From assembly GCA_002841695.1 (NCBI GenBank), contig PHAN01000012.1, positions 1 through 64,000 on the forward strand: a stretch of DNA of 64,000 bases, read 5' to 3'. Source of the DNA: Elusimicrobia bacterium HGW-Elusimicrobia-1. GTDB lineage: Bacteria; Elusimicrobiota; Endomicrobiia; PHAN01. Both the position numbers and the translations under genes were made by a program. This document shows, in pieces, positions 1 to 64,000 of this stretch (position 1 is its first letter; every line of letters starts with the position of its first letter). The notes below the pieces were generated by a model. It was not told the origin of the DNA, ran no database searches, and saw only the letters and a program-made list of their open reading frames with translations.

Positions 1-48
1 ATAGTGATTAGTAAAAGCGTCTGTTCGGTCACAGTTGGACAGCAGAAA
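1..48. repeat. 48-bp dispersed repeat, copy 1 of 2
   Basis: The first 48 bases are identical to 21769-21816. The core carries GTGATTAGT, and the stretch after it (about 57-82) carries the roughly complementary ACCCACTAATCGC, so the whole 1-82 region forms an imperfect palindrome. The second copy ends inside the histidine kinase gene. The left edge may run past the window start. Confidence 0.85.
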
Positions 49-108
49 CGGACTAACCACTATTCACTACCCACTAATCGCTTTCTTTATTTTAAGGATG
101 CCTCCGCT

Positions 109-2262
109 ATGAATCATAATCAGTCGTCCCCGCAGGAACAGTCCGTCGAAAATCCGCTTGAAAAATACACAAGAGACCTGACTGACCTTGCGCGCAAGGA
201 AAAACTCGACCCTGTAATAGGCCGCGATTCCGAGATACGGCGCGTGATGCAGGTTCTTTCCCGCCGCACGAAAAATAATCCCGTTCTCATCGGCGAACCC
301 GGAGTCGGTAAAACCGCCATAGCCGAGGGGCTGGCGCGGCGCATCGCTTCGGGCGACATTCCCGAGTCGCTTAAAAATCGTCGCGTGCTGTCTCTGGATA
401 TGGGCGCGCTCATAGCCGGCGCCAAATACAGAGGCGAGTTCGAGGAGAGATTGAAAGCGGTTCTCAAAGCCGTGACTTCTTCCAACGGGGAGATAATACT
501 TTTCATCGACGAGATGCACACACTCGTGGGCGCGGGCGCGGCGGAAGGCGCCGTGGACGCGGCAAACATAATGAAGCCGATGCTTGCGCGCGGCGAGCTT
601 AAATGTATAGGCGCGACCACTCTTGACGAATACCGCAAACACATAGAAAAGGACGCGGCTTTGGAGCGCAGGTTTCAGCCCGTCGTAGTCGGGCAGCCCA
701 CCGTCGAGGATACAATAGCGATTTTGAGGGGGCTTAAAGAACGCTACGAAATACACCACGGCGTAAAAATAAAGGATTCGGCGCTCGTGGCCGCTTCCGC
801 GCTGTCCAACCGTTACATTTCCGACAGATTCCTGCCCGACAAGGCCATCGACCTGGTGGACGAGGCCGCCTCGCGCCTGAGAATAGAAATTGATTCAATG
901 CCGCTGGAGCTCGACGAACTCGAAAGAAAAATCCGCCAACTGGAAATAGAGCGGCAGGGGCTTATTAAGGAAAAATCCAAAACCGCCGATGTCGACGCCA
1001 AAATATCGCTACTGCGCAAGGAGCGCGACCGTCTGTCGGAGCACTGGCGCAAGGAAAAAGAAATAATCACCCGTCTTCGCTCGCTTAAAGAAGAAACCGA
1101 GCGGCTCAAAATCGAGGAACATCAAGCGGAACGCGCCGGCGATTTGGGCAAGGTCGCGGAACTGCGCTATGGAAAATCGCGCGACATCGGACAGCGTCTC
1201 GCCGAGGAAAACAATAAACTCGCCGCGCTTCAGGAAAAACTTAAGATGCTTAAAGAGGAAGTGGATGAAGAGGATATAGCCGAAGTCGTCGCCAAGTGGA
1301 CGGGTATTCCGGTATCCAAAATGCTGGAAACCGAATCGCAGAAGCTTTTGCGTATGGAAGAGTTTCTTAAGCGCCGCGTCGTCGGTCAGGACGAAGGCGT
1401 TGCCGCCGTTGCGGCGTCGGTGCGCCGCTCGCGTTCCGGGCTTTCCGACCCGAATCGTCCGATAGGGTCGTTTATTTTTCTGGGACCGACGGGTGTGGGT
1501 AAGACAGAATTGGCAAAATCGCTGGCGGAATTCCTGTTCAACGACGAGCGAAGCATAGTGCGGCTCGATATGTCGGAGTACATGGAAAAACATTCCGTAT
1601 CGCGGTTGATGGGCGCTCCCCCGGGCTATGTGGGTTACGAAGAAGGCGGCCAGCTCACGGAGGCGGTTCGCCGTCGGCCGTATTCGGTGGTATTGTTCGA
1701 TGAGATAGAAAAAGCCCATCCCGATGTTTTCAATTCGCTTTTGCAGATTCTCGACGACGGACGTCTTACCGACGGGCAGGGACGCACCGTGGATTTCAAG
1801 AACACCGTCATAATTATGACGTCCAACCTCGGCGCCGAAATTTATCAGAAGACCGAGACGCCTCTTCTGGAAATAATGGAAAAAGGTTTGAAGGACGAGT
1901 TAATGACGGCGCTCAGGGCGTTTTTCCGTCCGGAATTTTTGAATAGAATCGACGAGGTCGTGGTTTTCCGCAATCTGGCCAGAGAAAGCATAAAGCAAAT
2001 TGTGGATATTCAGATAGCGCAGGTCAACGCGCGGCTCTCGGAGAAAAAAATCGTCGTTTCGCTTGACGACAAATCAAAAGAATATCTGGCCGCCGCCGGA
2101 TTCGATCCGCATTTCGGGGCGCGTCCGCTTAAAAGAGCGATACAGCGGGAGATTGTCGATGTGTTGAGCGGCAAGCTTTTGGCAGGCGGGATAAAAGAAG
2201 GCGCGCGAGTATCCGTTACCGCGATTCCGAAAGGCGGCGGACTTAAGTTTAATGTGCCTTGA
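109..2262 (+). CDS. clpB: ClpB-type AAA+ disaggregase lacking the N-terminal domain
   Basis: ATP-dependent protein disaggregase that threads aggregated proteins through a hexameric ring, normally with DnaK. Two AAA+ modules are visible: Walker [10 protein letters not shown] near residue 65 and GPTGVGKTE near residue 455. Between them is a long coiled-coil middle domain (about residues 260-390), which marks ClpB rather than ClpA or ClpX. From the ATG at 109, preceded by AAGGA, the product is 717 residues against about 860 for full ClpB. It begins almost directly at the first AAA+ module ([15 protein letters not shown]), so the usual Clp N-terminal domain is absent. The frame stays open upstream to base 4 but runs through a repeat, so that stretch is not taken as coding. 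The length matches the N-truncated ClpB form that some bacteria make by internal initiation. Family call is very sure; the start is fairly sure. Confidence 0.93.
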
Positions 2263-2428
2263 AACCGTCGGAAGAAGTTGACCCCGCAGGGACAGGATTG
2301 AGTGTCCGTCATTGAGCGGGATTTCGCTAAGCTCAACGAGCCCTCCCCTGCGCGAGGATATTGTCTGTCATCAAGCGGAGGGCAAAACCTTTCATACGAT
2401 AGGTTGCCGACGGAGGGAGTGGTTAGAA
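2263..2428. other. intergenic gap with repeat fragments
   Basis: Convergent gap between clpB and glyS. It holds the motif AGCCCTCCCCTGCGCGAGGATA (split here as AGCCCTCCCC and GCGAGGATA) and CATCAAGCGGAGGGC, which resemble a stretch at about 62177-62213. No clear terminator hairpin with a T-run is visible. Confidence 0.4.
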
Positions 2429-4624
2429 TTAGGCGCCTTTTAACTCGGAGAAGTCGGCTATCAGGCGATAGTGTTCGACTATGCGGGACAGCAGAGCCAG
2501 TCGGTTGCCTCTGAGATTGGCCTCAGGCGCCATTACCATCACTTTATTAAAAAAGTTTTCCAGCGGAACGGCGAGTTTTGTAAGCAGTGTCAAAGCTTCG
2601 GGGTAATTTCTGGATTTTCGCAGTATCTCAAAATCGTTTAACAGCGATTCGACCGCGCCGGAAAGTTCTTTCTCCTCATCCTGAGCGAAGAGAGTTTCGT
2701 CTACGGCAAGAGTTTTTACGTCGGTTCCGGCCTTTTGCGCCTGTCTTATTATGTTGCCGGCCCGCTTCAGCGATACGGTTATCTGTTCAAAGGCCTTGTC
2801 GTTCTTTGCCGCGCCCAGCGCCTCCGCGCGGGCGGCCGCGTCGGGCACGTCGTCGAATCCGGCGGCTAAGGCAGCGCGTATTTCGTCAATCCCCCTCCCG
2901 CTTTCCTGAAAAATCGTTTCCAGCCGCAGTCGTATAAAATCCTTTATTTTCGCAAGTGTGCCGTCGATATCGGAGGATATTGTTTTTTTTGTCCGCTCAT
3001 CGGAGCTGTCCACCAGGCCGCGCAGCGCCTCGGCAAAAATTAAATTAAGCGGCAGAGATATATTTTTTTCAAGAAGAATTTTAAGCAGACCGGCTGCCGC
3101 GCGCCGGAGACCGTAGGGATCTTCCGAACCGGTGGGTATTATGCCTATGGCGAAATCGGCGGCGATGGTGTCTGCCCTGTCGGCTATGGCGACAATTGAT
3201 GCTTCCGCTCCGGAAGGAACCGTTCCGTCGCTGTCGGCGGCGGACGGGCGGTAGTGTTCCCGTATTATTGAAACCACAGTATCGTTTTCGCCGGCGTTTT
3301 TGGCGTAAATCGCGCCGGCTATTCCGCAGAGTTCGGGGTATTCAAATATAATTTCGCTCGTCAAATCCGCCTTTGCGAGTTCGGCGCCTCTTGCGGCGTT
3401 CTTTTTGGCGTCTTCTTTGAGTCCCGCGGCATCGGCGAATGAAACGGCGAGTTTCCGGACGCGCGCGGTTTTATCGGCCATACTGCCGAGGCGTTCGCGG
3501 AATGTGACACCGGAAAGTTTGGCCGCCATTGCGTCAGGGCTTAGTTTTAGATCGTTCTTATAAAAAAAGAGGGCGTCTTCAAGACGCGCGGTAAGCACTT
3601 TTTCATAGCCGGCCACTATTCTTTCCACGCCGGACGATATCCCGTTTTTAACCGCGACAAAGTTTTCGCTCAACGCGCCTTCTTTGGTCCTGAGCGCGAA
3701 GAATTTTTGCTTTTTCTTCATGCAGGTTATAAGTATTTCTTCCGGCAGGGCAAGATATTTCTTGTCGAATCGTCCCGCGAGCGCCGTGGGATATTCTACA
3801 AGCGAATTGACTTCGCTCACCAAATCTTCGTCGAAAAGCACGCGGGCCTTTACCGACATGGCGGCGGCTTCCAGCGCCCGTCTTAGCAGTTTTTCGCGTT
3901 CCCTATGGTCGGCCAGCACACAGGTATTTTTGAGCGCCTGTAAATATTTGGCGGTTCCCGAAACCGTTAATTTCTTTCCGAATCCCGGCCCCGGGCCGAA
4001 TGTTTTGGCGGAAGATTGGACTCCGCCCGCCGAAAATTTTACGATTTTCGAGCCGTACAGCGCGAGTATATTTCGTATGGGTCTGGCAAAACGGAATTTT
4101 GTCTCGTTCCATACCATTGATTTCGGGAATTTTATCGTCGAGATGATTCCCTGAAGGCCGTCGGAGAGTATTTTTTCGGTTTTGTCGCCGGGGATTTTTA
4201 TCTCAGCGGCGAAGTATTCTCCTTTGGCGAGTTTTTTAACGGATAATTTTTCGGGCGGCAGGCCGAGTTTGCGCGCAAATCCGATGGCCGGCGGCTTGAA
4301 CGAACCGTCTTCCGCGCGTCCCGCGGCGACGGCCGGCCCCGTGTATTCTTCGATTTTATCGTCGGCTTTCGGCGCGACTCCGCAAACCGTTACCGCGAGG
4401 CGGCGGGGAGTGTGATAATAGGCAACCTCGCCGTGCGGCACGTTTTTTTCGTCGAGCAGAGCGACGATTTTGGCGGCGAATTCCGCGGCGGCGGGTTCAA
4501 TGTAGGATGCGGGTAATTCTTCGCAGCCGATTTCGATTATTATGTCGGCGGGTTGCGCCGCGACTTTTTTTACGGGTGCCATAGGTTTTGGATTATAACA
4601 TTTTTTCGGTTTGTTTTCCATCAT
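2429..4624 (-). CDS. glyS: glycine--tRNA ligase beta subunit
   Basis: Beta subunit of the alpha2-beta2 glycyl-tRNA synthetase, which charges tRNA-Gly. The 731-residue length fits the family (about 690-720), with a slightly long N-terminus. Diagnostic stretches are IIEIGCEELPASYI near the start, the HTPRRLAV motif, the FRFARPIR region, and the HD-like segment with IADRADTIAADFAIG followed by IPTGSEDPYGLRRAA. A helical C-terminal anticodon-binding part follows. An internal ATG (MAPVKK, residue 16) could be the true start, because the first 15 residues are not conserved-looking. The catalytic alpha subunit gene glyQ, usually adjacent, is not within the window on either side. Confidence 0.95.
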   Translation of the reverse strand: MMENKPKKCYNPKPMAPVKKVAAQPADIIIEIGCEELPASYIEPAAAEFAAKIVALLDEKNVPHGEVAYYHTPRRLAVTVCGVAPKADDKIEEYTGPAVAAGRAEDGSFKPPAIGFARKLGLPPEKLSVKKLAKGEYFAAEIKIPGDKTEKILSDGLQGIISTIKFPKSMVWNETKFRFARPIRNILALYGSKIVKFSAGGVQSSAKTFGPGPGFGKKLTVSGTAKYLQALKNTCVLADHREREKLLRRALEAAAMSVKARVLFDEDLVSEVNSLVEYPTALAGRFDKKYLALPEEILITCMKKKQKFFALRTKEGALSENFVAVKNGISSGVERIVAGYEKVLTARLEDALFFYKNDLKLSPDAMAAKLSGVTFRERLGSMADKTARVRKLAVSFADAAGLKEDAKKNAARGAELAKADLTSEIIFEYPELCGIAGAIYAKNAGENDTVVSIIREHYRPSAADSDGTVPSGAEASIVAIADRADTIAADFAIGIIPTGSEDPYGLRRAAAGLLKILLEKNISLPLNLIFAEALRGLVDSSDERTKKTISSDIDGTLAKIKDFIRLRLETIFQESGRGIDEIRAALAAGFDDVPDAAARAEALGAAKNDKAFEQITVSLKRAGNIIRQAQKAGTDVKTLAVDETLFAQDEEKELSGAVESLLNDFEILRKSRNYPEALTLLTKLAVPLENFFNKVMVMAPEANLRGNRLALLSRIVEHYRLIADFSELKGA

Positions 4625-5004
4625 AATGTTGTTGACCCAAAATTATTAACTTGAGCCAATTGAAAAACCCCGTTATTTGTCATTCTGAGACCTTCGGCGA
4701 GCGTCATTCTGAGTCCTTCGGCGGTTGTCATTCTGAGCGTAGCGAAGAATCTCATAATGCCTCAGGATAAACTCCGCGAAGAATCTCGTCTTCCGACGAC
4801 CACCCTTCGGGTGGAGGCCATTCACGGATCCTGCCCTGAGCCAAAGCGAGACCCTTCCCCCGCATCAAGCGCGGGGTCAGGGTGACAAAAGTGAAGGGTT
4901 CGCTGGCGACATTTTGGACACTTTTTCAATTGACTCAATCTGCAACTTTTTTCTTGGCCGTTAAGTATGCCGGCGTCGAAAAATAAAATCTTTTGGGGAG
5001 GCAC
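4625..5004. repeat. non-coding gap with short tandem and dispersed repeats
   Basis: The 11-mer GTCATTCTGAG occurs three times at exact 24-base spacing (4679, 4703, 4727), followed by GCGTAGCGAAGAATCTC-like text and a second GAAGAATCTCG. Further on, CCCGCATCAAGCGCGGGGTC forms a hairpin near 4859. No gene is supported; small open frames here lack ribosome binding sites and conserved features. Confidence 0.6.
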
Positions 5005-5033
5005 TTGACAAGTCCAATAAAAAAATATATACT
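5005..5033 (+). promoter_or_regulatory. sigma70-type promoter of the Rrf2 regulator gene
   Basis: TTGACA at 5005-5010 and TATACT at 5028-5033 with an exact 17-base spacer. The -35 is a perfect consensus match. It lies about 93 bases upstream of the regulator start codon. Confidence 0.8.
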
Positions 5034-5058
5034 CTACCGAAACGATAGAGATAGTATA
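5028..5058. promoter_or_regulatory. inverted repeats over the -10 and start region, probable Rrf2 autoregulatory operator
   Basis: TATACT (5028-5033) mirrors AGTATA (5053-5058), and CTCTA (5032-5036) mirrors TAGAG (5046-5050). The position over the -10 and transcription start is what a repressor site would occupy. Assigning it to the adjacent Rrf2 protein is inference from position. Confidence 0.55.
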
Positions 5059-5125
5059 CAATAGAAATCTACGCCCGATAAACCAAAAAAATATAATTTG
5101 CGCGGCGACAATTCGGTATAAAAAA

Positions 5126-5572
5126 ATGAAACTGACATACAAAGGCGATTACGCTTTAAAAATTATTCTTGATCTTGCCCAGCATTACGACAAAGGCCTG
5201 TCGCGCGTAAAAGATATTTCAGAAAGGCAGGATATACCCAAAAAATATCTTGAACAAATCATCATCATTCTAAAAGGCGCGGGATACGTCAGAAGCCGCC
5301 GCGGCCCCGACGGAGGAATATCTCTGGCGAAGCCGCCGGAAAAAATCATGCTCGGCGAAATCATCCGTTTGACCGACGGCGCTACGTCTCCCATCACCTG
5401 TATAAGCAAAACGGAACCGTCGAAATGCAGGGATTTCGGCCGATGCTCGTTCGTGGATATGTGGCGCGACATTCGGGATTACACAAACAGCATAGTAGAC
5501 AACACAACATTTGCGGATATGGTCGAAAAATCCAAAAAAATATCCGTAAAGCATCCCGATTACAACATCTGA
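5126..5572 (+). CDS. Rrf2-family transcriptional regulator (IscR/CymR-like)
   Basis: Winged-helix DNA-binding regulator of 148 residues. The N-terminal winged helix includes MKLTYKGDYALKIILDLA and the recognition region IPKKYLEQIIIILKGAGYV, then the wing SRRGPDGGISLAKPP, all typical of Rrf2. Three cysteines follow in the pattern C-x8-C-x5-C (about residues 92-107), similar to the iron-sulfur ligands of IscR (C-x5-C-x5-C), but with a longer first gap. The gene sits directly upstream of metY, cysK, metX and metW. A role as a cysteine/methionine supply regulator, as CymR has in Bacillus, is therefore likely, although CymR lacks the three-cysteine cluster. The promoter carries inverted repeats suggesting autoregulation. 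Alternative: an IscR-type cluster sensor with no direct link to sulfur amino acids. Confidence 0.9.
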   Translation: MKLTYKGDYALKIILDLAQHYDKGLSRVKDISERQDIPKKYLEQIIIILKGAGYVRSRRGPDGGISLAKPPEKIMLGEIIRLTDGATSPITCISKTEPSKCRDFGRCSFVDMWRDIRDYTNSIVDNTTFADMVEKSKKISVKHPDYNI

Positions 5573-5585
5573 TTTTTTAAGAGCA

Positions 5586-5614
5586 TTGTATATAGTTCAG
5601 GTAGACAATATAAT
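5586..5614 (+). promoter_or_regulatory. probable promoter of metY
   Basis: TTGTAT at 5586-5591 and a perfect TATAAT at 5609-5614 with a 17-base spacer, 37 bases before the metY start. ATTGT (5585-5589) and ACAAT (5605-5609) form an inverted pair that brackets the spacer, a plausible regulator contact. Confidence 0.65.
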
Positions 5615-5650
5615 TATGCCGTAAAAACGGCGATTACAGGAGGCAGCAAA

Positions 5651-6955
5651 ATGTCGAACGAAAAAAAACAATTGAGTCCCGAAACTATACTATTGCACGG
5701 AGCGCAAACGCCGGATTCCGCCACCGGAGCCCGCGCGGTGCCTATTTATCAAACCACATCTTATCAGTTCCGCGATTCCGAGCACGCGGCCAATCTGTTC
5801 GCGCTTAAAGAGTTCGGCAATATCTATACGCGCATAATGAATCCCACCACCGATGTGTTTGAAAAGCGTATGGCTCTCTTGGACGGCGGCGTCGGCGCGT
5901 TGGCGGTTGCGTCGGGGCAGTCGGCCATAACGTTGGCAATTTTGAATCTTGCCCGCGCCGGCGACGAGATAGTGTCCGCCGACAACCTCTACGGCGGAAC
6001 GTACACTCTTTTTCATTACACGCTGCCGCGTCTGGGCATTACGGTGAAATTCGTGAAGTCGAACGATCTTGCCGCGCTGCGGTCGGCCATAACCCCAAAA
6101 ACGAAAGCGGTTTACGCCGAGTCGGTAGGAAATCCCAAACTCGACGTCGCCGACCTCGACGGTATTTCGCGCATTGCGCGCGAAGCGCGTCTTCCTTTTA
6201 TACTGGACAATACCGTATCGCCGTATCTGTTGCGGCCTTTTGACTACGGGGTCGATATCGCGGTTTACTCCGCCACCAAGTTTATAGGCGGCCACGGGAC
6301 TTCGATAGGCGGAGTTATCGTCGACGCGGGTAAGTTCGACTGGACTATAAAAGAAGACGGGAAATCCAAGTTTCCCACGATAGCCGACCCTGAGCCGAGC
6401 TATCACGGCATAAACTTCGTCGAGGCGCTCAAGCCGATGGGCAACATCGCTTACATTATCAAGGCGCGCGTGACTTTGCTGCGCGACCTCGGGCCTGCGC
6501 TCTCTCCGTTCAATTCATTTTTATTTTTGCAGGGACTTGAAACGCTTCATTTAAGAATGGTTCGCCATTCCGAGAATGCCGTCAAGGTTGCGGAGTATCT
6601 GCAAAAACATCCCAAGGTTGTCTGGGTAAATTACCCCGGCCTTAAAACAAGCCCGGAATACGAGCGCGTCAAAAAATATCTTCCGCGCGGAGCCGGCTCG
6701 ATAGTGGGTTTCGGCATAAAGGGAGGGCTTGCCGCCGGACGCAGGTTCATTGATTCGCTGCAACTTGTATCACATTTGGCTAATATCGGCGACGCCAAAA
6801 CGCTTGCCATTCACCCGGCGACTACGACACATCAGCAGTTGTCGGAAGATGAGCAGCGCGCTACCGGAGTAACGCCCGACTTTGTGCGGCTTTCCGTGGG
6901 ACTGGAAAATACCGACGACATAATAGCCGATATAGAGCAGGCGCTGGGACAATAG
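5651..6955 (+). CDS. metY: O-acetylhomoserine sulfhydrylase
   Basis: PLP-dependent enzyme of the Cys/Met metabolism family that converts O-acetylhomoserine plus sulfide to homocysteine (or plus methanethiol to methionine). Length 434 fits MetY (about 430) and exceeds cystathionine gamma-synthase (about 380). The PLP lysine lies in [16 protein letters not shown] near residue 209. The N-terminal [20 protein letters not shown] segment and C-terminal [16 protein letters not shown] are typical. A strong AGGAGG lies at 5637-5642. With metX supplying O-acetylhomoserine downstream and cysK between them, this is a direct-sulfhydrylation route. Transcription probably starts at its own promoter behind the Rrf2 gene. 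Confidence 0.94.
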
Positions 6956-6961
6956 GTGGTA

Positions 6962-7038
6962 GTAGGGGCGAAAGATTTTTCGCCCCTGCCGGTGAAAAAT
7001 GTTCTGTTTGTAGGGGCGAAAGATTTTTCGCCCCTACA
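6962..7038. repeat. tandem pair of 28-bp perfect hairpins
   Basis: Two copies of a GTAGGGGCGAAA / GATT / TTTCGCCCCTAC hairpin, at 6962-6989 (one mismatch in the closing stem) and 7010-7037, separated by 20 bases. No long T-run follows, so these look like a dispersed palindromic repeat rather than classical terminators, though they could slow transcription between metY and cysK. Confidence 0.75.
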
Positions 7039-7083
7039 GGTAATTTTTATCATCCTCAACCCTGTCGTTAAATGGAGCTAATT

Positions 7084-8010
7084 ATGTTAAGAATATATGA
7101 TGATATAACGAAAACCGTAGGCAACACACCATTGGTAAGAATCAATCGCATCGCATCGGGCGCCGCAGCGACGGTTCTTGCCAAACTCGAATCTTTCAAT
7201 CCGTTGTCGAGCGTAAAAGACCGCATCGGAGTTTCGATGATAGACGACGCCGAACAAAGAGGAATTCTCAAAGAGGGCGCGGTCATAGTCGAGCCGACGA
7301 GCGGCAATACGGGCATAGCCCTGGCCTTCGTTGCGGCGGCAAGAGGGTATCGCCTGATACTTACCATGCCGGACACAATGAGCGTCGAACGTCGGCAGCT
7401 TCTTAAAATATTCGGCGCGGAACTTGTCCTGACCGAAGGTACCAAGGGTATGCGCGGAGCGGTTGAAAAAGCCGAGGAAATAGCGCGTTCGATTCCCGGG
7501 AGTTTTTTGCCGCAGCAGTTTAATAACAAGTCCAATCCCGCGATACACCGCGCGACGACGGCGGAAGAAATTTGGCGCGATACCGGCGGAGCCGTTGACA
7601 TTTTTGTTGCCGGCGTGGGCACGGGTGGAACGATAACGGGCGTGGGCGAGGGATTAAAAAAAAGAAAGCCCGGCGTGCGTATAGTGGCCGTGGAACCAAG
7701 CGATTCCGCCGTGCTTTCCGGCGAAAAGCCATGCCCGCATAAAATTCAGGGAATAGGAGCGGGCTTCGTTCCCGCAGCGCTTGATCTCTGCGTAGTGGAC
7801 GAGATATTCAAGGTAACCAACGAGGAATCGGGATCCTTCGCGCGTCGTTTGGCGCGCGAGGAAGGGATACTGGCCGGAATATCGTCGGGCGCGGCGCTTT
7901 ATGCCGCGGTGGAAGTAGCGCGTCGTCCCGAGAACGCCGGCAAAACAGTGGTGGTGTTGCTGCCGGATACCGGCGAAAGATATTTGTCGACGTGGCTGTT
8001 CGAGAAATAA
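7084..8010 (+). CDS. cysK: cysteine synthase (O-acetylserine sulfhydrylase)
   Basis: PLP enzyme that makes L-cysteine from O-acetylserine and sulfide. The PLP lysine is K45 in [11 protein letters not shown]; the substrate loop [10 protein letters not shown] and the phosphate-binding [12 protein letters not shown] are both intact. Length 308 fits CysK. The start is placed at 7084 because GGAG lies 7-11 bases before it; an in-frame ATG at 7072 would place the ribosome site inside the coding region. It lies in the sulfur cluster with the Rrf2 regulator. CysK and CysM cannot be separated with certainty by eye. Confidence 0.94.
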
Positions 8011-8064
8011 AAAAAGATTTATTTTATATCCGGCTGCTTGCCTCTCCATTAAAGGGAGAATCCG

Positions 8065-9216
8065 ATGAAAGACGAAAGAAAAACGTCGTCCGGCGAAGGC
8101 CTCGGCATAGTCGAGACAAAATACTTTGCCTTTAACGGACTTGAACTGGAATTCGGCCAAAAACTCTCCGAAGTAACCATCGCTTACGAGACCTACGGGC
8201 GGCTTAACGAAAATAAATCCAACGCCGTGCTCATAGCGCACGCTTTGACCGGCGACGCGCACGCGGCCGGCTGTCACGAGGGCGACGAAAGGCCCGGATG
8301 GTGGGACGAAATGATAGGTCCCGGCAAGGCGTTCGACACGGACAAATACTTCGTAATCTGCTCGAATGTTCTGGGCGGATGCAGGGGAACCACCGGTCCG
8401 TCGTCGATAAATTCCGAAACCGGCAAACCTTACGGCGCTTCGTTCCCGACGATAACCATTAAGGACATGGTATCCGCGCAGCTTCGGCTGACGGAACATC
8501 TGGGGATAGCCAAACTTCTGTCCGTCGCCGGCGGCTCGATGGGCGGAATGCAGACGCTCGAATGGCTCTCGTCTCATCCGGACAGGGTGCGTTCGGCCAT
8601 TCCCATAGCCACTACGGCGAAGCATTCTCCTCAGCAGATAGCGTTTTCCGAAGTCGGCCGGCAGGCCGTAACGGCGGATCCCGACTGGCGGGGCGGGGAC
8701 TACTACGGCGTGTCTTTTCCGTCGAGAGGGCTTGCGGTGGCCCGCATGGTCGGACATATAACTTATATGTCCGACGCGTCCATGGCCGAAAAATTCGGCC
8801 GGCGCGTGAAGACATCGCGTCCGGGATTTAAATTCGAGCCGGATTTCGAGGTCGAGGGCTATCTTAAATATCGCGGAGAGAGTTTTGTAAAACGTTTCGA
8901 CGCCAACTCTTACCTCTATATAACCAAGGCGCTCGACTATTTTGATCCTGCCGGCGACCGGCCGCTCCACGAGGTCTTCAGCGGTCTTGCGGCCAAAGTT
9001 CTGGCCATATCGTTTAAGTCCGACTGGCTGTATCCGTCTTATCAGACGCAGGCGATAGTGCGGGCTCTTAAAATCGCCGGCGCCGACGTTACTTACTGCG
9101 AAATAGAATCCACGTACGGGCACGACGCGTTTCTTCTTGAGTTCAAGGAGGAAACCCGTCTTATAAAACATTTTCTGGAGCGCGTCCGGTCCGTGGGCGA
9201 ACTGACAAAGGAATAA
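8065..9216 (+). CDS. metX: homoserine O-acetyltransferase
   Basis: Alpha/beta-hydrolase-fold acyltransferase that activates homoserine with acetyl-CoA for methionine synthesis. The nucleophile elbow GGSMGGMQ is near residue 157, the catalytic aspartate lies in the SFKSDWLYP segment, and the histidine in YGHDAFLLE. Length 383 matches MetX. The N-terminal [24 protein letters not shown] is characteristic. A GGGAG ribosome site precedes the ATG. Only 2 bases separate it from metW, the usual metX-metW arrangement. Whether the acyl group is acetyl or succinyl cannot be proven by sequence alone, but the partner metY favours acetyl. Confidence 0.94.
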
Positions 9217-9218
9217 AT

Positions 9219-9833
9219 ATGACGAATACAAAAATAAATCCCGTTTACGACGCGGCTGTTTCGTGGGTGACCGAAAATTCGTCGGTGCTGGATTTGGGTT
9301 GCGGCGGCGGGGAATTATTGGAGCGCCTGTCGCGCGAAAAGCGCGCCAGGGTGACCGGAATCGAGATAGACGAGCAGGCGATATACAGTTGTGTGGCCAG
9401 AGGCCTGAGTGTTTTGCACGAGGATCTGGAGGCGGGTCTTAAGGACTTCGCGGATAAATCTTTCGATTACGTGATATTGCTCGACACATTCCAGCAGGTG
9501 CGTCGTCCCGCGGTGATTCTTGACGAAGCGCTGCGTGTCGGTAAAAAAGTCGTCGCCGGATTTCCGAATTTCGCAAATCTTAAATCGAGGATGCAGATAT
9601 TTCTGGGAGGACGGGCGCCGGTCACGCCCGCTCTGCCGTACAAATGGCACGACACGCCGAACCTGCATTTTTTAAGCGCGCTCGATTTTGAGGACTATAT
9701 CAAGGAAAAGAATATTACCGTCGAGAAAAGAGAATTTTTCACGGGCATACGCCGCGTGAGATACCTGCCTAATCTTTTCGGAGAGGAAGCCGTATATCTT
9801 TTGTCGGCAGGCAAACCCGAAAGAAACAAATAA
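9219..9833 (+). CDS. metW: methionine biosynthesis protein MetW
   Basis: SAM-dependent methyltransferase-fold protein of 204 residues, found next to metX in many bacteria and thought to assist homoserine acylation. Motif I is VLDLGCGGGELLERL. The VTGIEIDEQAIYSCVARGL and VILLDTFQQVRRP segments follow, then the MetW-typical PALPYKWHDTPNLHFLSALD. It starts 2 bases after metX stops, so translation is probably coupled. The precise biochemical activity of the family is not settled. Confidence 0.92.
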   Translation: MTNTKINPVYDAAVSWVTENSSVLDLGCGGGELLERLSREKRARVTGIEIDEQAIYSCVARGLSVLHEDLEAGLKDFADKSFDYVILLDTFQQVRRPAVILDEALRVGKKVVAGFPNFANLKSRMQIFLGGRAPVTPALPYKWHDTPNLHFLSALDFEDYIKEKNITVEKREFFTGIRRVRYLPNLFGEEAVYLLSAGKPERNK

Positions 9834-9883
9834 AGCGCCCGTCATCTTCCGGTTAATTTGTCGGAGCGCTTTCTATCCGGATA

Positions 9884-10330
9884 TTATTCTTTCCTGCCGG
9901 AGAGTTTCTTGAAACCATCGAGCACCGCGGCGGTAGCGTCGGCGGAAAACGAGACGCCTTTGCCGGGTTTATATTCGCCGTTTTCAAGATAAAAGTTCCG
10001 TATGTGAACGTACTTGCGGCCTTTGAAATCGGCCGAATAAACTTTGAGCTTGCCCTTATCCGTCTCTTCGAGAACTTCTTCGGCGTCGCCCTTACCTTCC
10101 GCTATTTTGCTCAGCGTTTCAATGATAACCGGCACGTGTTTGAACGAAATCCACGAACCTTTTTTAGTCGGGCTCGGTTCGGCGCCGTCGGCGAAGCTGG
10201 CGTAAAGCCGCACGTCTATTTTGTTGTTTTTCAGCACGGATATTCTTATTTCCTCCGTGTCATTTTTGCGGATTGTCGATACAAGCTCCGAGTTCATGAA
10301 TATTCCGTTCTTATCGAAAGGCGCTGCCAT
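9884..10330 (-). CDS. PC4/p15-like transcriptional coactivator domain protein
   Basis: Small basic protein of 148 residues. Two segments (VSTIRKNDTEEIRISVLKNN and GRKYVHIRNFYLENGEYKPG, continuing KGVSF) match the pattern of the PC4 p15 single-stranded-DNA-binding fold, where a beta-sheet with K/R-rich tips binds nucleic acid: 'eeIrvs', 'vdiR.y...ge..pgkKGis'. A GGAG site lies 8 bases before the start. It is convergent with metW and sits next to the cyclophilin/DJ-1 gene on the same strand. Bacterial members usually have no defined role, so nucleoid or repair functions are possible. The fold assignment is fairly confident; the function is open. Confidence 0.7.
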   Translation of the reverse strand: MAAPFDKNGIFMNSELVSTIRKNDTEEIRISVLKNNKIDVRLYASFADGAEPSPTKKGSWISFKHVPVIIETLSKIAEGKGDAEEVLEETDKGKLKVYSADFKGRKYVHIRNFYLENGEYKPGKGVSFSADATAAVLDGFKKLSGRKE

Positions 10331-10399
10331 TTTTAATCTCCGTGATTTCGGTCTCCGTCGAAAAAAGTATGTCGCGGGCCGCTTATTTTGTTGTTTTGA

Positions 10400-11536
10400 T
10401 TATTGACGCAGTAATGCTTCCACCAGAGCTCTTGCGAAGTCCGGCGCGGCTTCGGGGCCGGCGGCGGTTATTACAGAGCCGTCTATCTCGACACGGTTAC
10501 CCGTGTAAGTTCCGCGTTTGATCTCCTTTTTTACCGACGGAAACGCAGTCACTTTTTTGCCGTCGACCGCGCCGGATTTGTCGAGCGTGACGGTGGCAAT
10601 GCAGATGGCGCCCAATATTTTGGCGCTTGACGCGAAGTGGCGCGCCAGAGCGTGCGCCGCCGGATTTTCCCAGAAAACCTCCGCGCCGGAACCGCCCACA
10701 AAAACGGCTCCCGCGTATTCCGACGGATTAATGTCCTGTATGAGGGCATCGGACTCCGTTCTCCCGCCGAGCATACCGGACAGCGTGCCCGTTTTCAGAG
10801 AAACCGTCACGACTTCCATCCCCGCCGCCTCGATTGCTTTCTTCGGCTCGAAATATTCCTCGTCGCGGAAGTTTATCGGAGCCGTAATCATAAGGACTTT
10901 TTTGGACATCCCCGCCGCCTTGGCCGCCGGCGTCGAAGGCGCTCCCGCTTTTGAACGGACTATTTTAACCGACTTCAGTATAATGTCGGTGGCGGGCGCG
11001 TCTCTTGGTCCCCGCGGCGCGCGGGCAATTTTATTTACAATGTCCTGCCCCTCCGCGACCTGTCCGAAAATCGTATGTTTTCCGTCGAGCCACGGAGTCG
11101 GCGTCTCCGTTATGAAGAATTGCGAGCCGTTGGTGGCCGGTCCGGAATTCGCCATAGCCAGCCGTCCCGGCCGGTCGAATTTAAGATCGGATATTTCGTC
11201 CTTGAAGCGGTAGCCCGGCCCGCCCGTTCCGGTGCCCAGGGGGCATCCGCCCTGAATCATAAACTCCGGAATAACTCTGTGAAATTTAAGGCCGTCATAG
11301 AAACGCCTTTTCGCCGACTGCCCCGTTTTTTGGTCGATGAATTCTTTCGTTCCCTCGGCAAGACCCGTGAAATTCTCGACCGTCAGGGGGGCTTTGTCCT
11401 CAAATAACTCCACGGTTATCTTTCCCATGGATGTCTCGAATATCGCTTTCATTTTTACGCCCTCTTTTGCGCCGGCTCCGGCGGTAAGCGCGAAAAATAC
11501 CGCGGCCGCCGCCGCGCAGTTAATAAGTTTTTTCAT
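10400..11536 (-). CDS. exported cyclophilin fused to a DJ-1/PfpI domain
   Basis: A 378-residue two-domain protein. Residues 1-24 look like a signal peptide (MKKLINCAAAAAVFFALTAG then AGAKEG). Residues 30-195 are a cyclophilin-type peptidyl-prolyl isomerase: FHRVIPEFMIQGG with the catalytic arginine R87, then NGSQFFIT and WLDGKHTIFG. A short Ala/Pro linker (196-210) leads to residues 211-378, a DJ-1/PfpI fold with GAVFVGGSGA and the nucleophile-elbow cysteine C312 in GAICIATVTL. DJ-1 proteins are usually cytoplasmic chaperones or deglycases, so export as a fusion is unusual. An internal ATG (residue 210, MSKKVLMITAP) could give a separate DJ-1 product, but no good ribosome site precedes it. 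It is divergent from the nuclease-GGDEF gene. Confidence 0.88.
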   Translation of the reverse strand: MKKLINCAAAAAVFFALTAGAGAKEGVKMKAIFETSMGKITVELFEDKAPLTVENFTGLAEGTKEFIDQKTGQSAKRRFYDGLKFHRVIPEFMIQGGCPLGTGTGGPGYRFKDEISDLKFDRPGRLAMANSGPATNGSQFFITETPTPWLDGKHTIFGQVAEGQDIVNKIARAPRGPRDAPATDIILKSVKIVRSKAGAPSTPAAKAAGMSKKVLMITAPINFRDEEYFEPKKAIEAAGMEVVTVSLKTGTLSGMLGGRTESDALIQDINPSEYAGAVFVGGSGAEVFWENPAAHALARHFASSAKILGAICIATVTLDKSGAVDGKKVTAFPSVKKEIKRGTYTGNRVEIDGSVITAAGPEAAPDFARALVEALLRQ

Positions 11537-11644
11537 GGCAACCTCCCGTATCGTTAACTCGAAACGATTATATCAAAGTCCTTCCGGCTTTTCAAATTAT
11601 CCGATTGACTTATACGGCGATATAATGTAAAATTCCGTCTCACC

Positions 11645-13462
11645 ATGGGCAAAATGTACGTAAGCTACAATATGCTATCCATATACGGGGACTGCCCCCG
11701 GAAATACAAGTTCCAGTATGTGGATGGTCTCGCCAAGCTTTATCGTCAGGAAAAACCTTATTTGTCGTTCGGAGAATCCCTTCACAAGGCATTGGAAGAG
11801 TTCTTCAAAAATCCGAATGCGGAGTCCAGAACCAAGGAAAATCTGCTCGGCATTCTGAGTCGGGTGTGGATAAAAAAAGGATTTTCCAGCGAGGACGAAG
11901 AAAAACAGTATCTTCGCGACGCCGAGCGGTATCTGGGCATATTCTTCGACACTCAGGACGTAAAAATAACGCCGTTTCGCGTCGAAGAATTCTTTCGCGT
12001 TCCTATGGAAGGTTTTTTTCTTACCGGAAGAATGGACCGCATAGACATTCTGCCGGGCACAAAAAACAAGCTTGAGATAATAGATTACAAAACCGGCAAG
12101 TATATGCCGACGCAGGAGACCTTTGATAAGGACCTCCAGATGTCGCTGTACGCGCTTGGGGCATTAAAGAAATATCCGGAGTACTCGCCGGAGAAAATTT
12201 CCGTTTATTATTTTCAGCACGGACAGAAACTCACCACGACTCGCACTCCCGAACAGCTTGCCGAAGTCGAGAGCGATCTTGAGGAGCGCGTCGCGGCTAT
12301 CGCTTCGGATACTGATTATGAACCCAGAGAAACTCCGTTTTGCAGGAGCTGCGATTATCTTCTCATCTGTCCGTTGATGGGCGTATGTGCCACGGAAACC
12401 GCGGGAAAAACGCGTCTCGACGAACAGGCCGGGCAGCAGGCGCTTCTGGAAGAAGAACTTAAAAAAACCAAAGAACACTACGTTTCCATAACTCAGGACC
12501 TCTACGCGCTTCATAACTACTCGCTGGACATATCTTCCACGCTCGATTCTAAAATTTTGGCGCAGAAGATTTCCGCCGCGTTCAGGGGCATTGCGGCGGC
12601 GGCGCGCTCGGCGCTTTTTTTCTGGGACGTGGGCGAGGGAAAATTCATCCTGACCGATTCGCATAATCTGGATTTTTCAGAGGACTTCGCCGTAGAAGAA
12701 AATAAAATATTTTCATTTTCGGGCGGCTGCGATTTCGGTCTGAGCGCGTCCGACACTTTCTCGCGGGATAATCCGTTTTGCTCATTGTTCGGATCCACAC
12801 ACGGACTCAAAAACTACGTAGTCACTCCGCTTGTGACAAAAGACAAAGTTTTCGGGTTGATGGCGCTGGCCGATCTGGCCGGCTCGCGGCGACCGACCAA
12901 TAAACATCTTCAGACGGTACTGACGTCCCTGGCCGACCAGGCGGCCGTAGCCATATACAATTCGTCGCTTTACAGATACGCCATTTACGACGGGCTGACC
13001 AAACTATTTCGCGGCAGTCATTTTCAGGAGCGGCTCAAAATAGAAATGGCCCGCGCCCGCCGCACCGGCGAAAAACTTACTCTGGTGATGTGTGACCTCG
13101 ATAATTTCAAAAAAATAAACGACACCTACGGACACATCGAAGGCGACAGAATACTCAGGGAATTCGGCAGGACGGTCAGAGTCAAGACCCGCGCCACGGA
13201 CATTTGCGGCCGATACGGCGGCGAAGAATTCGCCGTGCTGCTGCCGTCCACGGACGTGTCGGGCGCGGTCAATGTAGCCGAAAATATCAGGGCGCACGCG
13301 GAATCTTCCATAAAAACGTCCGACGGTAAACCGGTGACGGCGAGTTTCGGCGTAGCCGCCTGGGACGTTTCAATGAACAATCCGTCCGACTTTGTGCATA
13401 AGTCAGACGAAGCGCTTTACAAGGCCAAACAGAGCGGCAAAAACCGGGTGGTGTTCGTCTGA
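11645..13462 (+). CDS. PD-(D/E)XK nuclease - GAF - GGDEF (diguanylate cyclase) fusion
   Basis: A 605-residue fusion. Residues 1-250 form a RecB/AddB/Cas4-type PD-(D/E)XK nuclease. H47 (GESLHKALEEF), D131 (GRMDRID), D147 and K149 (IIDYKTGK) and Q165 fit the catalytic set. C17 with C233, C236 and C242 or C248 fits the four-cysteine Fe-S staple of AddB- and Cas4-like nucleases. A coiled linker (255-290) precedes a GAF-like domain (about 295-440). Residues 445-605 are GGDEF, with the active-site variant GGEEF at 525-529 and an RxxD inhibitory site (R516-D519) five residues before it, so it appears competent to make c-di-GMP and to be feedback-inhibited. No TM segment is visible. The stop overlaps the next start (TGATG). 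A stand-alone nuclease coupled to c-di-GMP synthesis is not an architecture I recognise. The domains are clear; the function is unknown. Confidence 0.9.
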   Translation: MGKMYVSYNMLSIYGDCPRKYKFQYVDGLAKLYRQEKPYLSFGESLHKALEEFFKNPNAESRTKENLLGILSRVWIKKGFSSEDEEKQYLRDAERYLGIFFDTQDVKITPFRVEEFFRVPMEGFFLTGRMDRIDILPGTKNKLEIIDYKTGKYMPTQETFDKDLQMSLYALGALKKYPEYSPEKISVYYFQHGQKLTTTRTPEQLAEVESDLEERVAAIASDTDYEPRETPFCRSCDYLLICPLMGVCATETAGKTRLDEQAGQQALLEEELKKTKEHYVSITQDLYALHNYSLDISSTLDSKILAQKISAAFRGIAAAARSALFFWDVGEGKFILTDSHNLDFSEDFAVEENKIFSFSGGCDFGLSASDTFSRDNPFCSLFGSTHGLKNYVVTPLVTKDKVFGLMALADLAGSRRPTNKHLQTVLTSLADQAAVAIYNSSLYRYAIYDGLTKLFRGSHFQERLKIEMARARRTGEKLTLVMCDLDNFKKINDTYGHIEGDRILREFGRTVRVKTRATDICGRYGGEEFAVLLPSTDVSGAVNVAENIRAHAESSIKTSDGKPVTASFGVAAWDVSMNNPSDFVHKSDEALYKAKQSGKNRVVFV

Positions 13463-14187
13463 TGAAATTTATAAAGACGCTCGCGGCCCTGGCCCTTGCG
13501 CCCGTCGTCGCCGCTGCCGTTTACACTTATGCGCGTTTTCTGTATAACTTTGCCTCGGAGTCGATACTGGTTTACCGGAGTTTCTGGGCGGCTCTTGCGT
13601 TGTATCCGGTTTTTCAGAAATTTGTCGCGCGGCCGGCAAAAGTTTACATATTCGAACACGAGATGACTCACGCGCTTTTTGCCGTCCTTACGGGCAGCCG
13701 CGTCAAAAAGATATCCGTTAAAAAAGACAACGGCAGCGTCATCGTCGATAAAACCAATTCGCTGATCACTCTCGCGCCGTATTTTTTTCCGCTCTACGCG
13801 GCGATGATTTTCGGCATATGGAAACTTTCCGCGATGCTCTGGCCCCGGATAATGCCGTGGGAGCCGGCGGCGCATTTTGCGTTCGGGCTGGCTCTGAGCT
13901 TTCATTTTCTTATGACCGCCGGCGCGATATTGCAGGGGCAGTCGGATATTAAATCCGACGGCGTGTTTTTTTCGCTTGCGGTAATATTTTCTCTGTATAT
14001 ATTCGTATCCGTTTTTCTGCTTAAATTTTTATTCGGGTCGCCCGCCGTTTTCGGCGACCTTGCAGGGTTTTTAAAGGAAATATGGCGGCTTTCCGCCGTT
14101 TTTTACGCATGGCTGTGGCGTGTGTTTTACGAAAATATTATTCCCGCCGCGCGTCGAGTCGTCGGCGATTCCATTCCGAAAGGTTGA
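13462..14187 (+). CDS. integral membrane protein with an HExxH metalloprotease-like motif
   Basis: A 241-residue hydrophobic protein with about five or six membrane segments. Near residue 68, FEHEMTHALFAVLTG contains HEMTH, the zinc-binding HExxH motif, at the edge of a hydrophobic stretch, as in M50-type intramembrane proteases. A later NxxxxLAPYFFPLY segment (TLAPYFFPLYA) resembles the region around the third zinc ligand in M50-like proteins, but no clear NxxPxxxLDG motif is visible. It overlaps the end of the nuclease-GGDEF gene by one base (TGATG), so the two are translationally coupled. The substrate is unknown. A non-protease membrane protein with a chance HExxH is possible. Confidence 0.6.
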   Translation: MKFIKTLAALALAPVVAAAVYTYARFLYNFASESILVYRSFWAALALYPVFQKFVARPAKVYIFEHEMTHALFAVLTGSRVKKISVKKDNGSVIVDKTNSLITLAPYFFPLYAAMIFGIWKLSAMLWPRIMPWEPAAHFAFGLALSFHFLMTAGAILQGQSDIKSDGVFFSLAVIFSLYIFVSVFLLKFLFGSPAVFGDLAGFLKEIWRLSAVFYAWLWRVFYENIIPAARRVVGDSIPKG

Positions 14188-14196
14188 GTGCGCAAT

Positions 14197-14796
14197 ATGC
14201 CGGTTCACGTCATTGAAGAAATAAAAAGAAAACTTTTTCACATGCTCACGCTTATTTACGTCGTGGGTTACTGGTTCCTTCCGCGCGAAATCGCGGTCGG
14301 CGGAATGGGTATAACAATCTTCACCGCCCTTGTCATCGAGATGGTCCGGCTTAATCATGAAAAAATCAACCGGCTTATTTTGCTTCTGGGCATCCATAGA
14401 AAAAGCGAAGAACAGCATCTCAGCGGACTTCTGTGGACTCTTTCGGGAGCATTTTTTACGATGTATTTTTTCGACAGCCCCGACAACCCGCTTACGCGCA
14501 ATATCGTTCTGGCGGCGCTGCTTTATGCCGCGCTCGGCGACACGGCCGCCGCTCTTGTGGGAAGGATTATCGGCAGAACCAGAATAGGCACAAAATCTCT
14601 TGAAGGAAGTTTGGCCTGTCTGTTTACGAATCTGGCGGTAGGATATTTTCTTCTTCCGTGGCCGATATTCCTGTGGGGCGCCGTTTTCTCGGCATTTTTT
14701 GAACTGATAAAATGGCCGCTCAACGACAATTTTTGGATACCGATTCTTTCCGCGGGCGCGCTTACGCAATTGATGATAAGGTATTCCTTCCTGTAA
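14197..14796 (+). CDS. diacylglycerol/dolichol/phytol kinase-like membrane protein
   Basis: Membrane protein of about 200 residues with around six hydrophobic segments. The N-terminal EIKRKLFHMLTLIYVV and the later LGDTAAALVGRIIGRTRIG followed by TKSLEGSLACLFTNL match the DGK1/SEC59/VTE5 group of CTP-dependent lipid or isoprenoid alcohol kinases (usual pattern GDxxAsxvGrrfG...KSlEGs). The natural role in bacteria may be recycling of polyprenol or diacylglycerol to the phosphate form. The start is uncertain: GTG at 14188 directly follows the upstream stop, and ATG at 14197 has only a weak GAG. It belongs to the operon beginning at 11645. Confidence 0.78.
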   Translation: MPVHVIEEIKRKLFHMLTLIYVVGYWFLPREIAVGGMGITIFTALVIEMVRLNHEKINRLILLLGIHRKSEEQHLSGLLWTLSGAFFTMYFFDSPDNPLTRNIVLAALLYAALGDTAAALVGRIIGRTRIGTKSLEGSLACLFTNLAVGYFLLPWPIFLWGAVFSAFFELIKWPLNDNFWIPILSAGALTQLMIRYSFL

Positions 14797-14844
14797 CGCT
14801 TTGCCGGCGCGGAATGTTCAACGCTGGCTTCACAAACCATACCA

Positions 14845-15579
14845 ATGCTTAAAGTCGAGTCGCTCACCAAACAGTTTCGCGGCGTCGAAGTCCTTAGCGG
14901 GCTTACGTTTTCCGTCGGAGCGGGCGAAGTGCTCGGTTTTCTGGGGCCCAACGGCGCGGGTAAAACTACGACCGTTCGCATCGTTTCCGGAGCCATCCTG
15001 GCAACTTCGGGCAGGGTGGAAATAAACGGAGTGTCCATTGCCGACGACCCCGTGGCGTGTAAAAAAATCACATCTCTTGTTCCGGAGCAGCCATATTTAT
15101 GGGAGCGGCTGAGTGGCTGCGAATATCTGTCTTTCGTCGGGAAAATATACGGGCTTTCTTCCGAAGTTATCGCCGAGCGCGGCGAAAAACTGCTGGCGGA
15201 CTTCACACTTTCGGAATCGGCCGACACGATGATAGAGACATATTCATACGGAATGAGGCAGAAACTCGCCTGGTGCGCGGCGCTTCTGACCGAGCCGCTG
15301 CTGCTTCTGCTCGACGAGCCGTTTACCGGACTCGACCCTATGAGCGTTCGCGCCGCCCGCGCTCATGTCGAGGCGGCGGCCCGCCGCGGCGCGGCTGTTT
15401 TTATCTCCACGCACATACTTGAGATAGCCGAAAAACTCTGCAATAAAATATGTATTTTGAACCGCGGACAAATTGTGGCGGCCGAATCGAGAGAGAATCT
15501 CAAAAAACTTTTTGACAGAGAGATGTCGCTTGAAGACATTTTTTTTGAGATAGTTAAAGACAAACAGCCCGGATTATAA
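14845..15579 (+). CDS. ABC transporter ATP-binding protein
   Basis: Nucleotide-binding subunit of 244 residues. Walker A GPNGAGKTTT (about 33-42), a Q-loop near VPEQPYL, a variant signature YSYGMRQK in place of LSGGQ (near residue 135), Walker B LLLLLDEPFTGLD, and the switch histidine in ISTHILE. The pattern, including the degenerate S-YG signature, is typical of ABC-2 type exporters (CcmA/NatA-like). It lies 19 bases before a permease gene, its expected partner. The substrate cannot be told; neighbours point to an envelope lipid or polysaccharide. Confidence 0.94.
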   Translation: MLKVESLTKQFRGVEVLSGLTFSVGAGEVLGFLGPNGAGKTTTVRIVSGAILATSGRVEINGVSIADDPVACKKITSLVPEQPYLWERLSGCEYLSFVGKIYGLSSEVIAERGEKLLADFTLSESADTMIETYSYGMRQKLAWCAALLTEPLLLLLDEPFTGLDPMSVRAARAHVEAAARRGAAVFISTHILEIAEKLCNKICILNRGQIVAAESRENLKKLFDREMSLEDIFFEIVKDKQPGL

Positions 15580-15598
15580 GCGTCCGGAACCTTCCGTA

Positions 15599-17242
15599 AT
15601 GATGAATACCGTTTCGACTTTCGTCTGGGCATTTTCGAGGGGAGTAAGGAATCGCTTTCTTTCGTTGACACTTTTCGGAGAGTTTAAGGCGGCTCTTTTT
15701 ATTTTTATCGGAATGGTTTTCGCAGCTTCGCTTTTCTTTTTTTTCTGGCGGCTGATATCCTATCTCGACTCGGTCGCGCTGATAGGTCCCGCGCTATCGG
15801 GCAAGTTCGTTTCGCTGGTATGCCTGTCGGTATGGTGGATGGCTGTTTTTTCGTCGCTGAACGCGGCGTACGGCCATTTTTACTTTGCGTCCGACACTCA
15901 CACTCTGATGTCCTGGCCGCTTCCGTTCGCCGACGTTACCGCCGTGAAACTCTTTCGTGTCTTCAGAGATTCTTCCACCACCGCCCTTGCCGCGATGGTT
16001 CCGCTGGTGGTGGCCTTTGGCGCGGCGCGCTCTGCGCCGTTTTCATTTTACGCGCAAAGTTTCGCGGGACTCGCGCCGTTTTTTTTCTCGGCGACGGCCA
16101 TCGGCGTTGCGGCGGTAATATTGGTGAGCGCCCTTTTTCCTGCCTCCAAGGCGCGAAGGCTGATATGGGTTCTGCTGGCGGCCTCCGGCAGCGCGATTTA
16201 CGTGCTGATAAGAATGCTTGAACCGGAGCGCCTTGTCAGGCCGGACTCTCTTGAGTTTGTCGCCGAATATCTGTCTTTTCTTGAAACGCCCGCCGCATCA
16301 CGTCTGCCGTCGGGGATTTATTATGCGATTATGGCAAAATCTTCGGCGGGCGGGTTTAATATTATCGGCTGGTTGGCGCTGTCGGGCATTTGCGCGGCGC
16401 TTTACGCGGCCGTCTCTAAGCTCTCGGAGTATTTTTACGCCGATTCGCTGGCCAACAAGAATGACACCGGACGTTCCGGCGGCTTTTCGGAAAAAATCAA
16501 CCCGCGGGGACCTTCTGGCGAAATAATGGCTCTGGACGCGAAGGTTTTTTTCAGAGAGCCGCAAAGATGGTCGCAAATAATGCTGGTCGCCGGACTATTC
16601 GCGGTTTACCTGGCCAGCGCGGCCAGAATTCCCGCCGACACTTTTTATCTTAAAACCATAGTGGCTTTTATGAACGTGGGCCTTGTCGGATTTGTGGCCG
16701 CGGCTCTTTCTCTGCGGTTTGTCTTCGCCGCGTTCAGCGAGGAATCGGGATTTTGGTGGGTGCTGGCCACGTCGCCGATGTCCGTGGAGCGGATAGTGCG
16801 CGCCAAGTTTCTCTCCCGCGCCGCGCTGGTTGCCGTATCGTCTTCCGCGCTTTATTCCGGCACCGCGCTGATACTCGCAATACCGGCGGCCGCCTCGATT
16901 GCGGGGATAGGTTTTACCGCCGGAATCGCACTGTGCGTATCGACGGCGGCCATATATTTCGGCATAAGGTTTCCCAAAAAAATATTTTCAAGCACGGCCG
17001 AGATAGAGGGATCCAACGGCGGACTTTTTTATGTTGCCGCTTCTCTTTTTTACGTGGCGTTGAATTTGACGGTGTCGGCCGGGCCGTTCAGGGCGTACTA
17101 CATAACGACATTCTCCGCCGTGCCGTCCGCGCGTTCGGGAAATTTGCTTATGGTTTCCGCCGCCGCGTTGTTTATGGCCAATGCCGTCTTGGCGTATTTT
17201 TTCTACAAGAAATCTATCGAGGCGGCCCGAACTTATGAGTAA
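15599..17242 (+). CDS. ABC-2-like exporter permease
   Basis: Large integral membrane protein of 547 residues with roughly 12 hydrophobic segments arranged as two similar halves around a polar centre (about 275-310). The layout fits the large fused 'putative ABC exporter' permeases that pair with a CcmA-like ATPase. The first Met is followed at once by a second (15602), and either may be used. It follows the ATPase gene closely, and its 3' end overlaps the deacetylase gene by 8 bases, so the three genes are expressed together. No substrate signature is visible. Confidence 0.82.
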   Translation: MMNTVSTFVWAFSRGVRNRFLSLTLFGEFKAALFIFIGMVFAASLFFFFWRLISYLDSVALIGPALSGKFVSLVCLSVWWMAVFSSLNAAYGHFYFASDTHTLMSWPLPFADVTAVKLFRVFRDSSTTALAAMVPLVVAFGAARSAPFSFYAQSFAGLAPFFFSATAIGVAAVILVSALFPASKARRLIWVLLAASGSAIYVLIRMLEPERLVRPDSLEFVAEYLSFLETPAASRLPSGIYYAIMAKSSAGGFNIIGWLALSGICAALYAAVSKLSEYFYADSLANKNDTGRSGGFSEKINPRGPSGEIMALDAKVFFREPQRWSQIMLVAGLFAVYLASAARIPADTFYLKTIVAFMNVGLVGFVAAALSLRFVFAAFSEESGFWWVLATSPMSVERIVRAKFLSRAALVAVSSSALYSGTALILAIPAAASIAGIGFTAGIALCVSTAAIYFGIRFPKKIFSSTAEIEGSNGGLFYVAASLFYVALNLTVSAGPFRAYYITTFSAVPSARSGNLLMVSAAALFMANAVLAYFFYKKSIEAARTYE

Positions 17243-17990
17243 AATGAAAATATCTTTTTTGTTCCCGCTGCTTGTAGTGTGTTCCGCTCCGGCAGGATGC
17301 CGCGCCGCGCCCGCTCCGTGTGAGGTTGCGCGGAACGCCTTTCCGCCTCCCGGCTCGTTTTTTGCGGAAGTCCGGACGTCTCGCAAAGCCGTGGCCATAA
17401 GTTTCGACGACGGCCCGGGCGATTATACGCCCGCAGTGCTCGATATCCTGGCGCGCCGCGGCGCCCGCGCGACTTTTTTTGTTATGGGGTCAAGGATAAA
17501 AGGCCGCGAAGACATACTGCGCAAGATTCACGCGGCAGGCCACGAAATCGCAAACCATACCTACGGGCACATAAACTTTTACGCGTATAAAAATGATGAC
17601 CGCGCCGTGGCGCTCACGTCCGAAATCAATAAAACCGACGCGCTGATTTTCGCGGCTGTCGGCGAGCGTACTCGGTTTTTGCGAATGCCGCACGGATACT
17701 GCGCGCGTTGGTCGCGCGATGTCGCGCGACTCACCGGACACGTTATGACAAATTGGACCAGGGGCTACGACTGGATGGGTTTGAGTCAGGAAGAGACCAC
17801 GCGAAAATATGTGGAAGCTCTGAAGCCCGGCGCCATACTGCTTTTTCACGACGGCGGGGGCAATAGAACAAAAACTATCGCGGCGCTTGAGGCGGTGTTG
17901 GATGCTGCCTCAAAGGCCGGCTATGAAGCGGTTACGGTGGGGGATTTGATTTGTTCGCCGGTCGACGACATTGTTGTCGAAAAAAAATAA
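17235..17990 (+). CDS. exported polysaccharide deacetylase (NodB homology)
   Basis: Carbohydrate esterase family 4 deacetylase of 251 residues. After a hydrophobic signal sequence ending SAPAGC, a possible lipobox that would make it a lipoprotein, the NodB domain shows motif 1 SFDDGPGDYT (catalytic aspartate and metal aspartate), motif 2 HTYGH (two metal histidines), motif 3 around RMPHGYC, and a late LLFHDGGGNRTKT with the terminal histidine. Likely substrates are N-acetylated glycans such as peptidoglycan or an exported polysaccharide. The start at 17235 overlaps the permease end by 8 bases; a second ATG at 17244 is also possible. It closes the operon before tRNA-Leu. Confidence 0.9.
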   Translation: MSKMKISFLFPLLVVCSAPAGCRAAPAPCEVARNAFPPPGSFFAEVRTSRKAVAISFDDGPGDYTPAVLDILARRGARATFFVMGSRIKGREDILRKIHAAGHEIANHTYGHINFYAYKNDDRAVALTSEINKTDALIFAAVGERTRFLRMPHGYCARWSRDVARLTGHVMTNWTRGYDWMGLSQEETTRKYVEALKPGAILLFHDGGGNRTKTIAALEAVLDAASKAGYEAVTVGDLICSPVDDIVVEKK

Positions 17991-17991
17991 A

Positions 17992-18078
17992 TGGGCAAGG
18001 TGGGAATTGAACCCACACGAGGACATAGTCCCCTCAGGTTTTTGAGACCTGTGCGTCTGCCAGTTCCGCCACTTGCCC
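17992..18078 (-). tRNA. tRNA-Leu (anticodon CAA)
   Basis: An 87-nt tRNA on the minus strand. Acceptor stem GGGCAAG / CTTGCCC with discriminator A; anticodon loop CTCAAAA between CAGGT and ACCTG gives CAA, reading UUG. A long variable arm (class II) and a GGTTCAATTCC T-loop region are present. CCA is not encoded. Confidence 0.96.
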
Positions 18079-18290
18079 TTGTCGGCCGAAAAAACACTAA
18101 AATCGCCGGCCGTCGCGTCAGATTATATCAAAAAGCCGGGCGCGGCGCAGATTAAAAAGTGTCCTCGTTTGCGAATCCTTGCGGCATTGTGTCGAAAATC
18201 ACGCCGCCCCTCGGTTCAGGCAAAGCTTGAAAAAATATAAAAATTTAATATCATAAACACTCGACGTCGACTCGCCGCCGGAGGAAACCT

Positions 18291-20045
18291 ATGAATACCA
18301 AAAAGAAAATATCTTTTATTATCGCCTCCGCGGTTTTTTTTGCGGTTATGCTGCTATGGTTCGCGGGCTTTTTGACGGCGCTTGACAACAGTTTGTCGGA
18401 TTTCAAGTTTATACTGCGAGGGCCGCTCGCCGCCGACCCTGATGTGATAATAGTGGCCGTCGACGAAAACGCCGTAAAAAAACTCGGCCGCTGGCCCTGG
18501 CCGCGAAGAGTACACGCCCGTTTGATAGACAGAATAACCCGCGACGGCGCGAAGGCGATAATTTTCGACGTGCTGTTCACCGAGGCCGACCGCGCCGACC
18601 CCGCCTCCGACGCCCAATTGCTTGCCGCCGCCCGACGTTCGCGGCGGACAATTCTGGGCGGGATGTTTCAGTTTAAGGGCGCCTCGCCTGACGTATATCT
18701 TGTTCCGCCCGGCGAAAATATTCATTCTCCGCGAGTCGGATTCGTGAATATTTTTCCCGAACTCGACGGCAAATGCCGCAAAGTGCCCGTCGTAATAGAG
18801 TATAAAGGATTGCTCCTGCCGTCTCTGGCGATGCGCGGACTGGAGTTGTATTACGGCAAGCGCATCGACGCCATACTCCGGGAGCGTCGCGTCGATCTCG
18901 ACGATAACGGCGAAATGATAGTCAACTATCGCGGCGGTTTCGAGCGGTTCGAGTATGTCAGCTACGTCGATGTTATATCAGGAAAAATTCCCGGCTCCAG
19001 GTTTAAGGACAAGGTAGTCCTGGTCGGCGGCACGGCCGCCGCGCTTTTTGATTTCAAGGCGACACCGTATTCGCCGGTTTTTCCCGGCGTGGAAATTCAC
19101 GCCAACGCCATATCAAACGTCATAAACGGCAACTTTTTCCGTCCCGTATCCTGGATTTGGGCGCTGCTGGCTTCCGCGCTTATATGCGCCGCCGGCGGAT
19201 ATTTTATGGCTACATTGAGCGCCTGGAAAGGGAGCGTTATTGCTTCTACCGCGATATTCGGATATCTCGGTGTTTCGTACGCGATGTTTTTGGGCAACCG
19301 CTATTTTAATTATACGGCGCCGGTAGTCGCGGGATTGTTCTGTTACGTAGGGATTCTCCTTTACAGGTTCTTTACCGAAGAAAAAGAAAAGAAATATATC
19401 AAGAAGACATTCTCGCATTATCTGAGTCCGCACGTTATGGACGACATTTTGAATAATCCGGCCAGCTTAAAGTTAGGCGGTCAGAAGCAAACACTCTCCG
19501 TGCTTTTCTCGGATATACGAGGTTTCACTACGATGTCCGAGCAGCTTAAAGCCGAAGAGGTCGTCGCGCTTCTTAATGAATATCTGACCGAAATGGTCAA
19601 AGTCGTCTTTAAGCACGACGGAACCCTCGATAAATTTATGGGCGACGCCGTCATGGCTTTCTGGGGCGCGCCGATTCCGCAGAACGACCATGCGCTAAAA
19701 GCCGTCTCGTGCGCCCGCGATATGATAATAGAACTAAGAAAACTTCAGGTGAAGTGGCTTGCGGAGGGAAAGACCGCCACTATAAACATAGGGATAGGCG
19801 TAAACACGGGTGAGATGGTTGTGGGCAATATGGGCTCTTACGAGCGTATGGATTACACCGTTATCGGAGATAATGTAAATCTTGGCGCGCGGCTGGAAGG
19901 TCTCAACAAAGATTACGGCACGCAAGTCATTATATCGGAGTTTACCTACGCCATAGTCAAGGACACATTTAAGACGAATTATCTTGCGGAAGTTAAAGTG
20001 AAAGGAAAGGCCAAACCCGTCAAAATTTACGCTGTCGAAGTTTGA
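18291..20045 (+). CDS. CHASE2-domain adenylate cyclase (class III)
   Basis: A 584-residue membrane sensor. A TM near residues 8-28 is followed by an extracytoplasmic CHASE2 domain (about 30-275) with WPWPRRVHARLID and VVLVGGTAAALFDFK. Then come three closely spaced TM segments (about 280-360) and a class III catalytic domain (about 395-580). Catalytic features are FSDIRGFTTMSEQL (first metal aspartate), LDKFMGDAVMAFWGAP (adenine-selecting lysine, second metal aspartate) and MDYTVIGDNVNLGARLEG (second adenine contact plus transition-state Asn/Arg). All appear intact, so cAMP synthesis is expected. No effector protein is adjacent. It appears to be a single-gene unit downstream of tRNA-Leu. Confidence 0.93.
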   Translation: MNTKKKISFIIASAVFFAVMLLWFAGFLTALDNSLSDFKFILRGPLAADPDVIIVAVDENAVKKLGRWPWPRRVHARLIDRITRDGAKAIIFDVLFTEADRADPASDAQLLAAARRSRRTILGGMFQFKGASPDVYLVPPGENIHSPRVGFVNIFPELDGKCRKVPVVIEYKGLLLPSLAMRGLELYYGKRIDAILRERRVDLDDNGEMIVNYRGGFERFEYVSYVDVISGKIPGSRFKDKVVLVGGTAAALFDFKATPYSPVFPGVEIHANAISNVINGNFFRPVSWIWALLASALICAAGGYFMATLSAWKGSVIASTAIFGYLGVSYAMFLGNRYFNYTAPVVAGLFCYVGILLYRFFTEEKEKKYIKKTFSHYLSPHVMDDILNNPASLKLGGQKQTLSVLFSDIRGFTTMSEQLKAEEVVALLNEYLTEMVKVVFKHDGTLDKFMGDAVMAFWGAPIPQNDHALKAVSCARDMIIELRKLQVKWLAEGKTATINIGIGVNTGEMVVGNMGSYERMDYTVIGDNVNLGARLEGLNKDYGTQVIISEFTYAIVKDTFKTNYLAEVKVKGKAKPVKIYAVEV

Positions 20046-20051
20046 GTTTCT

Positions 20052-20175
20052 ATTCCCCCTTAATAAAGGGGGAATAAAAGGGGGTTGTTATCCATTTGAT
20101 ATGGGGGAGCGCTTCAATCCTCTCGTCGAGGATGGGGAGAATACAACCCCCAGACCCCCTTTGTTAAGGGGGAAT
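20052..20175. repeat. palindromic intergenic element with C-run/G-run stems
   Basis: ATTCCCCCTTAATAAAGGGGGAAT is a hairpin at 20052-20075 (given here as ATTCCCCCTT and GGGGGAAT arms). The far end has ACCCCCTTTGTTAAGGGGGAAT arms near 20153-20174, and GGGGGTTGTTA near 20080 mirrors TACAACCCCC near 20142, so the element is nested palindromic. It separates the cyclase gene from the DUF3307 gene. Confidence 0.7.
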
Positions 20176-20235
20176 ACTCAATCCGCACAAAGCAATAGTT
20201 TAACCGAACACGTGTGTTATGGGGGGACATAAATT

Positions 20236-20931
20236 ATGGATCTTTTTTGGCGGTTGATTCTGGCTCATTTCGTCAGTGATTTTACCCTGCAGACGAATAA
20301 GATAGCCAAATGGAAAAGAGAAAGCTCGTGGGGCGTGCTTTTTCATTCCATTATTTTCTTTGCCGTCGGCGCGCTTCTTACCTATTGGCGGGCAAACGAA
20401 ATATGGGTTGAGATACTCGGTTTCGGAATAAGCGGCTGGATGGCGCTGGGTATTCTTACCGCCTTGCATTACATGGAAGATAATTGGCGGGTTTGGACCA
20501 TATCGAAATTCAATTCTCCGGACTCATTCATTTTTTTCCTGTGGGATCAATTCATCCACTATCTGATGATATTCATCTTTACCCCGCTGGATTCAAGCAT
20601 AACGCCCGAGAGGTGGGTCATAATAGCCATAATTTACGTGCTGGCCGCGCATTTTATGACGATATTTATTTACTACATCGAAAAAGATATTTTCGGGCAG
20701 GCCGTGATACGGGCGGATCTGAAATATTATTCGATAATAGAGCGGCTGGCCATAGTTTCCCTGTTTCTGCTGCCGGGGCAGTGGTGGCTGTTTATGATTG
20801 CCCTGTGGATAATTAAAAGCGTTATTTACGGCATAAAGAAAATCTACGATTTTTCCTGGATTCATATAGTACTCAACTATACAATGGCCATACTTCTGGG
20901 CGTTGCCGGAAAAATAGTAATGAGTTTATAA
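20236..20931 (+). CDS. DUF3307-type integral membrane protein
   Basis: A 231-residue protein with about six membrane segments. The opening MDLFWRLILAHFVSDFTLQT followed by NKIAKWKRES is the conserved N-terminus of the DUF3307 family (L-x-AHhhxDFxLQT). Later, FHSIIFF, LHYMEDNW and FFLWDQFIHYLMIF supply further conserved His and Asp/Gln positions. The family has no established function. It stands alone between two repeat elements. Confidence 0.8.
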   Translation: MDLFWRLILAHFVSDFTLQTNKIAKWKRESSWGVLFHSIIFFAVGALLTYWRANEIWVEILGFGISGWMALGILTALHYMEDNWRVWTISKFNSPDSFIFFLWDQFIHYLMIFIFTPLDSSITPERWVIIAIIYVLAAHFMTIFIYYIEKDIFGQAVIRADLKYYSIIERLAIVSLFLLPGQWWLFMIALWIIKSVIYGIKKIYDFSWIHIVLNYTMAILLGVAGKIVMSL

Positions 20932-20972
20932 AATACCATAGTGTAATTTATTACTGGTGAAAAACGACTTCT

Positions 20973-21090
20973 TTTGTCATTCCCGAATGTTTTTATCGGG
21001 AATCCAGTGTTTTTTCTAGATTCCCGCTTTCCCTCGGCCCCGCATTTGCGGAGCCTCGCCTTTGGCGGGGCGTGGCGCGGGAATGACAAA
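20973..21090. repeat. MITE-like element with 13-bp terminal inverted repeats
   Basis: TTTGTCATTCCCG (20973-20985) is the exact reverse complement of CGGGAATGACAAA (21078-21090). Inside are GGGAATCCAGTG and TAGATTCCCGC plus a GC-rich hairpin. A relative with the same termini lies at 49157-49292. No transposase is encoded. Confidence 0.8.
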
Positions 21091-21135
21091 CTGTGGGAAT
21101 TTTTCGCCAGCGACCAATTGTTAAACGGAGGAATT

Positions 21136-21456
21136 ATGACCGAGATAATTCTCAACGACGGAAATTTTAAAAGCGAAGTTTTGGAATCGAAAGTGCCGGT
21201 TCTGGTGGATTTCTGGGCCGAGTGGTGCGGCCCGTGTCAAATGATGGGGCCGGTAATAGCCGACATTGCCGCGGCGTTTTCCGGACGGGCCAAGGTGGGC
21301 AAACTCAACGTGGACGAAAATCCCGAGTCCTCGGCGCTCTATGGAGTTACGGCCATTCCTACCCTTGTGATTTTCAAAGACGGTAAGGCAGTCGATAAAG
21401 TGGTGGGATTGCAGCCAAAGCAGGTTATAGAGGCAAAACTGACGGCTCAATTATAA
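21136..21456 (+). CDS. trxA: thioredoxin
   Basis: Cytoplasmic thiol-disulfide oxidoreductase of 106 residues. The active site WCGPCQ lies near residue 29 after PVLVDFWAEW, and the cis-proline loop AIPTLVIF is present. A ggagg-type ribosome site precedes the ATG at 21136. The open frame extends further upstream, but that part is the MITE-like repeat, so it is not counted as coding. Monocistronic by appearance; no reductase gene is nearby. Confidence 0.95.
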   Translation: MTEIILNDGNFKSEVLESKVPVLVDFWAEWCGPCQMMGPVIADIAAAFSGRAKVGKLNVDENPESSALYGVTAIPTLVIFKDGKAVDKVVGLQPKQVIEAKLTAQL

Positions 21457-21478
21457 TTTTCAGGCGGGCGTAAACTTC

Positions 21479-21712
21479 TTACCAGAGCGCCATACCCATA
21501 CGCAGGGCTCGTATCATAACGACCAGAACCAGCACGGCTACGACGCTTAACAAGACAGAAAAAAAAATTCCTCCCCGACGGACCGGAGATATATTCCGCC
21601 GCGAAAAATCATTTGGGGAGATGTCTTCGTTGCGCTCGAAACAACGCGGGCAGAAGCCGCTTTTTCTTCCGAGTTTCAATCCGCACTTGGAACAAACTCC
21701 GAATACCATCAT
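21479..21712 (-). CDS. small zinc-ribbon membrane protein
   Basis: A 77-residue hypothetical protein. The N-terminus has two knuckles, CSKCG and CPRCF, separated by about 11 residues, a zinc-ribbon pattern. After a polar linker, one hydrophobic segment of about 22 residues (IFFSVLLSVVAVLVLVVMI) would anchor it in the membrane. No homolog is recognised, and such small ribbon-plus-TM proteins are common and uncharacterised. It is convergent with trxA and lies downstream of the histidine kinase on the same strand. Confidence 0.6.
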   Translation of the reverse strand: MMVFGVCSKCGLKLGRKSGFCPRCFERNEDISPNDFSRRNISPVRRGGIFFSVLLSVVAVLVLVVMIRALRMGMALW

Positions 21713-21768
21713 TGGTTTTCCGCTGTTTTCGGGTTTAAGGCAGTGGTCAGTGAAATAAAAAGAAGTGA

Positions 21769-21816
21769 ATAGTGATTAGTAAAAGCGTCTGTTCGGTCAC
21801 AGTTGGACAGCAGAAA
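21769..21816. repeat. 48-bp dispersed repeat, copy 2 of 2
   Basis: Identical over 48 bases to window positions 1-48. Its right part (21797-21816) is the end of the histidine kinase reading frame, supplying the last residues (SAVQL) and the TGA stop on the minus strand. Confidence 0.85.
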
Positions 21817-23311
21817 AGGGCAGTTTGACCGAAAAGGAACTTCCCTTGCCTTCCTGGCTTGCCACCGATATTTCCCCGCCGTGCGCCTCAGCCGCCAGCT
21901 TAGAAAAAGTCAGTCCCAGCCCCGCGCCGCTTCTTATCTGAAATCTCCTGCCTTCCACCTGTACGAATTTGTCGAATATTTTAGAAAGATATTCTTCGGG
22001 GACGCCCATCCCGTTGTCGCTTACGGTCAGCGTCCACGAAATGCCGTCGGATTTTGCTTCGACTTCTATGGCGCCGGTATCGGTCTTGGTATGTTTCATG
22101 GCATTGGAGAGGAGGTTGGAAACTACTCTGCGCATCAGCGCTTCATCGCAAATCGCGCGGAGTCCGTCGGGGCAGCGTAGCGAAAGAATCTTTTTTTCGG
22201 CGGACGCCTGCGCCTCAAAGTCGCGCATCGACGTTTCCAGCAGGGACTTTACGGAAACATCCGAGAGAACCGGCCGCAATTTGCCGTGTTCAAGTTTTGC
22301 CACGTCGAGCATGTCCTCTATCAGACGCATAAGATTTTTGGAAGAACTGCGCGCGAGCCGCAGAAATTTCAACTGTTTGTCGTTGCCGGCGGATTGGGCG
22401 TCGGAATTCAGAAATTCGATGGAAGACACTATCGCGCTCAGCGGGGATTTAAGGTCGTGGACGATCATATGCACCAGGTCGTCACGGAGGCCCATAAGTT
22501 TTTTGAGCGCTTCGGTCATCGCGGCGAAGTCCTTCGCCAGGGAGGCGACTTCCTCGTCGGCCGAAGGAATTTCAAGACCGTCGAAATCAAGTTTGCCGCG
22601 GGAAACTTCGATGGCCGCGGCGCGAAGCCGTTCCAGGGGCGTCGTTATCCTTCGGGCGAAGAATATGCCCGCCGCGGCGAAAATCGCGGCTATCAGCGCG
22701 GCCCACGCGCCGGCTTTGGCGGTCATTTTGGCCAGAGGCCGCATGACGTCTTCGTAAGGCGTCAGCGAAAAAATCACGATGTCCGCCGGGCCGTCGGCCC
22801 ATACGGCGACGGATTTTCGCGCCTTTTCGTCGAGAGTTATCAATGCCTCGTCGGACCTCCGACGGCGCAGCGCGCCTTCGGAGACGGCCTCAAGTCCGGA
22901 AAAATCCGACGCGGCGGCCACTCTGGCTTCGTCGTCGTGGGCGACAAGACGTCCGTCGGTATCCACGGCGAAGATGTCTTTTCCGCGGATGTGCGGCTTG
23001 ACATCGCGCCACATAGGCAGGACGTCGAGTTCGGCGTATCCGCCGCTTTTTTTGGCCGACGGCGTTTGACGCGGCCGTTTCGGTTTGCCGTCGGCGGCAA
23101 AACGCGCGGCTCCGGCGCGCGCGCCCCGTCGGCCTGATTCCGCGGCCGCGCTCAGACGGTCCGCGACGGAATTGAGCATATCCTTCTCGGCTATGAAATG
23201 AGATGCCAGTAGAGATTCCACCAGCACCGCGCGGCCGACAAAAAGGGCCGCTCCGGCGGAAAGCACGGACGATAGTCCGGCCAGTAGAGCGATTTTACTG
23301 CTGAGTTTCAT
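21797..23311 (-). CDS. membrane sensor histidine kinase
   Basis: A 504-residue two-component sensor. TM1 about residues 7-29; a periplasmic sensor region (30-195) with a cache-like HIRGKDIFAVDTDGRLVAHD stretch; TM2 about 199-219; HAMP about 217-272; HisKA with phospho-accepting H285 in HMIVHDLKSPLSAIV; HATPase_c with N-box NLLSNAMKHTK, G1 DNGMGVP and G2 GAGLGLT. All catalytic boxes are intact. No response regulator gene is adjacent, so it is an orphan kinase. Its 3' end lies inside a 48-bp dispersed repeat, which sets the last few codons and the stop. Confidence 0.93.
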   Translation of the reverse strand: MKLSSKIALLAGLSSVLSAGAALFVGRAVLVESLLASHFIAEKDMLNSVADRLSAAAESGRRGARAGAARFAADGKPKRPRQTPSAKKSGGYAELDVLPMWRDVKPHIRGKDIFAVDTDGRLVAHDDEARVAAASDFSGLEAVSEGALRRRRSDEALITLDEKARKSVAVWADGPADIVIFSLTPYEDVMRPLAKMTAKAGAWAALIAAIFAAAGIFFARRITTPLERLRAAAIEVSRGKLDFDGLEIPSADEEVASLAKDFAAMTEALKKLMGLRDDLVHMIVHDLKSPLSAIVSSIEFLNSDAQSAGNDKQLKFLRLARSSSKNLMRLIEDMLDVAKLEHGKLRPVLSDVSVKSLLETSMRDFEAQASAEKKILSLRCPDGLRAICDEALMRRVVSNLLSNAMKHTKTDTGAIEVEAKSDGISWTLTVSDNGMGVPEEYLSKIFDKFVQVEGRRFQIRSGAGLGLTFSKLAAEAHGGEISVASQEGKGSSFSVKLPFSAVQL

Positions 23312-23353
23312 TGGTAAAGACCGATATAAAAACCGATATTAGGAAATTAGGAA

Positions 23354-23403
23354 TTTTGGTAGGGACAGGTCGCGACCTGTCCCTACTTCGTCATTACATT
23401 CCT
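23354..23403. repeat. 50-bp repeat containing a 26-bp perfect palindrome, copy 1
   Basis: Identical to 31064-31113. The palindrome TAGGGACAGGTCG / CGACCTGTCCCTA has no loop spacer. It sits between the histidine kinase and the nucleoside transporter genes. Confidence 0.85.
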
Positions 23404-23407
23404 CGCT

Positions 23408-24646
23408 TTATATAAGGAATCCCGCGATAGTTGCCGTCATAAAGCAAGCCAGCGAGCCCGCGAGCACGGCGCGCAGGCCGAGTTTGGCCAAATCGTGGCG
23501 ACGGCTCGGCGCTATGCCGCCGATGCCGCCTATTTGTATGGCTATCGAGAGAAAGTTGGAGAAACCGCAGAGCGCGTAGGTGGCTATGACTACCGAACGC
23601 TCGCTTAAAATTCCCGGGTTGTCGCGCAGAAAAGTGGCCAGATTGAAATACGCCACGAACTCGTTGAGCACGGTTTTTTGTCCCATAAAGTTTCCTATGA
23701 TTTGCACGTCGGCCGACGGCACGCCCATAATCCAGGCCAGCGGGGAAAACACCCAGCCGAATATTTTTTGAAGCGAAAGGCCGTCCGCGCCGAAAAGTCC
23801 GCCCGCGTATCCTACCACGAAATTCGCAAGAGCCAGCAGCGCCATAAATGCTATAAGGCAGGCGCCCACGTTGAGAGCCAGTTGCATTCCTATGGTGGCT
23901 CCGTTTGCGGCGGCGTCTATTACATTGGCGTCGTCGGTCTGATATTGAATTTTTACAACACCCTTGGTCTTGGGCTCTTCCGTCTCAGGCACTATGATTT
24001 TGGCCATTACCAGCGCGGCGGGCGCCGACATAACGCTTGCGGCAAGCAAGTGTCCCGCGATGTTGGGCATATAGTTTTTCAATATCCCGACGTAAGCGGC
24101 CATCACCCCTCCGGCTATTGTTGCCATTCCGCCGGTCATTACCGCCATCAGTTCCGATTGCGTCATCTCGGCGATGTAAGGCCGCACGACAAGAGGCGCT
24201 TCCGTTTGTCCCACAAAAATATTGGCGCTCGCCGAAAGCGATTCCGCGCCGGACGTGCCCATAAGCCGCGACATTATTTTGGCGAATATGACCACTATCC
24301 ACTGCATTACGCCCAGATAATAAAGCACCGACATAAGAGACGAAAAGAATATTATCGTGGGCAACACTTGAAAGGCGAAGATAAAGCCCAGCGACTGGTT
24401 GTTAATCAGGTTGCCGAAAAGAAAAATCGCGCCCTCGTCGGAAAACGACAGAAGTTTTATTATCACGTCGTTCATAAACTGAAAGAACGCCCTGCCCGGC
24501 GGCGACTTGAGCACTATCAGCGCGAATATGATTTGAAGCATCATTCCCGCCGCCACGGTTTTAAGATTAACGGCTTTTTTATTCTTTGAGAATATCCACG
24601 CAATGGCTATAAGCGCGAACATTCCTATAAAACTGATGTATCTCAT
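23408..24646 (-). CDS. nupC: concentrative nucleoside transporter (CNT family)
   Basis: Sodium- or proton-coupled nucleoside uptake permease of 412 residues with about ten hydrophobic segments. Characteristic CNT stretches are FAFQVLPTIIFFSSLMSVLYYLG, here split as FAFQVLPTIIFF and SSLMSVLYYLG, then ANIFVGQTEAPLVVRPYI, MTGGMATIAGGVMAAYVGIL and the C-terminal ALCGFSNFLSIAIQIGG. ATG overlaps the stop of the upstream PQ-loop-like gene (ATGA). It is the last gene of an operon that also holds a putative nucleotide kinase. Specificity within nucleosides cannot be read by eye; the symbol marks the family, not a proven ortholog. Confidence 0.9.
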   Translation of the reverse strand: MRYISFIGMFALIAIAWIFSKNKKAVNLKTVAAGMMLQIIFALIVLKSPPGRAFFQFMNDVIIKLLSFSDEGAIFLFGNLINNQSLGFIFAFQVLPTIIFFSSLMSVLYYLGVMQWIVVIFAKIMSRLMGTSGAESLSASANIFVGQTEAPLVVRPYIAEMTQSELMAVMTGGMATIAGGVMAAYVGILKNYMPNIAGHLLAASVMSAPAALVMAKIIVPETEEPKTKGVVKIQYQTDDANVIDAAANGATIGMQLALNVGACLIAFMALLALANFVVGYAGGLFGADGLSLQKIFGWVFSPLAWIMGVPSADVQIIGNFMGQKTVLNEFVAYFNLATFLRDNPGILSERSVVIATYALCGFSNFLSIAIQIGGIGGIAPSRRHDLAKLGLRAVLAGSLACFMTATIAGFLI

Positions 24647-24948
24647 CGTTGTGCCTCCGGACGGGCGGCGGTATTTTCATCGCGGGTCTGTCGCCGCATT
24701 AATTTTTGATTTCTGAAATAAAGAACGATGTCGACAAATACCATAATTCCGTTAAGCGCGTAAAGGGCGGTCACGGCGTCGGGATGCCGCAAAATTTTAT
24801 GTATGACTCCGGCCGCGTATCCGACGCAGACCACGACGAGAAACGCGAGCGACTTACCTTCGTTGCGACGCGAGATATATGATTTTCGAATGGAAAAAGG
24901 CCACGCCGCGCCGAAACACACCAGCATTATTATCTCAAAAACGCTCAT
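24643..24948 (-). CDS. small PQ-loop-like membrane protein
   Basis: A 101-residue protein with three hydrophobic segments. The opening MSVFEIIMLVCFGAAWPFSI and the SIRKSYISRRNEGKSLAFL segment (a positively charged loop with GKSL) recall half-length PQ-loop/SWEET-like proteins. The C-terminus is polar and basic. It overlaps its neighbours on both sides by ATGA junctions (kinase-like gene upstream, transporter downstream), so it is co-translated with them. The role is unknown; context suggests help with nucleoside or metabolite transport. Confidence 0.6.
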   Translation of the reverse strand: MSVFEIIMLVCFGAAWPFSIRKSYISRRNEGKSLAFLVVVCVGYAAGVIHKILRHPDAVTALYALNGIMVFVDIVLYFRNQKLMRRQTRDENTAARPEAQR

Positions 24949-25541
24949 ATTCCCCCCGCTTCCGCCGCCGCTTCATCGAGACGAGTTCTTAATTCCGTCA
25001 GCAGCGCGTCAATTTTATGGTAAAGCATTTCGTGGTCGTTTAACGAATTGTCCATATTAAAGTCGGCCATCGCCGCGCATTTGCCGAGTTGTTGTCCCGG
25101 CCCGTCGGTGGCGGATTCTCTTTTCTCAAATTCCGTAAACTCGTCGAAGGTGCGGGGGTCGTTTTCCCGCCCGCGTTTTTTAAGGCGCTCAAAGCGGATT
25201 TGCGCAGGCGCTTCAAGGTTGAGCAGAAAAAAATCGCTCTCGGCGGAAAGCCGCCTTATTTCGTCGGGATGGCGTATGGATGTTATCACGAAGTTTTCGC
25301 TGTCCGGTGTTTTGCGGCATTTTTCCACGGCAAGTTCGGCCAGCACTCCGAAGCCGCGCGTTTTTCTTAAATCAAATCCTGTTTCAAGCAAGTTAGTCCG
25401 CGTTACTTCTTTGCCCCGACGCTTCAATTCGTCGCGCAGGACATCCGAAAGGGAAAAATGGACAAACCCCATTTTGTCGACGAGAAACTCCGCCGCCGTG
25501 TCCTTCCCCGAACAGTAGAAGCCGGTGATTCCTATGAGCAT
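24945..25541 (-). CDS. P-loop nucleotide kinase-like protein (dephospho-CoA kinase/dNMP kinase-like)
   Basis: A 198-residue P-loop protein. MLIGITGFYCSGKDTAAEFL holds Walker A GFYCSGKDT, with the D-T variant seen in dNMP and dephospho-CoA kinase-like ATPases. HFSLSDVLRDELKRRG is a substrate-side helix, FVITSIRHPDEIRRL resembles the core-strand Arg motif, and RFERLKKRGRENDP is a lid-like basic stretch. It starts 2 bases after the Doc gene and overlaps the PQ-loop-like gene. With the nucleoside transporter in the same unit, phosphorylation of imported nucleosides or nucleotides is a reasonable inference, but the substrate is not established. Confidence 0.65.
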   Translation of the reverse strand: MLIGITGFYCSGKDTAAEFLVDKMGFVHFSLSDVLRDELKRRGKEVTRTNLLETGFDLRKTRGFGVLAELAVEKCRKTPDSENFVITSIRHPDEIRRLSAESDFFLLNLEAPAQIRFERLKKRGRENDPRTFDEFTEFEKRESATDGPGQQLGKCAAMADFNMDNSLNDHEMLYHKIDALLTELRTRLDEAAAEAGGI

Positions 25542-25543
25542 AA

Positions 25544-25975
25544 TTAGTTATTCGGCCACTTGGCGGCGACGATATTTTTTAAGATAAATTTTTCTATCGC
25601 CTTCGCCACCTCATCTTTGAATTGCGCGGGGCTTTGCGCCACCCAGACGGTAAAGTTGTAAAACTCCTGCTGATCCACTTTAAGCCACTTGTTGTTTTTA
25701 TATAAAAACACAAGCAGTGTCGTGATGGCTATTCTTTTATTGCCATTTTGAAACGGATGATTCTTTATAAGAAGATAAAATAGTATGCTTGCCTTTGTCG
25801 CGAGCGTCGAATACAGCCCGCGCCCGCCGAAACTCTGAAACGGCGTCGCCACGCAACTTTCAAGAATATTCGGAAAGCGGGAAGAAAAATCGGGTATCGG
25901 CTCGTTAAAGGACATCAGTTCCCGCGCCAGAGTAAACGCAATCAACTCGACATCCTTGACGCTCAGGATTTTCAT
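25544..25975 (-). CDS. doc: Doc-type (Fic fold) toxin
   Basis: A 143-residue Fic/Doc protein. The signature HPFQNGNKRIA (near residue 72) matches the Doc motif HxFx(N/D)xNKR with the N-K-R ending rather than the Fic GNGR, consistent with a kinase-type Doc that phosphorylates EF-Tu. The N-terminal LSVKDVELIAFTLARELM segment fits the death-on-curing layout. The start codon overlaps the stop of an upstream HTH gene by one base (TAATG), a toxin-antitoxin arrangement. The antitoxin is not Phd-like. Toxicity and target are inferred from the family. Confidence 0.85.
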   Translation of the reverse strand: MKILSVKDVELIAFTLARELMSFNEPIPDFSSRFPNILESCVATPFQSFGGRGLYSTLATKASILFYLLIKNHPFQNGNKRIAITTLLVFLYKNNKWLKVDQQEFYNFTVWVAQSPAQFKDEVAKAIEKFILKNIVAAKWPNN

Positions 25976-26232
25976 TATTCTCTGCCAAGTAGTTTAAGCG
26001 CTTCCCCGTACTCGGCGACAGTTCTTTTTACCGCGCGCTCCGTCGTATCAATGTCCCTCCCGGAAATCTTTTTGTCGGCCCCGCCTGTCACCAATTCGGA
26101 TGATACGGCATAATTTCTACCGATTTTTACGGCTTTCATTTGTCCGTTTCTAACTTTTTTATATACCGCTATCCTGCTTATGCCCAGGATTTTGGCGACC
26201 TCGGGTATGGTAAGATATTTTTTTTCAGCCAT
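25975..26232 (-). CDS. excisionase/MerR-type HTH protein, probable antitoxin partner of Doc
   Basis: An 85-residue protein. MAEKKYLTIPEVAKILGISR then IAVYKKVRNGQMKAVKIGRNY is the compact winged HTH of the excisionase/helix_turn_helix_17 family. The C-terminal half (GRDIDTTERAVKRTVAEYGE) is charged and could form the toxin-neutralising segment. It overlaps doc by one base and comes first, as antitoxins usually do. The upstream region holds four GTTAACC-type boxes over the promoter, consistent with autoregulation. The antitoxin role is inferred from gene order. Confidence 0.75.
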   Translation of the reverse strand: MAEKKYLTIPEVAKILGISRIAVYKKVRNGQMKAVKIGRNYAVSSELVTGGADKKISGRDIDTTERAVKRTVAEYGEALKLLGRE

Positions 26233-26253
26233 GTTTTGAGTGTTGCAAAAGTA

Positions 26254-26327
26254 TGTTAACCCGATAAAATTACATTAACCTATGTTAACCGAAACATAAG
26301 GTTAACAAAAAACGATTTTTTTGTCAA
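26254..26327 (-). promoter_or_regulatory. promoter and repeated GTTAACC operator of the HTH/Doc operon
   Basis: On the minus strand TTGACA (26322-26327) is followed 17 bases later by TAACCT as a weak -10. Four related boxes cover the region: TGTTAACC at 26254-26261, CATTAACC at 26273-26280, TGTTAACC at 26283-26290 and the inverted GGTTAACA at 26300-26307. This is a natural binding array for the adjacent HTH protein. The binding assignment is inference. Confidence 0.65.
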
Positions 26328-26404
26328 GTTTGGGCGTTGTTTCTCGATATCTGACGTTTCAATGAAGTGAAACAAAATTGAAATGTGGCTTTAGTCTTTG
26401 GGTA

Positions 26405-26499
26405 TAACGTTCGCGGCCATGCGAAGTTGCCCGAAGCGTAGCGTAGGGTAATTTGGGAGAGGGCGGTACTCCGCCCGAACCGCATAGCCGCTGTTGTGT
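26405..26499. repeat. long imperfect hairpin beside the restriction cassette
   Basis: GCGGCCATGCG (26413-26423) pairs with CGCATAGCCGC (26481-26491) with one mismatch; TAAC at 26405 and GTTG at 26493 lie at the outer ends; an inner perfect hairpin GGGCGGTACTCCGCCC occupies 26461-26476. The outline recalls an integron attC site, but the core sites do not fit the RYYYAAC/GTTRRRY consensus. Confidence 0.5.
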
Positions 26500-26564
26500 G
26501 ATAGTGCCGAGGTGGACATTTTTTCAGAAACTGTTTTATTCTTTATTTTAAAAACTCGCCCGTC
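26492..26564. repeat. left inverted repeat of the restriction-modification cassette
   Basis: Read on the minus strand, it shares with 29245-29314, in the same order, GACGGGCGAG, ACAGTTT, TGTCCACCTCGGCA and TCACACAACA. The two copies are in opposite orientation and bracket the AlwI-like genes. Confidence 0.75.
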
Positions 26565-26604
26565 TTTTCTTCGCCGAAGCACACGGATGTGCGTAGGCTA
26601 CTTT

Positions 26605-28284
26605 TCAGGTTCTTAACCAATTCAATGCCTCTTCTGATATTTTTTCATACCAAGATATCTCATTATCACATTCGTTTGCTAACTCATTTGACCGCTCAAA
26701 AAATCGTTTTACATGACTTGGCTCGGGGATGTAAGATGCTTTATAAGAATCATCAACCATTTTTTGGAAAATATTCAATGGTAAAGGGACTATTGTAGAT
26801 GTTCCGCCATAATAGCCAATGTTCATCTTATGCAAAGCATAGAAATGAGCTATACAGGCATCATTAATGTTTGGTGCGATAAAAAGACAATATGCTGGTT
26901 TATTTATTTCCTTTTTTAGTTTCGCAAGGTGACGAGATACTGGTTCTCCTTCAGTTTCGTATTGTCTTTGTCCGGTTTGCATTGTAACTTCAACTGTTAA
27001 ACCAAAATCGCCATAATCACAAATGATGTCTGCTATGTTTCCTTGTGCCGTTGACATTGGATTCCCAAAGTCGTCAAATTTTAAATTAGCTTTGATGTTT
27101 CCACCATCCAACATTGTCATTGCTCGCCATATGTTCCATTCCAGCATCAACGGAGTATCATATAAAGAATTGTCAAGAATTTGACTGAAAATAGTATTGA
27201 TGTCTTCAAATGCACGATAATCCTTAATAGCACTAATTTGTTCAGTAATAATCGTTTCTTTTCTAATTTCTAATTCATCTGCAAAAATGTTTTTTAGTTC
27301 TTGTAACGTATATGTTCCAGATATTTGCAAATTAGGAAACTCAGACCGAATTTTTTGTTCGAGCAATTCCCTGTCATCGGTTAAAAGTGAAGGAAGTAAT
27401 GGATTACCTAAATATTCAACATATTGTCTTTCATTGTTGACAAAACAAGGTTCTCTGTCGGTGTTTTCTAAAAAATAGTCAACCTCTTGAATTTTTTCAG
27501 GAACAATTGAAATTGACTTACCTAAATGTGAAATATTTATCAAACCTGTTGCTCTAAAATAGCGAAAACAAGCATCTGCATAATCACGCATATTACTTGC
27601 TTTGGTTTTAAGAAACTTTACAAGCGAAGCATCATTGGTTTCTCTTGTTCTTGTATTTCCTGAACTTATTTCAGCATTATAAATGTCATTGAGCTCATTC
27701 TCCAAGCATTCTGCACGAAAATTTTTGTAATTTCCTTCGTTTTGTGCTTTTGCAATCCTGAATCGGTCAATTTTCGAAACAATGGCATCGAATTGTCTGT
27801 AATCTACTAACTGCAGTCCGAAAAGCATTAACTCATCAAATTTCAGTGAACCAAAATGACGAATCAATCGAAACAATTCAAGATATGGCTTTACCCAAAA
27901 ATCAGCTGAGTTTTCGCTCGGTTTATGATAAGGCGATGGTATTTGAAATTTGAGTAACTGCCTTAAAAATATTTCTTCTTTTCGCTTAGTTGTTACTAAT
28001 TCTACCCCTGCCTGAGTTAAGGTGATTGTTGGAGATAAAACAACAAAGCCAAGCGATTTTGGTGCTCTGTTTATTCTATCTCGTGCACTAAAGGCAGGAT
28101 CATTTGCACCTTCTCCGTTGAAAAAGTTTTCTTCTTTCAACAGTTCCATAAATGCCCTTTGGGTATCAGTATTCCATTTTTGACCTGAAAAATGAGTATT
28201 CAATAACTCAATTTCAGGAATCATTTTGGCTGGAGTCCTTGGAGATGTTGTAACGAATATTATTTTACTATCTATTCTTGCCAT
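26605..28284 (-). CDS. AlwI-family type II restriction endonuclease
   Basis: A 559-residue endonuclease. The N-terminal TTSPRTPAKMIPEIELL and the C-terminal half with EWNIWRAMTMLDGG, KFDDFGNPMSTAQGNIADI and EVTMQTGQRQYETEGEPVSR (near residue 430) match the AlwI family (AlwI, PleI, MlyI, N.BstNBI relatives), which cleave at a distance from short asymmetric sites such as GGATC or GAGTC. The D-I...E-V-T segment (IADIICDYGDFGLTVEVT) is the likely PD-(D/E)XK-type metal site. Base composition is clearly AT-richer than the flanking genes, suggesting recent acquisition. It ends a two-gene unit with the methyltransferase, separated by 1 base. Confidence 0.9.
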   Translation of the reverse strand: MARIDSKIIFVTTSPRTPAKMIPEIELLNTHFSGQKWNTDTQRAFMELLKEENFFNGEGANDPAFSARDRINRAPKSLGFVVLSPTITLTQAGVELVTTKRKEEIFLRQLLKFQIPSPYHKPSENSADFWVKPYLELFRLIRHFGSLKFDELMLFGLQLVDYRQFDAIVSKIDRFRIAKAQNEGNYKNFRAECLENELNDIYNAEISSGNTRTRETNDASLVKFLKTKASNMRDYADACFRYFRATGLINISHLGKSISIVPEKIQEVDYFLENTDREPCFVNNERQYVEYLGNPLLPSLLTDDRELLEQKIRSEFPNLQISGTYTLQELKNIFADELEIRKETIITEQISAIKDYRAFEDINTIFSQILDNSLYDTPLMLEWNIWRAMTMLDGGNIKANLKFDDFGNPMSTAQGNIADIICDYGDFGLTVEVTMQTGQRQYETEGEPVSRHLAKLKKEINKPAYCLFIAPNINDACIAHFYALHKMNIGYYGGTSTIVPLPLNIFQKMVDDSYKASYIPEPSHVKRFFERSNELANECDNEISWYEKISEEALNWLRT

Positions 28285-28285
28285 A

Positions 28286-29194
28286 TTAATAAACCAATTC
28301 TAGTTGAGAATCATATTTATTAGTATAGTCATATCTGATATTTCCATAATTTGAAAGCAAGATATGGCTTGCTTCTGACTTAAATCTGTTTCTAATATTA
28401 ACTGCATATGATTTTCCATATTCATCAACAATCATATCTCCGTATAACTTTTCAGTTAATGGAGTTCTGCCAATTACCATAAGTGCTTTACATTTAAGTT
28501 GCTTGTATTGATTGGCTAATTCAATATGATTTTTTTCATTAAATCCGTCTTTATGTTCTACATTGCCGTAGTCTGAAAAAACACAATCGTAAGGCGGGTC
28601 TAAAAACATAAAATCATCTTCGGTCGCCATTTTAAAAATCTCGGAATAGTCGAGATTATAAATTTCTGTGTTAGCAAATAGTTTGCTGTGAGATTTTGTA
28701 ACCAAAGAAGTATTCAAGTTGGCATATCGTCCATAAGGCACGTTAAACTCGCCTTTGGCATTGTAGCGTATCATTCCCGAATATGCGGTCTTGTTAATGA
28801 AGAAATAAAACAAGGCATCAGAATATTTCTTTTCAGTCAACCCATTGAACATATCTCTAATTTGATAATAAAGATGCTCATTATCGTCTACAACTCTTTT
28901 GTCCGGGGCTTTGCTTTTTAATGCTTCAAATTTTTTTCGATTTATGGTGTAAATTTTTTCGATTTCAGTCAGCTCGCTTTTAAGTGTTTCAAAGTCGTTT
29001 TTAACGCCTAAGTAAAACGATATTAATTTTGAATTAATGTCATTTATGATTGCTCCCTTTGGTTCTAAATGAAAAAATAATGCTCCACCACCAAAAAATG
29101 GTTCAATATATTTACCACTAAAGTTCGGTATGTGCCTTATAAGTTTTGGTATTTCTTTCGATTTTCCGCCTCTATACTTTACCAATGGTTTCAT
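28286..29194 (-). CDS. Dam-like DNA adenine N6-methyltransferase (D12 class)
   Basis: A 302-residue methyltransferase. The SAM-binding motif is near the start (KYRGGKSKEIPKLI and FFGGGALFF), followed by the catalytic DPPY at about residues 198-201 (FMFLDPPYDC); FNVPYGRY is typical of D12-class (Dam-like) enzymes. It protects host DNA from the neighbouring AlwI-like nuclease by methylating adenine in the site, probably one containing GATC by analogy with M.AlwI. The gene is AT-rich like the nuclease gene and immediately precedes it. Asymmetric sites often need two methylating activities, yet only one methyltransferase is seen. Confidence 0.92.
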   Translation of the reverse strand: MKPLVKYRGGKSKEIPKLIRHIPNFSGKYIEPFFGGGALFFHLEPKGAIINDINSKLISFYLGVKNDFETLKSELTEIEKIYTINRKKFEALKSKAPDKRVVDDNEHLYYQIRDMFNGLTEKKYSDALFYFFINKTAYSGMIRYNAKGEFNVPYGRYANLNTSLVTKSHSKLFANTEIYNLDYSEIFKMATEDDFMFLDPPYDCVFSDYGNVEHKDGFNEKNHIELANQYKQLKCKALMVIGRTPLTEKLYGDMIVDEYGKSYAVNIRNRFKSEASHILLSNYGNIRYDYTNKYDSQLELVY

Positions 29195-29244
29195 ATTGCT
29201 ACTTTCTCCATTCTTTTAGCGAGCCAAGGATGGCGAGCATTCTT

Positions 29245-29314
29245 GACGGGCGAGGTTTTATTTCTTTTATCTTAACCATAACAGTTTTTGTCCACCTCGG
29301 CATGTCACACAACA
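29245..29314. repeat. right inverted repeat of the restriction-modification cassette
   Basis: Mirror partner of 26492-26564: GACGGGCGAG at 29245-29254 and TGTCCACCTCGGCA ending near 29303. The rest of the 250-bp gap to recQ (29195-29444) shows no gene. Confidence 0.75.
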
Positions 29315-29444
29315 TTTCATATCCGCAATTATTCGTTTATTATACCGAAAGACAGACAATATGCGCAAGTTTCGACGACTGGGTGCGTTTATTTTAGCCC
29401 TGTACGACCGGCCAATGCCCGGGACGGCGGGCTGGGTATAAACC

Positions 29445-30998
29445 CTACTTTATCCCGATTCTCCCGCCTACGGCGTCCTGTTCCGAAATGGAACAGGTTG
29501 ATTTTTTACTTTTGCAGTACGCCGTAATTTTCTCCAAAAACATACTTCCGTATTTTTTCAGTTTCACATCCCCAACACCATTAATTTCTCTGAAAGTTTC
29601 AAGATTTTGCGGGTATCGCGCGGACATTTCTTTCAGGGCCACGTCCGAGAATACGATGTATGGCGGCATTCTTTCCTTGTCCGCGATTTCCTTTCGCAAT
29701 GCCCTTAAAGTTTCAAATAATTTTCGGTCGTATTCCGAACGCTCGATAAAAGATTTTTTGGATTTTGAAATTTTGACAGCGCTTTGAAGATATGGCACGG
29801 CGTCTTCTTTTTCCGGCGGCGAGCAGGCGTCGCACATATCGCAGTCGTTGGCGTCATATTTTTCGCCGAAATAATTCAATAAATATTTTCGGCGGCATTC
29901 TTTGTTTGCGCAAAAATCAAGCATCTCCCGCATTTTTTTATAGGCGAACTGCCGGTATTGTTCGTTTTCTATTTTGTTAATAAAATATTCGTGTTTGATT
30001 TTATCGCCGTAACTGAAAAATAAAATACAATCGCTTTTGAGACCGTCTCTGCCCGCCCTGCCCGTCTCCTGATAATAACCCTCGATACTTTTGGGCATAT
30101 CGCAGTGAATCACATAGCGGACATTCGGTTTGTCAATGCCCATCCCGAAAGCGATTGTGGCCACGATAATTTCCACATCGTCCTTAATAAATTTTTCCTG
30201 ATTCTCTGTTCGCGCGGCCGACGATAACCCCGCATGATAGGGCAACGCGCGGATGCCTTCTTTTTGAAGTTTAAGGGACAGCGCGTCAACGGATTTTCTG
30301 CTCTGGCAATAAATTATCCCGGATTCGTTCGGATGATTTTTTATATATCGCAACAGATGTTGATACGTTTCTTTCTTGGGTCTGATCCGGTAAAATAGAT
30401 TTTTTCTGTTTAGAGATGCCCTGTAAATTTTGGGGCTTGACATATTTAACTGACTGACAATATCACTTTGAACCTGCGCCGTCGCGGTCGACGTGAGCGC
30501 GATTAAGGGAACGGTCGGGAAATGTGTTTTTAACAGATTTAATTTGCGGTATTCCGGACGGAAATCGTGACCCCATTCCGAAATGCAATGCGCCTCGTCT
30601 ATGGCGATTAAATTCGTGTTTAACTGACGCAGAAAATCCAAAAAGTCCGGAAGCATAATTCTTTCCGGCGCCACGTACAGAAGTTTAATGTGCTTTTTTA
30701 TCAACTGCGATTTTATCTCGGCTACCCTCTTATAATCCAATGTGCTGTTTATGGAAGCGGCGGGGATGCCGCTTGCGCGCAAATCATCGACCTGGTCTTT
30801 CATAAGAGATATGAGAGGAGAGATAACAACGGTAACGCCGTCTTTTATTATGGCGGGCAGTTGATAGCACAGCGATTTGCCGCCGCCGGTCGGCATCAAA
30901 ACCAGGACGTCGTGATGGTTGAGAACATCGCCGATAATTTCTTCCTGCAAAGGGTGAAAATCGGCATAGCCGAAATATTTCCGCAGTGTGTCACGCAT
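29445..30998 (-). CDS. recQ: RecQ-family ATP-dependent DNA helicase
   Basis: 3'-5' DNA helicase of 517 residues for recombination and repair. Motif 0 FHPLQEEII, Walker A MPTGGGKSLCYQ, DEAH box (IAIDEAHCISEWGHDFRPEY, the RecQ aromatic loop), motif V/VI IEGYYQETGRAGRDG. A zinc-binding part with C-x...CRRKYLLNYFGE...CDMCDAC follows at about 375-410. An HRDC-like domain occupies about 440-505. The winged-helix RQC part appears short or absent, since only about 30 residues lie between the zinc region and HRDC, so it is a compact form (E. coli RecQ is about 610). It lies beside the restriction cassette on the same strand but outside the inverted repeats. The stop is in a low-complexity repeat-like area. 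Confidence 0.93.
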   Translation of the reverse strand: MRDTLRKYFGYADFHPLQEEIIGDVLNHHDVLVLMPTGGGKSLCYQLPAIIKDGVTVVISPLISLMKDQVDDLRASGIPAASINSTLDYKRVAEIKSQLIKKHIKLLYVAPERIMLPDFLDFLRQLNTNLIAIDEAHCISEWGHDFRPEYRKLNLLKTHFPTVPLIALTSTATAQVQSDIVSQLNMSSPKIYRASLNRKNLFYRIRPKKETYQHLLRYIKNHPNESGIIYCQSRKSVDALSLKLQKEGIRALPYHAGLSSAARTENQEKFIKDDVEIIVATIAFGMGIDKPNVRYVIHCDMPKSIEGYYQETGRAGRDGLKSDCILFFSYGDKIKHEYFINKIENEQYRQFAYKKMREMLDFCANKECRRKYLLNYFGEKYDANDCDMCDACSPPEKEDAVPYLQSAVKISKSKKSFIERSEYDRKLFETLRALRKEIADKERMPPYIVFSDVALKEMSARYPQNLETFREINGVGDVKLKKYGSMFLEKITAYCKSKKSTCSISEQDAVGGRIGIK

Positions 30999-31063
30999 AA
31001 TTTGTCATTTCTATTACGAGATTGTTGAAAAACCCCGCAATTTCTCATTGCGAGGCCCCGCCG

Positions 31064-31113
31064 TTTTGGTAGGGACAGGTCGCGACCTGTCCCTACTTCG
31101 TCATTACATTCCT
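31064..31113. repeat. 50-bp repeat containing a 26-bp perfect palindrome, copy 2
   Basis: Identical to 23354-23403 and includes the palindrome TAGGGACAGGTCG / CGACCTGTCCCTA. Around it, CAATTTCTCATTGCGAGGC (31039-31057) and CTTGCAATGACGG (31112-31124) form an outer imperfect inverted pair. Confidence 0.85.
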
Positions 31114-31147
31114 TGCAATGACGGTCAAAGGGACTTTTTCAACGGTC

Positions 31148-32710
31148 TCACTTTATCTCGATTCTTCCGTCGGGCTTGCCGCGCCGCGCGGGTATGGAGC
31201 CGGTTTTTTGAAGATATTCCGTCACGGCGTCGCGGAAACTTATTCCGGTGTCCCGACGGCTTTTCGCCGCGGCGAAAATTCCGAAGCCGTCGCCGCCGGC
31301 GGCAAGAAACGAGTTTGTGGCCACGGTATAGATTTTTTTGTCGTCGAGCCTCGACGTCCCGTCGCCGTCCGCGACCGCTGCGGAAAGTTTTTTCGTTTCG
31401 CGTTCGTAGACGACGCGCATCCCCGAAATCTGAAGCGTTCCATACTGTCCGTCAAAAGAGTTCAGCAGCAATTCGCGCACCGTCGCGCCCGTCATTTTCA
31501 TCGTCACGATGGTGTTGTCGAAAGGGTTTACGCTGTAGACGTCGCGGAGCGTGATGTCCCCCGACTTAAAGTCCGCGCGGATACCGCCGGGATTATGAAA
31601 TGCCAGTTGCGCGGCGGCTTTTTGGCGCATTATGTCCGTCAGCAGATTTCCCATCGGGGATTCCGCGCCTTTTGCGCCCCGCTTTATGTCGGCTTCGGCG
31701 CGCCCGACGACTTTGCCGAGCTTGCGCGACGTCTCGGACGTTATACCGTCGACGAACTTTTTCATTCCGGAATCCTCGCCGTATCTTACCGACGATATTT
31801 TAACGATGCGGTTGGTGATGAGCCGAGGTTTTTTGGTTTTTTTGTCGAGCCGCAGAGTCATTTTGCCGACGGTCCGGCCGCCTCCGCTCGTCTGAACGAT
31901 AAGAGTGCGTCCTATTTTTTTGCCGCGGACTTCCGTGTGAGTGTGCGCTCCTATAATCGCGTCTATGCCGTCGACGTCGGCGGCCAATGCTCTGTCGCCT
32001 CGCCATGCCGCCCCGTCTTTTTCAAAGCCCAGGTGCGACAGGGCGATGATTGTGTCTGCTTTTTCGGATAATTCCGCGACCATCCGCCGCGCCTCTTCGG
32101 CGGCGTCGGCAAAGATGAGTCCGTCGACATTGGCCGGCATCGACATTGCCGGCGTGCGCTCGCTTGTCAGACCGAATATCGCGATTCGCGCGCCTTTCAC
32201 TTCTTTTATCGTATAAGGTTTGATGTAAACCGGTCTTTCGCCGGAGTGTTTTTGCCCTGCGGGATTTTTGCGGTAGATGTTGGCCGCCAAAAAAGGAAAT
32301 CCGGCCGTTTTCGACAGAGCCGACAGATTTTTTTGGCCGAAGTCGAACTCGTGATTTCCGACGGCCGCCGCGTCATAGCCGAGCCGGTTCATCGCAAGAA
32401 CGGTATTTTTGCCTCCTGAAAGGTCGCTTTCCGGAGTCCCCTGGAAAAAATCGCCGGCGTCCAAAAGCAGTGTGTCGTCGGGAAGTTTTTTTAAGAAAGC
32501 GGCCAGCGCGGCCATTCCGCCTTCGCCTTTGCGCGGGAGTATATTTCCGTGTAAGTCGTTGGTGTACACTATAACTACGGGAAATGTAAGGGCGTAATAT
32601 TTGACGTAAAAAAACAGCCCCGCCGCCGCAATCGCTCCCGCCAAATACTTGAGTGGTTTTTTAATCATATTCATAAGCTTTTTTGTCGTGTTTTTCAAAA
32701 ACCCCGCCAT
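31148..32710 (-). CDS. membrane-anchored 5'-nucleotidase/metallophosphoesterase (UshA-like)
   Basis: A 520-residue enzyme that probably dephosphorylates nucleotides or other phosphoesters outside the cytoplasmic membrane. An N-terminal hydrophobic segment (about residues 22-41) is a signal anchor. The metallophosphatase domain has VYTNDLHGNILP, LLDAGDFFQGTP, AVGNHEFDFG, and GAHTH. The C-terminal 5'-nucleotidase domain (about 345-510) has NPGGIRADFKSGDIT and NSFLAAGGDGF. Both domains are complete. Several Met codons near the start (residues 1, 13, 15) leave the exact start open. Its product nucleosides could feed the CNT transporter encoded elsewhere in the window. Confidence 0.9.
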   Translation of the reverse strand: MAGFLKNTTKKLMNMIKKPLKYLAGAIAAAGLFFYVKYYALTFPVVIVYTNDLHGNILPRKGEGGMAALAAFLKKLPDDTLLLDAGDFFQGTPESDLSGGKNTVLAMNRLGYDAAAVGNHEFDFGQKNLSALSKTAGFPFLAANIYRKNPAGQKHSGERPVYIKPYTIKEVKGARIAIFGLTSERTPAMSMPANVDGLIFADAAEEARRMVAELSEKADTIIALSHLGFEKDGAAWRGDRALAADVDGIDAIIGAHTHTEVRGKKIGRTLIVQTSGGGRTVGKMTLRLDKKTKKPRLITNRIVKISSVRYGEDSGMKKFVDGITSETSRKLGKVVGRAEADIKRGAKGAESPMGNLLTDIMRQKAAAQLAFHNPGGIRADFKSGDITLRDVYSVNPFDNTIVTMKMTGATVRELLLNSFDGQYGTLQISGMRVVYERETKKLSAAVADGDGTSRLDDKKIYTVATNSFLAAGGDGFGIFAAAKSRRDTGISFRDAVTEYLQKTGSIPARRGKPDGRIEIK

Positions 32711-32757
32711 TCGCCGGAAGTTTTTGGGCGGTTACGAAATGATTTTCCTCTCCCTGA

Positions 32758-32781
32758 CCCTCTCCCTCCGGGGGGAGAGGG
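32758..32781. repeat. perfect GC-rich hairpin between nucleotidase and synthase genes
   Basis: CCCTCTCCC / TCCGGG / GGGAGAGGG-type stem-loop with no following T-run on either strand; belongs to the dispersed palindromic repeats of this genome. Confidence 0.6.
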
Positions 32782-32839
32782 CATAAAACTTTCGGCTCAT
32801 AAACGCGCGCGAAAGGGTTTTCGGGAAACAGATAAAAAA

Positions 32840-34210
32840 CTATTTCACCATCTCCGGCAGAAATTGCTTTGCCAGCGACCACATTTCCGGCTCGGCTATG
32901 TCGGTGACGCGCCCCGCCGCGAACTGCTCGTCGACCCAGTCCTTTATCTTTATTACCGCCGGATGTTCCTTGCCAAGCTTATTATCATCGGAGAGTTTCA
33001 GACGGGAGTTCAGCCAGAACGCTATTCCCGCCGCGCCCGACTTATCGGAAATCGCCACGTCGGCCGGACGGTTGAGAAGGCGGTTCGTGTCGAATATGTT
33101 GTAAATTTTTTCGTCCTTCATTATTCCGTCGGCGTGAATGCCCGCTTTTGTCACGTTGAAATGCGACCCCACAAAGGGCTGATTGGCCGGCACCGCGTGT
33201 CCGAGTTCCTTTATGAAAAATTCCGATATTTCGGTTATCGCCGAGAGATCCATACCGTTGGTGGATCCGCGCAGCGCCGCGTATTCCACGCAGAGGGCCT
33301 CGACGGGCGTATTGCCCGTGCGTTCGCCGATTCCCAAAAGCGCTCCGTTTGCGCCGGAGGCGCCGTAGAGCCAGGCAAAAGTCGAATTCGCCAGCGCGCG
33401 GTAAAAATCATTGTGGCCGTGCCACTCCAGCCACTCCGCCGGCACTCCCGCAAGGCGGGTCAACCCGTATATTATTCCGTTGACGTTGCGCGGGAGCGCC
33501 GCGCCCGGGTAAGCCACCGCAAGACCCAGCGTGTCGCAGGCGCGTATCTTGACGGGCGACTTGTACTGCTTGGAGAGTTTCATCAGTTCCGTGGCGAAAG
33601 GTATTACAAAACCATAGAAATCCGCGCGGGTTATATCCTCAAAATGGCACCGCGGTATTATTCCCTCGTCGAGGGCGGCGCGGACGATTTCAAGATAACC
33701 GTCCATGGCCTGTCTGCGCGTCTTTTTAAGTTTCAGAAAAATATGATAATCCGAGCAGGAAGTAAGAATTCCGGTTTCTTTAAGGCGCATCTCCTTGACA
33801 AGTTTAAAATCCTCTTTTTTGGCTCTGATCCATGCGGTTATTTCGGGGAATTTAAGTCCGAGGTCGCGGCATCTTGCGATAGAATCGCGGTCGCGCTGAG
33901 TATAAACAAAAAATTCCGTTTGACGAATGACGCCGTTCGGCCCGCCCAGCCGTGAGAGGAGTTCGTAGAGCTTGACTATCTGCTCGACGGTAAAAGGAGC
34001 CCTCGATTGCTGTCCGTCGCGAAAGGTGGTATCCGTGACCCATATTTCTTCGGCCGGGCTCATAGGCACTATGCGATGGTTGAACGCTATTTTGGGGATT
34101 TCGGTGTAAGGGAATACGTCGTCGTAGAGTTTAGGTTCGGAAACGTCCTGCAATTCGTAGACGTACTCGTCCTGTTCGAGAGTTTTGCGGTTGGGATTGT
34201 ATTTAATCAC
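32840..34210 (-). CDS. DRE-TIM metallolyase, probable Re-citrate synthase
   Basis: A 456-residue member of the isopropylmalate/homocitrate synthase superfamily that condenses acetyl-CoA with a 2-oxoacid. The DRE-TIM signature is WVTDTTFRDGQQSRAPFTVE near residue 58, and the metal-binding HGHND lies near residue 265. Segments such as LSRLGGPNGVIRQTEFFVY, GILTSCSDYHIFLKLKKTRR and CHFEDITRADFYGFV resemble, from memory, (R)-citrate synthases of clostridia and syntrophs rather than LeuA or NifV. It lacks the LeuA C-terminal regulatory domain. If right, it makes citrate from oxaloacetate for glutamate synthesis in an anaerobe. Alternatives are homocitrate or citramalate synthase; the exact substrate is uncertain. 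Confidence 0.72.
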   Translation of the reverse strand: MIKYNPNRKTLEQDEYVYELQDVSEPKLYDDVFPYTEIPKIAFNHRIVPMSPAEEIWVTDTTFRDGQQSRAPFTVEQIVKLYELLSRLGGPNGVIRQTEFFVYTQRDRDSIARCRDLGLKFPEITAWIRAKKEDFKLVKEMRLKETGILTSCSDYHIFLKLKKTRRQAMDGYLEIVRAALDEGIIPRCHFEDITRADFYGFVIPFATELMKLSKQYKSPVKIRACDTLGLAVAYPGAALPRNVNGIIYGLTRLAGVPAEWLEWHGHNDFYRALANSTFAWLYGASGANGALLGIGERTGNTPVEALCVEYAALRGSTNGMDLSAITEISEFFIKELGHAVPANQPFVGSHFNVTKAGIHADGIMKDEKIYNIFDTNRLLNRPADVAISDKSGAAGIAFWLNSRLKLSDDNKLGKEHPAVIKIKDWVDEQFAAGRVTDIAEPEMWSLAKQFLPEMVK

Positions 34211-34485
34211 GTGTGTTTCCTCCGTGTGGATTTTCTTGCGCGGCCTTCGCGGCGACGATACCGCGCATCCGCTGATTATATATTTTTTCGGTTTTTAAAA
34301 GTAATGTCCCTCCGCCTGTGAGGTAAATCACAAAGAAGTTTTTATCGACGGCGATTCGAGTCCGCGGACGGCCGGTATCTACACAATCTTGACAACTTCC
34401 CGGCAATTATGTATATATTGACTGCCGGCTTGACCGCTTTGTTGAACGGGCGGAATTTTCAGGGGCATATTCGGTCGGAGGGCAG
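34211..34485. other. divergent intergenic region
   Basis: Gap of 275 bases between the divergent synthase and FecR-protein genes. It contains the promoter at 34389-34417 for the rightward operon. No other gene or stable hairpin was recognised. Confidence 0.5.
34389..34417 (+). promoter_or_regulatory. sigma70-type promoter of the surface-protein operon
   Basis: Perfect TTGACA (34389-34394), 17-base spacer, TATATA (34412-34417), about 69 bases before the FecR-protein start. Confidence 0.75.
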
Positions 34486-35979
34486 ATGAAAACTCAAAAA
34501 AAATATATCGTTTTCGCCGCGTTTCCGTTGTTTCTTTTTGCGGCAACGGTTCTGTTGTCCGCGCGGCTGATGGCGGAACAGGGAACGCTGACAAAGGTCT
34601 CCGGCAACGTTCAGGTATACTCGCCTCACTCGGAAATGTGGTACGAAGCGGGTGAAAATCTTACTCTCAAGAGCGGGCAGAAACTCAGGACCTCCGGCGG
34701 GCGCTCTATGGCGAAAATCCGTCTGGAAGAAGGTTCCCGCGTGGAAGTCGGGCCTAATTCCAGCGTTTCGTTTGAGAATCTCCAAAAAGAATCGCCTACT
34801 ATCAAAGTGATCGGCGGAAGGTTCAAGGCGTGGGTGTCCAAGTTCCGCCGCAATAAATTCGAGGTTCATACGCCCGTGGCCGTATGTTCCGTGCGCGGCA
34901 CCGAGTTTGAAGTTTTTGTCGACGAAAAAGGCAATACCGACATAGACGTGGTCGAGGGTCTTGTCGGTGTGTTCAAGCCCGAGGAGCCGTCGCGCGAAAT
35001 TGCCGTTGCCGCCGGCGAACGCCTTGAGGTCAGACACGACGCGCCGCTTGTTGGCGGCGATAAAACCCAATCCCGCTCCGACGCTTCCGTCCTTCGCGCG
35101 GAAGTGGGTCTGGGTATGTCAAAAGAGCAGGTGCAGGCCGCCGCCGCCGCGGAAATGCGTCTGGCCGAGTATATGGAAGGAAAGACGCTCGTCGATGTTT
35201 TTGGCAAGCGCGTGCGTCTGGAAGAATACATTATGCGTCCGGCGGCCGATGAGTTCAAGCTCGTTGTTCTCAATGAAAGGACCGACCGCTTCGACTATTT
35301 TTATTACAAGGGCAAGTTCAATAAGGACCTGCCGGCCGATATGAGCGCGGCACTGTCGGATTTGGGCGGCAAAGCGCTGGCGGCGCCGGATTATTACCTC
35401 ACCGGTTATGAAACCGGCCGCTCCAACACTTTGGACACGATAAAAGAGGAGGCGTCCGGCGGCCATCTTGTAGACGTCAACAATAACGGTGTGGAAGCCG
35501 ACGCCGTGACACATTATTTCGACACCGCTTCGGACACGTTCATAGATCTTGCCGGCGGAGACCCTTACTATAAGAGTATTTTCGACAAATACGATTACTA
35601 CATAAACGACGTCAAAAAAATGTGGTACTCCGGAACAAACCTGCAGTCGGAGGATCCCTCGGCGGCCTCGTGGAAATACGCCGGAGAAACCATGCAGTCC
35701 AAAATCGAATGGCCCGCCGGCGAAGATATACTCTATCAGCGGATTTCGAATTTTTACGGCAACGGCACATGGGAAAAGTGGGACAATTACATAATTTCCG
35801 ACGAAGGCGGAATCGCCCCGCTTTCCGCGTTCGACGGCGCGACGACCGGCAAAGCGTACAAAGAAAAACTTTTGAAGTGGAATTATCAGCAGGTCGTGAC
35901 GGCGAGCGAATTTGCCGGCAGAAAAATTGACCTCGTAGTCGAGCCGAAAATACTCATCAAGTCGGGATTGATAAAATGA
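34486..35979 (+). CDS. exported FecR-domain protein
   Basis: A 497-residue protein. A signal peptide (about 1-30, hydrophobic IVFAAFPLFLFAATVLLSA) is followed by a FecR-like domain (about 35-180): GNVQVYSP, LKSGQKLRTSGGRSMAKIRL, VEVGPNSSVSFENLQ, and FEVHTPVAVCSVRGTEFEV, the typical 'tPtavvaVRGTeF' motif. The remaining 300 residues are rich in Asp, Tyr and Ser with no family recognised; DVNNNGVEADAV looks like a calcium-binding-type Asp loop. It is first gene of an operon with a beta-barrel, a giant repeat protein and a PorV-like protein. It is probably periplasmic or outer-surface, perhaps a scaffold for the envelope. A sigma-regulator role, as in classical FecR, is unlikely because it lacks the cytoplasmic N-terminal domain. 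Confidence 0.85.
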   Translation: MKTQKKYIVFAAFPLFLFAATVLLSARLMAEQGTLTKVSGNVQVYSPHSEMWYEAGENLTLKSGQKLRTSGGRSMAKIRLEEGSRVEVGPNSSVSFENLQKESPTIKVIGGRFKAWVSKFRRNKFEVHTPVAVCSVRGTEFEVFVDEKGNTDIDVVEGLVGVFKPEEPSREIAVAAGERLEVRHDAPLVGGDKTQSRSDASVLRAEVGLGMSKEQVQAAAAAEMRLAEYMEGKTLVDVFGKRVRLEEYIMRPAADEFKLVVLNERTDRFDYFYYKGKFNKDLPADMSAALSDLGGKALAAPDYYLTGYETGRSNTLDTIKEEASGGHLVDVNNNGVEADAVTHYFDTASDTFIDLAGGDPYYKSIFDKYDYYINDVKKMWYSGTNLQSEDPSAASWKYAGETMQSKIEWPAGEDILYQRISNFYGNGTWEKWDNYIISDEGGIAPLSAFDGATTGKAYKEKLLKWNYQQVVTASEFAGRKIDLVVEPKILIKSGLIK

Positions 35980-36015
35980 AACGTTTGAGTCCTTGCATGT
36001 GGCCAAGTAATGTAA

Positions 36016-36143
36016 AAATCTCCCCCAACCCCTCTTTAAAAAAGAGGGGGGACATTACCCCTTTGAAAAAGGCAGGCGACTTTCTCCTTTTGAAAAAGAT
36101 AGATGACCATCCCCCTTTGAAAAAGGGGGAAACAGGGGGATTT
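36016..36143. repeat. composite palindromic element that ends in a Shine-Dalgarno-like tail
   Basis: Begins AAATCTCCCC-like (AAATC at 36016) and ends GGGGGATTT (36135-36143). Inside are hairpins CCCCTCTTT/AAAGAGGGG and CCCCCTTT/AAAGGGGG plus two degenerate copies. A related, shorter element lies at 43527-43607. The terminal GGGGGA is 7 bases before the next ATG. Confidence 0.75.
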
Positions 36144-36146
36144 AAA

Positions 36147-37373
36147 ATGTGTTCGGGAGCGTTTGGCGTCGTCGTCGTTTTATCGTTGTTGACGCTGCTT
36201 GCGTTTCCGCCGGTCGCGGTTCGCGCCGCAGAGTTCTCCTCCGTCGGAAACTTCAGTTTTTTGGGAGGGCAGTATCTTTACGCGGGGTCGCCTTCCGCGC
36301 TGTCGGGACACTTTTCCGCCGGCTTTTCTCCGTCGCTTAAGTTTTCGCCTTCGGCCACGGGGATACTCACATATTCGGGGTCTTATCGCGGAACAAAAGA
36401 AGTCGCCGAGTTGGCCGGCGGCGGAACGCTTTTTAGCGATTCGCAGTCGCATGCGGCCTCGTTGAAGTTCGTGCTTACTCCTCGGAAAAACCTGAAAATT
36501 CGACCTGTCGTTTCTTACAGAAAAGAGTTCTTGAGAGAAACCCTCGACGAACAATGGATGAAAGGACTTTTCGATTACGATAAGGTTGCGGCGGGCGCGG
36601 AGGCCGAATACGCGTTTTCAAGAAATCATTCGATTGCCGCCTCGGCCGATTATTTTACGATACAGTTTCCCAACTATATTTCACTGGAATCGCGTCAGAC
36701 CGCCGATCTCGGCCGCGAGCAGGCGGGTTCCAGGACTCTGGACTCAAACAATATAATGATTTCGGGCAGGTCATCGCATACTTTTGGCCGCAGGATTCGT
36801 CTTTTTCTCGACGGAGCGTCTATATCCAAAGGGTATCCCGAACAGCCGGTTGCCGTGTCTCTGGACGCGCTGTCGGCAACATCCAAACGGGTCGACAGTG
36901 TGTTGACGGCATCCCTTAAAATCGCTTATCCAATTTCATTTTCGCGCAAAGCGGGTATTGTATTTGAGCCCGGTTATTCTTACACGGTGCTGGATTCAAA
37001 CCAGAACCGCGCCGACGCGCGCAAGGCCGTCTTTATAACCGATTACTACGATTATACGGCCTCCGCCCCGTCGGTAAATCTGCATTTTTTGCCGGGCGAC
37101 GGCCCCGTCACCATAACCGCCGGCGGTTCGCGGTCGTTCAAAAATTATGCCGCTCGCCCCGCGCAAAACGCGGACGGAGATTATCTGGCCGACAAGATTT
37201 ATGTCAACGAAACGCTCGCGTCGCTTTCGCTCGTTTATCCGCTTGCCGGCGATACCAAGATGCGGGCTTCATTTTCACATCTCAGGTCGGAATCCAATAT
37301 GAAATACGAGTCCATTTATAAATATAACTTCGAATCGTCCGCCTATTTTATGGGATTTAATTTTGATTTTTAG
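36147..37373 (+). CDS. outer-membrane beta-barrel protein
   Basis: A 408-residue exported protein. The chosen start (36147) gives a clean signal peptide, MCSGAFGVVVVLSLLTLLAF then PPVAVRAAEF. The frame is open back to 35976, but that part is the repeat element and codes for a low-complexity Lys/Pro/Leu stretch. The mature part shows alternating hydrophobic/polar strands with many Gly, Ser and Tyr (for example ILTYSGSYRG, VYPLAGDTKMRASFSHL) and ends FMGFNFDF, an aromatic C-terminus typical of barrels folded by BamA. No specific family is recognised. It sits between the FecR protein and the giant surface protein, suggesting a transport pore or anchor. Confidence 0.7.
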   Translation: MCSGAFGVVVVLSLLTLLAFPPVAVRAAEFSSVGNFSFLGGQYLYAGSPSALSGHFSAGFSPSLKFSPSATGILTYSGSYRGTKEVAELAGGGTLFSDSQSHAASLKFVLTPRKNLKIRPVVSYRKEFLRETLDEQWMKGLFDYDKVAAGAEAEYAFSRNHSIAASADYFTIQFPNYISLESRQTADLGREQAGSRTLDSNNIMISGRSSHTFGRRIRLFLDGASISKGYPEQPVAVSLDALSATSKRVDSVLTASLKIAYPISFSRKAGIVFEPGYSYTVLDSNQNRADARKAVFITDYYDYTASAPSVNLHFLPGDGPVTITAGGSRSFKNYAARPAQNADGDYLADKIYVNETLASLSLVYPLAGDTKMRASFSHLRSESNMKYESIYKYNFESSAYFMGFNFDF

Positions 37374-37375
37374 AA

Positions 37376-37452
37376 TGTAGTTGCCCATCTTGGTGGGCGT
37401 TTTTTTTGCAAATACATTTATTAGGAAACGCCGACCAAGGTCGGCAACTACA
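37376..37452. repeat. palindromic element with a terminator-like hairpin
   Basis: TGTAGTTGCC (37376-37385) mirrors GGCAACTACA (37443-37452). Its left half GCCCATCTTGGTGGGCG is followed by a run of eight T (37400-37407), a rho-independent terminator shape after the barrel gene. The right half has CCGACCAAGGTCGG. It lies in the middle of the operon, so it may attenuate transcription. Confidence 0.75.
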
Positions 37453-37481
37453 AAGTTTTGTGATATGCCGTCGGAGGGTTT

Positions 37482-40400
37482 ATGATTAACATTGTTATCG
37501 ACGCGTCAAAAAAAATAAGAGTGGCCGCGTTCGCCGTCGCGGTTACGTTCGCCGCCGCCGGGATATTGAGAGCCGGCGGGCAGGGCGCAATAATTATTGA
37601 CCCCGCCGTTGATTCTGACAACGGTCGCCCCGGAATTCAGGTGCCGGTCGGACGCACATTGCAGGAAAATCTGACTTTCATCTATACCGCAGGCGCCTCG
37701 GGCATTTCTTTGGACGGCCAGATTTCCATAAGATTTCCGTTTAACTGGACGCAGCCGCAGATGACAAATCCCGGTACCGCCGGCTACATAGTAATCTCGT
37801 CCACTGCGGCGGACGTCGGCAAAATGGTTGTTGATTTTTCCACGGCGACCAACACGCTCGATATAATTTTTGGCACAACGACTTTGGCGTCCGGCGAAAC
37901 GCTTACCATCGTCTACACCCAGCCGTACACACAGTGGACGATTCAGGACGGCGTCGAGTTTTACACCCGCACAAAGAGCGCTGCGATGGATACGCTTGCC
38001 GCCATATCTACTCAACCCAAAGTGGATGTCGTAACCGGTCCTCCTTACGCAGTCACTTTCGAGGGTTGGGGACTTACCGTCCGCAAGGGCGCGCCGTCAA
38101 ACGCCATCCGCCTGAGAGTAATTGACAATATGTGGATGACAACGAAGGCCACCTCTACGATTACGGTGCCGCTCGCGGGGAAATTTCAAACCTACAATCC
38201 CGTCACATCTATGTATGAATACTCCACAGATGCCACCGCCCAATTTTCTCTGTCGAAAGCCACGGACGTATCGGGTAATTTTGTAAGCCCCGTCGCGCAG
38301 GTGATTGTACCGACGGGGGCAACGGGCGTTGATTTTTATTACCTGACAAAATCCACCGAGCAGCAGACCATCATCGAAGCGTCGTCCAATCTTCTCGGCG
38401 GGACGAACACGAACAATCTCTGGGTGAGTGTCATAACCGGAGGTATTTCAGGAGCAAAAATTCACAAGGGCGATAACGCCAATAATAAATCCGCGACTAT
38501 CGGCCCCGACGAAAACGCATACGTTGATTTCAATCTGACGGATGCTTCAAATGTTTCATGGCAGGTGAGCGTTTCATCTTTTCCCGACAGAACCACCGCA
38601 CTGTGGACTTATTGGGGTTGGGGAACGCCGATGACGAATCAGGTCTCGTGGAGCGGCTGGCTTTCTTACTATGACCCCGTAACTTATATGTGGAGAAACG
38701 AACGGGCTCCCAACGGCACATATTACGTAAGGGTTCAAGTGGGCTATGGCGGCGCGATTGTCGACGACAGTTTGAGCGTGACTATTCAAAGCAGAGAAAT
38801 TTCCGGACGAGTTTTGATAGACGGCGCAACGACAGGAATTGCGAATGTTTCAGTCAATTGCTGGGGTCCGTCATACTCAAACGCCTTCACGGACGCAAAC
38901 GGATATTATAAACTCGCGGGGCTTCGCGACGGGAAATATACTTTGAATTTCTCCGCCGTCGGTTGGTCCAACGCTGCCCTTTCTAATGTATCAGCGGGAA
39001 CCACTGCCCCTGATGTTTCGCTCAAAAAACCCGCCTTCATACAAATCAACGCGAAGCGCGGACTTTCCGGCATTGCCGAGCAGTACGATTTGTGGGGCTC
39101 TATTCAGGCAAACGCCACCGACGGCACGTGGAACAACTACTGGGGTTCTTTGCGGTTTGCGGCCAATATCTCTTCGGCCTCGGACAATGGCCAGTGGTCG
39201 CCGGAGGAGACGCTGAAGCCCAGATATGAAATTGAAAACTCTACGGCCAATATCTGGACCGGCGGCAAATGGACGATAATGCAGGTCGTTCCCGGCACTT
39301 ACACAGTCAGGGCGGAACTCTGGGGATATAGTAGCGTCACAAAAACGGTTTATGTCGCTTCCGGTGACACGAAAATAATTGATGATATCTATTTCGCTCC
39401 CAAAAAAGTCGTCTATGGCGTGGTACAACTCCCCGCGGTCGTTGCCGGACAGTGGGCGTGGGTCTCGCTGGAAGCCATTAAAAAAGGCGATATGTGGTCG
39501 AGCGCCTGGGGCTGGACTCAGATTCAGCCGGATTTTTCGTTGGGCACATATGTTATTGCCGGAATTGACGCCGGAGAATATACGATAAAAACCAACGCAC
39601 CCGGTTATCGCAGGGGCACGGCGAAAGTAATAGTCGCATCCACGGATACGGCGGTAACCGCGCCGACGATTATATTGACCGAGGGCGGCGGACTTTCCGG
39701 CACGATTACCGTCGAGGGCGACGCAACCGATCCGTCTCTGAATTTGGGCGGCGATCCATACTCTTTGTATCTGAACGCCTGGTCGCCCGATGCATACTCT
39801 TACGGATGGTCGCAGATCAATATCGCCAAAAATACGACCATCGCATCGTCCACATTCACTATAAAAGGCCTTGAAGACGGAACTTACTGGCTCAACTCGT
39901 GGCTTTCCGGTTTTGACCTTGAAAATTCTTTCGGCTGGCAAGGTGTCAAAGCGACGGTCAAAGACGGAGTGGGAAACATTAATTTGAAGTTTAAGAGATA
40001 TTCGGGCGTAATAAAAGTCAAGTTGGTCGTTCCGGACAATGCGTACAATGAGGTGACATTGGATGTGAACGGACCGAATATATGGGTCACCAATCAAAAT
40101 CCAACGACGATGCCGGGCGCCGCGTTTGACGGGGCTACAGGAGTTTTGACAAGCCCCCCTATCGGCACCGGTTTTTATCAAATCAAAGCGCGATACAGCG
40201 TAAGCGGCTACGAAAAAACAAAGACGCTTATGGCATTAAACGGCGAGACGAAAGAAGTAACGCTCGACTTGACCGCTCAGACATACAGCGTTTCCGGAAA
40301 AGTAAAACTCGGCGCATCTAATCCGCCCGACGGAATAAACGACATCGCTCAACTCGTGTCCACCTCGCCGGTTTATAATACAATTTACGACATGGGTTTG

Positions 40401-43400
40401 ATGATGTCCACGGCGTCGTTTCGGGTCTCGGCGATTGATTATTCAAAAATGGAAACTATGTCGGCCTATAGCGGAACAGCGGCAAAGAATTGTCTTATCG
40501 CCGCCGATGGCTCGTATCAGATAACCGGCCTCGTCCCCGGCGTGTATATTTTGAAAATTCCGTCGCTTGAACTTGACGGTAATTGGGATAACGGCAAAGA
40601 AACCGCGTCAGTTGAAGAAAGGGTAATTATTATCAACGGCAATGTCTCAAAGGACTTGGATGTCTCAAAGGGCTATTCGGTTTCAGGTCAGATAAAACTC
40701 CCGGCCGGCGAGACCGCCACGAGAAATTTCTATGCGAATGTTTTCAAGGCGGGAAAGTTTCAGATGGGTAATTGGAACAACTATATCGCGGGGTTTAATG
40801 TTTCCGTGGACGGGAATTCCGGCAACTATACGCTAAAAGGTCTTCCTTCGGGCGATTATGTCATCGGCGTTCAGGACTGGGGCTACTGGGACTCAATGCA
40901 AAACAGGCAGTTTCCGAGGCAATATGTTAATTCTTCCGTTTCCGTGAAAGTCGAGTCGTCCGATTTGCAGGGACAGGACATCCAACTTTCAAAGGGCGGA
41001 ACAATCACTCTGAAACTCCGCGACGCCGATTCAGGAACCGTGATTACTCCGGCCAACAAAGACAAGATGTTGCCGCAGTCGTTCGGCATAACAGCGGTCG
41101 CAAACCCGTGGGTTGACGGCGGCTGGGCGTCTTTGAACAGCGTAAGCGGCACCGCCCAGCAAGATAAATTCGAACTGACCTTTTTACCCGAGGCCGATTA
41201 TGATGTGATGCTCGGACAATCGTCCTACGGGATGATGATGGGTATGGCCGCTATGGGCGGGCAATCGCAGGGCGGCAATCAGACGGATTACGCCTCGAAG
41301 GTCATCTCCGCAAAAGTCAAAGACGGCCAGACGGTGGATCTGGGTACGATTGACATAAGGCAGGGCATCACTCTTACCGGAACGATAAAAGACAAAAACG
41401 GCAGAGGCATCCCGAACATCCCCGTGATTACAATGCCGTCTCTGACGAGTGAGTGGTCGAGCGAATTGAGGGCGTTTACCGACATAAACGGCAAGTTCTC
41501 GATTCAGGGGCTTAATCCCGAAAATCCTTACTATGACGTGATTGCATGCCCGCGCATTGATTTTTCAAAAATGGGCGGGTCATACGGTTACTTCTTCTTC
41601 GGCGCCGGCGGCATTTCATACGGCGAAAAAACCCGCTCGATGGTGAAAATCGCCGAAGGCAAAGAAATTGACTTCGCGCTTGAAGCGGCCAAGGGCTCCG
41701 TAAAAGGCAAGGTCGTCACGGCGGACGGCGGTATGTTTCAGAATTTTGAAGATCCTAACATCCCGACCGCTCAAGTGTATATGCAGTTGGAGGATACATT
41801 TCCGCGGACAAATCCCGTCGGAGACATAGTCGTCAATACGAGCATAGACGGCAATTTCACCGCCGAGGCGCTGGCTCCGGGGACATATCGTCTTACTGTG
41901 CTTTCGGGCGGATACGCTTCGATATCCAGAGATGTCAAGGTCACGGATAGGGAAGCCAACATAGGTACGCTGACTCTCAAGCGCGGCGCGCGTCTTGCCG
42001 GCAAAATAACCAAGGCGGACGGAAAAAATCCGTCCACAGGCGAATTGCGCACGATTTTTGCGGCTACCGACGATATGAGTGAAATTGTCATCGGTTCTCT
42101 GAAAATGACCGACAAGGCCGTAACCGGCTACGAACTCAACGGCTTTCAGAAAGACACCTACTACAACATAATGTTCCTGACTGAAGGCGATGAAATGGCG
42201 CCGGCGGCCGTAGCATACAGCGTGCCGTATTCGAGTTACGTCAAAACCGATTATGACTTGAAATTTCAGATAGGCGCTCCCGCGGTGTTTTCAAGATCTT
42301 TGCGAGCCGCGAACGAATTCGCGGTTTACTTCGACGTGACCGGCGCGCTGCGCAAGTCCGTGCCCGCCGATGACGACCTGCCTGCGATAATGAGCGTCGC
42401 GTCCGGCAACGGAACATTGAGCGACAGGTATATGGCTCCGAATCGCAGGGCGTTGAGCTGCAAATACACCGCCCCCGCGGGCGAAAACAAGTTTACTCTG
42501 AAACTGCGCGCGCGTTCCAAAAACATCGACGAAAACGGCGAAGAATTCCTGGTGGAGGAATCGTTCGAGTTTTACGCGGGTGTGTCCGCCAAAAAAAGAG
42601 TCAAGGTCGCAAATGTCCGCGGCGGCAAGATAGTGCTTGAAGGGGATTCTTCGTCGGTGATGTTTCCCCCGAACTGCTTCGACGGGGCCACGTCCACCAC
42701 GTCGCTGATGATTTCTTTTATGAAAGGCGACGACCCATCGGAATTGGCCGTCGCGCGCGACGCATCCCTCGGCGCGCCGCGCTTTGTCATCCCGCGCGCG
42801 CCCGAATCCTATCCGGGCTCCATGCACAGGGCGATGAGCGTTCTGAGGACGGCTTCCGTAAGTCCGTTGAGCTCCTTCTACGACGTTTTCCTTCCCAAGG
42901 GAGTTTCCAGAGCGCTTAAAAAAGACGCCAAGTTAACGCTGGAATTTTCAACCGCGGCTGCCGCCGCAGGCGATACGCCTTCCGACGACTACAACATTTA
43001 TTATTTCGACGAACTCAACGGCGTGTGGCTGCTGGAAGACCGTGATAAAGTCGTAGACGAGACGGCCAACACAATAACCGTCAGCGTCGATCATACATCG
43101 GTATTTGCGATTATAAAATCGAAAGCTCCGGTCATTTCCGGAATCGGCGACGTGGAGAAACTTTTCGTCTACAACGTCCCGAATCCTTTCGGGTTGTCTC
43201 CTAAAAATGTGACCTTGAAAAAGACGGCTCCCGTAAAGACGGTTGCCGTAACCGGCACTATGATTCACTTCGGTTTGCCGGCGGGGATTTCCGGCGCCGC
43301 CGAAATAAGAATATACAATGTGGCCGGAGAATTGGTGCGCTCGCTTGAAGGCGCGGATGAAGGACTGGATAATTTGGCCGCGAACGCGCACTACTACATA

Positions 43401-43514
43401 GAGTGGGACGGCAAAAACGATTACGGCAGGCAGGTCGCCTCCGGCGTATACATCGGCCGGCTTACGATTGCCGGCGGCAATGAACAATTCTTCAAGATGG
43501 CTCTTATAAAATAA
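37482..43514 (+). CDS. giant surface protein with CarboxypepD_reg-like repeats and a FlgD-like C-terminal domain
   Basis: A 2010-residue exported protein with a GGAGGG site before the ATG. A signal peptide spans about residues 10-32. Residues 35-430 are beta-rich with no named family, including SSFPDRTTALWTYWGWG. From about residue 440, eight or more carboxypeptidase regulatory-like (Cna-B-type) modules follow. Each has a ISGRV/LSGTI/VSGKV start and a GLxxGxYxL end, as in ISGRVLIDGATTG with GLRDGKYTLNF and VSGQIKLPAGE with GLPSGDYVIGV. Residues 1890-2010 form a FlgD-like Ig domain: VYNVPNPFG, IRIYNVAGELVR, WDGKNDYGRQVASGVYIGRL. Such C-terminal domains appear on secreted or cell-surface proteins of Elusimicrobiota and relatives. 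PorV follows, hinting at a type IX-like secretion route. Tryptophan content is high in the first 900 residues. Confidence 0.85.
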   Translation: MINIVIDASKKIRVAAFAVAVTFAAAGILRAGGQGAIIIDPAVDSDNGRPGIQVPVGRTLQENLTFIYTAGASGISLDGQISIRFPFNWTQPQMTNPGTAGYIVISSTAADVGKMVVDFSTATNTLDIIFGTTTLASGETLTIVYTQPYTQWTIQDGVEFYTRTKSAAMDTLAAISTQPKVDVVTGPPYAVTFEGWGLTVRKGAPSNAIRLRVIDNMWMTTKATSTITVPLAGKFQTYNPVTSMYEYSTDATAQFSLSKATDVSGNFVSPVAQVIVPTGATGVDFYYLTKSTEQQTIIEASSNLLGGTNTNNLWVSVITGGISGAKIHKGDNANNKSATIGPDENAYVDFNLTDASNVSWQVSVSSFPDRTTALWTYWGWGTPMTNQVSWSGWLSYYDPVTYMWRNERAPNGTYYVRVQVGYGGAIVDDSLSVTIQSREISGRVLIDGATTGIANVSVNCWGPSYSNAFTDANGYYKLAGLRDGKYTLNFSAVGWSNAALSNVSAGTTAPDVSLKKPAFIQINAKRGLSGIAEQYDLWGSIQANATDGTWNNYWGSLRFAANISSASDNGQWSPEETLKPRYEIENSTANIWTGGKWTIMQVVPGTYTVRAELWGYSSVTKTVYVASGDTKIIDDIYFAPKKVVYGVVQLPAVVAGQWAWVSLEAIKKGDMWSSAWGWTQIQPDFSLGTYVIAGIDAGEYTIKTNAPGYRRGTAKVIVASTDTAVTAPTIILTEGGGLSGTITVEGDATDPSLNLGGDPYSLYLNAWSPDAYSYGWSQINIAKNTTIASSTFTIKGLEDGTYWLNSWLSGFDLENSFGWQGVKATVKDGVGNINLKFKRYSGVIKVKLVVPDNAYNEVTLDVNGPNIWVTNQNPTTMPGAAFDGATGVLTSPPIGTGFYQIKARYSVSGYEKTKTLMALNGETKEVTLDLTAQTYSVSGKVKLGASNPPDGINDIAQLVSTSPVYNTIYDMGLMMSTASFRVSAIDYSKMETMSAYSGTAAKNCLIAADGSYQITGLVPGVYILKIPSLELDGNWDNGKETASVEERVIIINGNVSKDLDVSKGYSVSGQIKLPAGETATRNFYANVFKAGKFQMGNWNNYIAGFNVSVDGNSGNYTLKGLPSGDYVIGVQDWGYWDSMQNRQFPRQYVNSSVSVKVESSDLQGQDIQLSKGGTITLKLRDADSGTVITPANKDKMLPQSFGITAVANPWVDGGWASLNSVSGTAQQDKFELTFLPEADYDVMLGQSSYGMMMGMAAMGGQSQGGNQTDYASKVISAKVKDGQTVDLGTIDIRQGITLTGTIKDKNGRGIPNIPVITMPSLTSEWSSELRAFTDINGKFSIQGLNPENPYYDVIACPRIDFSKMGGSYGYFFFGAGGISYGEKTRSMVKIAEGKEIDFALEAAKGSVKGKVVTADGGMFQNFEDPNIPTAQVYMQLEDTFPRTNPVGDIVVNTSIDGNFTAEALAPGTYRLTVLSGGYASISRDVKVTDREANIGTLTLKRGARLAGKITKADGKNPSTGELRTIFAATDDMSEIVIGSLKMTDKAVTGYELNGFQKDTYYNIMFLTEGDEMAPAAVAYSVPYSSYVKTDYDLKFQIGAPAVFSRSLRAANEFAVYFDVTGALRKSVPADDDLPAIMSVASGNGTLSDRYMAPNRRALSCKYTAPAGENKFTLKLRARSKNIDENGEEFLVEESFEFYAGVSAKKRVKVANVRGGKIVLEGDSSSVMFPPNCFDGATSTTSLMISFMKGDDPSELAVARDASLGAPRFVIPRAPESYPGSMHRAMSVLRTASVSPLSSFYDVFLPKGVSRALKKDAKLTLEFSTAAAAAGDTPSDDYNIYYFDELNGVWLLEDRDKVVDETANTITVSVDHTSVFAIIKSKAPVISGIGDVEKLFVYNVPNPFGLSPKNVTLKKTAPVKTVAVTGTMIHFGLPAGISGAAEIRIYNVAGELVRSLEGADEGLDNLAANAHYYIEWDGKNDYGRQVASGVYIGRLTIAGGNEQFFKMALIK

Positions 43515-43526
43515 GTATGTTACATA

Positions 43527-43607
43527 AAATCTCCCCTAACCCCTCTTTACAAAGAGGGGAAATGTAAGGATGGCCCCCCTTTGAAAAAGGGGGATGAAGG
43601 GGGATTT
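43527..43607. repeat. short palindromic element, relative of 36016-36143
   Basis: AAATCTCCCC (43527-43536) mirrors GGGGGATTT (43599-43607). Inner hairpins are CCCCTCTTTACAAAGAGGGG and CCCCCTTTGAAAAAGGGGG. It lies between the giant protein gene and the PorV-like gene. Confidence 0.75.
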
Positions 43608-43621
43608 CGGAGGCAACGATT

Positions 43622-44584
43622 ATGAAAAAAACAAAAACTTTTGTGCGGGCAATCTGCGCGGCTTTGCTGGTGTCCTCGTCGGTATCGGCGGTTTTTGCCG
43701 GCCGCGAAGACGTCGGGACCTCTGCCGCCGCCTTTCTTAAAATAGGACCCGGCGCCCGTCCCGCCGCAATGGCGGAAGCGCAGACGGCCGTTTCCGACGA
43801 TGTCAACTCGATATTCCACAATCCGGCCGGTCTTGCGGCCGTCGGAGGATTTGAGTTCACGGCTCAATACGGGATGCATTTTCAATCGATAGCTTATAAC
43901 GTGCTGGGTGTCGCCTATCCCGTCGGTAAAGTCGGGACATTCGGTATCGGAGTTGTTAATCTTGCCGTAAACGCTATCGAGCGCAGAACACAGGACGCGG
44001 CCTTGGCCGAAGGCGATTTCGCCGCGGGAGATTATGCTTACGTCCTGAGTTACGGGCGAAAAATCTGCGAGCGCGTGTCCGCCGGCGCCAACGTTAAATA
44101 TCTCTATTCGACCATCGACGACAGGTCGGCTTCGGCCGTGGCCGCGGACGCGGGCATTATCGCCCGACCCATCGACGGTTCGCCGCTTTCGGTCGGCGTT
44201 GCGGCGCAGAATCTCGGCGGCGAGATGAAGTTCGATGCCCTCGGCGACCCGCTTCCCGCCGTCTATAAACTCGGGCTGGGCTACAGATTTTCGGGCTATT
44301 CCGATCCGGGCTATGGATTTCTGGTGGCGATAGATGTTGCCGCGCCAAGAGACAACGCCACTCGCTTTTCCGCGGGAATGGAGTACTCGCGTAAAATAGA
44401 CCACAATTTTTCGGCCGCGGTGCGTTACGGATACAAGACGGTTTCCGACGAAAAACTCGACGGCCTCGCGGGCTTGAGCGCCGGCGCGGGTGTGGTTTTC
44501 AGACAGTTCAAATTCGATTTCGCCTGGGTCCCCTACGGATTGCTTGGCGACTCGTTCCGTTACGCCCTCTCGGTTAAATTCTGA
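43622..44584 (+). CDS. PorV/PorQ-family outer-membrane protein
   Basis: A 320-residue barrel of the PorV/PorQ (UPF0164, FadL-like) family. After the signal peptide comes the family hallmark GTSAAAFLKIGPGARPAAMAEA, continuing TAVSDDVNSIFHNPAGLAAV (the 'lGaRaaGMGgAf...d.s..yyNPAgLA' pattern), then a repeated FGIGVVNLAV and AGANVKYLYS layout. It ends with FRYALSVKF, an aromatic terminal residue as in barrels. In Bacteroidota, PorV shuttles type IX secretion substrates to the sorting complex. Here it directly follows the giant FlgD-like-ended protein, so a related delivery role is plausible. GGAGG lies 9 bases before the ATG. No PorU, SprA or gliding genes are in the window. Confidence 0.85.
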   Translation: MKKTKTFVRAICAALLVSSSVSAVFAGREDVGTSAAAFLKIGPGARPAAMAEAQTAVSDDVNSIFHNPAGLAAVGGFEFTAQYGMHFQSIAYNVLGVAYPVGKVGTFGIGVVNLAVNAIERRTQDAALAEGDFAAGDYAYVLSYGRKICERVSAGANVKYLYSTIDDRSASAVAADAGIIARPIDGSPLSVGVAAQNLGGEMKFDALGDPLPAVYKLGLGYRFSGYSDPGYGFLVAIDVAAPRDNATRFSAGMEYSRKIDHNFSAAVRYGYKTVSDEKLDGLAGLSAGAGVVFRQFKFDFAWVPYGLLGDSFRYALSVKF

Positions 44585-44593
44585 CGCCTCGAT

Positions 44594-44614
44594 AAGTTTT
44601 CCGTCGGAAAACTT
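44594..44614. promoter_or_regulatory. 21-bp perfect palindrome overlapping the next promoter
   Basis: AAGTTTTCCG / T / CGGAAAACTT, with its right edge overlapping the -35 box of the promoter at 44613. There is no T-run, so it is a candidate operator more than a terminator, though an RNA hairpin with a five-base loop is also possible. Confidence 0.6.
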
Positions 44615-44640
44615 GACACGCGCGCGTCAAATATTGTAAT
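44613..44640 (+). promoter_or_regulatory. sigma70-type promoter of the zapA-like/6S region
   Basis: Perfect TTGACA (44613-44618), 16-base spacer, TGTAAT (44635-44640); 49 bases before the first gene. Confidence 0.7.
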
Positions 44641-44688
44641 CTGTTCCCCGCAGCCCGCAAAAAAACACATCGCAAACCACGGCCATAT

Positions 44689-44952
44689 ATGGCGGAAGAT
44701 TTTTCTAAAATAATCGACACTTTCCGGGAAAAGATGGAGGCGCTCGCCTCCGACGTCTCCAAAGCCGCCTTCGTCATCAGGGAACTCAAAAGAGAAAGAG
44801 GCAATCTTAAAGCCGAACTCGAATTCTTAAGGGTGGAAAATCAGAACGCGCGCGTGATAATGGCGGAAAACGAAAAACTTAACAAGGACAGAACCTGGAC
44901 ATTGAATCACCTGGAAAAAATATTGAAGAAACTCCAGATATTGAACGTCTGA
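44689..44952 (+). CDS. short coiled-coil protein, possibly division-associated
   Basis: An 87-residue, highly charged, helical protein: ELKRERGNLKAELEFLRVEN and ENEKLNKDRTWTLNHLEKIL show heptad-like leucines. Short coiled coils of this type next to zapA are often ZapB-like or FtsB-like. No family-specific motif is visible. It precedes the ZapA-like gene by 25 bases in a shared operon. The division role is inferred from context. Confidence 0.6.
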   Translation: MAEDFSKIIDTFREKMEALASDVSKAAFVIRELKRERGNLKAELEFLRVENQNARVIMAENEKLNKDRTWTLNHLEKILKKLQILNV

Positions 44953-44977
44953 ACCGTCGCTTATCGCGTTTGAAACC

Positions 44978-45271
44978 ATGCTTGATCTTAAAATAAATTA
45001 CAAAAATAAAACATACAGGAAAAAGCTGGAGGATGAAACGGAAAGTCCCCTTCACGGGGCTTCCGTAGCCGATGCCGTGCTCGCGCGCCTTGAGGCCGTT
45101 GAGCGCGGCGATAATCTCGTGGACACCCAGGAAATAGCTATCATAGCCGGATTGTTGGCCGAGCATGAATACTGTAAGCAAAAAGATTCATATAAAAGGA
45201 CATTGACGGAAGCGGGCAGAAAGATTTCGGAGCTGAAGCTTGAACTCGAATCCGCGATGTCCGGAGTTTAA
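44978..45271 (+). CDS. zapA: ZapA-like cell division protein
   Basis: A 97-residue protein. The opening LDLKINYKNKTYRKKL resembles the ZapA start ('vki.GreY.lr'). The segment NLVDTQEIAIIAGLLAEHEY matches the ZapA helix ('vdt.kiavlAaLniadEl'), and a coiled C-terminus follows. ZapA binds and bundles FtsZ at midcell. Placement directly before 6S RNA, with fthC nearby, mirrors the zapA-ssrS-fthC order of proteobacteria and supports the call. Similarity is weak by eye, so a different coiled-coil protein remains possible. Confidence 0.65.
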   Translation: MLDLKINYKNKTYRKKLEDETESPLHGASVADAVLARLEAVERGDNLVDTQEIAIIAGLLAEHEYCKQKDSYKRTLTEAGRKISELKLELESAMSGV

Positions 45272-45274
45272 TAA

Positions 45275-45437
45275 GCTATCACCCTGCGGTGTTGGTGCAG
45301 CTTTCTTTGGTTAAGACCTACAAGTTCCTCAACGGGAGTCACTAAGGTGCGGTTTCGCCACCGGCGTTGCCGCCCGGACACCCACTTGAAACCAGGGACT
45401 TTAACCGATTAAAGTCACGGCACCGCGGGGTTTTTCT
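45275..45437 (+). ncRNA. ssrS: 6S RNA
   Basis: About 160 nt. The terminal stem ACCCTGCGGTG (45281-45291) pairs with CACCGCGGGGT (45421-45431), followed by a T-run. Inside are segments common to 6S RNA: CTGCGGTGTTGGT, CCTACAAGTTCCTCAACGGG, and the 3' CACTTGAAACCAGGGACTTT, with an open central bubble that mimics an open promoter. GGTGCGGTTTCGCCACC forms the apical hairpin. 6S RNA binds sigma70 RNA polymerase in stationary phase. Position between the zapA-like gene and rarA/fthC agrees with the known synteny. Boundaries are approximate. Confidence 0.85.
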
Positions 45438-45466
45438 TTCCTCCGGCATAAGCGGTTCAAAAGCGT

Positions 45467-46882
45467 ATGTCGGATTTATTTTTTTCTGAGTCGCAGTCCG
45501 TTAAAACAAACGCTTCGGCGCCTCTTGCCGCGCGTATGGCGCCGCGGACTTTCGATGAGTTTTACGGGCAGGAAGACATCTTTGGCCCGGGCAAACTCCT
45601 GCGCCGCGCCGTGGAAGCCGGACGTTTGGGCTCGGCTATTTTTTTCGGACCTCCGGGTACCGGCAAAACCGCCGCGGCAAAACTTGCGGCGTCGCTTTCG
45701 GACTCGGCTTTCGTGGAAACAAACGCCGTAACCTGCGGCGTGGCGGACATAAGAAAAATAGTTTCTTCGGCCAAACTTCTCCTCTCCTCCAAAAACCGCC
45801 GCACAACCCTCTTGTTGGACGAAATCCATCACTTCAACCGCACTCAGCAGGACGCTTTGCTGCCCGACGTTGAGCGAGGCGTCATAACTCTGGTGGGCCT
45901 CACCACGGAAAATCCCTATTTTTATATAAATCCGGCGCTGATTTCCCGCGCGAATGTTTTTGAGTTCAAGCGGCTTAGGGCCGCCGATCTCGGCAAAATT
46001 CTTTCGGCGGCCATGTCCGATAAAGACCGCGGATACGGGCTTAAAACAATAGAACTTGCCGCCGCTGCCGCCTCGCACCTGACGGATTACAGCGCCGGCG
46101 ACGCCCGAAGATTACTGAACGCTCTTGAACTTGCCGTCGAGACGACTCCCCCGCGGAAGGACGGAGTAATCGTTGTCGATCTTGCCGCCGCTTCCGAAGT
46201 CATTCAGAAAAAACCGGTTCTCTACGATAAATCCGCCGACGCCCATTACGATCACGCGTCGGCTTTCATTAAATCTATGCGCGGAAGCGACCCCGACGCG
46301 GCCATATACTGGATGTCTAAAATGCTTTCCGCCGGCGAAGATCCGCGGTTTCTGGCCCGACGGGTGGTGATACTTGCCGCCGAAGACGTCGGCACCGCCG
46401 ACCCGCAGGCGCTCGTGCTGGCCGTAGCGGCGCTGAATGCCGTTGAGTTCGTGGGTATGCCCGAAGCCAGGATACCTCTGGCCGAAGCGGTTGCGTACGT
46501 TTCCACCGCGCCAAAATCGAACGCGGCCTATCTTGCGGTTGAAGCCGCAATGTCGGAGGTAGCCCGCGGGCCGGAGCGCGACGTCCCCATCCATCTTAAA
46601 GATTCAACGGCGGACTCGGATGCGCTCGGACACGGACTGGGTTACAAATATCCTCACGATTTTCCGCATGGTTTCGTGACGCAGGAATATATGCCCGTTC
46701 CAAAAAAGTTTTACGACCCGAAGGAAACGGGATTTGAGAGGGAAATAAAAAAGCGTATCGATTTCTGGAACAATTTAAGGAAGAACGCGCCCGCCGGAAC
46801 CGACGGCAAAAAATCCTCCGAGGCGGCGGATAAGTCCGTAAATGACGACGAAAAATATCCTAAGAAAAAAAATTCGCGCTAA
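45467..46882 (+). CDS. rarA: replication-associated recombination protein A (RarA/MgsA)
   Basis: AAA+ ATPase of 471 residues acting at stalled replication forks. LAARMAPRTFDEFYGQEDI is the family's opening motif, Walker A is GPPGTGKTAAAKLA, Walker B TLLLDEIHHFNRTQQDALLP, sensor 1 LVGLTTENPYFYINPALISR, and sensor 2 SAGDARRLLNALELA. The C-terminal tetramerisation part includes HYDHASAFIKSMRGSDPDAA and DFPHGFVTQEYMP. A lysine-rich tail (after residue 440) overlaps the fthC start by 41 bases. It is complete and of normal length. Confidence 0.95.
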   Translation: MSDLFFSESQSVKTNASAPLAARMAPRTFDEFYGQEDIFGPGKLLRRAVEAGRLGSAIFFGPPGTGKTAAAKLAASLSDSAFVETNAVTCGVADIRKIVSSAKLLLSSKNRRTTLLLDEIHHFNRTQQDALLPDVERGVITLVGLTTENPYFYINPALISRANVFEFKRLRAADLGKILSAAMSDKDRGYGLKTIELAAAAASHLTDYSAGDARRLLNALELAVETTPPRKDGVIVVDLAAASEVIQKKPVLYDKSADAHYDHASAFIKSMRGSDPDAAIYWMSKMLSAGEDPRFLARRVVILAAEDVGTADPQALVLAVAALNAVEFVGMPEARIPLAEAVAYVSTAPKSNAAYLAVEAAMSEVARGPERDVPIHLKDSTADSDALGHGLGYKYPHDFPHGFVTQEYMPVPKKFYDPKETGFEREIKKRIDFWNNLRKNAPAGTDGKKSSEAADKSVNDDEKYPKKKNSR

Positions 46883-47411
46883 GCTGCGAAAAATGAGCCG
46901 CGCGAATCGCGCGAGGGCGTCGCGCGGGATAATCGGGCGGCTGCGGCGGTTTCCTGAATACGTCCCGTCGCGGTCAATATTCTGCTTCGTTTCCAAGGCC
47001 GACGAGCCGGACACCGTCGGATTTTTAAAAGCCGAGTTGGCCGCCGGCAAGCGTAAGATTTTTATGCCGCGCGTATCGCCGGACGGCATTGAAGCCGTCC
47101 GCATAAAAGATATGGGAGAATTGGCGAAAGGACATTTCGGCATTTTGGAGCCGCGGCCGGGTATGTCCGCCGGCGTTTTGCCGTCGGGCGCGTTGATTAT
47201 GGTTCCCGGGCTGGCTTTTGATTTGCGCGGAATGCGGCTGGGCCGCGGCAAGGGTTATTACGACAGGTTTTTGCGCGGACGGGACCGTAATAAAATAGTC
47301 GGAATTGTATTCGATGATTTCCTTTTTGAGAGAATCCCGTCGCGCGGACACGACGTAAAATCGGGCGCGGTGATAACCGACAAGAGGGTAGTTTTAACAA
47401 TAAAGAAGTGA
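46842..47411 (+). CDS. fthC: 5-formyltetrahydrofolate cyclo-ligase
   Basis: Converts 5-formyl-THF to 5,10-methenyl-THF (also called ygfA or MTHFS); 189 residues. The N-terminal KNILRKKIRAKLRKMSRANR matches the family start ('K..lRk..ra.r..ls...r'), which argues for the start at 46842 despite a 41-base overlap with rarA; an ATG at 46893 would remove it. The phosphate-binding signature MRLGRGKGYYDRFL is intact, preceded by MVPGLAFDLRG. The stop codon TGA lies inside a palindromic repeat (47407-47482). Confidence 0.93.
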   Translation: MTTKNILRKKIRAKLRKMSRANRARASRGIIGRLRRFPEYVPSRSIFCFVSKADEPDTVGFLKAELAAGKRKIFMPRVSPDGIEAVRIKDMGELAKGHFGILEPRPGMSAGVLPSGALIMVPGLAFDLRGMRLGRGKGYYDRFLRGRDRNKIVGIVFDDFLFERIPSRGHDVKSGAVITDKRVVLTIKK

Positions 47412-47482
47412 TTAGTGGCGGGTGATTAGCGGTTAGTGTTTGGTGTTTTTGACTCGCCACTATTCACTGACCACTAATCACT
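47407..47482. repeat. palindromic repeat with GTGATTAGT ends
   Basis: AGTGATTAGTGG (47407-47418) mirrors CCACTAATCACT (47471-47482); internal GTGATTAGC and CACTATTCACTG are partial copies. Same motif family as positions 1-82 and 21762-21782. It contains the fthC stop codon. Confidence 0.75.
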
Positions 47483-47515
47483 GAATACCGGAAACTTTTC
47501 ACACGGAGGCAATAT

Positions 47516-49087
47516 ATGTCGTCCTTGAATGAAATGTACATGATGTTGATACCGGTCTTTCTGGCCGTGGGAATGTTAATAGGATATGCGCTTCGTCTTG
47601 TTTATTCGCGCTTCAGCTTAAGCTCGGCCGAAGCCGCCGCAAAAAAAATAATAGACGAGGCGCGCTTGGCCGCCGACGCCCGCAATAAAGACGCCATACT
47701 CGACGCCAAGGAAAAGATAGAGAAACAGCGGGTGGAATTCGAACGTGAAACGCGCGAGAGAAAACAGGAACTTACCACATGGGAGAAGAGAATAAGTCAG
47801 CGCGAGGATAACTTAGACCGCAAACTCTCGCTTCTTGAAAAAAGGGAGCGCGATATAGGCGCAAAAGAGCGCGAGGTGGCCGGCAAAGAAAAATCGTTGT
47901 CCGACGAATCACGGGAGATAGAGAGAAAAAAACAGGAGCAGGCCGTCCTTGCCGAAAAGATCGCGGGTATGACGCGCGAAGAAGCAAAGCGGGCGCTTGT
48001 CGGTATGATGGAAGACGAGGCCAGAAAGCAGGCGTCGTCCACGCTGTTGCGCATTGAACGCGAGACGAACGAGACGGCGGCAAAAAAATCAAGAGACATT
48101 CTGGCCGTCGCAATCCAGCGAGTCGCCGCCGACGTCACCGCCGACATTACCGTCTCCACGGTGCCGTTGTCGGGCGACGAGATAAAAGGCAGGATTATCG
48201 GCCGCGAAGGCCGCAACATCAGGGCCTTCGAGCAGGCGACCGGAGTCGATGTTATAGTCGACGACACGCCGGAAACGATAACACTTTCGGCTTTCGACGG
48301 AGTCCGCCGCGAAATCGCGCGCATAGCGCTCGAACGCCTTATAGCCGACGGCAGAATCCATCCGGCCCGCATAGAGGAAGTTGTCGCCAAGGTTAAGGCC
48401 GATATGGAAAATCATCTGCGCGAGGTCGGCGAAAAGGCCGCTCTTGAAGCGGGCGTTCCGGGTTTGCCGCAGGAAATGCTCAAACTTCTGGGAAAACTCA
48501 AATACAGGACGTCTTACGGACAGAACCAGCTGCAGCATACCATCGAGGTCGCGCTTTTGGCCGGCGCTCTGGCGGGCGAACTCGGCGCCGACGTTTTATT
48601 CGCCAAGAAAGCGGGTTTGCTGCACGATTTGGGCAAGGCCATCGACCACGACGAAGAGGGTATGCATCACCAGCTTTCCGCCGATATAGCCAAAAAATAT
48701 AACGAATCGGATAAAATGCTCAACGCCATTCTTTCTCATCACGAAGGCATAGCCGCGCCGGAGAGCGCGGAGGCCTTTGTGTTGGCCGCTGCCGACGCCA
48801 TATCGGCGGCCCGCCCTGGGGCGCGCAGGGAATCTATAGCGAATTACATCAAAAGAATCGAGAAACTCGAAAATCTGGCGGCGTCATTTTCCGGAGTTTC
48901 GAGCGTGTTTGCCGTTCAGGCGGGCCGCGAAGTCAGGGTTCTTGTGGAGCCGGATGAGATTTCCGACGAGCGGGCGCAGTCGCTGGCCAAGGAAATAGCC
49001 GCCAAGGTCGAGCAGGAACTCGATTATCCCGGCCAGATAAAAGTGACCGTTATAAGAGAAGTCAGAACGCAGGAAGTGGCGAAATAG
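47516..49087 (+). CDS. rny: ribonuclease Y
   Basis: Membrane-anchored endoribonuclease that initiates mRNA decay; 523 residues, the family's usual size. One N-terminal TM (about 9-28, [20 protein letters not shown]), a long charged coiled coil (about 40-200), a KH domain (about 215-275) with [20 protein letters not shown], and an HD domain (about 335-430) with [20 protein letters not shown], carrying the metal-binding HD. The [14 protein letters not shown] motif follows. A GGAGG site precedes the ATG. All domains are intact. Confidence 0.96.
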
Positions 49088-49156
49088 TTGCCGATGAAAA
49101 AATCTCCATGGTTGCCATTCCCGTGAAGATGCTGTATATTAATTAACATTTTCTGG

Positions 49157-49292
49157 TTTTGTCATTCCCGAATGCCTGCCCTCGAATGTTTTTATCGAGG
49201 GTTGTTATCCCCGATAAAGACATTCGGGGACGAATCCATTTTCCGACGAGAATATAATTCACTGGATTCCCGCTTTCGCGGGAATGACAAAA
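49157..49292. repeat. MITE-like element with 14-bp terminal inverted repeats
   Basis: TTTTGTCATTCCCG (49157-49170) is the exact reverse complement of CGGGAATGACAAAA (49279-49292). Inside, TCGAATGTTTTTATCGA and CCCCGATAAAGACATTCGGGG give further hairpins. Same family as 20973-21090. It fills most of the gap between rny and xseA. Confidence 0.8.
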
Positions 49293-49346
49293 GAGAGTTT
49301 TTCCAGGAGCAACTAAAATAAAAAGTAGCGCGACACAAATGCAATA

Positions 49347-50603
49347 ATGACTGCGACGCCTAAAATATACACCGTAACCGAACTCAACTCCGAGATTAAA
49401 AAGCTCATAGAGCCCAAGTTTGCCGACGTGTGGGTAGATGGCGAAATATCAAATTTCAAAATTTATTCGTCGGGGCACGCTTATTTCTCTCTTAAAGACG
49501 AGGGCTCGCAAATTCAGTGCGCTATGTTCGCCGATGCCGCATCCCGCCTGAAATTCGTTCCCGAAGACGGTTTGGCGGCTGTGTGTCGCGGCCGTGTTTC
49601 GCTCTATGTCAAAAGCGGCCGGCACCAAGTCGTGGTTTATTCCATGGAGCCCAAGGGCAAGGGTTCTTTGCAGCTTGCCTTTGAGCAACTCAAGAAAAAA
49701 CTTGCCGCCGAGGGTCTTTTTGACGAAGGCCGCAAGCGGCCTCTGCCTATGCTGCCGTCACGCATAGGAGTAGTGACATCTCCGACGGGAGCGGCCATAA
49801 GGGACATACTCGCGGTGATAAACCGCAGGTTTGCCAACGTGCGCGTGCTTATTTATCCGACGGCCGTGCAGGGCGACAACGCCAAAAACGAGATCGCCGC
49901 CGGCATCAAATATCTCAACGAGAATTATCCCGAACTCGATGTCCTTCTGGTCGGTCGCGGCGGCGGAAGTTACGAGGATTTGTGGGCATTTAACGAAGAA
50001 CCCGTCGCGCGCGCGATTTTTGCCTCGAAGATTCCGGTTATTTCCTGCGTGGGTCACGAGATAGATTTTACAATAGCGGATTTTGTCGCCGATGTCAGGG
50101 CGCCCACGCCGTCGGCCGCCGCGGAGCTTGTCGTCAGGAATAAATCCGAACTGGACGGGCGCATCCGGCGTCTTGCCGCCGGACTGGTTTCCTCCACTCG
50201 CCGCGTGGCGGCGGAGCGTTCCGCGGTATTGGAGCGGCTGGCCGCGTCGGGTTTTCTGAAAAATCCCGCCGAATACGTCGAGCGACGGGCGCAGGATATG
50301 GACTATCTGGCGGAAAAACTGGCGTCCGCCGCCGCCGGATTTGAAAGAGAAAAACGCCACATGCTCGAAAAAATCTCGGGGAAACTTCACCTGCTTTCTC
50401 CTCTGGCTATACTTTCCAGGGGTTACGCCGTAGTGTGGAAAATTCTCCCGTCCGCCGCCCCGTCTCAGGGCGGAGAGGTTTTGCTCAAGGATTCAAAAGA
50501 TGTAAAATCAAAAGACCGTGTCAAAATACGTCTTAAAAGCGGCGAATTCGAGGCCGAAGTCGCCGATAGCGCTCGCATAAAGGGGAACGATAAAAATGCC
50601 TAA
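49347..50603 (+). CDS. xseA: exodeoxyribonuclease VII large subunit
   Basis: Catalytic subunit of ExoVII, which degrades single-stranded DNA; 418 residues, near the family norm (about 400-450). The N-terminal OB fold has VTELNSEIKKLIEPKFADVW and GHAYFSLKDEGSQIQCAMF. The catalytic part has RIGVVTSPTGAAIRDILAVI, LLVGRGGGSYEDLWAFNEE and the SCVGHEIDFTIADFVADVRA stretch ending in APTPSAAAE. A coiled coil and C-terminal segment LSPLAILSRGYAVV close it. It overlaps xseB by 8 bases and begins the operon xseA-xseB-ispA-dxs-tlyA. Confidence 0.96.
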   Translation: MTATPKIYTVTELNSEIKKLIEPKFADVWVDGEISNFKIYSSGHAYFSLKDEGSQIQCAMFADAASRLKFVPEDGLAAVCRGRVSLYVKSGRHQVVVYSMEPKGKGSLQLAFEQLKKKLAAEGLFDEGRKRPLPMLPSRIGVVTSPTGAAIRDILAVINRRFANVRVLIYPTAVQGDNAKNEIAAGIKYLNENYPELDVLLVGRGGGSYEDLWAFNEEPVARAIFASKIPVISCVGHEIDFTIADFVADVRAPTPSAAAELVVRNKSELDGRIRRLAAGLVSSTRRVAAERSAVLERLAASGFLKNPAEYVERRAQDMDYLAEKLASAAAGFEREKRHMLEKISGKLHLLSPLAILSRGYAVVWKILPSAAPSQGGEVLLKDSKDVKSKDRVKIRLKSGEFEAEVADSARIKGNDKNA

Positions 50604-50859
50604 AACTCAGCCGAAAAATTTTGAGGAATCGCTTTCCCGTCTCGAGGAGATAGTCGAGGCGTTGGAGAACCGCGACGTAGAACTCGACAATGCGCTGTCG
50701 CTTTTTGAGGAAGGCGTGGGACTCGTTAAGTTCTGCTCGGCAAAACTCGAAGAGACAAAGAAGAAGATAGAAATACTCGTCTCAAAAGACGGCAAACTCA
50801 AACCGGAAAATTTTGAGACCGATTCCTCCGACGGTGATGACGAAAACAAAAAAAACTGA
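50596..50859 (+). CDS. xseB: exodeoxyribonuclease VII small subunit
   Basis: An 87-residue helical protein that binds XseA in several copies. NFEESLSRLEEIVEALENRD followed by VELDNALSLFEEGVGLVKFC is the complete XseB helical hairpin. Its start overlaps the xseA end and its acidic tail overlaps the ispA start (50837), so all three are translationally coupled. Confidence 0.95.
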   Translation: MPKTQPKNFEESLSRLEEIVEALENRDVELDNALSLFEEGVGLVKFCSAKLEETKKKIEILVSKDGKLKPENFETDSSDGDDENKKN

Positions 50860-51724
50860 TTTTGAAAATTATTTCGCGGCGGCCATATCGCGTGTCGAGA
50901 CGGCGTTACGCGGGCTCCTGCCGAGGCGTTTTCCCCGGGAACTCTGCGACGCCATGCGCTACAGCGTTTTTTCCGACGGCAAACGCGTCCGCCCCGCGCT
51001 TGTTCTGGCCGGCGCCGGTCTTTCGGGTCTTAAACCCGCCGATGTCCTTGACGCCGCGTGCGCGGTAGAACTTATTCACACGTATTCCCTTATCCACGAC
51101 GATCTTCCCGCTCTTGACAACGACGATTTCAGGCGGGGCAAACCGACTTCGCATAAAAAATTCGGCGAGGATATCGCGATACTTGCCGGCGATGCCCTGT
51201 TGACTTACGCTTTCGAGCTTGCGGCCCGAAACGCCGCGCGTCTTGACGGCGCGTCGCCGGAAGCCGTCGCCGAGTTGGCGCGGGCCGTCGGAAAAGACGG
51301 AATGGTCGGCGGTCAGGCGGCCGACGTAAAACACGGCTGTCGCCGCGAGAGCGGTCGCCGCGCCGCGCGCTACCTGAATTATATACACACCAATAAAACA
51401 GCCCGGCTTATAGAGATATCGTCCAAATTGGGCGCATTGCTTGCCGGCGCGCCCGCCTCAAAGGTTGCCGCGCTAAGTCGTTACGGACTTTGCGCCGGCC
51501 TGGCTTTTCAGATAGCCGACGATATTCTGGACGAAGGCGAGGAGAATTCGGATTTCAAAAACGGTCGTTTGACGTACACCGGAGTTTACGGAACGCCGGC
51601 GGCCCGCCTTCGCGCGCGACGACTTGTCGCGGAAGCAAAGAGGGCGCTGTCGGTTTTTAAGCCGTCGCGGGACAAAAAATTCATGGAGGACCTGGCCGAC
51701 TTTATCGTAGACAGAAAAAAGTAG
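50837..51724 (+). CDS. ispA: polyprenyl (farnesyl/geranylgeranyl) diphosphate synthase
   Basis: Chain-elongating isoprenoid synthase of 295 residues. The first Asp-rich motif is DDLPALDNDD (DDxxxxD), the second DDILDEGEE. RYSVFSDGKRVRPALVL carries the basic residues for diphosphate binding and AFQIADDIL is intact. The start at 50837 (GTGATG, inside the xseB end) is preferred to an in-frame codon at 50813. Length and context next to dxs fit farnesyl diphosphate synthase; chain length cannot be fixed by eye. Confidence 0.93.
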   Translation: MTKTKKTDFENYFAAAISRVETALRGLLPRRFPRELCDAMRYSVFSDGKRVRPALVLAGAGLSGLKPADVLDAACAVELIHTYSLIHDDLPALDNDDFRRGKPTSHKKFGEDIAILAGDALLTYAFELAARNAARLDGASPEAVAELARAVGKDGMVGGQAADVKHGCRRESGRRAARYLNYIHTNKTARLIEISSKLGALLAGAPASKVAALSRYGLCAGLAFQIADDILDEGEENSDFKNGRLTYTGVYGTPAARLRARRLVAEAKRALSVFKPSRDKKFMEDLADFIVDRKK

Positions 51725-51764
51725 TCCGTCCGCATTGTACGGGCGGACCCGGCAATAAATCAAT

Positions 51765-53615
51765 ATGGTTATAGAAAAGATAAATTCTCCGGCGGACATT
51801 AAAGCGTTGGCCGTGGAGGAACTTGATGTACTTGCGCTTGAAGTGCGCAATCTCATAATAGACACTTCCGTCAAAAACGGAGGGCATCTGGCGCCGAGTT
51901 TGGGCGCGGTCGACTTCACCATCGCCTTGCACCGGGTGTTCGACTGCCCGTCGGATAAAATCGTCTGGGACGTGGGACATCAGGCATACGCCCATAAAAT
52001 ACTGACCGGCAGAAGAGACAATTTCGTCACAATGCGCACGGCCGGCGGCCTGAGCGGTTTTCCGAACAGAAAAGAGTCCGATTGCGACGTTTTTACCGTC
52101 GGACATTCATCCACGTCCATTTCCTCCGCGCTGGGACTTGCCGCCGCCCGCGACTTAAAAAACGAATCCAATAAGGTCATTGCCGTTATAGGCGACGGGT
52201 CGATGACCGGCGGCCTGGCGTTTGAAGGACTTCAGAACGCCGGTCATATCGGCACGGACTTGCTGGTAATATTAAACGACAATGAGATGTTTATATCTCA
52301 TAAAGTGGGCGCTTTCGCCGGTTATCTGGCCAAGCTCCTTACGGCGGGCTCGTTCAAAAAATTCGAAGAGCGGGTCGAAAAGTTTTTCCGCCGGCTGCAT
52401 TTTTGGGGCGCGCAGATATTGCGTGTGGCCAAGAGGTTTAAAGTCCTGCTGTTTCCGGGCATGCTTTTTGAGGAACTGGGTTTCGCGTATCTGGGTCCCG
52501 TCGACGGTCACGACATAAAAGCGATGTTGCAGATATTCTCCAACGTGAAAAATATGAAAGGCCCGATACTGATTCATCTGGTCACAAAAAAAGGCAAGGG
52601 TTATCCTCCGGCGGAACTCGACCCTACCAAATATCACGGTTTGTCGCCTTCGTGTCCGACTACCGGCAAACGCGAACTCACGTTTACACAGGTCTTTGGA
52701 AGCGCAATGAGGTCTCTTGCCGCCGACGACAAAAAGGTTGTGGCCATAACCGCCGCCATGTCGGAGGGCACCGGCCTGGCGGATTTCGCCAAAGAATATC
52801 CGGAAAGATTTTTCGACGTAGGCATCGCCGAGCAGCACGCTATTACTTTCGCGGCGGGACTTGCCGCCGGAGGGTATAAACCCGTCTGCGCCATATACTC
52901 CACATTTTTGCAGCGTTCCCTCGACCAGATAATTCACGACGTGGCTCTAAACGGTCTTCCCGTAATAATCGCCATCGATCGCGCCGGTCTCGTCGGAGAA
53001 GACGGCGCCACGCATCACGGCGCGTTCGACATCTCGTTTCTAAGGTCGGTTCCGGGCTTAACGGTCTGCGCCCCGCGCGACGGCGACGAACTCGGAGACC
53101 TTCTTTATTCGGCGCTCAAATGGAGCGTTCCGACGGCGATCAGGTATCCCCGCGGCGGCTGTTTTCAGGAAGCCGCGCGCAAAGATTTTCATTACATCGA
53201 GCGCGGCGCATCGCAAATTTTAAGAGAAGGCGCGGACGTTTTGCTCGTCGGTATCGGACATTGCTCGCGGTATGCCCTTGCCGCCGCGGATATTCTTTCC
53301 GGCGGCGGGATTTCCGCCTCGGTGATGGATTTAAGATTTATTAAACCGCTCGACACAGGGGCCCTTTCCGCCTTTGCGGCTAAAAAAATGCCCATAGTCG
53401 TAATAGAAGAAAACTCGGCCCTCGGCGGAGCCGGATCGGCAGTCGAAGAGTATCTGTCGTCGGAAGGATATCGCCCCGACATAATCAAGGTAGCCATTAA
53501 AGACGACTTTATCGAGCATGGCCCTCAGGGTTATCTGAGGGACTTGTGCGGGCTTACGCCGGAAAAAATAGCGGCGCGCGTAGCGGCGCATGTATCGGCT
53601 TTGAAGAAAAATTAA
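51765..53615 (+). CDS. dxs: 1-deoxy-D-xylulose-5-phosphate synthase
   Basis: Thiamine-diphosphate enzyme that starts the MEP isoprenoid pathway from pyruvate and glyceraldehyde 3-phosphate; 616 residues, full length. The ThDP-binding motif is IGDGSMTGGLAFEGLQNAG, then NDNEMFISHKVGAF, GPVDGHDIKAM, the catalytic FFDVGIAEQHAITFAAGLAA, and AIDRAGLVGEDGATHHGAFD. The transketolase C-terminal domain is complete. It lies 40 bases after ispA, tying precursor supply to prenyl elongation. Its cofactor source may be helped by thiL encoded downstream. Confidence 0.96.
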   Translation: MVIEKINSPADIKALAVEELDVLALEVRNLIIDTSVKNGGHLAPSLGAVDFTIALHRVFDCPSDKIVWDVGHQAYAHKILTGRRDNFVTMRTAGGLSGFPNRKESDCDVFTVGHSSTSISSALGLAAARDLKNESNKVIAVIGDGSMTGGLAFEGLQNAGHIGTDLLVILNDNEMFISHKVGAFAGYLAKLLTAGSFKKFEERVEKFFRRLHFWGAQILRVAKRFKVLLFPGMLFEELGFAYLGPVDGHDIKAMLQIFSNVKNMKGPILIHLVTKKGKGYPPAELDPTKYHGLSPSCPTTGKRELTFTQVFGSAMRSLAADDKKVVAITAAMSEGTGLADFAKEYPERFFDVGIAEQHAITFAAGLAAGGYKPVCAIYSTFLQRSLDQIIHDVALNGLPVIIAIDRAGLVGEDGATHHGAFDISFLRSVPGLTVCAPRDGDELGDLLYSALKWSVPTAIRYPRGGCFQEAARKDFHYIERGASQILREGADVLLVGIGHCSRYALAAADILSGGGISASVMDLRFIKPLDTGALSAFAAKKMPIVVIEENSALGGAGSAVEEYLSSEGYRPDIIKVAIKDDFIEHGPQGYLRDLCGLTPEKIAARVAAHVSALKKN

Positions 53616-53618
53616 GAG

Positions 53619-54398
53619 ATGAAAACGCGGCTCGACCGGTTATTGGTTGAAAAAGGACTTTCGCCGGATATTAAAAAAGCCGCGGCGCTTATAATGGCCG
53701 GAGCGGTTACCGTCGACGGACGGCCTTGCCCGCACGCCGGCTCTCAAATCGCAAGCGACGCCGACGTCGCGGTGATTGTCTCGGCGGATGATTACGTTTC
53801 GCGTTCCGGCGCCAAACTTGAAGGCGCGCTCGACGATTTCGCCGTAAAGCTCGACGGCCTGGAATGCTGCGACGTAGGATCTTCCACCGGCGGGTTTACC
53901 CAGTGTATGCTGCGACGCGGCGCCGCGAAGGTTTACGCTTTCGACGTCGGGAAAAATCTTATGCACGAGCGTGTCGCCCGCGACCCGCGCGTTAAGCTGA
54001 TAGAAGATTATAACTTCAGAAGGTTTTCGGCCGGAAGCGTTTTTGGTATTCATGACGTGCCGTCGGACGTCGATAAAGTGGTTGACGCCGCCCGGATGTG
54101 CCGTTTTGTCGCGGCAGACGTTTCTTTTATATCGGCGGTAAAAATACTTTACGCCCTTGCCGACGGAATGAAAGCTGCTTTCGAGGCGCTGGTTCTTGTG
54201 AAACCGCAGTTTGAACTGCCGGCGAGCAAGGTTCCCGGCGGTGTAGTGAGGGACGAAAAATCGGCCGCCGAGGCCGTCGAAAAAGTCAGGGCGGCCGCGA
54301 GTGCGCTCGGGTTTCAAATCCTGGGCGCCGCGCCATCGCGGTTAAAAGGCGCCCGGGGCAACCGGGAATATTTTCTTTATCTCGACAGAAAACGGTGA
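53619..54398 (+). CDS. tlyA: TlyA-family rRNA 2'-O-methyltransferase
   Basis: A 259-residue protein. An N-terminal S4 RNA-binding domain (RLDRLLVEKGLSPDIKKAAA, then IMAGAVTVDGRP) is followed by a FtsJ-like methyltransferase fold: YVSRSGAKLEGAL, the SAM motif CCDVGSSTGGFTQCMLRRGA, VAADVSFIS and LVKPQFELP. TlyA enzymes methylate cytidines of 16S and/or 23S rRNA; older annotations call them haemolysin A. It begins 3 bases after dxs. Target specificity is not visible. Confidence 0.93.
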   Translation: MKTRLDRLLVEKGLSPDIKKAAALIMAGAVTVDGRPCPHAGSQIASDADVAVIVSADDYVSRSGAKLEGALDDFAVKLDGLECCDVGSSTGGFTQCMLRRGAAKVYAFDVGKNLMHERVARDPRVKLIEDYNFRRFSAGSVFGIHDVPSDVDKVVDAARMCRFVAADVSFISAVKILYALADGMKAAFEALVLVKPQFELPASKVPGGVVRDEKSAAEAVEKVRAAASALGFQILGAAPSRLKGARGNREYFLYLDRKR

Positions 54399-54404
54399 AA
54401 TGAT

Positions 54405-55550
54405 ATGGCGGACATAATAATAATAGCGGCCAATGATGCCTCCCGCGCGCTGCTGGCGGGAATTTTACGCAAGACGGGCGCCACTGTCGAAGAACGGCCG
54501 TTCGTGCCGGATATCGTCGAATTTTTATCGCAGCAGGGGCCCCGCACCGCGGTCATAGACGCGGCGTACTTTGAAAAATCCGACGGAGATCTTAAATCGC
54601 ACCTCCCCAAGACAAATCTTATCGCCTGGACGGAAACTTATGATCCTCCTCGCGCGATAAATCTTATATCCGCCGGCGCAATGGACGTTCTGTGCAATCC
54701 GGCGTCTAAGTCCGAAGTCGCCGGAGTGGTTGGCCATTTTTCGGGAACTTTTCACTATAAGAGGAAAAGCGATTTCACTTTTGGGGCCAAGGCCGCCAGG
54801 TTCCTGAAGACGCCCGCCATTGTCACGGCCGCCCTTGCCGCAATGGCCGTTCTCATCGTAGCCGCGCGGGCAATTTTTACCGGCGGCGGATCTATCCGCC
54901 CCGGCGTTTACTCGCTGAACGTTGAAAATCCCACGGGCATTTACGTCGATGGCAACGAGGTGTGGGTCAGCGACTGGCTTTCGCAGAGCATTTACGGCTT
55001 TAAGCTGCGCGCGTCCGGCGCGGCCGAACAGTTCGAGAGTTATTATTTTGCGGACTGCAATCCTCTTTTTGTGCACAAAGTCGGAAAGTTTTTCTGGACG
55101 GGTTCCGGAGACGGCACCATAAGAAAATACTCGGTAGAGACGGAGCCGCCGGTGCTGGCGGAACAATTTCGCGGCCCCGGATTTTCTCCGTCGGGTTTTT
55201 GCTCCACGCCCGACTTCGTCTACACGGCGGATTCTCAGGCGGGAATGATTTATCAGCACGTGTTCGGCGCGGGGTATCCCGTGGTCAATTCGTATGAATA
55301 CACGGCCGGAGCTTCGCCCGTAGGTTTAAATTTCGACGGCAAATACTTTTATACCGCGTCCGCGCGAACCGGCAATATTTACAGGCATATAGGGCCGGCC
55401 AACAAGTTTGTTCCGGTCGGCAGTTACGGATTCGGCGCGGCATCCGGCGCGGAGATAGCCGGCTTTTACAAGACAAAAAAATACATCTACATAGTCACGG
55501 CGACAAAACCGGCGCGGCTCTACGTGTATCCTCATAACATGCCGCGGTAA
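54405..55550 (+). CDS. receiver-like domain - TM - beta-propeller membrane protein
   Basis: A 381-residue protein of unrecognised family. Residues 1-112 read as a CheY-like receiver: D52 in TAVIDAAYFEKSD sits at the phosphoacceptor position, T76 region NLIAWTET, but the usual K-P is N98-P, so phosphotransfer may be lost. A hydrophobic segment (about 137-156) crosses the membrane. Residues 165-381 contain repeated propeller-like blades, for example PTGIYVDGNEVWVSDWLSQS, GKFFWTGSGDGTIRKYS, GFCSTPDFVYTADSQAGMIY and GLNFDGKYFYTASARTGNIY, facing outside. It is 6 bases after tlyA and 25 bases before a PilZ gene. It could link an external ligand to internal signalling. Novel arrangement; function unknown. 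Confidence 0.65.
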   Translation: MADIIIIAANDASRALLAGILRKTGATVEERPFVPDIVEFLSQQGPRTAVIDAAYFEKSDGDLKSHLPKTNLIAWTETYDPPRAINLISAGAMDVLCNPASKSEVAGVVGHFSGTFHYKRKSDFTFGAKAARFLKTPAIVTAALAAMAVLIVAARAIFTGGGSIRPGVYSLNVENPTGIYVDGNEVWVSDWLSQSIYGFKLRASGAAEQFESYYFADCNPLFVHKVGKFFWTGSGDGTIRKYSVETEPPVLAEQFRGPGFSPSGFCSTPDFVYTADSQAGMIYQHVFGAGYPVVNSYEYTAGASPVGLNFDGKYFYTASARTGNIYRHIGPANKFVPVGSYGFGAASGAEIAGFYKTKKYIYIVTATKPARLYVYPHNMPR

Positions 55551-55575
55551 TTTTTTTCAAACGGGAGACAAAAAT

Positions 55576-55926
55576 ATGGTTCAGGAATGGCGAAGAAAAC
55601 ACGCGAGGATATCGTGCTACATTCCGGTGCTGATAAGGGCCCCGTCGAAGACGCCTCAGGAATCGTGGGGAGTAATCAGGGACGTGAGTTTGGGAGGTTT
55701 GCGTCTTGAAACAAGGCATCCGCTTATTTCGGGGGATCAGGTCTACGTCACTTTCTCATTTTCCCAGAATTTTTCTTTCGTCAACACGAAATCGAAAATC
55801 CGGCGCGTAGCCAAGAGCGGCGTATACAATATTTGCGGTATGGAGTTTGAGTCGCTGGTGGATGTCGAGCATTTGCACAACGCTCTGGAAGAATACATAG
55901 AGACGCAGACAAAAAGCACGTTGTAG
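55576..55926 (+). CDS. PilZ-domain c-di-GMP receptor protein
   Basis: A 116-residue stand-alone PilZ protein. The c-di-GMP motif is complete: basic RRKHAR near the N-terminus (RxxxR type) and DVSLGGLRL (D/NxSxxG). Strands follow, with VYVTFSFS and the RRVAKSGVYNICGMEFESL segment. A GGGAG-type site precedes the ATG. It follows the receiver-like propeller gene and could carry its signal. c-di-GMP could come from the GGDEF fusion protein in the same window. Confidence 0.87.
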   Translation: MVQEWRRKHARISCYIPVLIRAPSKTPQESWGVIRDVSLGGLRLETRHPLISGDQVYVTFSFSQNFSFVNTKSKIRRVAKSGVYNICGMEFESLVDVEHLHNALEEYIETQTKSTL

Positions 55927-55931
55927 TTACA

Positions 55932-55986
55932 GGGTATAGGGTTTAGGTTTTTTTTCTAGACCCTAGACCCTAGACCCTATCCCCTA
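55932..55986. repeat. TAGACCC repeat element
   Basis: GGGTATAGGGTTTAGG (55932-55947) mirrors CCTAGACCC repeated three times and CCCTATCCCCTA (about 55957-55986). Palindromic intergenic repeat between the PilZ gene and a small membrane protein gene. Confidence 0.65.
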
Positions 55987-56001
55987 ATACAGGAGGAAAA
56001 C

Positions 56002-56211
56002 ATGATATCTATCGCAGTGGGACTGATTTTTGTAGCCGCCGCCGTTTGGGGACTTTCGGCATGGCGCGCCGACGTGCAGGCGCTTTTGAGGGGCATATTG
56101 CCGATTTTATTTTTTGTGGGCGGCGCCTTGGTGGTATTGGCCGGCATAAGCGGTATAAGAGACAGTATGCTCGACGCCTCCAAAAGTAAGGACGATTCCG
56201 CTAATGCGTGA
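56002..56211 (+). CDS. small two-TM membrane protein
   Basis: A 69-residue hypothetical protein with two hydrophobic helices (about 2-20 and 29-48): ISIAVGLIFVAAAVWGLSAW and GILPILFFVGGALVVLAGIS, and a polar C-terminus. AGGAGG lies 7-12 bases before the ATG. It resembles short hypothetical proteins seen in several candidate phyla but belongs to no family known to me. It precedes thiL by 12 bases. Confidence 0.6.
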   Translation: MISIAVGLIFVAAAVWGLSAWRADVQALLRGILPILFFVGGALVVLAGISGIRDSMLDASKSKDDSANA

Positions 56212-56223
56212 ACGGTATTGCAG

Positions 56224-57321
56224 ATGAAAAAAAACCGGCTCCGCGCTCGCGGACTTTCGGGTTTAGGTGAGTTCGGGCTCATAAACAGCATAGTTAAAGC
56301 TTCGCGCCGCGCTTCCAGCGGCGCTCTTGCTTTAAGCGGCGCGTCAGTAATCGTTCCTAACGGGGACGATGCCGCTGTGCTCGATGTCCGCGCCGCCTTC
56401 GGCTCCGATTGTCTTGCGATTTCGACCGATATGCTGGTTGAAGGGGTTCACTTCGACTGCGGGCTGATGTCGTTTTACGATGTCGGAGTCAAGTCCGTAA
56501 CAGCCAATATCAGTGACATGGCGGCCACAGGCGGCGCTCGTCCGCTGTTCTGTGTGGTCGGATTGGCCATACCTGTGGATATAAATGTTGAAAATGTGGA
56601 CAACTTACTGGCGGGTCTGCGGGCCGCCGCCACAAAAGACGGCATAACTCTTATCGGCGGCGATACTGTACGTTCAAATAAAAGTATTGTAATATCAATT
56701 ACTATAGTAGGCAGGATAGATAAGAAATCAGTGGTGGAACGTGGCGGGGCCAAAGCGGGAGATTTAATATGTGCAACCGGCGCTTTCGGTGATGCCGCGG
56801 CCGGACTTCGGGTGCTGCAAGGGCAGCGGAAGAGCAAACGGCTATGTCGCGCGAGATATTCTGATGCCATCCGGGCCCACGGGTATGGACAATTAGTCCA
56901 CGCTTATCGGCGGCCAAGACATCGGTTGAATGAGGCCATACTGCTGACAGCTCGTTGGCCGCGTCCCACGGCTATGATGGATTCCTCCGACGGCCTGGCG
57001 GCTTGTGTGCGCGCGATGTCTTCGGCGGCGGATTTGGGGGCCATCGTCAATCTGCGGGATGTTCCGCTGTCGCGCGCGTTTCGCCGGTGGGCATTGTCGG
57101 TGTCGGGCGGTCCGCTTGATCCGAAATTCCCGTGGCGCACTGTCGCCGAGGGCGGCGAAGAATATGAGCTTGTGTTCACCGCCGGACCTTCGGACGTTCC
57201 GGCCTTGAAGAAGCGGGTTAATTTTTCGGTTGTAGGGGAAATGCGGTGCGGCAAAGGCGTGGATTTTATGCTTAATGGAAAAAAAATGGCCGGCGAGTGG
57301 CGCGGATATGAAAATTTTTAA
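56224..57321 (+). CDS. thiL: thiamine-monophosphate kinase
   Basis: Phosphorylates thiamine monophosphate to the active diphosphate cofactor; about 365 residues. Motifs: GLGEFGLIN near the N-terminus, GDDAAVL, the Mg/ATP segment STDMLVEGVHFD, NISDMAATGGARPLF, TLIGGDTVRS, MMDSSDGLA and EGGEEYELVF. The domain order matches the PurM-like fold. ATG at 56224 is used; a TTG two codons earlier is possible. A basic stretch near residue 205-230 (RKSKRLCRARYSD) is longer than usual. Its 3' end overlaps the tsaE start by 14 bases. Confidence 0.93.
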   Translation: MKKNRLRARGLSGLGEFGLINSIVKASRRASSGALALSGASVIVPNGDDAAVLDVRAAFGSDCLAISTDMLVEGVHFDCGLMSFYDVGVKSVTANISDMAATGGARPLFCVVGLAIPVDINVENVDNLLAGLRAAATKDGITLIGGDTVRSNKSIVISITIVGRIDKKSVVERGGAKAGDLICATGAFGDAAAGLRVLQGQRKSKRLCRARYSDAIRAHGYGQLVHAYRRPRHRLNEAILLTARWPRPTAMMDSSDGLAACVRAMSSAADLGAIVNLRDVPLSRAFRRWALSVSGGPLDPKFPWRTVAEGGEEYELVFTAGPSDVPALKKRVNFSVVGEMRCGKGVDFMLNGKKMAGEWRGYENF

Positions 57322-57853
57322 GGCGCGAAGTTCTTCGCCGTCCGACACTATGCGGCTTGCCCGCAATCTTGCCGCGATAGTCCCCGCCGGAACCTACATA
57401 ATGCTCGAAGGCGGTCTGGGCTCCGGCAAGACAACATTTGTTTCGGGTTACGCCCGAGGACGCCGCGTGTCGAGCCCCAGTTTTGTGCTAAGCAATATCT
57501 ATTCCGGCGGGAGAAATCCCATCGAAGTTCGTCACGTGGATTTATGGCGGCTGCCCGCCGGCGCCGACGTCTCCGATATTTTTGCCGTCGACGATACCCG
57601 TCAAAACGAGAGAATTGTCTGGCTGGTGGAATGGGCAGACCGTCTTCCCGTAGATTTTGCTCCGCGTGACAATACCATATCCATTCGGATAACAAGCCCC
57701 CGCCCGACTTCTTCGTCCCCTAAGCTTACTTCCGGACGCGCGCGTAATAATGAAAACGACGGGCTTTTGACGCGCGACATTCGCGTTGCGGTTTATTCGG
57801 AGCGGCTTGCCGCGGTTATCAATAAGTTGCGCCGCGTCTCGGTTTATCAATAA
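57308..57853 (+). CDS. tsaE: tRNA threonylcarbamoyladenosine biosynthesis ATPase TsaE
   Basis: ATPase partner of TsaB/TsaD in t6A tRNA modification. Walker A is EGGLGSGKTTFV, then the VSSPSFVLSNIYSG motif, H-V-D-L-W-R (RHVDLWRL, where the family has HxDxYR), and a late IVWLVEWADRLP ('viEWpe'). The start is placed at 57308 (MKIFKARSS). From about residue 140 a tail of roughly 40 residues, longer than in most TsaE (about 150), includes SPRPTSSSPKLTSGRARNNE; its last codons and stop fall in a repeat fragment (57843-57874). Confidence 0.9.
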   Translation: MKIFKARSSSPSDTMRLARNLAAIVPAGTYIMLEGGLGSGKTTFVSGYARGRRVSSPSFVLSNIYSGGRNPIEVRHVDLWRLPAGADVSDIFAVDDTRQNERIVWLVEWADRLPVDFAPRDNTISIRITSPRPTSSSPKLTSGRARNNENDGLLTRDIRVAVYSERLAAVINKLRRVSVYQ

Positions 57854-57874
57854 GCTGTCCGTCTGTTAAAAAGG
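57843..57874. repeat. partial copy of the TTATCAATAAGCTGTC repeat
   Basis: TTTATCAATAAGCTGTCCGT followed by CTGTTAAAAAGG; matches the right half of the tsaB copy at 58256-58290. The hairpin half is missing. It overlaps the tsaE stop codon. Confidence 0.7.
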
Positions 57875-57914
57875 CGGCGATTCGCTTTCATCGCTCGGTC
57901 GAAAAAAAAATAAA

Positions 57915-58658
57915 ATGAAAACTCTTGCGCTTGATACCACCGGAGCATATCTTGTTATGGCGGTTTCAGACGGCGCGCGGCTTCTTGCCGGATGCCGCCG
58001 CCTCGCCGAGGCCGCTCATTCCGAGTTGATAGTCAAAACCGCTTCGGAACTTATATCCGCCGCGGGTTTTTCTCCGCGCGAACTCCAAAAAGTGGCGGCC
58101 GTAGCCGGTCCGGGCAGTTTTACCGGTATAAGAATAGGGCTGACGTTTGCGCGGACAATCTCGCAGACGCTGGATATACCGGCGGTATCAATCAGCGCTT
58201 TCGACGCCTGCGCGCTTTCGGCGGCGGTTCCGCTGAAAGACAAGCGGAATCTTGACTTATCAATAAGCTGTCCGTCCGTTAAAAAAGAGGGTTTCGTCGC
58301 GGATAAAATCATGGTTGTCATCGACGCGCTTTTTCCGCTGGTTCACTGGGCGGTCTACGATTCTTCGGGACAAAAAAAAATCGCCGGGCCCGGCCTCGAC
58401 AATGTCGAAACCGTTTCCGCGCGATTCGCGCCTTCCGGCAAATCTTCCGAGCGATGGACATTCGCCGGTTCGGCGATGGCCGTCGAGAAAACCCGCTCGA
58501 TTCTGTCCGAGCGTTTTGGCGGCCCGGCGCCGACGCTCTCTTCCCGTTATCTTGCGCCTGCTCCGTCGGCGCTGGCCGCGCTGGCCGCAACTGCGCGCGG
58601 CGGCTGCTACAAAATCCTCAAACCCCTCTACCTGAAAGAAGTTTATTTAAGAAAATAA
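57915..58658 (+). CDS. tsaB: tRNA threonylcarbamoyladenosine biosynthesis protein TsaB
   Basis: ASKHA-fold scaffold of the t6A complex; 247 residues. The opening MKTLALDTTGAYLVMAVSDG, AVAGPGSFTGIRIGLTFAR and the later MVVIDALFPLVHWAVYD (usually 'DAR.gevY.a.Y') identify TsaB. Between VSISAFDACALSAAV and KIMVVIDA there are about 22 extra residues compared with E. coli TsaB. The DNA for these (58223-58290) is a copy of a dispersed hairpin repeat found near tRNA genes, so it appears to be an in-frame insertion. The 3' end overlaps the convergent aldolase gene by 41 bases. Confidence 0.9.
   Translation: MKTLALDTTGAYLVMAVSDGARLLAGCRRLAEAAHSELIVKTASELISAAGFSPRELQKVAAVAGPGSFTGIRIGLTFARTISQTLDIPAVSISAFDACALSAAVPLKDKRNLDLSISCPSVKKEGFVADKIMVVIDALFPLVHWAVYDSSGQKKIAGPGLDNVETVSARFAPSGKSSERWTFAGSAMAVEKTRSILSERFGGPAPTLSSRYLAPAPSALAALAATARGGCYKILKPLYLKEVYLRK
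58223..58290. repeat. dispersed hairpin repeat inside tsaB
   Basis: Left half GTTCCGCT-loop-AGCGGAAT hairpin; right half CTTGACTTATCAATAAGCTG then TCCGTCCGTTAAAAAAGAGG. It matches 59281-59344 and 61866-61929 in order and spacing. Confidence 0.8.
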
Positions 58659-59181
58659 TCCGGGAAGCGCTTTCAAGAACCGAGATTCTCATTGCGGCTT
58701 CCTCTATGTTTTTTCCCACGGCGAACGCGCCGTGTCCCCGCACCAAGGCCGCTCCGAACACACCCAGAAGCGGCGGCAGATTGTCGGCCACGCAGTTTGA
58801 GGAAATCGTAATCTCGCACTTAGTCAGCACAGGTATTTCCGGCATATAGAAGGCGCCTTCCATGTCGATGGGCTTAATTTTTTCTTCGGTCAGAGAAAGT
58901 ACTATGGCGTGCGGCGGATGGGCGTGGACTATGGCGTCGGTCTTGGGATTGGCCAGATAAATCGAGCGGTGAACCTTAATCTCGCACGAGGCGCCGTCGT
59001 CTCTGGCCTCGTCGTAAAGATTGGTTTTTGCTATGTCGGCAAAAGTCAAATCTCCGAGTTTTGCGCCGTGGCGGGTGATGTATATCGACTCGCCTTTTTT
59101 TATGCTCATGTTGCCGGAATGCGAGTTGTTTATGCCCTGCTCAAACAGCAGCCGCCCGTATTTAATGAAATCCTCGTACAT
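58618..59181 (-). CDS. class II aldolase/adducin-family protein
   Basis: A 187-residue zinc-dependent sugar-phosphate aldolase or epimerase-like protein. INNSHSGNMSIKKGESIYIT (the phosphate-binding GN.S motif), VHAHPPHAIVLS (two zinc histidines in HAH) and LVRGHGAFAVG (third histidine) match the L-fuculose/rhamnulose-phosphate aldolase and AraD group. It is slightly short for the family (about 210). The substrate cannot be assigned. It is convergent with tsaB and overlaps its last 41 bases. Confidence 0.87.
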   Translation of the reverse strand: MYEDFIKYGRLLFEQGINNSHSGNMSIKKGESIYITRHGAKLGDLTFADIAKTNLYDEARDDGASCEIKVHRSIYLANPKTDAIVHAHPPHAIVLSLTEEKIKPIDMEGAFYMPEIPVLTKCEITISSNCVADNLPPLLGVFGAALVRGHGAFAVGKNIEEAAMRISVLESASRIIFLNKLLSGRGV

Positions 59182-59280
59182 AAATTCGATCCTTTTGTCC
59201 GTTAAAAATCCGGCAGGGGCGTTCTAAAAAATGGCGGGACTCTTAAACTTTCAAAATTCCGTTTGTTTATAAAGTAAGGT

Positions 59281-59344
59281 GGCTGTTCCGCCAAAGGACG
59301 GCGGAACCTTGACTTATCAGTATGCTGTCTGTTTATTAATAAGG
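59281..59344. repeat. dispersed hairpin repeat, at the 3' end of tRNA-Cys
   Basis: GTTCCGCCAAAGGACGGCGGAAC hairpin (as GTTCCGCC and GGCGGAAC arms) followed by CTTGACTTATCAGTATGCTG and TCTGTTTATTAATAAGG. It abuts the 3' end of the minus-strand tRNA-Cys. Confidence 0.85.
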
Positions 59345-59413
59345 TGGCGGCCGGATTTGCACCGGCGAATGGCGGTTTTGCAGACCGCTCCCTTACTACT
59401 TGGGTACGCCACC
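59342..59413 (-). tRNA. tRNA-Cys (anticodon GCA)
   Basis: 72 nt on the minus strand. Acceptor GGTGGCG / CGCCACC with discriminator T, typical of tRNA-Cys. Anticodon loop CTGCAAA between GCGGT and ACCGC gives GCA. T-arm GCCGG-TGCAAAT-CCGGC. CCA is not encoded. Confidence 0.95.
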
Positions 59414-59444
59414 ACCGTCGACTGATATTCTACAATTTAGGTAT

Positions 59445-59472
59445 TTGAAAAACCAAACGCTTTATATATAAT
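59445..59472 (+). promoter_or_regulatory. promoter of the outer-membrane protein gene
   Basis: TTGAAA (59445-59450), 16-base spacer, perfect TATAAT (59467-59472), 30 bases before the start at 59502. Confidence 0.75.
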
Positions 59473-59501
59473 ACAGAAACTTATTGTTCCGGATAATTCA
59501 A

Positions 59502-60527
59502 ATGGAAAGGAAATCGTCCGTATTTTATCGCGCGCTCATTCCGGCCTCGGCTGTTTTTTTTGTCACACTGTGCGTTAATACAGCTTTGGCGGCAATCAAT
59601 CTTTACGGCGGAGTTTCGCGTCTTTCGGGCGCGAGCTGGAGCGCGGGGTTTATGTCGCAAGACAAATACATCACATTGGAATCCGACCCTGCCTCGGTGA
59701 CCAAAATCGAGGGGATGTTGTGCGAGAGTAAAATCGGCCTTAGCTTGGGTGTGAATATGGACGTCGACGATAATCTGGTCGGCGAAGTCGCCCGCACGTC
59801 TACTTATATCGGATTGGGCGACACTTATCTGCGGTATCACAAGGGCACACACGCGGGCAGAGCTTTGTGGAACGCCAAGGCGGCCACCGGTCAAAAATTC
59901 CCTTTTGAATTTCAGGAAGAATATATTCATGTGGACGCTATTTGGTGGCTCAAAAAAATGTTCGGCGGGTTTATGCCCGGTTACGTGGGGCTGGGCTATA
60001 CGAGCATGGCTCTTCCCGCCGAGGTAAAAACTTTAAAGACCCAGTCCGACCTCACAAAACAGAAGTTTGCGGCGCCGTTTTTCGAGCCGCGTCACACCGG
60101 TAAATATTATTCTTTCATATTCGGATTTGACACGTTCGCAAGTTCGATGCTTTTTCTCGACACTATGAAGGAAGCGGAACTGCCGGGTGGTTTCAGTATT
60201 TTTTTTACGGCGTCGGACAGATTCGGCTTCGGCGAGTCGCGGCTCAGCCCTGAGGGCCTTGCCGCCGCAAGGGAAGTGAACCCCGGGCTTGAACCCGTTA
60301 CGGATCATTTTTTCGGCGCGTATCTTGAAAACGAATCCTCGATAGGATTGAGGTGGAGAGGGCACTTGGGCAGGTTTTACGTGGCCGCCGGCGCGGGTTA
60401 CGAGTTGATGTTTTACTCCATAACGAATTTTGGAGGCGCAGCCCAGAAGCCCGGCGATTTGGGCTTCGACTCGTCGCCGAATATGATGCGCCACGGCCCC
60501 ATCGTAAGATTTTACGCGCGATGGTGA
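59502..60527 (+). CDS. exported, probably outer-membrane, hypothetical protein
   Basis: A 341-residue protein with an N-terminal signal peptide (YRALIPASAVFFVTLCVNTA then LAAINL). The mature part has alternating aromatic/Gly strands (GYVGLGYTSMALPAE, YYSFIFGFDTF, FYVAAGAGYELMFYS) and ends GPIVRFYARW with a terminal aromatic residue, suggesting a beta-barrel. No family is recognised. It starts at the ATG 59502; an upstream TTG is less likely. A strong promoter lies 30 bases upstream. It is followed 34 bases later by the helicase gene. Confidence 0.6.
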   Translation: MERKSSVFYRALIPASAVFFVTLCVNTALAAINLYGGVSRLSGASWSAGFMSQDKYITLESDPASVTKIEGMLCESKIGLSLGVNMDVDDNLVGEVARTSTYIGLGDTYLRYHKGTHAGRALWNAKAATGQKFPFEFQEEYIHVDAIWWLKKMFGGFMPGYVGLGYTSMALPAEVKTLKTQSDLTKQKFAAPFFEPRHTGKYYSFIFGFDTFASSMLFLDTMKEAELPGGFSIFFTASDRFGFGESRLSPEGLAAAREVNPGLEPVTDHFFGAYLENESSIGLRWRGHLGRFYVAAGAGYELMFYSITNFGGAAQKPGDLGFDSSPNMMRHGPIVRFYARW

Positions 60528-60561
60528 CTATTGACGCCATATAAGGTATACTATAAATACT

Positions 60562-61773
60562 ATGAACACAACACATAACACTTTTTACGGACTCGGCATA
60601 GCGCCGGGGCTTTTGGAAGCATTGACCAAGAACGGTTTTACGGTTCCCACGCCCATACAGCGCAAGGCGATACCCATAGCCGTAGAGGGAAAAGACATTA
60701 TCGGCATAGCGCAGACAGGCACGGGTAAAACCATCGCATTCGGCGTGCCTATGTTACAGCGTTTAGCAAAAGAAAAGGGCCGAGGGTTGGTTCTTGTTCC
60801 TACCAGAGAATTGGCCATACAGGTAAACGCCGCGTTGGAAATTTTTGCCAAGGCGCTCGGTATGCGGACGTCGGTTTTAATAGGCGGCGAACCCATAATA
60901 GGCCAGGTTTTTTCTTTGAGAAAAAATCCGCGCGTAATAGTGGCAACTCCCGGGCGGCTTCTGGATCACACCAGCAGTCATCACGTGCGGCTCGACGACG
61001 TCAACACTTTGGTGCTCGACGAAGCCGATCGTATGCTCGATATGGGTTTCGCTCCCCAGATAGAAAGCATAATCGACCTTATTCCCAAAGACAGGCAGAC
61101 GATGCTGTTTTCGGCCACGATACCTGCCAGAATACTTCACATCGCCTCGAAGCATATGAAACTGCCCGTCTCCACGGAAATCGCTCCCACCGGCACTGCC
61201 GCCGAGGGGGTATCGCAGGAAATTTTCGTCGTCAACAAGGAAGTAAAAGTCCGCATTCTATCGGAGATACTCAAAAAATATACCGGCTCGGCGCTGGTTT
61301 TTTCGCGCACAAAAAGAGGCGCGACACAACTTGTCAGAAAAGTTCGCGCCATGGGCCACGCCGCAGCGGAGATTCACGCCGACCGTTCGCTGTCGCAGAG
61401 GAAAGAGGCGCTTGAGGGTTTTAAGTCGGGGAAATATCGCATATTGATAGCGACCGACATCGCCGCCCGCGGTATTGACGTGAGAAACATCGAGATAGTG
61501 ATAAACTACGATTTGCCCGACGACGCGGAGAATTACGTCCACAGAATAGGCCGCACCGGCCGCGCCGGCAAAGAAGGACACGCGATATCTTTGGCCACGC
61601 CGGATCAGGAAAGAGACGTCAGAGAAATAGAGAAACTCATCAGGAAACCCATCCCGCGGTCAAAACATCCATCGGTGCCAACGGCGGGTTTTTCGGCTTC
61701 TTCCGGCCATCGTCCCCCGAGCCATCACCAGCGCGGACCCGATCGCCGCGAAAGACGTTTCCGTCCGCGGTAA
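60562..61773 (+). CDS. DEAD-box RNA helicase (RhlE-like)
   Basis: ATP-dependent RNA helicase of 403 residues for ribosome assembly or RNA decay. Q motif GFTVPTPIQRKAIP, Walker A AQTGTGKT, Ib TPGRLLDH, DEAD box VLDEADRMLDMGF, motif III FSATIP, motif IV ALVFSRTKRG, V ATDIAARGIDV and VI HRIGRTGRAG are all present. The C-terminal tail after about residue 370 is short, basic and rich in His/Arg/Pro, as in RhlE. A rho-independent terminator follows (61805-61834). Confidence 0.94.
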   Translation: MNTTHNTFYGLGIAPGLLEALTKNGFTVPTPIQRKAIPIAVEGKDIIGIAQTGTGKTIAFGVPMLQRLAKEKGRGLVLVPTRELAIQVNAALEIFAKALGMRTSVLIGGEPIIGQVFSLRKNPRVIVATPGRLLDHTSSHHVRLDDVNTLVLDEADRMLDMGFAPQIESIIDLIPKDRQTMLFSATIPARILHIASKHMKLPVSTEIAPTGTAAEGVSQEIFVVNKEVKVRILSEILKKYTGSALVFSRTKRGATQLVRKVRAMGHAAAEIHADRSLSQRKEALEGFKSGKYRILIATDIAARGIDVRNIEIVINYDLPDDAENYVHRIGRTGRAGKEGHAISLATPDQERDVREIEKLIRKPIPRSKHPSVPTAGFSASSGHRPPSHHQRGPDRRERRFRPR

Positions 61774-61804
61774 TACGTCGTAGAATCTTCTCGGATAAAA
61801 AAAT

Positions 61805-61834
61805 AGTCCCCGACTTGTCGGGGACTTTTATTTT
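61805..61834 (+). terminator. rho-independent terminator after the DEAD-box helicase gene
   Basis: AGTCCCCGAC-TT-GTCGGGGACT stem (10 bp) followed by TTTATTTT; 32 bases after the helicase stop codon. Confidence 0.85.
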
Positions 61835-61865
61835 ACGGCGATAGCGCGGGGCAAATAAAAAACTT

Positions 61866-61929
61866 GGCTGTTCCGTCAAAGGACGGTGGAACCTTGGCCT
61901 ATCAGTATGCCGTCAACTTATTAATAAAC
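61866..61929. repeat. dispersed hairpin repeat, at the 3' end of tRNA-Ser
   Basis: GTTCCGTC-loop-GGTGGAAC hairpin with two G-U pairs, then CCTATCAGTATGCCGTC and ACTTATTAATAAAC. It aligns base for base in layout with 59281-59344. Confidence 0.85.
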
Positions 61930-62019
61930 TGGCGGAAGGGGAGGGATTCGAACCCTCGGTCCGGTTGCCCGGACATACGCTCTCCAGGCGTACCCCTTAA
62001 ACCACTCGGGCACCCTTCC
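61930..62019 (-). tRNA. tRNA-Ser (anticodon GGA)
   Basis: 90 nt including an encoded CCA, on the minus strand. Acceptor GGAAGGG / CCCTTCC with discriminator G; anticodon loop CTGGAGA gives GGA. A long variable arm (CGTATGTCCGGGCAACCGGAC region) marks class II. T-arm GGTTCGAATCC. Confidence 0.95.
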
Positions 62020-62057
62020 TTAAAATTGTTCGCTGTTTCCTGTCTGTCTACACTTAC

Positions 62058-62154
62058 TAATACAAACGCATTATTTGTTTTGACATGTAGTGCCCCGATT
62101 TATCGGGGCAAAAAGCGACCTTAAAAGGTCGCGCTACATAATGCGTTTGTATTA
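62058..62154. repeat. 97-bp MITE-like element with 17-bp perfect terminal inverted repeats
   Basis: TAATACAAACGCATTAT (62058-62074) is the exact reverse complement of ATAATGCGTTTGTATTA (62138-62154). Nested inside are GTAG...CTAC and two hairpins, GCCCCGATTTATCGGGGC and GCGACCTTAAAAGGTCGC. No coding capacity. Confidence 0.85.
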
Positions 62155-62241
62155 ATGATGTCATAATTGTATAGGCATCAAGCGGGAGGGCAAGCCCTCC
62201 CCTACGCGAGGATACGAATTCACTAATACATTCTACAAAAA

Positions 62242-63231
62242 TCAGAAGTTTACGGCTATGCCTGCGCCTTCTATGGAGCCGCTTACCGACGAGCGCCGAA
62301 GTGTTCCCGATATTTCCACGGAAGCTTTTTTGCCGATTATGGAAAGCATTCTCGCTCCGTCCCCGCCGAATATTTTTACCAGGTCTTGAGTCGCCGCGCC
62401 GAACTTTATTATATAACTGAGACGCGCGGCGTCATCATAATTACGAATACGCGCGCTTCCTTTTAATGCGGCGCCCTTCGTTTCTATCAGAAGTTCGTCC
62501 GCCGTAATTTCTTTTTCTTTGTCGTCGACCACGGCGCTGAAAGCCGTTTTGGCTCTCAAAGTTTTATCGGCGAAGTCAAAACCTCCCGACAAAATGCCGT
62601 CGCCGCCGGCGGTCTCGAAAATCATCCGGATATTTTCTATCCGAAAATCCTGCCCGCCGCCTCGTCGAACGTAGATTGTCCCGCCGGAGATTTCTATTCT
62701 TGTCACTCCGATTATTACGGGCGGCGCGCCCGACGATTCGTTTTTTTCTTCCTGTCTCGATGTCGTTCCGCCGCGGTCGTAGCGGTAGCGCGGCGCTTTG
62801 AACGCCCGACGGAAATTCGGCATACTGACCGCTTCCGCAGTATCCGCCGCGATGGTAAGCGACGGAGATGAAATTTTTAAGACGGCTATTTGCCGAGAGC
62901 CCCTGATAAGCGCGGCGATGTTTTGCGCGGCTTCTGCGCGCGCGCACGAAAACACTTCGCGTCCGGACCCCGGGCGCGCGCGGGCGTTATCGCGTTCGCT
63001 GCCGACTTTTTCAAAAATCTTTATGTCCGATAGTATCAGCGCTCCGCGCAGAGATAATCTGGCCCCGCCTACGGAAACCTCGCGCCCGAGCCGTCTGCTC
63101 AGATGATGTACCGTCAGCGCCCGGACTCTTGCGGGGGAAAAAATCGCCCGCGCCAGCAATCCGGCCGCTCCCGCCGTTATTATTACGAAGATTGCGAAAA
63201 ACGCCGCGATGCGGATAATTTTTTTAGTCAT
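62242..63231 (-). CDS. AsmA-like/DUF748-type envelope protein
   Basis: A 329-residue protein with an N-terminal membrane anchor (about 5-27, IIRIAAFFAIFVIITAGAAG). The first segment HHLSRRLGREVSVGGARLSL, then ALILSDIKIFEK, matches the AsmA start ('l...tGr.v.i...l.l...l.l.dv.i.d'). Later parts (IGVTRIEISGGTIYVRRGGG, FRIENIRMIFE) are the repeating beta strands of the family, which bridge inner and outer membranes for lipid transport. It is short for AsmA (over 600), so it may be a minimal member or a related DUF748 protein. It lies 66 bases downstream of the OmpA gene on the same strand. Confidence 0.7.
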   Translation of the reverse strand: MTKKIIRIAAFFAIFVIITAGAAGLLARAIFSPARVRALTVHHLSRRLGREVSVGGARLSLRGALILSDIKIFEKVGSERDNARARPGSGREVFSCARAEAAQNIAALIRGSRQIAVLKISSPSLTIAADTAEAVSMPNFRRAFKAPRYRYDRGGTTSRQEEKNESSGAPPVIIGVTRIEISGGTIYVRRGGGQDFRIENIRMIFETAGGDGILSGGFDFADKTLRAKTAFSAVVDDKEKEITADELLIETKGAALKGSARIRNYDDAARLSYIIKFGAATQDLVKIFGGDGARMLSIIGKKASVEISGTLRRSSVSGSIEGAGIAVNF

Positions 63232-63297
63232 AATAATTTTTCACGACTGATTTCGAAGGATTTTCCGCGATGTCCTGCGGTCGTACAGCGGGAAGTT

Positions 63298-64000
63298 TCA
63301 CTCCGCAGCGGTCTGAGGGTTTGCCGCTCCGGTCGACGGCTCCACGGCCGCGGCCGCCGCTGTCGACGGCGAAACTGTTTCCGCATCGCCGCCGGCGGCT
63401 TTTTTGACGGCCTTTACGGGCTCGTTTTTTTGAATGATTATTTCAACGCGTCTGTTCATGGCCCTGCCGGACTCGGTGTCGTCCGATGCCCTGGGATTTG
63501 CCCTGCCCATCCCTTTAACCGTAATGCGCGACGTATCCACGCCGCTTCTGACCAGATAGCTGTATACTCCCCACGCCCGTCTGCTTGAAAGGATGATGTT
63601 TCGCTGCGCGGAACCCACTGAATCGGTGTAGCCCTCTATGAGCACTTTGTTTTCGGGATAAGCTTTCAATATTTCAAGAACCTCGTCGAGCGCGCGTTTT
63701 GCGTGAGGTCTTATTTCGGCCTTGCCCGATTCAAACAGCACGTGGCTTGCCAGCGTCATTACCAGTCCGCGCGGGCTTTCCGCCACTTCCACCTCGCGGA
63801 CGACTTCACGCACCACTACCTGAATCTTGGGCACAACGCGGACTTGTATGGCCGACGATGTCCTGTTGCCGCCGCCGTCGACGGCAGTAAGCGCGGCGGT
63901 GTATTCTCCGGGAGGAACCGCGGTTTCATAGTGATCGTCGCGCCCGTCCCAAACCCATTGAGCTTTGGCGGAGTCGGTGGAGCGGAAAAGTTTTACCGAT
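63298..64000 (-). CDS. OmpA-domain protein with an upstream FlgD-like Ig module (5' part outside the window)
   Basis: C-terminal portion of a longer protein; the frame is open to the window edge, so the start is not seen. From the edge inward, WVWDGRDDHYETAVPPGEYT then AALTAVDGGGN is a FlgD-like Ig repeat. A V/E-rich linker (KIQVVVREVVREVEV) follows, then an OmpA/MotB peptidoglycan-binding domain: HVLFESGKAEIRPHAKRALD, VLIEGYTDSVGS, NIILSSRRAWGVYSYLV and GKGRANPRASDD-like text, ending MNRRVEIII. An Ala/Pro/Thr-rich tail of about 45 residues follows. It probably tethers an outer-membrane or surface assembly to peptidoglycan. Confidence 0.85.
   Translation of the reverse strand, partial: SVKLFRSTDSAKAQWVWDGRDDHYETAVPPGEYTAALTAVDGGGNRTSSAIQVRVVPKIQVVVREVVREVEVAESPRGLVMTLASHVLFESGKAEIRPHAKRALDEVLEILKAYPENKVLIEGYTDSVGSAQRNIILSSRRAWGVYSYLVRSGVDTSRITVKGMGRANPRASDDTESGRAMNRRVEIIIQKNEPVKAVKKAAGGDAETVSPSTAAAAAVEPSTGAANPQTAAE

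Follow-up and report, generated by a model that had tools for sequence, protein, structure and literature searches.

A conserved fusion of a Fe-S PD-(D/E)XK nuclease with a GAF-GGDEF diguanylate cyclase in Elusimicrobiota: a possible link between DNA processing and c-di-GMP synthesis

The locus and the domains of the fusion protein

In this work, we have used computational approaches to analyse a window of 64,000 nucleotides from Elusimicrobia bacterium HGW-Elusimicrobia-1 (contig PHAN01000012.1, positions 1 to 64,000), in which a single gene codes for a nuclease, a GAF and a GGDEF domain. The gene, its domains and the genes that follow it are:

11645..13462, + strand: nuclease-GAF-GGDEF fusion gene, an uninterrupted single ORF of 605 aa (stop included in the coordinates)
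11660..12373, + strand: PD-(D/E)XK Fe-S nuclease domain (PDDEXK_1), residues 6-243, from Pfam and the AF2 model
12425..12535, + strand: predicted long helix or signalling linker, residues 261-297, from AF2 secondary structure
12545..12964, + strand: GAF domain, residues 301-440, from Pfam, AF2 and identity comparison
12980..13447, + strand: GGDEF diguanylate cyclase domain, residues 446-601, with GGEEF at 525-529, D484, N492/D501 and RxxD at 516-519
13462..14187, + strand: M50B-like polytopic membrane protease (HExxH, 241 aa), Pfam M50B above cut-off
14188..14796, + strand: 202-aa integral-membrane protein, which follows the M50 gene in the operon of Endomicrobiia-type loci, with no Pfam match
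14845..17242, + strand: ABC ATPase and ABC_tran_2 permease, part of the conserved neighbourhood

The fusion ORF starts with the ATG at 11645 and stops with the TGA at 13460-13462, and its product is predicted to be soluble and cytoplasmic. The three domains named by the first-pass annotation were all recovered above their Pfam cut-offs: PDDEXK_1 at residues 6-243 (132 bits, cut-off 22; E 4e-38), with Cas_Cas4 and DUF2800 as weaker readings of this part; GAF at 370-437 (31.6 bits, cut-off 22.4); and GGDEF at 446-601 (144.7 bits, cut-off 23.8; E 3e-42). The full-length AF2 model has a mean pLDDT of 87.6, with values below 50 only at residues 250-260 and 356-373; its pTM of 0.52 means that the interdomain geometry is not fixed by the model, which counts against the coupling proposed below. 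Among the matches listed, a fold search with the full-length model returned cyclase structures only, and the nuclease was for this reason modelled separately.

Two other features of the window are recorded here. A cyclophilin-type prolyl isomerase fused to DJ-1/PfpI is encoded at 10400-11536 on the minus strand, divergent from the fusion, and a similar gene adjoins the M50 gene in locus L211. The G+C content drops to 37% in the segment 26001-30000, compared with about 52% for the rest of the window, and this segment was possibly acquired horizontally.

Conservation, distribution and neighbourhood of the fusion

A profile search of 341 Elusimicrobiota genomes found a full-length fusion in 11 of them, with 850-988 bits, while the next protein scored 320 bits. 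These 11 proteins span five families (f1, f5, f7, f12 and f15; three inside the class of the window and two outside it), eight genera and two classes or more. The ten apart from the window protein are 33-83% identical to it, and nine of them only 33-40%; the closest one (83%) comes from genome G080, for which GTDB gives the match 'Endomicrobiia bacterium Yes70-21'. A GTDB scan yielded a twelfth copy (L043, AUK224), which keeps the nuclease motif and GGEEF, with no GAF domain by Pfam and no M50 neighbour found. Among the best 80 of 351 nuclease relatives (84,980 species), the fusion occurs in Elusimicrobiota only. Its spread within the phylum is patchy, most genomes being without it, which counts against the main reading.

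The protein is under purifying selection, with dN/dS values between the window and G080 of 0.086 for the nuclease, 0.077 for the GGDEF and 0.116 for the GAF domain. On average, the nine distant fusions share 39% identity with the window protein in the nuclease, 45% in the GGDEF and 21% in the GAF domain, so the GAF domain is the fastest-changing part. The first-pass annotation had named a frameshift or an assembly join at about residues 255-290 as the finding that would undo its reading; this is excluded by the same frame in 10 other genomes, and the conservation in 11 genomes likewise rules out an assembly chimera. Nothing favours an artefact of translation or assembly, or a chance neutral fusion of two genes, except the odd combination itself; the frame shared by 11 genomes of five families, nine at 33-40% identity, and dN/dS values of about 0.09 have already refuted this explanation, to which we give practically no weight. 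A mobile origin was also considered and rejected: viral matches are just 23-28% identical to the nuclease domain, the 53 phage records that match this domain are all below 60% identity, and, of the 5000 plasmid records retained, none covers 80% of the fusion.

The M50-like gene lies directly downstream in all 11 fusion loci, often overlapping the fusion gene (by 1 nt in the window, where its start and the fusion stop share TGATG), and its HExxH motif is invariant. The window copy has no NCBIfam match, and the orthologues L039 and L041 fall below every Pfam cut-off. By eye only, the 202-aa membrane protein that follows resembles a dolichol-kinase/CDP-type membrane protein. The downstream operon, with its protease and ABC transporter, has no link to DNA, and this too counts against the main reading. 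The constant neighbour, together with the two tandem GAF-GGDEF genes that directly precede the same M50 gene in G102 (L222:3784-7231), at the site taken elsewhere by the fusion, would fit an envelope-stress unit formed by the fusion and the protease, in which the nuclease gives only fold or localisation (nucleoid binding). We consider this improbable, since the M50-like family (A3) belongs to the core of the phylum, being present in 261 of 295 genomes, nearly all of them fusion-less, and since the nuclease motif is conserved. Moreover, of the 21 M50 loci scanned that lack the fusion, 18 have no GGDEF or nuclease relative nearby; G035 has a GGDEF gene in divergent orientation next to its M50 gene, and in the fusion-less locus of G203 a nuclease relative is found a few kb off. 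The role of the protease as an obligate partner is weakened by its presence in genomes without the fusion; it may be a partner, or may simply mark an ancestral gene position.

The nuclease domain and its relatives

The residues H47, D131, D147, K149 and Q165 are found where the first-pass annotation had placed them and, with C17, C233, C236, C242 and P18, are the only invariant columns among 34 relatives, which comprise fusions, standalone nucleases and helicase-nuclease C-termini from bacteria and archaea. The same annotation had listed five cysteines; all are present, and the first four are invariant, but C248 is G or S in distant fusion lineages, so that a five-cysteine Fe-S set is ruled out and the canonical four remain, one N-terminal (C17) and three C-terminal. 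This signature and this cysteine arrangement are those of AddB and Cas4 (PMC3466216). Modelled on its own (pLDDT 93.3, pTM 0.87), the nuclease finds its best solved folds in AdnA of mycobacterial AdnAB (TMq 0.65-0.73) and in ACE1 (0.61-0.68), followed by Dna2 (0.54-0.58) and AddB (about 0.5), so that its nearest structural neighbours are nuclease domains that process DNA ends; a profile search of PDB sequences agrees with this (AdnA, E 3e-18). The match to Card1 is weak (rank 47) and reflects the common nuclease fold only. Catalytic residues, four cysteines and fold all place the domain with the Fe-S PD-(D/E)XK nucleases of the AddB/Cas4 type (pfam12705), and its site is apparently intact. A degenerate enzyme is ruled out by the invariance of every motif residue tested, and the suggestion that a former nuclease serves as a mere DNA sensor finds no support, given the same invariance and the purifying selection. 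The domain is not a CRISPR Cas4 either: the scanned neighbours include no cas genes, and the NCBIfam cas4 score is 27.9 against a cut-off of 65. Likewise, no defence genes adjoin the fusion, and PADLOC gave weak Cas4-type profiles only.

The four invariant Fe-S cysteines would also be expected if the cluster were the sensor (of oxygen, NO or iron status), with DNA cutting secondary and c-di-GMP reporting redox stress. In Cas4, each Cys-to-Ala change rendered the protein insoluble (PMC3466216), so the loss of the cluster would strongly disturb the fold. However, a pure redox sensor needs none of the residues H47, D131, D147, K149 and Q165, which are invariant, and we see little probability in this explanation.

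A nuclease tree of 85 rows brings the fusions together in a single group (100/99). Addition of the standalone nucleases of family f6 places these with the fusions (99/95), while a group of fusions only is then no longer resolved (26/40); the f6 nuclease would therefore be either an unfused sister or a fusion that has lost its cyclase. Three f6 genomes carry, directly after the nuclease gene, a homologue of Endonuclease Q, a repair enzyme for damaged bases:

L216:6606-8654: f6 nuclease and Endonuclease Q pair
L217:5332-7362: f6 nuclease and Endonuclease Q pair
L215:4913-6947: f6 nuclease and Endonuclease Q pair

One of these Endonuclease Q copies matches PfuEndoQ with E 1e-57, and a second matches the same NCBIfam family too. 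That the closest unfused nucleases adjoin Endonuclease Q points to DNA repair, and the pair is predicted to be a two-nuclease repair operon. Of the 11 fusion genomes, 5 encode Endonuclease Q as well, on contigs other than that of the fusion. The genome of the window also encodes AddB, a Cas4-like protein and a standalone paralogue of the nuclease, which adjoins rsmD (identified by eye). In G205, a 709-aa protein (L221:5440-7569) has two tandem PD-(D/E)XK nuclease-like regions.

The cyclase domain and its possible coupling to DNA

GGEEF at 525-529 and the I-site RxxD at 516-519 were located as the first-pass annotation had claimed. The former is invariant in 11 of 11 fusions, as are D484 (metal) and N492/D501 (guanine site); the latter (R516/D519) is kept in all aligned fusions but L040, which is the same protein as L011. 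With GG(D/E)EF, metal Asp, guanine-site N and D, and RxxD, the domain has every mark of a canonical diguanylate cyclase, and apparently it is an intact enzyme and not a degenerate receptor. As judged from their residues, both the nuclease and the cyclase site, whose integrity the first-pass annotation had proposed to check, appear intact. D501 corresponds to D344 of PleD, a position at which Asp goes with c-di-GMP and Ser with cGAMP (Hypr GGDEF). Since D501 is conserved in every fusion, with no Ser, a Hypr cGAMP synthase is ruled out and c-di-GMP is the expected product. All 11 fusion genomes encode PilZ domains (1-6 each) and HD_5/HD-GYP-type domains (4-7 each; HD_5 is a proxy, since not all of its members hydrolyse c-di-GMP), and EAL domains were found in 0 of 11. 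The presence of PilZ and HD_5/HD-GYP-type domains makes a c-di-GMP output plausible.

The next-best matches of the phylum align with the fusion from about residue 255, that is, over linker, GAF and GGDEF, and have no nuclease. Judged from sequence, the N-termini of those examined are a TM helix (L256-L259), TPR-like repeats (L264) or a two-TM sensor that includes a HAMP-like segment (L260, L262 and L263). Since these sister proteins carry TM, HAMP-type or TPR inputs there, the nuclease takes the place of the sensory input, and this is the main argument for a coupling between DNA and c-di-GMP.

We propose that the fusion is a conserved bifunctional enzyme in which DNA engagement by the nuclease gates c-di-GMP synthesis, a proposal that we hold to be evenly balanced. 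The AddB/AdnA/Cas4-type Fe-S nuclease would bind, and probably trim, ssDNA or DNA ends; the signalling helix and the GAF domain would connect it to the canonical, I-site-regulated cyclase; DNA engagement, or loss of the Fe-S cluster, would alter the linker/GAF dimer and thereby switch c-di-GMP synthesis, and the PilZ and HD-GYP network would in this way be told of DNA damage or foreign linear DNA. The computation itself gives the single chain, its conserved architecture and purifying selection, the intact residues of both sites, the position of the nuclease in the input slot and the gene neighbourhood. In this scheme we infer the polarity of the nuclease, the dimerisation, the direction of the coupling and the physiological output, and the signal could enter via the GAF domain instead. 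The more specific version, in which an active end-resecting nuclease sets c-di-GMP synthesis by the DNA that it has bound and serves the Elusimicrobiota as an alarm for genome integrity or foreign DNA, is more tentative, and we place it below even. The DNA/c-di-GMP coupling suggested by the first-pass annotation fits the position in the input slot, the conserved fusion and the presence of receptors and candidate hydrolases; its direction is the part for which we reason by inference.

The control could also run the other way, with DNA degradation gated by c-di-GMP or GTP, bound to the I-site or the active site, or by a ligand of the GAF domain. Card1 and NucC, both PD-(D/E)XK effectors, are activated by cyclic nucleotides in a comparable manner. 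The fully conserved motif indicates that catalysis, beyond mere binding, is selected, and the I-site is retained in nearly all members; both facts would suit such an enzyme. Nevertheless, the nuclease is N-terminal, which is the input position in the sister GAF-GGDEF proteins examined, the GGDEF site is that of an intact cyclase, not of a degenerate receptor, and the neighbourhood, as described above, has no defence genes, so we regard this direction of control as unlikely.

Compared with known systems, the nuclease shares with the C-terminal Fe-S nuclease of AdnA/AddB and the solo Cas4-like proteins (pfam12705) the fold, the H/D/D/K/Q residues and the four-cysteine Fe-S staple (PMC3466216), but it has no helicase and carries GAF-GGDEF instead. 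A phylogenomic survey of Cas4/pfam12705 reports UvrD, COG1205 and Cas1 partners and never mentions GGDEF (PMC5704561). ACE1, of the Argonaute-associated Cas4 family (9iab, 9iac), is a standalone nuclease that resembles the domain in size and fold; it is not fused to a cyclase, and no Argonaute lies beside the fusion or relative genes examined. The cyclase half resembles the GAF-GGDEF and PAS-GGDEF cyclases (PleD, WspR, IsPadC) in its GGEEF, metal, guanine and I-site residues and its helical input linker; their inputs are receiver, phytochrome or membrane sensors, whereas here the input is a DNA-acting enzyme. DisA is described as a nucleotide cyclase fused to a DNA-structure-binding module, in which DNA alters synthesis (PMC6547438, PMC8583203). 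It has another cyclase fold, a c-di-AMP product and a non-catalytic DNA-binding domain, while the nuclease of the fusion is apparently active and a Pfam scan found no DAC domain in it; by analogy, the fusion could in principle be the c-di-GMP counterpart of DisA.

Cas10 of type III CRISPR joins an HD nuclease and a GGDEF-like palm in one polypeptide and makes cyclic oligoadenylates in the CRISPR complex. Nuclease and GGDEF-related cyclase fold thus share one chain in both proteins, but the fusion combines PD-(D/E)XK with a canonical GGDEF, and its conserved neighbourhood has no CRISPR genes. The first-pass annotation did not recognise the nuclease-GAF-GGDEF architecture, and the open-licence literature that we searched bears this out: it holds no description of it, nor the many described proteins of the same domain order that would have spoken against its novelty, although it may be mentioned elsewhere. 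All three domains come from known families, and as far as the literature searched goes it is the combination that is new.

What could such an enzyme mean for these bacteria? DNA damage feeds second messengers via DisA (c-di-AMP) and foreign nucleic acid does so via Cas10 (cyclic oligoadenylates), and c-di-GMP is the messenger that sets motile versus attached life. The literature searched contains no direct connection, within a single protein, between a DNA-cutting enzyme and c-di-GMP. Both enzymes are parts of one chain of 605 residues that is predicted to be soluble, so the link is testable with a single purified protein. If it is true, this would be the first DNA-processing diguanylate cyclase, and a DNA-processing nuclease would join the list of GGDEF input modules. 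The conserved fusion, in a little-studied phylum, suggests a direct link from DNA ends or damage to c-di-GMP.
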